Shown piece by piece: positions 1 through 64,000 of a stretch of DNA of 64,000 bases. A program made the position numbers and the translations under genes. How positions within the stretch are numbered: position 1 is the first letter of the stretch; each line of letters begins with the position of its first letter. The notes below the pieces were generated by a model that saw only the letters and a program-made list of their open reading frames with translations, did no database searches and was not told the DNA's origin. The stretch spans positions 1 through 64,000 of the forward strand of contig NZ_BCNF01000012.1 in assembly GCF_001485495.1 (NCBI RefSeq), in the 5' to 3' direction. This DNA comes from Gordonia desulfuricans NBRC 100010 (GTDB taxonomy: Bacteria > Actinomycetota > Actinomycetes > Mycobacteriales > Mycobacteriaceae).

Positions 1-30
1 ATCGAAACCTCGGTCGGCCGACGTCGGATG

Positions 31-53
31 GTGCCCACCTCGGAGGTGGGCGC
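31..53 (-). terminator. Hairpin downstream of the P-type ATPase gene
   Basis: A 10-bp stem (one G-U pair) with a 3-nt loop lies 28 nt past the stop codon of the ATPase gene. There is no U-tract, so this would be a GC-rich actinobacterial hairpin terminator. The call rests on the fold and position only. Confidence 0.4.
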
Positions 54-80
54 GTTCGGTGGCGCCGAAGCAGCGGGCCG

Positions 81-2375
81 TCAGCGCTTGCGCACCGCGC
101 CGAACTTCTGCAGTCGCAGGCTGTTGGTGACGACGAACAGTGACGAGAGGGCCATGGCCGCACCGGCGATCAGCGGGTTGAGCACACCGAGTGCGGCGAT
201 CGGGATCGCCGCCACGTTGTAGCCGAAGGCCCACACCAGATTCGTGCGGATGGTGCGCTGGGTGGCGCCGGCCAGGCTCAGTGCGGCGGGCACCGACCGC
301 AGGTCGTCGCGGACCAGGATGACGTCGGCGGCGCCGATCGCCACATCGGTACCCCGACCGATCGCCAGCCCCAGATCGGCGGTGGCCAGTGCCGGACCGT
401 CGTTGATGCCGTCACCGACCATGCCGACCGAATGGCCCTCGTCCTGCAGCCGCCGGATGGTCTCGACCTTCTCGTCGGGCAGCACCTCGGCGATCACCTC
501 GTCCACACCGACCTCGGCGGCGACGGTGCGCGCGGCACCCTCGTTGTCGCCGGTCAGCAGGATCGTGCGCAGGCCCGCCGCCTTCAGCCCGGCGATCGCC
601 GGCGCCGCGGAATCCTTGATGGTGTCGGCGACGGCGATCATCGCCGCCGGGGTGCCGTCGACGGTCACGTACACGACGGTGTCACCGCGCTCCTCGGCCT
701 GCTTGCGGGCCCGGGCGATGTCGGCGGGGATCACCGAGGCGCGCCGCGCCCAGCGCGGGGACCCGACGGTCACCGTGCGCCCGTCGACCACACCGGTCAC
801 ACCCCGGCCGGCCTCGGCGACGAAGTCGGCGACCTCGAGATGGTGCTGTTCGTCGACCGCACCGGCGATCGCGGCACCCACCGCATGCTCGGAGGCCGCC
901 TCGACGGCCGCGGCCAGCCCCAGGATCTCGTCGGCGTCGAAACCGTCGGTCGCGAGTACCTGCGACACCGACAGCGAGCCCTCGGTCACGGTGCCGGTCT
1001 TGTCGAAGACGATGGTGTCGACCATCCGGGAGGTGTCGAGGGTCTGATAGCCCTTCAGGAAGATGCCCAGCTGTGCGCCACGGCCGGTGGCGACCATCAC
1101 CGCGATCGGCGTCGCCAGACCCAGCGCACACGGGCAGGCGATGATCAGCACGGCCAGCGCCGCCGACACCGCACGGTCGGCCGGTTCACCGATCAGCAGC
1201 CACACCGCCAGCGTGATCAGCGACAACGCGACCACCACCGGGACGAAGACACCGGCGATCCGGTCGGCCAGCCGCTGTGCGCGCGCCTTACCGGTCTGCG
1301 CCTCCTCGACCAGCCGCATCATCGCGGCGAAGCGGGTGTCGGCGCCCACCGCGGCGGCCTCCACGATCAGCCGGCCGTCGAGCACGGTGGTGCCGCCGAT
1401 GACGGCCTCGCCCGGCTCGGCGTCCACCGGCCGCGACTCGCCGGTCATCGCCGACATGTCGATGGCCGCGGTGCCCTCGATGACCAGGCCATCGGTGGCG
1501 ATGGTCTCACCCGGGCGCACGACGAACCGCTGCTGCTCCTTGAGTTCTTCGGTGGGGATGCGCATCTCGCGGCCGTCCTTCAGCAGCACCGCCACATCCT
1601 TGGCGCCGAGCGCGGCCAGCGCCCGCAACGCACCGCCGGCGCGCGACCGCGCCCGCGCCTCGAAGTAGCGTCCGGCCAGCACCAGCACCGTCACACCCGT
1701 CGCGACCTCGAGGTAGATCGAGTCGCTGCTCCAGATCGCATCCCACACGCCGTGGGGTTCGGCGGTGTCGGGGTCGGTGGTGAACATCGAGTACAACGAC
1801 CATCCGGTCGCCGCCAGCACACCCAGGGTGACCAGGGTTTCCATGGTGGCCGCGCCGGTCCGCAGGTTCTTGAACGCCACCCGGTAGAACGGCCACGCAC
1901 ACCACGTGAGGATGGGGGCGGCCATCGCCAGCAGCAGCCACTGCCAGCCGGTGAACCGCATCGACGGGACGACGGCGAAGACGATCGACAGATCGGCCAG
2001 CGGGACGAACAGCACCACGGCCACCGCGAGACGACGGAACAGGCGGGTGGCCTCGACGGCATCGGTGTCGGGCAGGGCCTGCGGCACGTTCGACCGCGGG
2101 GTGGCCCCGTATCCGGCGCCGTCGACGACGGCACACAACTCGTCGGTGCCGATCCCGGGGGCGGCGTCGATGGTGGCGACGCGGGTGGCGTAGTTCACCG
2201 ACGCCTTCACCCCGTCGACCTTGTTGAGTTTGCGTTCCACCCGGGCGGCACAGGCACCACAGGTCATGCCGGTGACGTCGAGCTGGAGCCGGTGATCGGC
2301 GTCGGCTCCATCACCGGCGGTCCCGGCTGCGGTACCGGCGGGGTCGAGTCCGGCACGGTCGGTAACGCTGGTCAC
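81..2375 (-). CDS. Heavy-metal (Cu+ type) P1B ATPase
   Basis: A 764-residue membrane pump that would move monovalent copper (or silver) across the cytoplasmic membrane at the cost of ATP. In order it shows an N-terminal HMA metal-binding domain (GMTCGAC, Cys39 and Cys42), paired membrane helices, the actuator TGES motif, the transmembrane CPC motif (IIACPCALG) typical of Cu+ pumps, the phosphorylation site DKTGT, the hinge GDGINDGPA, and a last helix pair with YN and a Met-x-x-Ser-Ser site. The nucleotide-binding SEHP motif reads SEHA here, so the His is kept and the Pro lost. The start is a GTG preceded by a GAGG box. The sigC-like gene lies 120 nt upstream on the same strand and may share its transcript. 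Transport direction cannot be read from sequence; mycobacterial CtpA/CtpB proteins are the closest family idea. Confidence 0.92.
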
Positions 2376-2495
2376 ATCAACCTCGATCTCTCACGGCGAA
2401 AGCCGCGTACACATGCTTCCCCAGGATAGGTCGTCGGGCGTGCCGACCCGGTTCCCGATTGTGACCCGGATCTCGATTCGCGATAGGCCGATCGG

Positions 2496-3065
2496 TCAGC
2501 GGATGTGACGACGCTGCGCGGCGGCTGCGTCGATCAGCGACTCCCGGGCACGGGCCACACGCGAGCGGACGGTGCCGATCGGGCAGCCGGTGACCTCGGC
2601 GGCCTCCTGATATGACAGCCCCAGCACCTGGGTCAGGACCAGCGCCTCACGCCGTTCGGCGGGCAGTCCCTCGAGCAGCAGGTTGATCTCCACCAGGTCC
2701 TCCCAGCGGGCGCCGGCCCGCTGCGAGCGGTGGGCGTCGGCGGCGCTGACCCAGTCGACGTCGGCAGAGACACGGGGCCGTGACCGTGCGTAGCGGACCT
2801 CGTCGGCACAGACGCGCCGTGCGATCGACAGCAGCCACGTCTTGGCGCTGGACTCGGCGCGGAAGCGGTGGATGGACTTCACCGCACGCAGGTAGGTCTC
2901 CTGGGTGAGGTCGTCGGCGGTGCCGGAATGCCCGAGGTGGGCGACGAACCGCCACACGTCCTTCTGGGTGGCGCGGATGAACCGGCTCAACGCGGCGCGG
3001 TCGCCCTCGGCCGCCAGCAGGGCGGCGTGGGTGACCTCGGCGTCGTGGTCGGCAGCGCTGTCCAT
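2496..3065 (-). CDS. sigC: ECF RNA polymerase sigma factor, SigC-like
   Basis: A 189-residue group 4 sigma factor with only regions 2 and 4. Region 2 carries DDLTQETYLRAV, and region 4 carries the helix-turn-helix LSYQEAAEVTGCPIGTVRSR. The text closely follows mycobacterial SigC, including QKDVWRFVAHLG and the WLLSIARRVCADE stretch. I chose the ATG giving MDSAADHD because the frame upstream runs antisense through the racemase gene. No anti-sigma factor gene is adjacent, which also fits SigC, where none is known in M. tuberculosis. The downstream neighbour is a copper-type P-ATPase. SigC in M. tuberculosis controls a copper-acquisition locus, so a metal role is plausible here but inferred. Confidence 0.82.
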   Translation of the reverse strand: MDSAADHDAEVTHAALLAAEGDRAALSRFIRATQKDVWRFVAHLGHSGTADDLTQETYLRAVKSIHRFRAESSAKTWLLSIARRVCADEVRYARSRPRVSADVDWVSAADAHRSQRAGARWEDLVEINLLLEGLPAERREALVLTQVLGLSYQEAAEVTGCPIGTVRSRVARARESLIDAAAAQRRHIR

Positions 3066-3090
3066 GGGACCCAACCCTAGCGGTCTGACC

Positions 3091-3132
3091 CGACGAGGCC
3101 GCGCCCAGGTCGGACCGGGCGCGGCCTCGTCG
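3091..3132 (-). terminator. Strong hairpin between the racemase gene and sigC
   Basis: A perfect 16-bp G+C-rich stem with a 10-nt loop lies 20 nt past the racemase stop codon and 26 nt before the sigma-factor start. It should end the permease-racemase transcript and isolate it from sigC. Confidence 0.65.
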
Positions 3133-3151
3133 TGCGGTCGCATAGGGGGAT

Positions 3152-3913
3152 TCAGTGCTGGTCGGACGATCGTGACGGCATGCCGCCGCCGAGCCCGAAG
3201 CCGCCCAGGACGCCGCTGTAGGTCTTGGCCGGCGGGCGGGCGAACTCGCCCGACGACGTGCCGGTGCGCAGCCCCATCGCCGCCATCGCGGCCAGCATGC
3301 CCACCCCGGCGGCCACCCCGTCGATCACCGGGGCCCCGATCTCGGCCGACATCCGCCGGGCCAGGTCGGCCATCCCGGCGCAGCCGAGCACGATGGCGTC
3401 CGAACCGTCGGCCACCAGTGCCTCGGCGCACGCCTTGGCCAGGACGTCGGCGGTGTCGGGGCGGGACTCGAGTTCCAGGACCGGGATCTCGCAGGCATGG
3501 ATGCCCAGGCACTGGCGGCCGAAACCGTAGTGGCCCACCAGGTCGTGGGCCCGGCCGATGGTCCGCGACAGCGTGGTCACCACCGAGAACCCCCGCCCCA
3601 GCGGGGCGGCGAGATGCATCGCCGCCTCGGCGATACCCAGCACCGGCGCGGCCGCGAGTTCGCGGGCGGCGTCGAGGCCGGGATCACCGAAGCAGGCGAG
3701 CAGGTAACCGTCGGCATCGGGATGCGCGGCGATCGCGTCGAGCACTCCCGGGACCGCGAGCGCCTCGTCGTAGTGACTCTCGATCGATGCCGGACCCATC
3801 GACGAGGTGACCGCGACGACCTCGGCGCCGGACGGGGCGACCGATCGTGCGGCGGTGGCGATCACCGCGGTCATCTCGTCGGTGGTGTTCGGGTTGATGA
3901 CGACCAGTTTCAT
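3152..3913 (-). CDS. Asp/Glu/hydantoin racemase family protein
   Basis: A 253-residue cytoplasmic enzyme of the Asp/Glu/hydantoin racemase superfamily. It starts with the family signature MKLVVINPNTT and keeps both catalytic cysteines, Cys74 in ACFGDPG and Cys178 in LGCAGM, the two acid/base residues of these cofactor-independent racemases. Length matches hydantoin and allantoin racemases. Its ATG overlaps the stop of the NCS1 permease gene by 4 nt, so the two are translationally coupled and the substrate is probably what the permease imports, such as a 5-substituted hydantoin or allantoin. No hydantoinase, carbamoylase or allantoinase is in the window. The C-terminal tail is Gly/Ser rich. 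A maleate isomerase-like role is less likely. Confidence 0.82.
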   Translation of the reverse strand: MKLVVINPNTTDEMTAVIATAARSVAPSGAEVVAVTSSMGPASIESHYDEALAVPGVLDAIAAHPDADGYLLACFGDPGLDAARELAAAPVLGIAEAAMHLAAPLGRGFSVVTTLSRTIGRAHDLVGHYGFGRQCLGIHACEIPVLELESRPDTADVLAKACAEALVADGSDAIVLGCAGMADLARRMSAEIGAPVIDGVAAGVGMLAAMAAMGLRTGTSSGEFARPPAKTYSGVLGGFGLGGGMPSRSSDQH

Positions 3914-5523
3914 GAATCCGAGGATGCTCCGGCGTTGTCGAGGGTCGCCTCGACGGGGGTGGTGGTGGTGCCGTCGGCGGAGACCGCGATGTCACTGGTC
4001 GAGGTGGCGGTGGCCTTGCCGTGGACGAACGACGCCGGTGCGAGTCGCATGCCCAGGTAGTAGAGGACCAGGCCGGCGGCGGCACCCATGAACCAGGTGA
4101 AGCTCGCCTGGAACGACGTGCCCCAGATGACGAACGAGATCGGCAGCAGGGAGGCCAGGATCACCGAGATCACCGCCACCGGGTTCCAGCCGTTGCGGTA
4201 GAAGTAGGCACCCTCCGGCTTGATGCTGAACAGGTCGTCGACGACGATCTTCTGCTTCTTGACCAGGTAGTAGTCGGCGATCAGGATGCCGAACAGCGGG
4301 CCGATCACCGCACCGAGGGTGTCCATCGTGTAGTGGATGGCCGACGGATTGTTGAACAGATTCCATGGGGTGATGACCACCGAGCCGACCGCGGCGATCA
4401 TGCCGCCCATCCGCCAACTGATCTTGGTGGGTGCGACATTGGAGAAGTCGAAGGCAGGGGAGACGAAGTTGGCGACGATGTTGATGCCGATGGTCGCGAT
4501 CGCGAAGGTCAGGACACCGAGCACGGCGGCGGTGGTGTTGTCGATCTGGTCGACGATGTGCACCGGGTCGGTGATGATGTTGCCGTCGGCGTCGCGACCG
4601 ATCACGGTGGCACCGGCAGAGACGGTGCACACCACCAGGATCGAGAAGAAGAGGAAGTTCACCGGCAGGCCCCAGAAGTTGCCCTTCCTGACCTCGCCGA
4701 ACGTGCGGCCGTAGCGGGAGAAGTCACCGAAGTTGAGCATCGGACCGGAGAAGTACGAGACCACCAGGGCGAAGGCGGAGATCATCGCGGTGACCGAACC
4801 CCAACCGACAGTGGGGGTTCCGGCGGACAGGTCGAAGCTGACGTTGTCCCAGCCCGCCTTGTAGATGAGGTACCCGGCCAGCAGGATCATCACGACGTAC
4901 ACTGCGGGACCACAGAAGTCGATGAACTTGCGGATGGTGTCCATACCGTTCCAGAACACCAGTGCCTGCAGCACCCACATCAGGACGAAGCCACCCCAGC
5001 CGACCCATGACAGACCGAGGAAGAAGTGGGAGCCGTCCTCACCGTACTGCGCCAGCGACGGCCAGAACTTCAGGGCGAGTAGACCGAAGGCCACCGACGC
5101 CAGGTAGGTCTGGATGCCGTACCAGACCACCGCGATCAGGCCGCGGATGATGGCCGGGATGTTGGCGCCCTTCACGCCGAAGCAGATCCGGGTGGTCACC
5201 GGGTAGGGGACACCGGCCTGCTGGCTGGGCTTGGCGACCAGATTGCACAGCAGGTTGACCGCGACGATGCCGACGATCAGTGCCACCAGCACCTGCCAGG
5301 CGGCGATCCCGAGTGCGAACAGGCTGCCGGCGAAGACGTAGCCGCCCACACTGTGCACATCGGACATCCAGAACGCGAAGATGTTGTACCAGGTCCACTT
5401 CTGCTCTTTGAGCGGCGCGAGGTCCTCATTGGTCAAGGACGGGTCGTAGCCGGGTTTGATGACGCTCTCACCGGCCGCGCTGTGGTGCGCGGTCGCGGCG
5501 GCCGAGTTGGCCGATGCGGTCAT
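3910..5523 (-). CDS. NCS1 family nucleobase/hydantoin/allantoin permease
   Basis: A 537-residue polytopic membrane carrier of the nucleobase-cation symporter-1 family, which includes Mhp1 (hydantoins) and PucI (allantoin). Signs are the N-terminal block NEDLAPLKEQKWTWYNIFAFWM, about twelve hydrophobic helices, and the helix 3 region PYPVTTRICFGVKGANIPAI. I chose the ATG giving MTASANSAA because a GAGGAG box lies 7 nt before it; a start 13 codons further upstream has no such support. It is the first gene of a two-gene operon with the racemase, with a 4-nt overlap. Substrate is inferred from that partner and not read from the carrier itself. Confidence 0.88.
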   Translation of the reverse strand: MTASANSAAATAHHSAAGESVIKPGYDPSLTNEDLAPLKEQKWTWYNIFAFWMSDVHSVGGYVFAGSLFALGIAAWQVLVALIVGIVAVNLLCNLVAKPSQQAGVPYPVTTRICFGVKGANIPAIIRGLIAVVWYGIQTYLASVAFGLLALKFWPSLAQYGEDGSHFFLGLSWVGWGGFVLMWVLQALVFWNGMDTIRKFIDFCGPAVYVVMILLAGYLIYKAGWDNVSFDLSAGTPTVGWGSVTAMISAFALVVSYFSGPMLNFGDFSRYGRTFGEVRKGNFWGLPVNFLFFSILVVCTVSAGATVIGRDADGNIITDPVHIVDQIDNTTAAVLGVLTFAIATIGINIVANFVSPAFDFSNVAPTKISWRMGGMIAAVGSVVITPWNLFNNPSAIHYTMDTLGAVIGPLFGILIADYYLVKKQKIVVDDLFSIKPEGAYFYRNGWNPVAVISVILASLLPISFVIWGTSFQASFTWFMGAAAGLVLYYLGMRLAPASFVHGKATATSTSDIAVSADGTTTTPVEATLDNAGASSDS

Positions 5524-5600
5524 TGCTGTTCTCCTCGGGAAGGGTGATGAGACTGAGAACAACGTAAGGACGTCGTGTTTCCGGTTGATTAATCGCCGAG

Positions 5601-5606
5601 TATATT
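5601..5606 (+). promoter_or_regulatory. Possible -10 element (TATATT) before the CPBP gene
   Basis: TATATT stands out in an otherwise G+C-rich gap between the divergent permease and CPBP genes. Read on the minus strand the overlapping bases contain TATACT, so the site could serve either gene. No convincing -35 box was found for either direction. Confidence 0.3.
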
Positions 5607-5655
5607 TTCGGTGACCGGCACGGCCTCGGATGCGGTCAGGGTGTTCAATTCACGC

Positions 5656-6498
5656 ATGAGGATCGCGTACCCCGACGGGACCGAGCTGCGCCGCCCCCAC
5701 GCGCTGGTGGTGTATCTGGTCGTCACCTTCCTGGTGACGTGGGCCGTGTGGCTGCCGCTGGTGGTGCGGGCGCAGACAGGCGGTCCCGATCGCGTCCCGT
5801 GGACGTTCTTCCTCGCCTCGGCAGGCCCGATCTGTGGTGCCGTCGTCGCCTCGTTGTGGGAGGGCGGTGCGTCAGGTCTGCGTGCGTGGGCGCGGCGCAC
5901 CTTCGGGGTGCGGTTCCGGCCGATCTGGTGGGTGGCCGCCATCGGCATGCCCATCGCCTACTACCTGATCGCCTTCGGCGCGGCCGCCGTCGTCGAGGGA
6001 TCGTGGCCCGACACCGCACAGTTCGGCATGACCGACAAACTGCCTGGTCTGGCCTGGCCGCTCGTGGCGGTGGTGTGGGTGCTCACGTTCGGTCTGGGCG
6101 AGGAGGCCGGGTGGCGCGGCTGGCTGCTTCCCGCACTCTCGCAACATATGTCGGTGTTCTGGGCGGCCCTCGTCGTCGCGGCGGTGTGGATCACCTGGCA
6201 CATCCCGGCGTTCTTCTTCAACCCGGCATATCGGGACATGGGGGCCGGGATCATCGGCTGGATGCTCGCCCTGGTCTGCGGGTCCTATCTGCTGGCCTGG
6301 ATGGCCTACGGGGCGGCGTGGAGCATCATCCCCGTGCTGCTCTGGCATGCGGGATTCGACCTGCTCACCGCCGCAGACCAATCCGCCGGGGTCATCGCCG
6401 CCACGGTCAGTGCCCTGGTCATGGTCCAGGGCGTCGTCTGTGCCTGGCTGCTGTGGCGCCGACGTCACGTCGCCGCGGCACCCGCCGGGTTCGGGTGA
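5656..6498 (+). CDS. CPBP (CAAX/bacteriocin-processing) family membrane metalloprotease
   Basis: About 280 residues with seven or so hydrophobic segments. It holds the motifs of the type II CAAX prenyl endopeptidase/CPBP family: EEAGWRGWLLP (the EExxxR glutamates), WHIPAFFF, and the late WHAGFDLL histidine, which together form an intramembrane metal site. Function in bacteria is mostly unknown; some members process or confer immunity to peptides. The start is uncertain. The ATG giving MRIAYPDG is preferred because a TATATT box sits about 50 nt upstream; an in-frame GTG at 5611 would add 15 residues but has no ribosome-binding site. The gene stands alone and converges on the gntR-type gene. 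Confidence 0.8.
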   Translation: MRIAYPDGTELRRPHALVVYLVVTFLVTWAVWLPLVVRAQTGGPDRVPWTFFLASAGPICGAVVASLWEGGASGLRAWARRTFGVRFRPIWWVAAIGMPIAYYLIAFGAAAVVEGSWPDTAQFGMTDKLPGLAWPLVAVVWVLTFGLGEEAGWRGWLLPALSQHMSVFWAALVVAAVWITWHIPAFFFNPAYRDMGAGIIGWMLALVCGSYLLAWMAYGAAWSIIPVLLWHAGFDLLTAADQSAGVIAATVSALVMVQGVVCAWLLWRRRHVAAAPAGFG

Positions 6499-6563
6499 CG
6501 CCCGGTTCGGTTGACGCCCAAGTTGATCCGGAACGGTGACGGCGACGTCCGGCGCCGCGCCGA

Positions 6564-7274
6564 TCACCAGTCGTCGACGGCGTCGGTGCGGTGGGCCACC
6601 GACTCCAGGATCGCCGCCTGCAACCGCGAGTGGTGCACCTTGGCGATCTCGAGAATCAGTGCGGTGTCGCGCTGTCCGAAGGCGTCGAGCAGGGCTGCGT
6701 GGTCGTCGTTGAGTGCCTGCTGGGTGGCCTCGCCGACATCGCGCATGATCTGGGACGGTTCGGTCAGATTCCACGTCGAATCCAGCATCGACAGCAGGCG
6801 GGGCATCGCGCACGGGGTGGTCAGTGACGAGTGGAATCGCCGCGTCAGATCGTGAAAGGACTTGCCGTCGTGGAACTTCGTCGCCGTCAACAGCTGCTCG
6901 TGACACTCGCGGGCGGAAGCGATGGCGTCATCGTCGATCAGCTCCACCGCGCGTGCCAGGGCGGCCTGCTCGAGTACCCCGCGGACGAAGTAGATCTCCG
7001 TGAGTTCCTCGGCCGAGAGTGTGCTCACCCGATAGCCCGCATTGCGCTGGTGGACGACGAGGCCCTCGCCGACGAGGGTCTTCAGCGCCTCCCGGACCGG
7101 GATCGGACTCACCTTGAACACGTCGGCGACCTCGCCCGGCGGGATCTGGGTGCCCGGCGGTGCATCGCCGGAGAGGATGAGGCGCCGCAGTTCCTCCTCC
7201 ACGTTCGGGTGTCCGCTGTGCGATCGCACTTGCGCCAGCCGGGTGACGAGGCGGTTGGGCATCCGCCGGCTCAT
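6564..7274 (-). CDS. GntR family regulator, FadR/FCD subgroup
   Basis: A 236-residue transcription factor. Residues about 24-90 form the GntR winged helix-turn-helix (LRRLILSGDAPPGTQI, VSPIPVREALKTLVGEGLV). The rest is an all-helical FCD ligand-binding domain with the usual Asp/His metal-binding pattern (for example DLTRRFHSSL and AKVHHSRLQ). Its ATG overlaps the stop of the S9 peptidase gene by 4 nt, so it is the last gene of the amidotransferase-peptidase operon and may regulate that operon or the nearby permease-racemase pair. The effector is not predictable; FCD proteins usually bind small carboxylates or amino acid derivatives. Confidence 0.88.
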   Translation of the reverse strand: MSRRMPNRLVTRLAQVRSHSGHPNVEEELRRLILSGDAPPGTQIPPGEVADVFKVSPIPVREALKTLVGEGLVVHQRNAGYRVSTLSAEELTEIYFVRGVLEQAALARAVELIDDDAIASARECHEQLLTATKFHDGKSFHDLTRRFHSSLTTPCAMPRLLSMLDSTWNLTEPSQIMRDVGEATQQALNDDHAALLDAFGQRDTALILEIAKVHHSRLQAAILESVAHRTDAVDDW

Positions 7275-9385
7275 GCGGTCTCCGATCCATCAGTGTCGGT
7301 CCCGTTCGGGTACACACCCTCGGTGACGATCCCTTGGTGGACGATCTCCTGGTGGACAAACCCTTGGGGGGCAGGGGCTTCGGCGGACATGCCGAGGTGT
7401 GCATGTGCCTCACGCGCCGACGGGTGGGCCCGAATCCAGTCCGCGATCGCCGCGGTCATCTGCTGCTGGTTGGCGCGGCGGACGATCTCGTGACCCTCGT
7501 CGCCGAACATCAGCATCTCCGCGGTCCGGCCGCGCGCCCGCAGCTCGTGGACGATCTGTTGCGACTCGCTCACCGGCACATTGGTGTCGTGGGCGCCGTG
7601 GATCACCAGCAGCGGGGCGCACACCTCGTCGATGCGGTGGATCGGTGAGAGATCTTGCAACAGTTCGCGATCGGACTCCGGGTGGCCGTACTTCGTGTAG
7701 GCGGCCACCGCGATCCACGGCTCGGTGTTGCGGAAGAACGACTCGAGATCGCTCATCCCGCAGATCGCGATGCCGGCGGCGAAGAGTCGCGGATGGAAGG
7801 TCAGACACGCCAGGGTGAGATATCCGCCATAGGACCGGCCGCTGACATACAGGGTGTCGGGATCGGCGATCCGGTTGTCGCACAGATAGTCCGCGCAATC
7901 GGCGGCGTCGTCGATCCCCGCGTACCGGCCGTACCGGTCATCGGCGTGCGAGAACAGGCGACCGTACCCCGACGAGCCGCGGACATTGGGGGCGAAGACC
8001 CCGATCCCGGCGTCGACGAGGGGCCCGAACAGGAACTGGTAGTCCGGGCGGGTCTGCGATTCCGGGCCGCCGTGGAAGTACAGCAGATACGGCGCCGGCC
8101 GGTCGGGTACGGTGGTGGACGGCCGGAACAGCCACCCCGACAACGGCATTCCGTCCCTGGCCGAGAAGTGGTGCAGTTCCGGGTGCAGCGCATGCGACGG
8201 CCCGGTGCCGGTCACGACATCGTCGGTCACCGGGGTCACCTCGCGGGTGGCGGTGTTGACCAGATGGACCAGCGGGGAATGCTGGGGACTCGAGACGGTC
8301 AGCGCGATCAGCGATCCCGCGGCCGAGATCGACAACTCCGAGGCCACCTCGCCGGCCAGCGGGATCGGCGGATGCAGCGTCTGGTCGGGAAGGGTCAGGA
8401 TCTGCAGTTCACTGCGGCCACCGACGTTCCACAGCAAGGCGATGGTCGACTGGTCGTGGGAGACGGCGAATGCGTCCAGTCCGCTGTCGGGCCGCTCGGC
8501 GAGCACCCGGAAGCGGGTACCGTTCTGGCCCACCTCCACGCCGAGCAGGCGCGGATACTTGGCGTCGAAGTCGCTGCGCAACACCGCCTGTACTGAGTCG
8601 AGGTCGCGATCGGCGTCCTGCGGCGGGCCGACGAACACCAGCGACGCGTGATCGAAGCCCTGGTCGAGGATGTACCCGTCGTCGGTGACCGAGCCGGGGT
8701 CGTTCGGCAGCAGCGTCGACATCTCGATCTCGACGTCGGGGAGGCCGTCGGCGCGTTCACCGGCCGGGCGGCGCCGCAACAGCAACATGTCCTGGTAGCC
8801 GCGTGGACCCACCCGCAGCAGGGTGGCGCCCTTCCAGGAGTCGATCAGGGCGCCGCCGACGCGGATGTCGAGGGTCTCCACGGTGCCGGTACCCGGGTGT
8901 ACGCGCAGCGAATGTGCGGTGCCGTCGGGTTCGGTGGCGCTGATCAGCACCCAGTCGGTGTCCCAGCCGACCAGGGTGACGGTGCCGAACGATCGGGCCG
9001 CGGGGGTGGGGCGTCGCAACGGGCCGCTCGGTTCGGCGTCGGGCAGGGTGGCGCCGACCCGGTGGGCGGTGTCGTCGTCGGGGTCGGTGGTGACCACCCA
9101 CACCTGATGGTGCTCACCGCCGCCGGGTGCGATCTCCACGGCCAGCCACTGACCGTCGCTGGAGTGCACCAGTTTTCGGACCGGACCGCTCGACGGGACC
9201 CGCACCCACCGCAGCTCGCCGATCGAACCAGGGGACAGGACACGCTGTGCCGCACGCGGATACCCGGTTCCGTCGTCGACGATGTAGGCGAAGGCCGAGC
9301 CGTCCGGCGACACCGACGCCCCATAGGTGTGCCAACCGGTCTCGTCGAACCGGATCTCCGGATGGGTGAGGGGTGCCGCCGTCAC
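7271..9385 (-). CDS. S9 family (prolyl oligopeptidase-type) serine peptidase
   Basis: A 704-residue cytoplasmic peptidase. The N-terminal two-thirds is a beta-propeller-like region with repeated strands, and the C-terminal third is an alpha/beta-hydrolase domain. The catalytic triad is visible: Ser518 in GRSYGGY, Asp600 in GAHDTNVP and His632 in GDEGHEIV. An oxyanion-type HGGPESQ stretch precedes the serine. The start is the GTG giving VTAAPLTHPE, which overlaps the amidotransferase stop by 4 nt (GTGA); the open frame continues upstream only as antisense noise over that gene. It likely trims small peptides made or salvaged by the same operon. The exact substrate is unknown. Confidence 0.9.
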   Translation of the reverse strand: MTAAPLTHPEIRFDETGWHTYGASVSPDGSAFAYIVDDGTGYPRAAQRVLSPGSIGELRWVRVPSSGPVRKLVHSSDGQWLAVEIAPGGGEHHQVWVVTTDPDDDTAHRVGATLPDAEPSGPLRRPTPAARSFGTVTLVGWDTDWVLISATEPDGTAHSLRVHPGTGTVETLDIRVGGALIDSWKGATLLRVGPRGYQDMLLLRRRPAGERADGLPDVEIEMSTLLPNDPGSVTDDGYILDQGFDHASLVFVGPPQDADRDLDSVQAVLRSDFDAKYPRLLGVEVGQNGTRFRVLAERPDSGLDAFAVSHDQSTIALLWNVGGRSELQILTLPDQTLHPPIPLAGEVASELSISAAGSLIALTVSSPQHSPLVHLVNTATREVTPVTDDVVTGTGPSHALHPELHHFSARDGMPLSGWLFRPSTTVPDRPAPYLLYFHGGPESQTRPDYQFLFGPLVDAGIGVFAPNVRGSSGYGRLFSHADDRYGRYAGIDDAADCADYLCDNRIADPDTLYVSGRSYGGYLTLACLTFHPRLFAAGIAICGMSDLESFFRNTEPWIAVAAYTKYGHPESDRELLQDLSPIHRIDEVCAPLLVIHGAHDTNVPVSESQQIVHELRARGRTAEMLMFGDEGHEIVRRANQQQMTAAIADWIRAHPSAREAHAHLGMSAEAPAPQGFVHQEIVHQGIVTEGVYPNGTDTDGSETA

Positions 9386-11214
9386 CGCGATCCGGCCGTT
9401 CGTCCCGAACCCGCACCGGCCGAGATCGATTCCATGGACTGCAGCCACATCTCGAGGACGGCGACCTGCCAGAGCTCGTTGCCGTCGAGGGTGGTACGGA
9501 TGCCGTTGGGATCGGCGAACAGCCGGTCGAGTGCCTCGGGGCGGTAGAGCGCGCGGTCGCGCGCCGACTGCGCGCCGAGGGTGTCGGTGACCAGGTCGAG
9601 CACGCCGCCTTCCAGATGCCGGATGCCCGGCACCGGGAAGTATCCCTTGGTGCGGTCGATCACCGCCGAGGGAAGCAGTGAGCGTGCACCCTCCTTGAGT
9701 ACGCCCTTGCCGCCGTGGGCGAGTTTGAACTCGGCCGGGCAGCTCGCGGCGAGTTCGACGAACTCGTGGTCGAGGAACGGCACCCGCGCCTCGAGTCCCC
9801 ACGCCATGGTCATGGTGTCGACCCGCTTGACCGGATCGTCCACCAGCATCACGGTGGTGTCGAGTCGCAGGGCGGCGTCGACGGAGGTGGCCGCGCCCGG
9901 TGCGGACTGGTGGGCGAGCGCGAATTCCCAACTGGGATCGTAATCCTGGTCGCCGGGCAGGTAGTCGTCGTTGAGGATGCCGGTGATGTCGGCGTGCGAG
10001 CGGTCGAAGAACACGTCCCGATAGGCGGCGGTGGTCTGCGAGCGCGGCACCCCGGCCAGCGGCGGGTACCACGAGTAGCCGCCGAGGATCTCGTCGGCGC
10101 CCTGCCCCGACTGCACCACCTTGATCGAGCGGCTGACCTCCTGGGAGAGCAGGTAGAAGGCGACGCAGTCGTGGCTGACCATGGGTTCGGCCATCGCCGC
10201 GACGGTGTCGGGGACGGCGGGCAGGAGACGTTCGGTGCCGATGTGGATCTTGTGGTGATCGGTGGCGAAGGTCTCGGCGATCAGATCGGAGTAGGCGTAC
10301 TCGTCTCCGGATTCTCCTGCAGCGGAGTCGAATCCGATGCTGAAGGTGGCGAGGTCGTGTTGTCCCTGCTCGGCCAGGAGGGCGACGACCAGGGAGGAGT
10401 CGACGCCGCCGGACAGCAGGACGCCCACCGGGACGTCGGCCACCATGCGCCGCCGCACGGAGGTGCGCAGCGACCCGATGATCTCGTGCTGCCATCGCTG
10501 CGCATCCCAGTCGAGACGGTCGGGGTGCGGTTCGAAAGACGGTGACCAGTACCGTCGTTCGGTGCTGCGGCCGTCGCGGGTGATGGTGCGGACCGTCGCC
10601 GGCGGCAGTTTGCGGATGCCGTTGTACATGGTGTGCGGGGCGGGTACCACCGCGTGGAAGCTGAAGTAGTGGTGCAGCGCGACCCGGTCGATGGAGGTGT
10701 CGACGTCCCCGCCGGCGAGCAGTGCCTGCACCGACGAGGCGAACCGGAGCCGTCCCGGCGTCTCGGCGAGATACAGGGGTTTGATGCCGAGGCGGTCGCG
10801 GGCCAGGGTGACGGTGCCCGAGTCGGTGTCGGCGATCGCGAAGGCGAACATGCCGATCAGGTGGTCGACGCAGTCCGATCCCCATGCGTGATAGGCCTTG
10901 AGGATCACCTCGCTGTCGGCGTGGGAGAAGAAGCGGTAGCCCATCGACTCGAGCTCGTCGCGCAGTTCTTCGTGGTTGTAGACACAGCCGTTGAAGACCA
11001 GGGCGAGTCCGAGTTCGGCGTCGATCATGGGTTGTGCGCCACGCTCGGAGAGGTCGATGATCTTGAGCCGCCGGTGCCCCAGCGCGACATGGTTTTTCAC
11101 GAACAGACCGGAGGCGTCGGGGCCGCGGGGCGTCATCGCCCGGGTCATCGCGTCCACCGCGGCGGTGTCCGGTGCCGTCCCGTCGAGTCGGATCTCGCCG
11201 CAGACTCCACACAT
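9382..11214 (-). CDS. asnB: Asparagine synthetase-like glutamine amidotransferase (possible N-acetylglutaminylglutamine amidotransferase)
   Basis: A 610-residue two-domain enzyme. The N-terminal class II glutaminase begins MCGVCGEIR, with Cys2 as the nucleophile after Met removal. It is followed by the AsnB synthetase domain, whose PP-loop reads SGGVDSSLVVALL. The GEIR variant after the catalytic Cys and the overall length recall the N-acetylglutaminylglutamine amidotransferase subgroup, which makes the osmolyte NAGGN, rather than general asparagine synthetase; I cannot decide between them without a model search. No dipeptide synthetase partner is in the window. The start is fixed by Met-Cys and by a GGAGGA box 8 nt upstream. 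It is the first gene of a coupled operon with the S9 peptidase and GntR regulator. Confidence 0.82.
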   Translation of the reverse strand: MCGVCGEIRLDGTAPDTAAVDAMTRAMTPRGPDASGLFVKNHVALGHRRLKIIDLSERGAQPMIDAELGLALVFNGCVYNHEELRDELESMGYRFFSHADSEVILKAYHAWGSDCVDHLIGMFAFAIADTDSGTVTLARDRLGIKPLYLAETPGRLRFASSVQALLAGGDVDTSIDRVALHHYFSFHAVVPAPHTMYNGIRKLPPATVRTITRDGRSTERRYWSPSFEPHPDRLDWDAQRWQHEIIGSLRTSVRRRMVADVPVGVLLSGGVDSSLVVALLAEQGQHDLATFSIGFDSAAGESGDEYAYSDLIAETFATDHHKIHIGTERLLPAVPDTVAAMAEPMVSHDCVAFYLLSQEVSRSIKVVQSGQGADEILGGYSWYPPLAGVPRSQTTAAYRDVFFDRSHADITGILNDDYLPGDQDYDPSWEFALAHQSAPGAATSVDAALRLDTTVMLVDDPVKRVDTMTMAWGLEARVPFLDHEFVELAASCPAEFKLAHGGKGVLKEGARSLLPSAVIDRTKGYFPVPGIRHLEGGVLDLVTDTLGAQSARDRALYRPEALDRLFADPNGIRTTLDGNELWQVAVLEMWLQSMESISAGAGSGRTAGSR

Positions 11215-11312
11215 GTGTTCGGTCCTCCTCCGTGTCGACGTCCCCTCAGGGTAGGAGGTTCGCGGGCGATTCGCGGGGTAGCCGCGTGCGCGGGTCGCCG
11301 ATGCGACCGGTG

Positions 11313-12788
11313 TCACCGCGGCGGATGCCCGTCGGCGGGCGTCTGGCCGCCGGGGCAGCCGGACACCGCCGGGACGCCCCGCAACCGGGCATCGAGCCAG
11401 GTGAGCGCCTCGGGATAGCCGGTGACCGCGGCGACGAGGTGCTCACCGAAGACCTCGCGGTAGGTGGCGTTGGCCCCGAGCCGGCATTGCTCGGCGAACA
11501 GATTGCGCGTGCCGGCCGCGGGAATCCAGAACTCCTGCGCACCCTGATAGATGTACAGCGGTGTCCCGGATCGGCGGTCGGACGTCTGTGTGACGCGGTA
11601 GATCTGCTCGGCGACGGGGGAGTGGAACGGATCGGGATCGGTGCTCAGCAGCTGCATGGGCAGGAAGGTGCCGCCGGCCAGCGCCTCGGGGAGGGTGCAG
11701 ACGTTCTTGAGCGGAGAGGTGGCGATCCACTGGGCGGGGTTGTTCGCCAGCGACAGGATCTCCGGGCGTTCCCGGGCGATACCGAAGGTGGCCGCGTGGA
11801 ACAGGCCGGTGGCGAGGTTCGCGTTCATGCTGCCGACCAGCATCCGGAAGTCGGCGGGGACGCCGCCGATCGCCGCGCCGGCTATCCGCGGGGCCAGCTC
11901 CGGTGCATAGGAGTCGATCAGCTTGGCCGCACCGAGCGTGGCGATCGCGCCGCCGGAGTACCCGGTCATCGCGACCGGTCCGGCACCGAGGCCGACCGGG
12001 TCGAGTGCGGCCGGGTCGAGTGCGGCCGCGGCGCGCAGGGAGTCGAGGACGATGTGGCCGGCGGTGGTGGGTTCGGCATAGGCCATCCGCGGGCCCTCGT
12101 GGTCGGGCACGATCACGGTGTAGCCGCGGGCCAGGGCGAGTTGGACGGTCGGCGGGATCACGTCGGAGATCCCGGAGTTGGGTCCGATGCCGTGGACGAA
12201 GTCGAACCCGGGGGTGCAGGCGGCACCGAGCGAGTCGATCGGCTGGTTCACCACCAGGACGGGTCGCGGTCCGGTGACCGGCGCCGGGGTGCGGGGCACG
12301 AGGACGGTGGCGGTGCCGAAGGACGGGCGGTCGACGGCGTCCCGGGTGGCGAACTTGATCTGGGTGGCGCGGGTGATCGGCGCGACCGCCAGGATCGCGG
12401 CGGGCCAGGACAGTTCACGCCGGGCGAGTAGCTCACCCGGATGGCGCCGGTCGAGGTCGGGTGCCCAGCGGTCGAAGAACGGGTCGCCGACGGGGTCGGG
12501 CAGGGTGGCCTCGCGCAACTCCTGCATGCGATGACTCGCCCCGGGCGTCACCGCCCGTTGCGGGATGGTCTGCAGATGGGGGAACGGTGGCGGTCCGACC
12601 ACCGCGTCGATCGCGTCGGGGATCTGCGCGGGGATCGGCCACATGGCGAACGGCTCGGTGGCCGACGGCCCGGGTGGTGATGCCGGCGCCGAGGTGCCGG
12701 GACCGGGTGCGGCGGCGGCCGGTGCGCAGACCGAGAGGGCCGCAGCCAGCAGCGTCGATGCGAGTACTGCGACCTGCCGACGGCGCAT
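11313..12788 (-). CDS. Secreted lipase (LIP/secretory lipase family)
   Basis: A 491-residue exported hydrolase. A clear signal peptide spans about residues 1-27 (MRRRQVAVLA, hydrophobic core, AAAAPG cleavage region) and is followed by a Pro/Ser-rich linker. The mature part is an alpha/beta hydrolase with the nucleophile elbow GYSGGA, the pattern of the secretory lipase family also found in Candida and many mycolata. The HxxPDHEGPRMAY-type region and four cysteines spread over the C-terminal half fit that family. It would release fatty acids from acylglycerols outside the cell. It lies 98 nt upstream of the amidotransferase gene on the same strand, and a functional link is not evident. Confidence 0.85.
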   Translation of the reverse strand: MRRRQVAVLASTLLAAALSVCAPAAAAPGPGTSAPASPPGPSATEPFAMWPIPAQIPDAIDAVVGPPPFPHLQTIPQRAVTPGASHRMQELREATLPDPVGDPFFDRWAPDLDRRHPGELLARRELSWPAAILAVAPITRATQIKFATRDAVDRPSFGTATVLVPRTPAPVTGPRPVLVVNQPIDSLGAACTPGFDFVHGIGPNSGISDVIPPTVQLALARGYTVIVPDHEGPRMAYAEPTTAGHIVLDSLRAAAALDPAALDPVGLGAGPVAMTGYSGGAIATLGAAKLIDSYAPELAPRIAGAAIGGVPADFRMLVGSMNANLATGLFHAATFGIARERPEILSLANNPAQWIATSPLKNVCTLPEALAGGTFLPMQLLSTDPDPFHSPVAEQIYRVTQTSDRRSGTPLYIYQGAQEFWIPAAGTRNLFAEQCRLGANATYREVFGEHLVAAVTGYPEALTWLDARLRGVPAVSGCPGGQTPADGHPPR

Positions 12789-12881
12789 GGATCGGACCGT
12801 ACGCCCGGGTGATGGAGATCATGTGGAGCGAGGGTGTCGGGATGGGTGTCACTCGGACGGTGTGGGATCAGCGCGGTGGGG

Positions 12882-13370
12882 TCAGCGCGGGGTCACCCAG
12901 GTGGTGATGTCGCAGTGCACCACCTCGGTGCCGTGGGTGTCGACGATGCGGATCGACACCACGACGTCGGTTCCGTCGGTGATCGTCGAGACGTCGAGCG
13001 GTTCGACGAAGGTCGCCTCGGCGGTCATCCGGGTGGTGGCCTTGGCGAGGTACTGCGCCGACATGGCCTTCGGCAGCCACCGGTGCGTGGCCGGGAGGCT
13101 GGCCTCCATCAGCATCCCCATCGCGGTCTCGGCGAGGTTGCAGGCGGCGATCGCATGGAAGGTGCCGATGTGGTTGTGGACGCCGAACCACTTGGGTGCC
13201 ACCACCCGGCAGAAGCCGGGGCGCATCTCGTCGACCAGCGGCAGGATGGTCGCGAAGTAGGGGACCCGCGCCACCATGCCCACCGAGAACAGCAGGTGGC
13301 CGACGAGGTTGTCGGGCAGGCGGCGGCGCAGGGCGTAGGTGGCGGTGCGTTCGCTGCGGTCGGAGCTCAT
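12882..13370 (-). CDS. DUF4442 hotdog-fold thioesterase-like protein
   Basis: A 162-residue protein with the hotdog-fold pattern of the DUF4442/PaaI-like group: a central helix region (FGVHNHIGTFHAIAACNLAETAMG) followed by strands ending EVVHCDITTWVTP. These proteins probably act on acyl-CoA or related thioesters, but no substrate can be named. The ATG has no good Shine-Dalgarno box. A TAGTAT element 11 nt upstream suggests a very short or absent leader. It stands between the lipase and the succinate dehydrogenase genes, all on the minus strand, with 57 nt to sdhB. Confidence 0.75.
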   Translation of the reverse strand: MSSDRSERTATYALRRRLPDNLVGHLLFSVGMVARVPYFATILPLVDEMRPGFCRVVAPKWFGVHNHIGTFHAIAACNLAETAMGMLMEASLPATHRWLPKAMSAQYLAKATTRMTAEATFVEPLDVSTITDGTDVVVSIRIVDTHGTEVVHCDITTWVTPR

Positions 13371-13427
13371 GGGAGCCGACGATACTACTCGGCGGTAAGG
13401 TGGCGATGGACCGTCCGTGTGCGCAGG

Positions 13428-14177
13428 TCAGTCGGCCTTGCGGCGGAATGCGAACCGGATCGCCTCACGGTTGACGCCGGCCACCGCGTCGAGGCCGATC
13501 CCGGCCGGGCACACCGTCGCGCACTCGCCGTAGGTGGAGCACGGCCCGAAGTCGCGGTCGAGTTGGCCGGTGATCGCCCGGGCCCGCCTGCCCCGCTCGG
13601 CGCGGCCTGCGGTGAGGGCCGCCAGGTGGAGCAGCTTGGCGCCGGCGAACAGATGCGCGGCCCCGTTGGGGCACGCCGCGACGCAGGCACCGCAACCGAT
13701 ACACGCCGCGAAGTCCAGGGCGGTCTCGGCGACGTCGTGGCCGACCGGAACCGCATCGGCATCGGGGGCCTGACCCGCGTCCAGGCCGACGTGTCCGCCG
13801 GCCTCGATCACCCGGTCGAGGGCCGAGCGATCCACAACCAGGTCCCGGACGACAGGAAAGGCGTTGGCGCGCAGGGGTTCCAGTTTGAGATGTGTGATGT
13901 CGCCGAACTGTCGCAGATGCTGGCGGCACGACGGGGTGTTGGGGGTGGGGCCGTGCGGCCGGTCGTTGACCATCACCCCGCACGAACCACACACGCCCTC
14001 ACGGCAATCCGAGTCGAAGGCCACGGGTTCGGCACCCTCGGCGACGAGCCGGTCGTTGAGGCGGTCGAGGACGTCGAGCAGCGACATCTCCGGGGTCGCG
14101 TCGTCGAGGGTGTAGCTCTCGAAGTGGCCGGGGGACGACGGATCCGACTGTCGCCAGGCCTTGATGGTGATCCGCAT
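13428..14177 (-). CDS. sdhB: Succinate dehydrogenase/fumarate reductase iron-sulfur subunit
   Basis: A 249-residue electron-transfer subunit at the cytoplasmic face of the membrane. It shows all three cluster sites: [2Fe-2S] ligands Cys58, Cys63, Cys66 and Cys84; [4Fe-4S] ligands Cys159, Cys162, Cys165 and Cys169 (CIGCGACVAACP); and the [3Fe-4S] set Cys213, Cys219 and Cys223 (CSTYGECATVCP). It passes electrons from the flavoprotein to the b-type cytochrome. It is the last gene of sdhC-sdhA-sdhB, with 9 nt between the sdhA stop and its own start. The gene order and subunit types match the mycobacterial Sdh1 complex. Confidence 0.93.
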   Translation of the reverse strand: MRITIKAWRQSDPSSPGHFESYTLDDATPEMSLLDVLDRLNDRLVAEGAEPVAFDSDCREGVCGSCGVMVNDRPHGPTPNTPSCRQHLRQFGDITHLKLEPLRANAFPVVRDLVVDRSALDRVIEAGGHVGLDAGQAPDADAVPVGHDVAETALDFAACIGCGACVAACPNGAAHLFAGAKLLHLAALTAGRAERGRRARAITGQLDRDFGPCSTYGECATVCPAGIGLDAVAGVNREAIRFAFRRKAD

Positions 14178-14186
14178 CTGATCGCC

Positions 14187-16124
14187 TCACTGATAGTTTC
14201 TGGTCTGCAGGGGAACCGCGTCGAAGGCGAGGGGCTCCCGGTGCCGGATGTGGCGGCCGTCGGCGGTGGTCTCCCACGCCGACACGGCGCACCAGTGGTC
14301 GTCGTCGCGGCGCGCCTCGCCCTGTGCGGTCTGGTGGTCCACCCGGAAGTGGGCCCCACAGGACTCGTCACGATCGAGGGCGTCGACACACATCAACTCG
14401 GCGAGTTCGAGGAAGTCGGCGACCCGTCCGGCCCGTTCGAGTTCCTGGTTGAACTCCGACGCCGAGCCGACGACGCGCACATCCGACCAGAATTGTTCAC
14501 GCAGCGAACGGATCTCGCCGATCGCCGAGGTCAGGCCCGCGGGACTGCGTGCGACCCCGCACCCGGCATAGAGGATCTCGCCGAGGCGGCGATGGAAACG
14601 GTCCGGGCCGGTGCGTCCGCCCACGTCGAGCAGGTCGGTGATGCGACCGGTCACCGCGCCCACCGCGGCCCGCACCGCGTCGTGGTCGAGGGGCAGCCGA
14701 CCCTCACCCAGAAGCGGTGCGAGGTAGTTCGGGATCGAGTACGGGAGGGTGAACCAGCCGTCCACACATGCCGACAACAACGAGTTGGCCCCGAGCCGAT
14801 TGGCGCCGTGGTATCCCCAGCCCGCCTCACCGCCGACGAAAAGACCTGGGATGGAGGTCATCTGGTCGTAGTCCGACCACAGTCCGCCCATCGTGAAATG
14901 TGCGGCCGGGGCGATGCGCATCGGCACCTCGTAGGGATTCTCGCCGGTTGCGTCGTGATACATCGAGAACAGGTTGCCGTAGCGTTCGGCGATGGTGGCC
15001 CGGCCCAGCCGGGCCAGGGCGTCGGCGAAGTCGAGATACACCGAGTTGCGGAGCGGACCGACCCCGTGGCCGGCCTCGATCTGTTCGCGGGCGGCACGTG
15101 AGGCCACATCGCGCGGGGTCAGGTTGCCGTAGGCGGGGTACTTCCGTTCCAGGTAGTAGTCGCGGTCGGCGTCGGGGATGTCGTTCGCCGCACGCTCGTC
15201 GCCGGCGGTCCGCGGCACCCAGATCCGGCCGTCGTTGCGCAGCGACTCGCTCATCAGGGTCGTCTTGGTCTGCCACGGCGCACTCACCGGCAGTGCGGTG
15301 GGATGGAACTGGATGAACGACGGCGACGCCATCAACGCCCCGCGGCGATGCGCACGCCAGGCGGCGGTCGCATTGCTGTTGCGGGCCAGGGTGGACTGGA
15401 AGAACACCGTCCCGTAGCCGCCGGTGGCCAGCACCACCGCATGCGCGGTGCGGGCGCCGATCCGCCCGGTGACCAGGTCGCGGACGACGATGCCCTGCGC
15501 GCGACCGTCGGCGACGATCAGGTCGAGCATCTCGCTGCGGGTGTGTAGGGTGACGCTGCCGGCCGCGACCTGGCGCAGCAGTGCCTGCGACGCCGCGACC
15601 TGCAACTGCTGGCCGGTCTGCCCGCGCGTGTAATAGGTACGCGAGACCTGCACCCCGCCGAAGGACCGTGTGGCCAGCGAACCCCCGTACTCCCGCGCGA
15701 ACGGCGCCCCGATCGCATCGAGGTGGTCGATCACCCGGATCGACTCCTCGGCGAGCCGGAACGCGTCGGCCTCACGTGCCCGGAAGTCACCGCCCTTGAC
15801 GGTGTCGACGACGAACCGGCGGATCGAGTCGTTGTCCACCTTGCGGGCCCGTGCCGCGTTGATCCCACCCTGTGCGGCGACGCTGTGTGCCCGCCGCGGT
15901 GCGTCGTGGAAGGTGAATGCGTGTACGTCGTAACCGAGTTCGCCGAGCGCGGCGGCACACCCGGCCCCGGCGAGACCGGTACCGACCACGATCACGGTGA
16001 ACTTGCCGCGGTTGAGCGGGCCCACCAGCCGGTAGGCGTCCCGGCGCCGCTGCCATGCGGTGGCCGGATCACCTTCGGGGACACCGGAATCCAGAAGCTG
16101 CTCGATGGTCGGTCCGATGCTCAT
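14187..16124 (-). CDS. sdhA: Succinate dehydrogenase/fumarate reductase flavoprotein subunit
   Basis: A 645-residue catalytic subunit that oxidises succinate to fumarate. The N-terminus holds the FAD dinucleotide fold (VVGTGLAGAGCAAALGELGY) and His80 in RRAHSVAAQGG, the residue that carries covalent FAD in this family. The substrate region FIQFHPTALP and the capping-domain Arg-rich motifs follow. I chose the ATG giving MSIGPTIEQ, whose first bases overlap the sdhC stop (ATGA); the frame is open further upstream only as antisense to neighbouring genes. The N-terminal 40 residues before the FAD fold are typical of the Sdh1/b558 type rather than the classical SdhCDAB enzyme. Confidence 0.94.
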   Translation of the reverse strand: MSIGPTIEQLLDSGVPEGDPATAWQRRRDAYRLVGPLNRGKFTVIVVGTGLAGAGCAAALGELGYDVHAFTFHDAPRRAHSVAAQGGINAARARKVDNDSIRRFVVDTVKGGDFRAREADAFRLAEESIRVIDHLDAIGAPFAREYGGSLATRSFGGVQVSRTYYTRGQTGQQLQVAASQALLRQVAAGSVTLHTRSEMLDLIVADGRAQGIVVRDLVTGRIGARTAHAVVLATGGYGTVFFQSTLARNSNATAAWRAHRRGALMASPSFIQFHPTALPVSAPWQTKTTLMSESLRNDGRIWVPRTAGDERAANDIPDADRDYYLERKYPAYGNLTPRDVASRAAREQIEAGHGVGPLRNSVYLDFADALARLGRATIAERYGNLFSMYHDATGENPYEVPMRIAPAAHFTMGGLWSDYDQMTSIPGLFVGGEAGWGYHGANRLGANSLLSACVDGWFTLPYSIPNYLAPLLGEGRLPLDHDAVRAAVGAVTGRITDLLDVGGRTGPDRFHRRLGEILYAGCGVARSPAGLTSAIGEIRSLREQFWSDVRVVGSASEFNQELERAGRVADFLELAELMCVDALDRDESCGAHFRVDHQTAQGEARRDDDHWCAVSAWETTADGRHIRHREPLAFDAVPLQTRNYQ

Positions 16125-16945
16125 CAACCCACCGCCCCGGCCAGCACCGCGATCGGGATGCTGATGTTCCCGATCATCACCGCCGCGGCCACCACCAGCG
16201 CGATCACCGCACCGGCCTGCCGCACCCGCCGGCCGGTGGCGCCGAGATCGTTGACCACACTCCAGAGGCCGTGCACCAGATGGAGTCCGAGCAATCCCAT
16301 CACCACGATGTAGAACAAGGCCATCGGCCAGCGCTGAAGACTCTCCACCAGATTGTGGTGGGCGGATGAGGCGTCGGCGGTGGCGGACTCGAACGACGAC
16401 GACGCCACCGGGCGGGTCCCGGTGGTCAGGTCGAGGATGTGCACCACGATGAACACCAGCAGCACGAGCCCGGTGTAGGGCATCAGCGTGGCGGGCAGCC
16501 GCCGCAGCCCCATACCCCTGCGGCGGAACCGGCCCCGCGCCCGATGCGCCCGCCCGATCAGCATCACCGACGCCCCGACGTGGGCGATCAGGCAGGCGAG
16601 CAGGACGACGCGGAAGATCCACAGCGCACCCTCGTACGGCAGCAGCGGCTCGAGCAGGGTCCGCAGCCAGTGGGCATAGGCGTCGAAGTGTTCGGCACCG
16701 GTGTAGACCTTCAGGTTGCCGATCATGTGGACCAGGACGAACAGTGCGAAGACGGTGCCGGTCAGCGCCATCGTCACCTTGAGTGTCACCGTCGACGGGA
16801 GCGGTGGCCGGGTGGTGGGCATGGGGGCGACGGCGGCCGGGACGCCGATGGGTGTCCCGTCGATCGGCGGGCCGTCGATCGGTGCCGATCGGCTCGGGAC
16901 CTCGGTGGGGGAGGATGCGGACGGCGACGGGGATCGCGAACTCAT
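16124..16945 (-). CDS. sdhC: Succinate dehydrogenase cytochrome b (b558-type) membrane anchor
   Basis: A 273-residue membrane anchor with five predicted helices. It binds haem and the quinone and holds the SdhA-SdhB dimer at the membrane. Histidines in [32 protein letters not shown] and LHLVHGLW are the likely haem ligands. An N-terminal Ser/Pro-rich stretch of about 45 residues precedes the first helix. The ATG giving MSSRSPSP is preferred because an AGAAGG box lies 6 nt upstream. The stop overlaps the sdhA start. The single-anchor five-helix form belongs to the sdhC b558 family, as in mycobacterial Sdh1. It is the first gene of the operon and divergent from the repeat-rich membrane protein gene. 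Confidence 0.9.
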
Positions 16946-17104
16946 TCCAGGCCTTCTGGTCGGCTCGGGGGCCGGCGAGCCGGGGGTCGGTACCCGAGAC
17001 CCACGGTATTGCCTGACACGCCGGAATGCCGGGCAACCGACGCGGCCCGGTCGTCGAGAAATACGGTGATCGCGAGCAATCACGTGAGGGAAGGACTCGG
17101 CGGC

Positions 17105-18271
17105 GTGACATACGACAACCAGGGGTGGGGCGGTCCAGGCCCCGGATCCGGTGGATACGGTGCGGGTGGACCGGCCGGCGGCGGATACGGAGGCGGTGTC
17201 CCCGGTGGGCAGCCACCGGGCCACGGGTCGCAGGGCTTCGGTGAACCGGCAGCGGGATACGGCGCACAGGGATATGGCTCACAGGGGTACGGCGCAGGCG
17301 GGTACGGAACCCCGGGGCCGGGTGCTCCGGTGACGCCGTCGGGCGATTCGGTGATGTCCCGCCTGGGTGCGGACCGGCCGAGCCGGCCGCAGCAGACGAT
17401 GATCGCCGGCGGCGTGCTGGCCCTGCTCGGTGTGATCCTCGTGATCTTCAGCTGTGTGACCTGGGCATCGGTGTCGCAGAGCCAGACCATCCCGGGAGGG
17501 CTCGGCACCATCACCAGTTCGGTGACGGTCAGCGGTCTCGGTTCGGTGGACGCCGAGGTGAGCGGACTGCCGCAGGGCATCCCCGGCCTCGACCAGGACG
17601 CGCTCGACGCGGCCGCGGCCGGCGATGACGGAACCTCGGCACCGGGTGGCTGGACGATCGCGTTCGGCATCCTGCTGGTCCTCGCGGCGGTGCCGCTGAT
17701 CCTTCGGCGATTCGCGTCGTGGGCGGCCATCGCGGCGACCGTGATCGGGTTCGCCACGCTGATCGCGACGATCGTCTTCCTCGCCGATCCGGCCGCCGCG
17801 GTGTCCGATGGCGATCCGGGTGCGGGGTCCGACCAGGTGGGCGCCGGCTACGGTCTCTGGATCGTCTTCCTCGCCTCCCTGGCCGCGTTCGCCGTGGCCG
17901 CCGCGACAGTGGTGCTGCAACTGCTTCCCGGTGGGACGCCACCGGGTGCGACGGCAGCCGGTGTGACGCCCTTCGGCGCACCCGGGGCCGGATACGGGAG
18001 TCAGCCCGGGTTCGGGAGTCGGCCCGGATATGTGGGCGGTCCGGGATACGGGAGTCAGCCGGGGGGTGGGTACCCGCAACAACCGGGGTACGGAACCTCG
18101 CCCGCAGGCGATCAGCAGCCCTACGGTCAGGCGTCCCCGGGGCAGTGGCAGCCGGGATACGGTCAGCAGCCCGGTCAGCCCGGGTACGGACAACAGCCCG
18201 GGTACGGACAACAGCCCGGGTACGGTCAACAGCCCGGACAGCCGGGATACGGTCAGCCGCCGCAGGCCTGA
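17105..18271 (+). CDS. Gly/Pro/Tyr/Gln-rich four-helix membrane protein of unknown function
   Basis: A 388-residue protein I do not recognise as a named family. Residues 1-85 are a disordered Gly/Pro/Tyr-rich cytosolic-type tail. About four hydrophobic helices follow ([75 protein letters not shown]), with an acidic extracellular-type loop between the first two. The C-terminal 120 residues are built from PGYGQQ-type repeats. The GTG start giving VTYDNQGW has a GGAAGGA box. Such PGY-rich tails occur in many actinobacterial membrane proteins and may mediate clustering; that is inference. It is divergent from sdhC and followed by two hairpins. Confidence 0.75.
18151..18258 (+). repeat. Tandem Q-P-G-Y-G repeats in the membrane-protein C-terminus
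   Basis: Units of 18 bp encoding QQPGYG, with some 9-bp half units, run almost unbroken to the stop codon. The near-identical copies (several share CAGCCCGGGTACGG) point to recent expansion, so copy number may vary between strains. Confidence 0.75.
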
Positions 18272-18284
18272 CGGCCTCGATCAT

Positions 18285-18308
18285 CCGGGGGTACCGCGGT
18301 ACCCCCGG
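18285..18308. terminator. Perfect 24-nt palindrome after the membrane-protein gene
   Basis: A fully symmetrical G+C-rich sequence (12-bp arms, no loop) begins 13 nt after the stop codon. It can fold as a terminator hairpin or be bound by a dimeric protein; no U-tract follows. A second hairpin lies 15 nt downstream. Confidence 0.5.
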
Positions 18309-18323
18309 GATACTCCGGTAACG

Positions 18324-18365
18324 CGAATCCGGGAGCAACGGTGACACCGGCGGCTCCCGGATTCG
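18324..18365 (+). terminator. Second hairpin upstream of the S10 operon
   Basis: A 13-bp perfect stem with a 16-nt loop lies between the membrane-protein gene and the ribosomal operon. With the palindrome just before it, it likely blocks read-through into rpsJ. Confidence 0.55.
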
Positions 18366-18383
18366 TCGCTTCCCGGGCCGGAT

Positions 18384-18413
18384 TTGGCCTGAGCTCCCGG
18401 CATGGTGCATACT
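18384..18413 (+). promoter_or_regulatory. Candidate S10 operon promoter
   Basis: A TTGGCC box and a CATACT box are separated by 18 nt, directly after the two hairpins. Transcription would begin near 18420, leaving a leader of roughly 310 nt before rpsJ. Identified by consensus only. Confidence 0.4.
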
Positions 18414-18419
18414 TGTCGG

Positions 18420-18731
18420 GTTGCCTGATCGGCGGCGCGGATTTCTGCGGCATCGGTCAGGTGAATGACTCCCAGGCCCGGTTGACGGGGATGGGCGTGT
18501 ACCGGGTGACCCTCGAGCGGTTCGCCGCACCGGGTTCACCGTCACGACACGCCCGACCGCGGGTGCCGGAGCAAAACGGTTCGTCCCAGTGGCGAGCCAA
18601 CGTACAACGACAGATGAACAGCGTCGATCCCGCGAATCTCACGCGTGGTGATCATGTGCCCGCCGGCGGCGAAGTCGGCCCAGGTACGCGGTGTTTGTCT
18701 GTCGAGAACAACTGACGGAAGAGGACACAGC
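18420..18731 (+). other. Long untranslated leader of the S10 operon
   Basis: About 310 nt without a convincing gene precede rpsJ. In enterobacteria the S10 leader is the target of L4 autoregulation; whether this leader has any such role cannot be seen here. It ends with a GAAGAGG ribosome-binding site 7 nt before the GTG of rpsJ. The short open frames in it lack coding character. Confidence 0.35.
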
Positions 18732-19037
18732 GTGGCGGGACAGAAGATCCGCATCAGGCTCAAGGCCTATGACCACGAGGCGATCGACGCTTCGGCGCGC
18801 AAGATCGTGGAAACCGTGACCCGTACCGGGGCACGTGTGGTCGGCCCGGTGCCGTTGCCCACAGAGAAGAACGTCTACTGCGTCATCCGTTCGCCGCACA
18901 AGTACAAGGACAGCCGCGAACACTTCGAGATGCGCACCCACAAGCGACTCATCGACATCCTCGACCCGACGCCGAAGACGGTCGACGCGCTGATGCGCAT
19001 CGACCTCCCGGCCAGCGTCGACGTCAACATCCAGTAG
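18732..19037 (+). CDS. rpsJ: 30S ribosomal protein S10
   Basis: 101 residues, the usual S10 length, starting at GTG ([16 protein letters not shown]) after a GAAGAGG box. The conserved loop that packs into the 30S head is intact, as are GPVPLPTEK and [10 protein letters not shown]10 also serves as NusE in antitermination. First gene of an eleven-gene operon, 19 nt before rplC. Confidence 0.97.
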
Positions 19038-19056
19038 GCGGGGGGCGAAGAGAAAC

Positions 19057-19731
19057 ATGAGCAATCAGAGTTCGACCAGCAATCAAAGTGCCACACGGGG
19101 CATCCTGGGCACCAAGCTCGGCATGACCCAGGTCTTCGACGAGAACAACCGTGTCGTTCCGGTCACCGTCATCCAGGCAGGCCCGAACGTCATCACCCAG
19201 CTGCGCACCGCGGAGCGCGACGGCTACACCGCCGTCCAGCTCGCCTACGGCGCCATCGATCCGCGCAAGGTCTCCAAGCCGGTCACCGGTCAGTTCAGCA
19301 AGGCCGGGGTCACCCCGCGCCGGCACCTGGCCGAGATCCGTCTGGCCGACGTCAGCGAGTACGAGATCGGTCAGGAACTGACCGCCGAGATCTTCGCCGA
19401 CGGTGCGCTGGTGGACGTCACCGGCACCTCCAAGGGCAAGGGCTTCGCCGGCGTCATGAAGCGCCACGGCTTCGCCGGTCTGGGCGCCAGCCACGGTGCA
19501 CACCGCGTGCACCGCGCACCGGGCTCGATCGGTGGCTGTGCCACCCCGGGTCGCGTGTTCAAGGGCATGCGCATGGCCGGACGTATGGGTAACGACAAGG
19601 TGACCACGCAGAACCTCACCGTCCACAAGGTGGACGCCGAGGCCGGCCTGCTGCTGATCAAGGGAGCGATCCCGGGTCGCAAGGGCGGCGTCGTGGTGGT
19701 TCGCGACGCAGTGAAGGGTGGTGCGAAGTAA
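19057..19731 (+). CDS. rplC: 50S ribosomal protein L3
   Basis: 224 residues with the L3 signature [15 protein letters not shown] near the N-terminus and the long internal loop ([19 protein letters not shown]) that reaches towards the peptidyl transferase centre. A 12-residue Ser/Asn-rich N-terminal extension precedes the core. Its stop shares one base with the rplD start (TAATG), so the two are coupled. Confidence 0.97.
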
Positions 19732-20399
19732 TGAGCACCGAGACCGCAACCAAGCTGACGCTGGACGTCAAGACCGCCGACGGCAAGACCAACGGAACCG
19801 TTGACCTGCCCGGCGAGATCTTCGACGCACCGGCCAACATCGCGCTGATGCACCAGGTCGTGGTGGCCCAGCTGGCCGCCGCTCGCCAGGGCACGCACGC
19901 CACCAAGACCCGCGGCGACGTCCGCGGTGGTGGTGCCAAGCCGTACCGCCAGAAGGGCACCGGTCGCGCCCGCCAGGGTTCGACCCGCGCACCGCAGTTC
20001 ACCGGTGGTGGCGTCGTGCACGGTCCGCAGCCGCGTGACTACTCCCAGCGCACCCCCAAGAAGATGAAGGCGGCCGCCCTGCGCGGCGCGCTGAGCGATC
20101 GTGCTCGCAACGAGCGCATCCACGTCATCACCGAGCTCGTCTCCGGACAGGTGCCGTCGACCAAGTCGGCGCGTCAGTTCCTGGAGGCCCTGTCGGAGCG
20201 CCGCAAGTTCCTGGTCGTGCTGGGTCGTGAGGACCTGACCGCCTGGAAGAGCGTGGCGAACCTGGGCAACGTGCTGCCGATCGCTCCCGATCAGCTCAAC
20301 ACCTACGACGTCCTCGACGCCGATGAGGTGGTGTTCAGCGTGGAGACGCTCAACGCGTTCATCGCTGCCAATTCCAAGACTGACGCGAAGGAGGCGTGA
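19731..20399 (+). CDS. rplD: 50S ribosomal protein L4
   Basis: 222 residues. It has the extended tunnel loop ([20 protein letters not shown]) where macrolide-resistance changes occur in other bacteria, here with a normal sequence. The C-terminal globular part ends [10 protein letters not shown]. It overlaps rplC by 1 nt, and the rplW ATG lies 2 nt after its stop. Confidence 0.97.
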
Positions 20400-20401
20400 G
20401 C

Positions 20402-20707
20402 ATGGCTACGCAGGCCGACCCGCGCGACATCATCCTGGCGCCGGTGATCTCGGAGAAGTCCTACGGGCTCATGGAGGAGAACGTGTACACCTTCCTGGTG
20501 CACCCGGACTCCAACAAGACGCAGATCAAGATCGCCATCGAGGCGATCTTCGACGTGACCGTCGACAGCGTCAACACCGCGAACCGGCAGGGCAAGCGCA
20601 AGCGGACCCGCTTCGGCTACGGCCAGCGCCGCTCCACCAAGCGCGCGTTCGTGACGCTGACCGCCGACAGCAAGCCCATCGAGATCTTCGGAGGCTCGGT
20701 CAACTGA
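20402..20707 (+). CDS. rplW: 50S ribosomal protein L23
   Basis: 101 residues, [20 protein letters not shown], with the tunnel-exit contact region. L23 is the docking site for trigger factor and SRP. I chose the ATG with GGAGG 7 nt upstream; a GTG two codons earlier overlaps the rplD stop and has worse spacing. 30 nt separate it from rplB. Confidence 0.96.
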
Positions 20708-20737
20708 CCGGGGCTCTTGGAATAGAGGGACTTTCAC

Positions 20738-21574
<837 letters not shown>

Positions 21575-21595
21575 GAATCAGGAGGAGGTAGAAGA

Positions 21596-21877
21596 ATGCC
21601 ACGCAGCCTCAAGAAGGGCCCATTCGTCGACGACCATCTCCTGAAGAAGGTCGATGTTCAGAATGAGAAGGGCACGAAACAGGTCATCAAGACCTGGTCG
21701 CGTCGTTCGACCATCATCCCCGACTTCATCGGTCACACCTTCGCCGTCCACGACGGCCGCAAGCACGTGCCGGTGTTCGTCTCGGACAACATGGTCGGGC
21801 ACAAGCTGGGCGAGTTCGCCCCCACCCGCACGTTCAAGGGTCACATCAAGGATGACCGGAAAGCGAAGCGCCGGTAA
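21596..21877 (+). CDS. rpsS: 30S ribosomal protein S19
   Basis: 93 residues, [19 protein letters not shown], the standard length, with the 16S rRNA-binding block [21 protein letters not shown] strong AGGAGGT box precedes the ATG. S19 binds the head of the 30S subunit with S13. Only 3 nt separate its stop from rplV. Confidence 0.97.
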
Positions 21878-21880
21878 ACC

Positions 21881-23103
<1,223 letters not shown>

Positions 23104-23106
23104 CCA

Positions 23107-23523
23107 ATGTTGATCCCACGGCGGGTCAAGCACCGCAAGCAGCACCACCCGAGCCTGAAGGGTCAGGCCAAGGGCGGCACCAAGGTCACGTTCGGTGATT
23201 ACGGCATCCAGGCTCTGGAGAGCGCCTACATCACCAACCGGCAGATCGAGTCCGCTCGTATCGCCATCAACCGGCACATCAAGCGTGGCGGCAAGGTCTG
23301 GATCAACATCTTCCCGGACCGCCCGCTCACCAAGAAGCCGGCCGAGACCCGCATGGGTTCCGGTAAGGGTTCGCCCGAGTGGTGGGTCGCCCCGGTCAAG
23401 CCGGGTCGCGTGCTGTTCGAGATGACCTACCCCAACGAGGAGATCGCTCGCGAGGCCCTGCGTCGCGCGCAGCACAAGCTCCCGATCAAGACCCGGATCG
23501 TGACCAGAGAGGAGCAGTTCTGA
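23107..23523 (+). CDS. rplP: 50S ribosomal protein L16
   Basis: 138 residues, [15 protein letters not shown], near the A-site and central protuberance. The family block [19 protein letters not shown] is present; its Arg is the one hydroxylated by YcfD in proteobacteria, and no such enzyme is seen here. Its stop overlaps the rpmC ATG by one base (TGATG). Confidence 0.97.
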
Positions 23524-23756
23524 TGGGACTGGGCGTTGCTGCAGCCGAGCTGCGTGAACTCAATGACACCGATCTGGTCGACCGTTTGAAGGAATCGAAG
23601 GAAGAGCTGTTCAACCTTCGCTTCCAGATGGCCACCGGCCAGCTCGACAACAACCGCCGCCTGCGGACCGTGCGTCGCGAGATCGCTCGTATCTACACCG
23701 TGATGCGCGAGCGCGAGCTGGGTCTGGCGTCGGGACCGGAAGGTGATGACGCATGA
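23523..23756 (+). CDS. rpmC: 50S ribosomal protein L29
   Basis: 77 residues, [18 protein letters not shown], two helices with the conserved [15 protein letters not shown] turn at the tunnel exit. The start is fixed by the overlap with the rplP stop; upstream codons in frame belong to rplP in another frame. Overlaps rpsQ by 4 nt (ATGA). Confidence 0.96.
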
Positions 23757-24043
23757 GTGAGGATGCGAAGGTGAGCGAAACCGCTGCCGAGACGCGTGCC
23801 AGCCGCAAGGAGCGGATCGGCTACGTCGTCAGCGACAAGATGCAGAAGACCATCGTGGTCGAGCTGGAGGATCGTAAGCGTCACGCGCTCTACGGCAAGA
23901 TCATCCGGACCACGTCCAAGGTCAAGGCACACGACGAGAACGGCGATGCCGGCGTCGGTGACCGCGTGCGGATCATGGAGACCCGCCCGCTGTCGGCGAC
24001 CAAGCACTGGCGCCTCGTGGAGGTGCTGGAGAAGGCCAAGTAG
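23753..24043 (+). CDS. rpsQ: 30S ribosomal protein S17
   Basis: 96 residues, with an N-terminal extension of about 20 residues ([18 protein letters not shown]) before the OB-fold core [19 protein letters not shown]. The core ends in [22 protein letters not shown]. It is the last gene of this operon. The usual continuation rplN-rplX-rplE is not present; a strong terminator follows. Confidence 0.97.
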
Positions 24044-24063
24044 GCCTGCTCCGACTCTCGTGA

Positions 24064-24104
24064 CCGAAAGGCCCGTTCCCCACACCGGGGAGCGGGCCTT
24101 TCGG
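24064..24104 (+). terminator. Rho-independent-type terminator of the S10 operon
   Basis: An 18-bp stem (one G-U pair) with a 5-nt loop starts 20 nt after rpsQ. The base of the stem has an A-rich left arm and a matching TTT-containing right arm. It confirms that the ribosomal transcript ends here. Confidence 0.85.
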
Positions 24105-24129
24105 CGTCGGATGGTGTTTCAATGTCGGG

Positions 24130-25320
24130 GTGAATGCCGCCGAGCAGCCCGTGGGGCGCGATCTGGAACGCGTCCGGCGGATCGGGGCGCGCTTCCTCGG
24201 TGCCGGCCTGCTCGCCTATCTGATGGTGTCGTGGCCGGTGATGGTGTCGGCGTCGGTGCAGACCGCGCCCTGGTGGACACCGGTCAGCGTTCTCCTGGCG
24301 GTCGGCCCGGGGGCATTGCTGGTGGTGGCCAGTTTCCGGCCCGGGACCGACTGGCTGGGTCCGCTGGTGGTGGCGTGTTCGCTCGGGTACCTCGCCGCCG
24401 TCGGACTGTGGTTCGTGGCCTGGACCGGGACACCGCTGGCCGACCCCGACCAGTCGGCGATATGGCTGAGCACCTTCCCCGGGATGGCGAGCATGGTGGC
24501 GATGCTCGTCTATCCGCGATTCGGGGTGGTGCACCTGGTGGTCGCGAGCTTCGTGGTGAACTGCGCCCAGCAGATGGGCCGATTCGGCCATCTCGACACC
24601 GATCTGGTCTACGAGGTCTGCTGGGCGGTCGGGTTCACCGGGGTGTTCCTGGCGATCGCCCGGGTTGCGGTCCGGACGGCCGAACTGCTCGACCGGACCC
24701 GCGCCGACGCCCACCGGGTGGCGGCCGAGGCCGCCGCCGCCACGGCGCGGCAGGCCGAACAGGCGCGGTTCGACGCCGTGATCCACGACCGTGCGATCGC
24801 GAGTCTGCTCGCGATCGGGGTAGGCCGGCCCGATCCCGCACTCGCCGTGCAGGCGGAGTCGGCCCTCGACGCGATGGACAGGCTCGCGGCCGGGGTGATC
24901 GCGACCGGTCCGCCGATGATCACGGCACCTGTCGCATTGCGCCGGATCCGTGCGGCGGCACGTGACTTCGGCGAGGACATCGACATCGACATCGAGTCCG
25001 TCACCGCCGACGACACGCGCTATCCGGCCGAGAGCGTCGGCGCCCTGATCGAGGCGATGGGCGAGGCGCTGCGCAATGTGGGCCGGCATGCCGGTGCCGG
25101 TGCGTCGTCGGCGGTGCTGTGCCGGGCCGCCGACGACTCGATCAGCATGGCCGTGGTGGACGACGGCGCCGGCTTCGACCCCGAGCGCATCGCCGACGGA
25201 CGGCTCGGCATCGCGGCCGGCATCCGCGGACGGATGGATGCCGTTCCGGGCGGGTCGTCGGTCCTGCGCAGCAGCGTCGGGCGTGGTACCACGGTCGGAT
25301 TGCAGTGGGTGCGGCCGTGA
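24130..25320 (+). CDS. Sensor histidine kinase-like membrane protein
   Basis: A 396-residue protein with five or six membrane helices in residues 15-185, a short coiled-coil-prone linker (ADAHRVAAEAAAATARQAEQ), then a DesK/NarX-like kinase core. His219 in VIHDRAIASLL is the likely phospho-acceptor. The ATP-binding domain shows an N-box (EALRNVGRHAGA, about residues 313-324) and a G1 box (DDGAGFD, from residue 344), followed by GRGTTVGLQW. No periplasmic sensor domain is visible, so the signal is probably read in the membrane. The start is a GTG. Its stop overlaps the next gene (GTGA). No response regulator gene is adjacent on either side. Confidence 0.75.
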   Translation: MNAAEQPVGRDLERVRRIGARFLGAGLLAYLMVSWPVMVSASVQTAPWWTPVSVLLAVGPGALLVVASFRPGTDWLGPLVVACSLGYLAAVGLWFVAWTGTPLADPDQSAIWLSTFPGMASMVAMLVYPRFGVVHLVVASFVVNCAQQMGRFGHLDTDLVYEVCWAVGFTGVFLAIARVAVRTAELLDRTRADAHRVAAEAAAATARQAEQARFDAVIHDRAIASLLAIGVGRPDPALAVQAESALDAMDRLAAGVIATGPPMITAPVALRRIRAAARDFGEDIDIDIESVTADDTRYPAESVGALIEAMGEALRNVGRHAGAGASSAVLCRAADDSISMAVVDDGAGFDPERIADGRLGIAAGIRGRMDAVPGGSSVLRSSVGRGTTVGLQWVRP

Positions 25321-25361
25321 GCGCAGGAGACGTGAGCGCAGGAGACGTGAGCGCAGGAGAG
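25317..25361 (+). repeat. Three 15-bp repeats at the start of the second sensor gene
   Basis: Three head-to-tail copies of a 15-bp unit (GTGAGCGCAGGAGAC, the last copy ending in G) end one base before an in-frame ATG. Each unit contains a GTG and a GGAG box and encodes VSAGD, so loss or gain of a copy keeps the frame and changes the number of possible starts. Confidence 0.85.
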
Positions 25362-26570
25362 ATGAACACACACGGATCGGATGCCAGCGGAACCGACACC
25401 ACCGGGACGGACGGCGGGCCGATGCACACGGGAACGTCGGATACCGGGACACCGGGCACGGGGACACCGGGCACGGGGACACCGGATGTGACGGCGACCG
25501 CTGCCGGGGGACGGGGCGGCGTGACCGAGACGGCCGCTGTCGCCGACATCTTCGGTATCCGGTCACCGGCGGTACGCGTGGCGATGGGATTCTTCGGTGT
25601 GGTCGCCCTCGCGGTGACGATCCATTCCACCTCGGACGACTCACCGGTGTGGGGGTGGGTCCTGCTCGCGGTGGCCGCGCTGCTGCTGGGGGCCGCCTGC
25701 CACGGTGTGATCGCGGTGCGGGCCGATCCGATGCCCGTGGGTCCCGCGGCGTTGATCGCGGCCGCGACACTCCTCGGTGTGGGCGCCGGGCTGGCCCGGA
25801 TCACCGACGCAGGGGCCGATGTCATGCAGAGCGGTCCGCCGATCGGGGCATCGGTGATCGTGCTCGCCTATCTCGCGGTACGCGGGCGGGTGGTGGCGGC
25901 GTGGGCGGTGAGCGCGGCGATCACGGTGGTCGCCGGGGTGTGGGCGGCGATGGTCGGGATGGGTGCGGTCTACGGTGTGCTGCTGACGGTCCCGGGCTAC
26001 GCCATCATGATCATGGGGTCGTTGTTCGCGCTGATGCTGCGCCCGATGGCGGCCAACATCATCGCGCTGCGGGCCAGCGGGTCCCGCCAGATCGCGACCG
26101 AAGCCGCGGTGCGTGCCGCCGAAGATGTTCGACGGCAACAGATCTCCGGTTTCTCGCGGCAGGCGAGACCGCTGCTCGAGGCGGTCGCGGCGCGGCACGA
26201 GTTCACCGCCGAGGACGTGGTCCGTGCCCGGCTGGTGGAAGCCTCACTGCGCGACGGGATTCGGGCCCGCGGCCTCGACCGGGCGGAGGTGCGTGATGCG
26301 GTGTGGGCGGCACGTGCGGCAGGTGTGACGGTCACGCTGCTCGACGACGGGGGAGTCGACGCCCTGGACGCCACCGACCGCGAGATCGTGCGGGATCGGC
26401 TCGTCGCGGCTCTGGTCGCCGAACTCGACGGCCGGACCGACGGCCGGGTGGTGGCACGTATCCTGCCACCGGGCAGGCGGACCGTCGCGGTGATCTCGGT
26501 GTCAGGAGAGGGCCGGCGGGAATTCGACGCCCACGGCCGGGACGTCGGATCGGTCAGCTTCCCGAACTGA
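25317..26570 (+). CDS. Membrane protein paired with the sensor kinase; degenerate kinase-like C-terminus
   Basis: 417 residues if read from the first GTG, which overlaps the upstream stop by 4 nt; starts at 25332, 25347 or the ATG at 25362 are also possible. A Thr/Gly-rich N-terminus of about 75 residues (with TGTPGTGTPGTGTP) precedes about six membrane helices. A cytosolic part of about 170 residues follows, with a helix like a kinase dimerisation helix (EAAVRAAEDVRRQQISGF) and a mixed alpha/beta region (AGVTVTLLDDGGVDALDA). I see no phospho-acceptor His box, N-box or normal G-box, so it is probably not an active kinase. It may form a hetero-complex with its partner. Its last 17 nt overlap the end of the convergent Ser/Thr kinase gene. 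Confidence 0.65.
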   Translation: MSAGDVSAGDVSAGEMNTHGSDASGTDTTGTDGGPMHTGTSDTGTPGTGTPGTGTPDVTATAAGGRGGVTETAAVADIFGIRSPAVRVAMGFFGVVALAVTIHSTSDDSPVWGWVLLAVAALLLGAACHGVIAVRADPMPVGPAALIAAATLLGVGAGLARITDAGADVMQSGPPIGASVIVLAYLAVRGRVVAAWAVSAAITVVAGVWAAMVGMGAVYGVLLTVPGYAIMIMGSLFALMLRPMAANIIALRASGSRQIATEAAVRAAEDVRRQQISGFSRQARPLLEAVAARHEFTAEDVVRARLVEASLRDGIRARGLDRAEVRDAVWAARAAGVTVTLLDDGGVDALDATDREIVRDRLVAALVAELDGRTDGRVVARILPPGRRTVAVISVSGEGRREFDAHGRDVGSVSFPN

Positions 26571-28068
26571 GGCTGCCGATGAAGCCGATCAGCAGCAGGA
26601 TGCTCCACAGCAGCGTGATGATGCCGATGACGAGTCCGCTGATCGCCATCCCGCGGTGGGTGGGCTCGGCACCCGGTCCGGCGGGTCCATCGCTGGTGAG
26701 TCGCAGGTTGGCGATGGCGAAGTAGATGCCCACGCCACTCAGCACGATGCCGCCCACGCCGAACAGGCAGGAGCCCGGAATGGCGGCGAGCGACAGCACC
26801 AGGGCCAGGATCGCATTGCGGCGGGCCGGGGAATTCGACGGCGTCGGTGCCGGCGGTGGCGGATAGGCGCCGGGGGAGTACGGGGCCGGGGAGTACGGGG
26901 ACGGGGAGTACGGGGACGGGGAGTGGGCCGATGGTGCGGGGGTGTGCTGGGTCTGGGGCGTGTACGGGCGAGCCGAGGTGGGCTGGGCTGCGGCCGATCC
27001 GGGGTGCACGCTTGGCCGGAACGGCTGTGGGGTCGACGACTGCCGGAACGGCTGTGGGGTGGATGACTGCCGGAACGGCTGTGGGGTGGACGACTGCCGG
27101 AACGGCTGTGGGGTCGGCGAGGGGGCGGGGTGTGCGGTACCCCGGCCGTCGGACGACGGCTGCTTGGTGAGGTCGGGCCGAGGGGGCAGGGTGGCAGCGG
27201 ACGGGCGGTCCGAGGAGCCCGGGCCGGTCAGTGCGGCGGCGAGGTCGGTCGCGAACGCGGTGCAGGACGGATATCGCCGGCGCGGGTCCTTGTCGAGGGC
27301 ACGGAAGAGGACCTGGTCGACCTGCGTCGAGAGTTCGGGGCGTCGTGTGGTGATCGGCGGCGGTGGTGACGACAGGTGCCGGCGGATCATGGCCGCGGCA
27401 TTGCTGCTGTCGAACGGGGTGCTGCCGCTGAGCAGCTGGTAGGCGGTGCAGGCCAGCGAGTACTGGTCGGTGCGGCCGTCGAGGGTCTCCCCGGCGAGTT
27501 GCTCGGGCGAGGAGTAGGCGAAGGAGCCGACGGTGAAATTGGTTGCGGTGAGCCGGGTGTCGTCGACCATCGGCCGGGCGATACCGAAGTCGGCCAGCAG
27601 CACCCGCCGCCGGCCGCCGGGGCCGGCGGCGTCGGTCAGCAGGATGTTCGCGGGCTTGACGTCGCGGTGCAGCAGCTTCTGGGCGTGCGCGTGGTCGAGT
27701 GCGTCGGCCACCGCGGTGACGATCTCCTCGACGTCGGACACCGGGAGTCCTCGCGGATGGGCGAGCAGTGCGTCGGCGGCGTCGCGGCCCTCGACGTAGC
27801 GCATGGTGATCCACAACTGGCCGTCGTGTTCGCCGCGGTCGTACACACCGACGATGTTGGGGTGGTCGAGGCCTGCGGCGAGGTCTGCCTCTCGGATGAA
27901 CCGGCGCCGGAAGTTCTCGTCGGCCGACATCGTCGCCGACAGCACCTTGAGTGCGTCCTGGCGGGGCAGTCGCGGGTGTGCGGCCAGATAGACCTCACCC
28001 ATCCCGCCGGCGCCGAGCTTGCCGACGATGCGGTATCCCGCGAACTCCTGACCATCCACCAACGTCAC
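26554..28068 (-). CDS. Membrane-anchored Ser/Thr protein kinase with Pro-rich linker and DUF4190-type helices
   Basis: 504 residues. The Hanks-type kinase domain (about 1-265) has the Gly-rich loop GKLGAGGMGEVY, catalytic HRDVKPANILL, DFG in LADFGIARPM and the SSPEQL activation-segment end, so it should be active. The Lys in DALKVLS is the ATP-binding Lys. A disordered Pro/Ser/Gln linker of about 130 residues holds four copies of TPQPFRQSS (the last one degenerate) and SPSPYSP repeats. The C-terminus is a two-helix DUF4190-like module (ILALVLSLAAIPGSCLFG and ISGLVIGIITLLWSILLLIG). No PASTA or other outer sensor domain is present, unlike PknB. The GTG giving VTLVDGQEF is preferred because a TAGAAT box ends 7 nt before it, suggesting a leaderless message. 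Confidence 0.85.
   Translation of the reverse strand: MTLVDGQEFAGYRIVGKLGAGGMGEVYLAAHPRLPRQDALKVLSATMSADENFRRRFIREADLAAGLDHPNIVGVYDRGEHDGQLWITMRYVEGRDAADALLAHPRGLPVSDVEEIVTAVADALDHAHAQKLLHRDVKPANILLTDAAGPGGRRRVLLADFGIARPMVDDTRLTATNFTVGSFAYSSPEQLAGETLDGRTDQYSLACTAYQLLSGSTPFDSSNAAAMIRRHLSSPPPPITTRRPELSTQVDQVLFRALDKDPRRRYPSCTAFATDLAAALTGPGSSDRPSAATLPPRPDLTKQPSSDGRGTAHPAPSPTPQPFRQSSTPQPFRQSSTPQPFRQSSTPQPFRPSVHPGSAAAQPTSARPYTPQTQHTPAPSAHSPSPYSPSPYSPAPYSPGAYPPPPAPTPSNSPARRNAILALVLSLAAIPGSCLFGVGGIVLSGVGIYFAIANLRLTSDGPAGPGAEPTHRGMAISGLVIGIITLLWSILLLIGFIGSLSSGS
27017..27118 (-). repeat. 27-bp tandem repeats in the kinase linker
   Basis: Three full copies and one partial copy of a 27-bp unit with only a few base differences encode TPQPFRQSS. 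They add length to the disordered linker between kinase domain and membrane and are likely variable between strains. Confidence 0.8.
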
Positions 28069-28075
28069 GCCGAGA

Positions 28076-28081
28076 ATTCTA
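28076..28081 (-). promoter_or_regulatory. -10 element (TAGAAT) of the kinase gene
   Basis: TAGAAT ends 7 nt before the GTG chosen as kinase start, the spacing expected if transcription begins at the start codon. No Shine-Dalgarno box is present. No good -35 box is visible. Confidence 0.45.
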
Positions 28082-28118
28082 GTGGCCGGGGCCGACAGGG
28101 TCGGGCGCGGAAACGAAT

Positions 28119-28150
28119 CGGCCCGTCCGGCGGCGACGCCGGACGGGCCG
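28119..28150 (-). terminator. Hairpin ending the ABC exporter operon
   Basis: A perfect 14-bp G+C-rich stem with a GCGA loop, followed on the minus strand by ATTCGTTT. It lies between the last permease gene and the kinase gene, both on the minus strand. The rest of the 285-nt gap (28069-28353) shows only a weaker 7-bp hairpin near 28274-28292 and no gene. Confidence 0.6.
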
Positions 28151-28353
28151 TGATCGGTTGCGGTTCCACGCCCGGAGAGGTGGCCGGCGGGTCTACCCAA
28201 CCGTCGCGGTGAGCGGTCGTCCACCCCCGCTCACATCAACAACGTTATTGGGCGAGCAGGGATGGGACCAGGGACCAAGGACCCGCCTTGGTGGGACATT
28301 CGGTGCCCCGGGGTCGCCGACGTCGCCGGATTTGTCGCCATCGCCGGCCGGGA

Positions 28354-29205
28354 TCAGGATGCGGTGGCGGCCTTGCGGTAGCCGTGCAGCGCCGGATAGA
28401 GGCACACCGCCAGGGTGCCGACCGTCCACAGGGTGACCTTGATCAGGTTCTCGGTGAGCGGCCCGCCCGCCGCGAGCGCGCGCATCACCTCGATCGCCGG
28501 ACTCATCGGCTGGTTGGCGACGATCGGTTCGAGCCACCCCGGGTATTCCGAGGCCGGGGCGAATCCGGTGTTGAAGAACATCAGCACGCTCGACACCAGC
28601 GAGAGCAACGGCACCAGGGGGGCGCCGGGGGAGAAGTTCACCGCGAGCGCGAGGACGATCGAGGCAAAGGCGATACCGAAGCCGACGGCGACCGCGTAGA
28701 TGCCCAGGATCGCCCACGGGTCGGGGTTCATCCGGAAGCCCACGAGCCAGCCGACGACGATGAGCACGGTGGTGGTCAGCACCATGCGGACGATCTCGCA
28801 GACCAGCCGGGAGCTCAGATCGGCCGCGCGGTTGATCGGCAGGACGTACAGGCGGGACAGCAGCCCGGACGTGCGTTCCAGGTTGAGCCGGACACCGGCC
28901 ACCACCGAACCGAACATGGCGCTGACGACGATCACCAGGGGGACGGTGCCGTAGGCCGCGTCCTGGCCGGTGGCCCGTCCGATGGCCTCACCGAGGACCA
29001 CCTTGAGCATCACCATGGTGAGCACCGGCATCAGGAACACCTGCAGGAAGGTGCTCTTCTCGTGGAAGATCACCCACAGCTGCCGGGCGCTCAGGGCCCG
29101 CGTCTGGGCGAACCATGCGGCGAACGACGACTCGGCCGACGCCCCCTGAGCGGTCGGGCCGGTCTCGGGCAGCGTGATGTCGGACATCCGGTTCGTGGTG
29201 GTCAT
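28354..29205 (-). CDS. ABC-2 type exporter permease (second permease)
   Basis: 283 residues with six predicted helices in the ABC-2/DrrB-DrrC arrangement: a cytosolic N-terminus ending in the amphipathic stretch ALSARQLWVIFHEKSTF, then MPVLTMVMLKVVLG and GTVPLVIVVSAMFGSVVAGV, the conserved loop LNLERTSGLLSRLYVLPINR, and a re-entrant region LVSSVLMFFNTGFAPASEYP before the last helices. The ATG overlaps the stop of the first permease gene by 4 nt. It is the third gene of the exporter operon. It would form the membrane channel with the first permease, driven by the ATPase. Confidence 0.85.
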   Translation of the reverse strand: MTTTNRMSDITLPETGPTAQGASAESSFAAWFAQTRALSARQLWVIFHEKSTFLQVFLMPVLTMVMLKVVLGEAIGRATGQDAAYGTVPLVIVVSAMFGSVVAGVRLNLERTSGLLSRLYVLPINRAADLSSRLVCEIVRMVLTTTVLIVVGWLVGFRMNPDPWAILGIYAVAVGFGIAFASIVLALAVNFSPGAPLVPLLSLVSSVLMFFNTGFAPASEYPGWLEPIVANQPMSPAIEVMRALAAGGPLTENLIKVTLWTVGTLAVCLYPALHGYRKAATAS

Positions 29206-30011
29206 CGGTGCACCTTCCGGGTCCCGAGGTAGGTGAGGACGGCGCCGCCGACGATGAGGGCCACGCACCACCACACCGCGGGCGCCACGTAGCTCCAGGT
29301 CGCCGTCCCGTCGTCGAAGGCCCGCATGGCCTTGGCGAACTGCGACACCGGCTGGTTGCGTGCGAACGGGGCGATCCAGTCGGGGAACAGGATCGCGGGC
29401 ATGAATCCGGTCGAGAGCATGCCCAGGATCAGCAGGGGCAGGCCGATCGCCTGGCTGGTGGTCTCGGGGCTGTCGGCGAGCAGTCCGATGGCGTCGGAGA
29501 GCACCGCGACGCCGATCCCGACCGTCAGGACCAGCGCGTAGAGCCCGATCGTGCCGCCGAGACCGCCGCCGGGCCGCCAGCCGGTGAGCAGGCTCGCGAT
29601 CGCCGCACAGACGACCGAGATCACCAGCAGCACGAGGTTGGCGCTGAATCGGGCCAGGATCGGGGCGGCCGACCAGACCGGCATGGTGCGGAAGCGGGTG
29701 GTGATCCCGGTGGTGGCGTCCAGGCACGAGCGCATCGCCGCCGACGACGCGACGAAGCCCACCGACTGCAGGGCGATGATCGGCATCAGGAACTTCGCGT
29801 AGTCGATGTCGGCGTACTGGGACATGATGCTGCGCAGCGGCACGTAGAACGCGACGGCGAGGAAGGCCGGCGACACGAACGCGAAGATCACCTCGCCGTT
29901 GCGCATGATCGAGCCGAGGCCGCGCATCGTGAGCGTCCACCACTGGCGCACGGCCTCGATCCGCGCGCCGTCGCCCCCGGCCTGTTCCCGGGGCAGGGTC
30001 AGCTGCGTCAT
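29202..30011 (-). CDS. ABC-2 type exporter permease (first permease)
   Basis: 269 residues with six helices and the same plan as its neighbour: VIFAFVSPAFLAVAFYVPL, the loop TGITTRFRTMPVWSAAPILA, and LLILGMLSTGFMPAILFPDW. It belongs to the daunorubicin-resistance type of transporter (DrrB/DrrC), which in mycolata exports lipids and peptidolipids such as PDIM. It overlaps the ATPase gene and the second permease gene by 4 nt each. The first helix region starts after a 30-residue cytosolic N-terminus. Confidence 0.85.
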   Translation of the reverse strand: MTQLTLPREQAGGDGARIEAVRQWWTLTMRGLGSIMRNGEVIFAFVSPAFLAVAFYVPLRSIMSQYADIDYAKFLMPIIALQSVGFVASSAAMRSCLDATTGITTRFRTMPVWSAAPILARFSANLVLLVISVVCAAIASLLTGWRPGGGLGGTIGLYALVLTVGIGVAVLSDAIGLLADSPETTSQAIGLPLLILGMLSTGFMPAILFPDWIAPFARNQPVSQFAKAMRAFDDGTATWSYVAPAVWWCVALIVGGAVLTYLGTRKVHR

Positions 30012-31771
30012 CGGCCGGTCCGGGTGGTGGGCGGTGCCGCGGCGGGCATGGCGTCGGTGTCCGGCTCGGTCCCGGTGGTGACGACGGGGGTGTCGGTGGT
30101 CCGGGACACGATCGGCGGGTGCTCGCGTGCCGGGTCGGTGAGGGTCAGGAAGACCTCGTCGAGGGACGGACGTTGCAGCGAGACGTCGGCGAGCCGGATG
30201 CGGCCGTCGGTGGCCCGCGCGACGATGGTGACCAGGGTGTCGGCGCCCTCGGTGGTCGGTACCACCAGTGCGGTGTCGGGTGACTGCTCGTCGTCGACGA
30301 TGTCGCCGAGGACCGACCGGAGCCGGTGGAGGTCGGCCGGGTTGGCCGGGGTGACCAGATAGTGGGCGGAGCCGGTGAGGGCCTTGAGCTCGTCGGCGGT
30401 CCCGTCGGCGATCACCTGTCCACGATCGATGACGACGATCCGGTCGGACAGGGCGTCGGCCTCCTCGAGGTACTGCGTGGTGAGCATGATGGTGACCCCC
30501 TCCGCGCGCAGGTCCTCGACCAGCGTCCAGACCTCCTGGCGGCTGCGCGGGTCGAGTCCGGTCGTCGGTTCGTCGAGGAAGACCACGTCCGGACGGGTGA
30601 CCAGACCGCAGGCGATGTCCACTCGCCGGCGCATACCGCCCGAGTAGTCGCCGACGCGGCGATCGGCGGCCTCGGTGAGGCCGAAACCGTCGAGGAGTTC
30701 GGTGGCCCGGGCCTTGGCCGCAGACTTCGACAACCCCATCAACCGACCGAACAGCACGAGGTTCGCCCGCCCCGACAGCGCTTCGTCGAGGGCCGCGAAC
30801 TGACCGGTCAGCATGATCGACCGCCGGACCCCGGACGGGTCGTTCGCGACGTCGTGGCCCGCCACCGTCGCGGTACCACCATCGGGCTTAAGCAGGGTGC
30901 AGAGCATGTTCACGATCGTGGTCTTCCCGGCGCCGTTGGGGCCGAGGAGGGCGAGGATCGATCCGCGGGGAACGGAGAAGTCGACACCGGCGACGGCGGT
31001 CTTGTCGCCGAATTTCTTCTCCAGGCCGGAGACGGATATCGCGAGATCTGTGCTGTTCGGCGCGGGAATTGCGGTGGAGTGTAGTTCGAGTTGCAAATTA
31101 TCTAGATCATTCGATCTAGTTAGTTGATCAAATGATCTGTCGAACTGGAATGATTGATCAAATTCGGCCGGGGGATTTTCCGGTGTCGGCCGGTGGCGAT
31201 GATCGTCGTCGATCCGGCCGGTCGGGGGAGTCGCGGGCGGCGCCGGCCTGGTGTCCGTCGAATGTATGACCGGGGGTGGGCCGGGTATGCCGGTCGTGGG
31301 GGTGTCGATGCCGGGTGAATCCGGCAATCCGCCGATGTCAGATCCCGGATCCGCGCTTTCTTCCGGCGGGTTCACGGGAGCACGGTGGCGGGCGTGGCGA
31401 CCGCCGGCGGCGGTCGGGGGCGGCGGGGCGGGGGTGTCGGAGGCGGCCTGATCGGTGCTCGCGGCGGGGGTCAGGGAGTCCCAGATGCTGGCGGTGTCCG
31501 GTGTGTCGAGTGCGATGAGATCGGCTGGGGAGAGTGGATCGCTCAGGGGATCCGGCTTCGGTCCTCGTCCCGCCCCAGAATTCGAGTTACACTGCTGTAC
31601 AGGCATTTTGTCGCCTGGGTGCGGCTCCGGCGCCTTCTCGGCGCGTGGTTCTCCGTGCCCTGCTGATGTCATCGGCCGGTCGGGATGGGCGCCGTTCGGA
31701 TGATGACGGGGCGTGGCGGGCAGGGGTGCGAGGCGTGGCGATGCCGACCGCCTGGTGGCTCCCTCTGTCAT
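30008..31771 (-). CDS. ABC exporter ATPase (DrrA-like) with long disordered N-terminus
   Basis: 587 residues, far longer than the usual 310-340 of DrrA proteins. Residues about 240-560 are a complete ATPase domain: Walker A GPNGAGKTT, signature DYSGGMRRR, Walker B VVFLDEPTTGLD, and a switch His replaced by Gln in MLTTQYLEEADALSDR, as is common in this family. The C-terminal DrrA-type extension holds RPSLDEVFLTLT. The first 235 residues are Pro/Asp/Ser/Thr rich without any domain. The ATG at the far upstream end is supported by an AAGGGA box 7 nt away and by a promoter-like pair further up. A shorter form starting inside the AT-rich patch near 31095 cannot be excluded. It is the first gene of the exporter operon and divergent from the NRPS genes, whose product it probably exports. 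Confidence 0.82.
   Translation of the reverse strand: MTEGATRRSASPRLAPLPATPRHHPNGAHPDRPMTSAGHGEPRAEKAPEPHPGDKMPVQQCNSNSGAGRGPKPDPLSDPLSPADLIALDTPDTASIWDSLTPAASTDQAASDTPAPPPPTAAGGRHARHRAPVNPPEESADPGSDIGGLPDSPGIDTPTTGIPGPPPVIHSTDTRPAPPATPPTGRIDDDHRHRPTPENPPAEFDQSFQFDRSFDQLTRSNDLDNLQLELHSTAIPAPNSTDLAISVSGLEKKFGDKTAVAGVDFSVPRGSILALLGPNGAGKTTIVNMLCTLLKPDGGTATVAGHDVANDPSGVRRSIMLTGQFAALDEALSGRANLVLFGRLMGLSKSAAKARATELLDGFGLTEAADRRVGDYSGGMRRRVDIACGLVTRPDVVFLDEPTTGLDPRSRQEVWTLVEDLRAEGVTIMLTTQYLEEADALSDRIVVIDRGQVIADGTADELKALTGSAHYLVTPANPADLHRLRSVLGDIVDDEQSPDTALVVPTTEGADTLVTIVARATDGRIRLADVSLQRPSLDEVFLTLTDPAREHPPIVSRTTDTPVVTTGTEPDTDAMPAAAPPTTRTGR
31102..31161. repeat. AT-rich island with three dyads inside the exporter ATPase gene
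   Basis: A 7-bp inverted repeat (CTAGATC, 4-nt spacer, GATCTAG) at 31102-31119 is followed by two TTGATCAA palindromes at 31124-31131 and 31154-31161, 30 bp apart. Base composition and codons here (AGA, CTA, TTT, AAT) differ sharply from the rest of the gene. Confidence 0.7.
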
Positions 31772-31797
31772 GCGGTGGTCCCTTCGCAGCTCCGAGG

Positions 31798-31832
31798 CGG
31801 ATTCTTTACGAAAGCGAATCCGGCGTCGTCAA
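31798..31832 (-). promoter_or_regulatory. Candidate promoter and operator of the exporter operon
   Basis: On the minus strand TTGACG (31832-31827) and TAAAGA (31808-31803) are 18 nt apart, placing the transcript start about 26 nt before the ATPase ATG. An inverted repeat, CGGATTC-N11-GAATCCG (31798-31822), covers the -10 box and part of the spacer, a good site for a dimeric repressor. Confidence 0.4.
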
Positions 31833-32197
31833 CGTTACCCATTGTCTGGTTGATCGCGGGTTGACTTGATCGGGTTACAGATCGGTCGGGTAGTCGCCGG
31901 CCGGCCGAGTACCCCGATCGCACCCGTCCGGGTATGACGCTACGCGGGAGCCCGTCGTCGGCATTTGCGAGCCTTTGAATGAATATGTCTGAATTGGATC
32001 GGGAATAGCCGATCGAGGTCATGTCGGCCTTGTAACGTTTTCGGTGTGCCGATCGACGGCATTGAATGGGTGGCGTCCACCACCCCTGGTGATACGAGGT
32101 GATCATTGATGGCAGGAAGAGGGTCCGGCCCGAACGGCTGAGAGGTGTTTCTCCAGGGCGAGGTATCACGGGTATCGAAGATGAGCGAGAGTGGGAC
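31833..32197. other. Regulatory gap between exporter and NRPS genes
   Basis: About 365 nt, less G+C-rich than the surroundings, with no gene. It contains two spaced TTGATCG-type direct repeats near 31850-31880 and a small GGGTGG/CCACCC dyad near 32068-32085. I could not place a confident promoter for the NRPS genes and saw no DtxR/IdeR-type iron box. Confidence 0.4.
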
Positions 32198-35100
32198 ATG
32201 ACCGATCTGATGGCGCAGGCGCAGGCTGCCGAGGTGCGAGAGCGCCGGCTGCTGCCCCTGACCGCCGCACAGCGGGGATTGTGGTTCGCCGAGACGCTCT
32301 CGCCCGACTACTCGGTCAACATCGCCCAGTACGTCGACATCCGGCACGAGCCGGGCGGTCTCGACATCGACCTGCTGGTGCAGTGCTGCTACGACGTGGG
32401 CAAGCTCGTCGAATCGCCGTACATCCGGCTCGTCGAGGTCGACGGTGTCCCGATGCAGTACGTCGACGTCGACTACGACCAGCGCGTCGACGTCGTCGAC
32501 CTGCGCGATGCCGACGACCCGGTCGCCACGGCCCAGGACTGGATGCGCCGTGAGTACCGTCGGCCCGTCGATCTGCTGAACGACCAGCTCATCGTGACCA
32601 CGATGCTGCTCGTCGGCGAGGACCGGACCTTCTGGTACGGCCGCGCTCACCACATCATCGTCGACGGTTACGCCGCGCTCGGGATCGTGCGCCGCACCGT
32701 CGACCGGTACAACGCCCTGCGGCGGGGCGACGAGCCCACCGAGAAGGCCCCGGCGGGGATGGCCGAGATCGTCGAGTACGAGGACGCCTACCGCACCAGC
32801 GCACGCCGCGTGTCCGACCGCGAACACTGGCTCGAGCGGGTCGCCGACCTCCCCGAGGGCGTGACCCTGGCCCGGCACAAGGTCAAGGCACCGCTGTCGT
32901 TCGACAACATCGTCGCCGGTCACGAGCTCGACGCCACCCTGCAGACGCGGATCGACGAGCTGGCCCGCGAGGCCAACAGCTCGATCGCGGTGGTGCTGAC
33001 CGCCGCCTTCGGCGCATTCCTGGCCAGGATGAGCGATGCCGACGACATCGTGATGAGCCTGCCGGTCACCGGCCGGGCCACCGCCCGCATCCGGACCGCG
33101 GGCGGGATGGTGTCCAATGCGCTCCCGGTCCGACTCCGCCGGGTGCGTGAGCAGACCGGGCGCGAGCTGGTCGCCGCCGCCCAGCTCGAGCTCATGGGGG
33201 CGCTGCGGCATCAGCGCTACCGCTCCGACGACATCCGGCGCGATGCGGGATTCGACGCCTCGTCGGTCACCTTCGGTCCGACCATCAACATGGTGTTCTT
33301 CGACGACGAGGTCGCGATCGACGGCACCACCATGGAGTACCGCATCCTCACCTCGGGAATCCTCGAGGATCTGCTGATCAACCTGTACCAGGCGAGCCCC
33401 GGTGCGCCGGTGGTGGTCGACCTCCACGGCAACCCGCATCTGTACTCGTCGACGCAGATGCACGATCACCTCGAGCGGTTCCTGATCTTCGTCGAGCGGT
33501 TCGTCGCCGACCTCGATGTCCGGGTCGACGACGTGGACGTCCTGCGGCCGGTCGAGCACACGGCACTGGCAGACCTCGAGACCGGTGGGCCGGGCCCGGT
33601 GTTCGCCCCCGACGCCGACCTGCTCGACGGTTTCACCGGCCAGGTGCGCGACCATCCGGACCGCATCGCGATCATCGAGGGCGAGCGGCACTGGACCTAC
33701 GGTGAGTTCGATCTGCTCCGGCGCGTACTCGCCACATGGATCGCCAGGAACGGCGTCGTGGCAGGCGATCGGGTCGCGGTGGTGTTGCCGCGCGGGATCG
33801 ACCAGGTCGCGGCCATCTATGCGACCCTGACCCTCGGCGCCGCCTACGTCCCGGTCGATCCGGACCAGCCCGCCGCCCGCCGACGGTCGGTACTGGACAC
33901 CGCGGCCCCCCGCCTGGTGGTCGACGCCGCCTTCCTCGAGACCGTGTTCGGCGAGGACCCGAGGTTCGACGCCGTCGACCCGCAGGAGGTCGACGCGCCC
34001 GACCGGTTCCGCCGGTACCCGTCGGGCCATGCCGCCTATGTCCTGTTCACCTCCGGCTCGACCGGTGTCCCCAAGGGGGTCGAGGTCTCCCACGAGGCGG
34101 TGCTGAACCGGCTCGCCTGGGTGCAGGAGCACTTTCCGTTCACCGCCGACGACGCGTTCCTGTACAAGACGCCGACCACCTTCGACGTGTCGGTGCCCGA
34201 ACTGTTCTGGCCGCTGCAGGTCGGTGCGCGGATGGTCATCGCCCGACCGGGCGGGCATCGGGACCCCGACCATCTGCGGCAGCTCATCGAGTCCGAGTCG
34301 ATCACGGCCGTGCACTTCGTCCCGTCGATGCTCGAGGTCTTCGTCGACGCGGTCGAGGAGTCCACGGCGCTGGTCCCGCCGACCCTGCGCCGGATCATCA
34401 CGTCCGGGGAGGCGCTCTCGCCGGCCCTCGCGCAGCGGGTACTCGACCGCGCCGACATCACCCTGATCAACCTGTACGGCCCCACCGAGGCCGCCGTCGA
34501 CGTCACCGAGTACGTGGTGGAGCGTGACGTCCCGATCATCCCGATCGGGCGCCCCGTGCCGGGCACCGAGTTGCGCGTCCTCGATGCCAACCTGCGCCGG
34601 GTTCCGGTGGGTGTGCCCGGCGAGCTCTACCTGTCCGGCGTGCAGCTGGCCCACGGCTACCTCGGCGCCCCCGCACGCACCGCCGAGCGGTTCGTCGCCG
34701 ACCCGTTCGCGACCGGCCGGCGGATGTACCGTACCGGCGACCTGGCCCGATGGGATGCCGACGGCCGCCTCGACTACCTGGGCCGCACCGACTTCCAGGT
34801 CAAGATCCGTGGCCAGCGCGTGGAACCGGGCGAGATCGAGGCCGTCCTGCTCGGCGATCCGTGCATCGACCACGCGGTGGTGGTGGTCCGCGCCGACGGC
34901 CCCTCCCCGGCGGTCATCGGCTACGTCAAATGCGCCGGCGCGCCGTCGGATTCGGCGACCCCCCACACCGATTCCCCCGGCACCGATTTCCCCCACACCG
35001 ATGTCCCCCACACCGAGGCGCTGGTCGACCGGCTGTTGCGGGCCTGCCGCAAACAGCTGCCCTCGCACATGGTCCCCGCATCGATCGTGGTACTCGAGAA

Positions 35101-38100
35101 GTTCCCCACCACGGTCACCGGCAAGCTCGACCGTACGGCGCTTCCGGCCCCGGCGGCCCGCTCGCACACCTCGGTCTACCAGGCACCCCGCACGGCCGCC
35201 GAGGTCGCGGTGGTGCGGCTGCTCGAGGATCTACTCGGAGTCGGTCGGATCAGCTTGTCGGACAACATCTTCGCGCTCGGTGCGGACTCGCTCACCGCGG
35301 CCCGGCTGGTCGCCCGGGCACGGTCGGGTCCGGGTCTGGCGATCACGCTGGCCGATGTGTTCGACAGTGCGACCGTCGCCGATCTGGCGAGCACCGCGAC
35401 ACCACGGGGCGCCGACGAGCACCCGCCGCTCACCCCGATGCCGCGGCCGGAACGAATCCCGTTGTCGCACCCGCAGACCCGACTCTGGCTGATCAACCGG
35501 ATGGACCCGTCCTCGGGCGTCTACAACATGCCCGGTGCCCTGCGGCTCGGTCCCGCCGTCGACACCGCGGCGGTCCGCGCCGCGCTGCGCGACGTCCTCG
35601 ACCGCCACGAGGCGCTGCGGACGATCTTCCCCGAGGGCTCCGGCGAGCCCCATCAGCTGATCACCCCGACCGCGCAGGTCGACCTCGACGCCGACCAGGT
35701 CTTCGCGGTGACCGACGTCGCCCCCGATGCGCTGGCCGCGACGATCGGCGACGCTGCCGCAGCGGGTTTCGATCTCGTCGCCGACCACCCGACCCGGGTC
35801 CGGCTGCTGCGGGTCGTCGACGCCGCAGGGACCGTCACCGATCACGTCCTGGTGGTGGTGCTGCACCACATCGTCGGGGACGGGGCGTCGCTGGCGCCGC
35901 TGATCGCCGACCTCTCGACGGCCTACGCGGCGCGCTCGGCAGGACATGCGCCGCAGTGGCGGCCGTTGCCGGTCCAGTACGCCGATTACGCACTGTGGCA
36001 CCGGGATCTGCTCGGTGACATCACCGACGAGCAGTCCCTGCTCCGCCGTCAGCTGACGTTCTGGCAGGACGAGCTCGACGGGCTGCCCGCCTTCGTGTCG
36101 CTGCCGACCGACCGCCCGCGTCCGGCCACCGGCAGCGGGCGCGGGGCGCATCTCGACGTCGATCTCGACCTCGAGACGTCGTCGGCGATCCGCGCACTCG
36201 CATCCGTCCAGGGGGTCACGACCTTCGCGGTGTTCCAGTCGGCCCTCGCCGCGGTGATGTCGCGGTTCGTGGGCAGCGGCGAGGTCCCCATCGGCACCGC
36301 CGTGTCCGGTCGCGACGATCCGCGGCTGGCCGACCTGGTGGGCATGTTCGTCAACACGGTGATCCTGCGTACCACCGTCGACCCCGCCGACACCGTGGGC
36401 GGCCTGCTGCGCCGGGCGCACCGGGTCCGCGCTCGTGCACTCGGCAATGCCGACGTCCCGTTCGAACAGGTCGTCACCGCACTCGGCGTGCGCACCTCGC
36501 GGTCACACGCCCCGCTGTTCGGCGTCGAGCTGGTGATGCAGGGCGATCACCTCGGTCGCCTGCTCGGCGGCCGTCCGACCGGGGCCCGACCCGCCGGGGA
36601 CCGCGGACCGGCCGACGCCGTCATCGACGCCCGGGTGCCCGCAGCCAAATACGACCTCTCGGTGCATGTCGCCGACCCCCGCGGCTCCGCTGCGGCCACC
36701 CCGATCAGCATCGAGTTCACCTATGCGTCGGACCTTTTCGAGGAAGCGACGATCGCCAGATTCGCCGACGGTCTGATCGCGGTGCTGCGCGGGATGGCGC
36801 AGGCCGACGTCGATGCGGTCGGCGTCGCCGACCTGCTCCGGTGCTCGGCCGACGAGCTCGCACCGATCCGCGAATGGTCGCACGGTGCCGCCACCGACAT
36901 GCCGGCCACCACCCTGCCCGACCTGATCGCCGCGGCCGTCGCCGCAGCCGGCGACCGGCCCGCGCTGATCGCCGGGGACCGCGTCGTCGACTACGCCGAA
37001 TTCGGTTCCCGCGTCAACGGTCTCGCCCGCGACCTGATCGCCGCGGGGATCGGCCCCGACGACACCGTCGCCGTCGCCATCGACCGGTCGGCCGAACTGC
37101 TCGTCGCGATCCACGCGGTGGTCGCCGCCGGTGGCGCCTACCTGCCGGTGGCGGTCGACACGCCGGTCGAACGCGCGCAGTACATGGTGCGCACCGGTGG
37201 TGTGCGGCACCTGCTCGTCGCCGCCGGGCACACCCCGGGCTTCGCGGACGCTCTCGGACCGGCGGTGGCGGTGACCCCGGTCGACACCGCGATCCCGATC
37301 GAGACCGTCACCGCCCGCGGTGCGGCGCCGGTGACCGACGCGGACCGGCACGCCCCGCTGCGCACCGACGACGCCGCCTACACCCTGTTCACCTCCGGCT
37401 CCACCGGCCGGCCCAAGGGCGTGACCGTGAGCCATGCGGCGATCGGCAACCGGCTGCGGTGGATGCAGGACGCCCACCGGCTGACCGCCGACGACGTCGT
37501 GCTGCAGAAGACGCCGGTCACCTTCGACGTCTCGCTGTGGGAACTGTTCTGGCCCTTGATGACCGGGTCGACCCTGGTGATCGCCGAACCGAACCGGCAC
37601 GGCGACCCGTCCTATCTGCGTCAGGTGATCAACCGTCACCGGGTGTCGGTGGTGCACTTCGTGCCGTCGATGCTCTCGGCCTTCCTCGACGCGCTCGACA
37701 CCGTCGAGTTCGCGTCGATGGAATCGGTGCGGCTGATGTTCACCTCGGGGGAGGCGCTGCCCGCTCGGGTCGCCGCCGCGGTGCTCCGCGGACTCCCGAC
37801 CACCCGCCTGCACAACCTGTACGGCCCCACCGAGGCGGCCGTGGACGTCACCGCCCACGAGGTGGTGGCGGGTGAGACGGTGGTGCCGATCGGCCGTCCC
37901 GTCGCCAACACCACCACCCATGTGCTCGGACCCCGGCTCGAACCGGTCCCGCAGGGTGTGCCCGGCGAGCTGTACCTCGGCGGGGTCCAACTCGCCCGCG
38001 GGTACGCCGCACAGGGCGGGCTCACCGCCGAGCGTTTCGTGGCCGATCCGTTCGGTTCGGACGGGGCCCGGCTGTACCGGACCGGCGACCTCGTGCGGTG

Positions 38101-40425
38101 GAACTCGGCCGGGGAGCTGGAATACCTGGGACGCAACGACTTCCAGGTGAAGCTGCGCGGCCGCCGGCTCGAGCTCGGCGAGATCGAGGCGGCGCTGGTG
38201 GCCGTTCCCGGGGTGGTGCACGCCGCGGCGACGGTCGTCGACCTGTCGGCGGGCCAGTCGCTGGTCGCCTACTACGCACCCGATACGACACCACCGGCGA
38301 CGGTCGCGCGGACACTCGCCGAGCACCTGCCGGACTTCATGGTGCCGACCATCTGGATGCCGCTGCCGGCGATCCCGCTGAACGCGGCGGGCAAGGTCGA
38401 CCGCAAGGCCCTGCCGGAGCCGGTGATCACCGTCGCGGAGACGGTCGCGCCGAGCACCGACACCGAGCAGATCGTGGCCCGGGTGTACGCGGAGGTCCTC
38501 GGTGCCGATCACGTGAGTGTCACCGAGTCGTTCTTCGATCTCGGCGGGAACTCGCTCAGTGCAACCAAACTCGCGGCACGGTTGTCGGCGGAACTCGAAT
38601 ACGACATCACCGTCGCCGCGATCTTCGCCGCCCCGTCGGTGCGGGAGCTGTGTGATCATGCGGCCCGGCTGCACCGGCACCGCCGGCGCCGGCTCGAACC
38701 CGCCGACCATGACGGCGTCGCCCCGCTGTCGACGGTGCAGCGCGGGATGTGGCTGATCAACCATGCCGACCCGGACTCGCCGGCCTACAACGTCGCGATG
38801 GCCCTGCACCTGTCGGGAGCGCTCGACCGGGACGCGATCTCGGCCGCGGTCGAGGACGTGATCGCCCGGCACCATGCCCTGCGCACCCACTATCCGATGG
38901 TCGACGGCGACCCGATCCAGACGGTGCTCGACACCGCCACCGCGCTCGAGCGGATCGAGCGACGGATGGACGAGCAGGGTCACGGCGACCCGGCCGCGGC
39001 GATCGCGGCCTTCACCGGCCGGGGATTCGACGTCACCGCGTCACCGCCGGTGCGGGTCCTGTTGCTGGCCACCGGCTCCGACGAGCACGTGCTGGTCGCG
39101 GTGGTCCACCACATCGCCGCCGACGGCATCTCGATGGGTCCGCTGGCCCGAGATCTCATGTCGGCCTACGCATCACGTGTCGGGGGAGTGCCGCCGAACT
39201 GGTCGGACATGCCCGTCGACTACCTCGACTTCACCCTGTGGCAGCAGGAGATCCTCGCCGGCACCGACGACGACGGGAACTCCGAGGCCCAGCGTCAGCT
39301 GGCCTACTGGACCCAGCGGCTCGCCGGCACCCCGGCCCGGCTGGAACTGCCCACCGACCGGCCGCGGCCCCGCACCCCGAGCTTCACCGGCGGTGCGGTC
39401 GACTTCGATCTCGACCCGGACCTGGTGGCCGGCCTCGAGGTGGTGGCGCGCGGGCACAATGCGACGCTGTTCATGGTGATGCAGGCCGCCTTCGCGCTGT
39501 TGCTGAGCCGGTTGACCACGCAGCGCGACATCGTCATCGGCACCCCGCACGCCGGCCGGGGCGAGGCCGAACTCGATGACGTCGTCGGCATGTTCGTCAA
39601 CACCCTCGCCCTGCGTACCCAGATCCGTGACGACGAGAAGTTCGCCGAGATGCTGCACCGGGTGCGCGAGGACGATCTGGCCGACATGGCCTGTGCGGAC
39701 ATCGCTTTCGACACAATCGCCGATGCGGTGCTGACCTCGAGGCCGACCAGTCACAATCCGATCTACCAGGTCATGTTCGCCTTCCAGAACTTCACCTTCC
39801 CCACGGTGACCCTCGACGGCCTGACGGTCACGCCGCTGTCGGAGGAACTGACCGCGGCGAAGGTGGACCTGCAGCTGACGCTCTACCCACCGCAACCGGC
39901 CCCCCGTGCGGTGCAGGACGAGATCCCCCAGGAGGAACCGGCGATGAAGGCCCAGATGATCTATGCGGCCGATCTCTTCCGCCGCGAGACCGTCGAGCTC
40001 TACACCCGCCGCTACCTCCGGGTGCTCGAGGACATCGCCGAGAACCCGCAGGTCCTCGTCGGCGACATCTCGGTGACCACCGCCGAGGAGGACGCCGCAG
40101 CGGGCGAGGGGTCCGACGACATCGCCGCGCTGCCACTGCCGCAACTGGTCGACCTCGCCGCCCAGGTGGCGCCCGAGTCCGGTGCCGTCGGCCGCGACGC
40201 CGTCCCGGTCACGTTCACCGCGATCGCGGCGATGACCACCGCGATGGCGGCGGTGCTGCCGGACCGGGATTCGGCGCTGACCACCGCGCTGATGAGTTTG
40301 ATCCCGACGCTCGCCGCCGATGGACCGGCGGCGCTCGGCGAGGTGCTCGAAGCCATCCGGTCCACCGCGACGGAGGTCGTCGCCGGCGGGAACCGTACAC
40401 AGGTGAGGGAAGGAACGACTCAGAC

Positions 40426-40429
<4 letters not shown>
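32198..40429 (+). CDS. Non-ribosomal peptide synthetase 1: C-A-T-C-A-T-C
   Basis: 2743 residues, starting at the ATG giving MTDLMAQAQ. Domains: C1 about 15-450 (HHIIVDG at 151), of EntF type by ALRHQRYRSDDI and FGPTIN; A1 about 470-960, pocket code DVPHISLVDK, Ser-like but with Pro in place of Trp; T1 with Ser1031 (LGADS); C2 about 1086-1540 (HHIVGDG at 1223); A2 about 1552-2075, code DVWHFSLVDK, the classical Ser code; T2 with Ser2119 (LGGNS); C3 about 2175-2628 (HHIAADG at 2304). A tail (2630-2743) resembles a shrunken A-domain start. All catalytic His/Asp and carrier Ser residues are present. C1 has no carrier before it, so an acyl or aryl starter must come in trans. C3 has its A domain on the next protein. 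Codes were read by eye against GrsA. Confidence 0.95.

Positions 40430-64000
<23,571 letters not shown>

Follow-up and report, generated by a model that had tools for sequence, protein, structure and literature searches.

An AT-rich, palindrome-rich patch in the N-terminal tail of an exporter ATPase of DrrA type from Gordonia desulfuricans, most likely acquired by insertion

The H-NS downstream regulatory element of proU is located inside the first gene. In actinobacteria, a study on S. venezuelae (PMC6584129) reports that 19 of the 63 expression-altered genes with Lsr2 bound upstream and/or over their coding sequence belong to specialised metabolic clusters, and PMC7002338 reports that the binding of CgpS, an Lsr2-like protein, rises with the length of the AT stretch and suffers from G/C interruptions. 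Short hairpin-forming stretches that are open in the frame of a host protein gene are found among the Rickettsia RPE and the bacterial MITEs, presented in PMC2229807 as repeat families of about 100-200 bp (105-146 bp for the RPE). Regarding the exporters, the ATPases of DrrA type are represented by the family TIGR01188; in the collection of papers that was searched, none combined DrrA transporters with N-terminal extensions in actinobacteria, or with NRPS in Gordonia.

We analysed a stretch of 64,000 nucleotides from Gordonia desulfuricans NBRC 100010 (contig NZ_BCNF01000012.1, positions 1 to 64,000), which is referred to here as the window. Within the gene of a DrrA-type ATPase there is a short AT-rich patch, and we hold it to be moderately probable that this patch is a recent, species-specific, in-frame insert, tolerated in the tail of the exporter and translated with the protein. 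The features of the locus, in window coordinates, are the following:

29202-30011, minus strand: DrrB-type membrane subunit (PF12698 and PF01061 over cut-off, TIGR00025 below cut-off)
30008-31771, minus strand: DrrA-type ABC exporter ATPase, 587 aa (open reading frame, TIGR01188, PF00005)
31083-31165, minus strand: AT-rich patch, codons 203-230 of the ATPase reading frame, with an 81-nt G+C of 0.333
31083-31146, no strand: 64-nt stretch bounded by the inverted repeat AGTTCGA/TCGAACT, candidate insert ends at chance level
31102-31119, no strand: dyad CTAGATC-N4-GATCTAG (plus strand CTAGATC-ATTC-GATCTAG)
31104-31138, minus strand: hairpin in the fold of the ATPase mRNA, 13 pairs (one G-U), 9-nt loop
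31124-31131, no strand: palindrome TTGATCAA, first copy (motif position)
31154-31161, no strand: palindrome TTGATCAA, second copy (motif position)
31478-31552, minus strand: tail segment DPLSDPLSPADLIALDTPDTASIWD, its first half common to three relatives
31772-32197, no strand: intergenic region between the divergent ATPase and NRPS genes, G+C of 0.457 at 31961
32198-40429, plus strand: NRPS, with three condensation, two adenylation and two carrier matches

The ATPase resembles the DrrA-type exporters in its core, which matches TIGR01188 with 360.3 bits over aa 252-545, above the curated cut-off of 312.45, thus placing the protein in the DrrA subfamily, and which matches PF00005 over aa 262-404. 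It differs from them in a tail of about 243 residues that precedes the core (window 31043-31771), the TIGR01188 match beginning at aa 252. The gene starts with an ATG at 31771, with a Shine-Dalgarno-like GAAGGGA upstream, and its stop is overlapped by the DrrB-type gene. The intergenic region on the other side ranks second in the window for low G+C, and carries several TTGATC and GATC motifs. A single-sequence structure model of the whole ATPase was uninformative (mean pLDDT of 37, no secondary structure before residue 243); as judged from its composition and variability, the tail is probably disordered.

The preliminary description of this DNA had pointed to an AT-rich island with three dyads and an atypical coding composition. 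Re-reading of the sequence confirmed its coordinates and motif positions, all three dyads were present (31102-31119, 31124-31131 and 31154-31161), and the G+C at codon positions 1, 2 and 3 was indeed foreign to the host gene, with 0.52/0.22/0.26 for the patch as opposed to about 0.7/0.5/0.9 for the ATPase. The patch is a real and extreme compositional island. The G+C content of 31083-31163 (81-nt start at 31082/31083) is 0.333 versus 0.70 across the 64-kb window, the lowest for any 81 nt of the window, where the next clusters have 0.457 (at 31961) and 0.469. It was also the lowest (next, 0.37) in 863,000 bases sampled from the same genome, a non-random sample made of the window plus 799 kb from larger contigs and equivalent to around 16% of the 5.43 Mb, in which 18 islands have a G+C of 0.42 or less and the patch is the sole one at 0.34 or less. 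On the minus strand it encodes the peptide EFDQSFQFDRSFDQLTRSNDLDNLQLE, which holds all but one of the tail's five aromatic residues. The ATPase frame runs through the patch with no stops in 28 codons, the other two minus-strand frames having 2 and 5, and the chance of an open 28-codon frame at this composition is 0.13.

The palindrome TTGATCAA occurs 31 times in the 5.43-Mb genome, two of them in the patch and 30 bp apart, and two of the five CTAG sites of the 64 kb are also there. The pattern GATC-N4-GATC-N(3-15)-GATC-N4-GATC was found at two places in the genome, the patch and another one dissimilar to it, and GATC-N4-GATC is mildly enriched across the window (7 against 3.1 expected, with 7 being reached in 5 of 100 shuffles). 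On the mRNA strand of the ATPase, AGATCATTTGATC-AACTAACTA-GATCGAATGATCT gives a 13-pair stem with one G-U (arms 31104-31116 and 31126-31138), a hairpin absent from the preliminary description. The motif and hairpin tests were picked post hoc, once the patch had been seen. The fold z was -3.3 for 83 nt and -4.5 for 171 nt, and at each length 0 of 200 shuffles did as well; when the patch was shuffled with its dinucleotides kept, 4 of 3000 sequences had a stem of at least 13 pairs. The fold energy of the patch was matched by 4 of 2000 codon-order shuffles, and by 15, 89 and 274 of 1000 synonymous recodings that were AT-rich, uniform and GC-rich, respectively. The hairpin is unlikely for the composition of the patch, yet G-U-allowed stems of at least 13 pairs are common elsewhere in the 64-kb window. 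Two G+C-rich hairpins of 18 pairs (G-U allowed), perhaps transcription terminators, were also observed in the window at 24064-24104 and 3091-3132.

For comparison, 60 regions around DrrB homologues were taken from 56 other genomes of the genus. The ATPase core was obtained in 58 of these regions (L102 and L157 gave none), making 59 loci with the window. At least 100 open codons precede the core in 57 of the 59, with a median of 211, the count going from the stop to the core, which makes it a maximum for the length of the tail. The tail sequences are highly divergent among loci, and long hypervariable N-terminal tails are common on the DrrA-type ATPases of the genus (window, L100-L158 and L028). 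The motif LxxWR, used as a regular expression, was found in 30 of the 59 loci, the window not being among them, and DPL[ST]DPLxPADL in four (window, L105, L107 and L109). The tails of the latter three gave the three best alignments of 58 by z, with 0, 1 and 0 of 200 shuffles scoring as high, followed by those of L155, L103 and L144, whose scores were reached in 3, 2 and 3 of 200. When the tail was used as a protein query against 59 genomes of the genus, no convincing homologue emerged (best E of 0.0047) and the places of L105, L107 and L109 were not listed, so the homology of the tail rests on direct alignment and on one motif. Because this motif lies upstream of the patch and is common to three relatives, and there is a ribosome-binding site at the ATG at 31771, the full-length ATPase is probably translated with its tail included.

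A stretch similar to the patch was found in none of the 58 other loci, the lowest 81-nt G+C of their tails being 0.457 versus 0.333 here, and 0.556 in the last 240 nt before the core. Of the 60 regions fetched, 26 contain an NRPS related to that of the window, and the five loci with the closest NRPS start (L143, L142, L147, L135 and L146; 61-66% identity) have a G+C of at least 0.63 in those 240 nt, measured in 20-nt steps. As a separate observation, two DrrB-type copies separated by about 66 kb (L104/L105, L106/L107, L100/L109 and L102/L103) are present in four genomes (G032, G077, G075 and G026), and an NRPS homologue accompanies each copy within the stretch fetched. A search of genome contigs with the membrane subunit returned five loci, from three Natrialba, a Bacteroidales MAG and a Streptomyces, none of them informative.

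The composition of the patch and its absence elsewhere make an insertion the most likely event at its origin. According to this, AT-rich, palindrome-rich DNA would have entered the ATPase tail fairly recently, as an insert of around 28 codons within a long, fast-changing and probably disordered N-terminal tail, and weak constraint on the tail, together with an unbroken reading frame, would explain why it was tolerated. Both the hairpin and the dyads would have arrived with the inserted DNA, and the patch would be transcribed and translated as part of the full-length ATPase. We infer that the insertion is recent and that the patch has no dedicated function. The scar of an insertion, as the preliminary description had suggested, fits with the lack of the patch in 58 loci and with its foreign codon composition, and it is proposed here rather than read from an alignment, since the tails are unalignable across the patch and no empty site was obtained among the homologous loci.

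The patch shares with the Rickettsia RPE and the bacterial MITEs, as PMC2229807 describes them, its short length, the capability to form a hairpin and a frame that is open in the host protein gene. It differs from these repeat families in being a single copy of 64-83 nt, among the matches listed for its own and 58 other genomes of the genus, and in that its candidate terminal repeat (7 bp) and flank repeat are at chance level. The inverted repeat AGTTCGA/TCGAACT (31083-31089 and 31140-31146) forms an outer stem in the 83-nt fold that is lost in the 171-nt fold, and its flanks, GGAGTGT/GGAATGA, are imperfect, with 5 of 7 positions in agreement. Of 2000 shuffles, 231 contained a 7-bp inverted repeat at such spacing, as did 66 of 771 windows taken from the 64 kb, so that the reading of 31083-31146 as an element with terminal repeats stays at chance level. 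Neither a donor nor a second copy of the patch was found, and no boundary or target duplication could be recognised with certainty. With up to 14 matches scored per genome, the second-best match listed in its own genome had an E of 0.03, and the best one listed in the 58 other genomes an E of 0.012, both over 19-28 nt. A dispersed repeat is unsupported, the matches listed being at chance level and the GATC pattern lying at two unlike places. A phage or plasmid origin was also rejected on chance-level matches: the patch had no match in a phage sequence search, the plasmid search gave one 26-base match in the flank of the query, no viral contig matched the hairpin pattern, and an exact 18-mer of the patch was found once, in a viral contig of 35% G+C whose flanks are unrelated, and was taken as chance.

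The most interesting of the remaining readings is that the patch is a candidate nucleation site for the xenogeneic silencer Lsr2, which from there may bridge to the divergent, AT-richer promoter located 0.6-1.1 kb away and silence the exporter and the NRPS in the manner of H-NS. We regard this as unlikely. The patch resembles the Lsr2-bound sites of actinobacterial clusters (PMC6584129) in being an AT-rich drop of a high-G+C genome that adjoins an NRPS, in an organism that encodes Lsr2-domain proteins, with four domain matches over the cut-off and one of them marginal (29.8 versus 29.6 bits). Following counts modelled on that S. venezuelae study, and using half-overlapping segments of 500 bp, the 500 bp around the patch contain 10 AT cores and 7 AT-rich stretches of 20 nt, for sample means of 1.2 and 1.5, as would be predicted for a region bound by Lsr2. 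These values were equalled or exceeded by 17 and 74 of 3411 segments, respectively, a ranking that favours the patch because its segment was centred on it and the others lay on a fixed grid; for the divergent promoter the figures were 59 and 38 of 3411. Against this reading, the patch is short, interrupted by G/C and not conserved in the homologous loci, unlike the Lsr2-bound sites of PMC6584129. Its longest pure A/T run has 7 nt, while CgpS prefers long, little-interrupted AT stretches. It is also similar to the downstream element of proU (PMC10656529) in being AT-rich, downstream of a promoter and possibly able to bridge upstream, a likeness of sequence and position. That such a site was newly gained by this species, through an insert in the disordered tail leading to Lsr2-dependent, bridge-type repression of the exporter/NRPS pair, seems to us somewhat less likely still.

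The clustering of the dyads, with two of the 31 genomic copies of TTGATCAA separated by 30 bp, could also correspond to an operator for a sequence-specific regulator of GATC-centred palindromes (TTGATCAA and CTAGATC-N4-GATCTAG). However, the dyads are not conserved in the homologous loci, and inspection of all the 29 other TTGATCAA sites showed ordinary G+C (0.56-0.70 over 70-88 bp) and flanks unlike the patch, with seven of them sharing, as seen by eye, the flanks of one repeated gene sequence. The existence of a TTGATCAA regulon was rejected, as these 29 sites have no context in common with the patch, and we consider an operator function improbable.

It is quite improbable, too, that the mRNA hairpin acts in translation speed, in a folding pause or in RNase processing between the tail and the ATPase core. 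Its 13-pair stem, the fold z values and its position just ahead of the first folded domain would suit such a role, and selection on a hairpin that is beyond nearly all the dinucleotide shuffles is conceivable and could count against a plain insert. But the window has many stems of comparable length, no Rfam family was detected at E up to 1 in 30900-32250, which includes the hairpin, and stems of at least 13 pairs were found in two other tails (L131 and L123), at different positions of the tail.

Selection of the patch peptide as a short binding motif, with aromatic FDxSF repeats in the tail, is very improbable. The concentration of aromatic residues in the patch agrees with it, and the tandem FDQSF/FDRSF, with three synonymous codon differences and one replacement, hints, over no more than five codons, at selection on the peptide, which would speak against a plain insert. 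Against the motif reading, AT-rich codons favour Phe anyway, and the single-sequence structure prediction was uninformative. FDxSF was present in one of the 59 tails, that of the window itself, so the protein-level conservation of FDQSFQFDRSFDQL that the preliminary description had named as evidence against its own view was not seen.

Finally, an internal promoter in the patch driving a short ATPase, the other half of what had been proposed, is disfavoured and extremely improbable, since the GATAAT hexamer read on the minus strand is opposed by a scan for sigma-70 consensus sites that found 0 promoter-like matches in 30700-32300 (0.3 expected in shuffles), and since from the patch to Walker A there is a single in-frame ATG/GTG/TTG, TTG226, located in the patch itself and preceded by GATCGAATGATCTAGATAAT without a Shine-Dalgarno-like run, the next in-frame start being GTG287, just past Walker A, in such a way that a short intact ATPase, itself unlikely, would need TTG226 or a rarer start codon. 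Of the initial interpretation, therefore, the insertion scar was retained, and the internal promoter and short form were rejected on the start codons and the promoter scan.

If the patch is merely a tolerated insert, as we favour, the hypervariable tails of exporter ATPases can take up DNA of foreign appearance. Should it bind Lsr2, the patch would offer a clean test case for a regulatory element arising in coding sequence beside a biosynthetic cluster, and, if the silencer reading is true, the freedom of the protein tail to vary would be what lets regulatory DNA evolve there.
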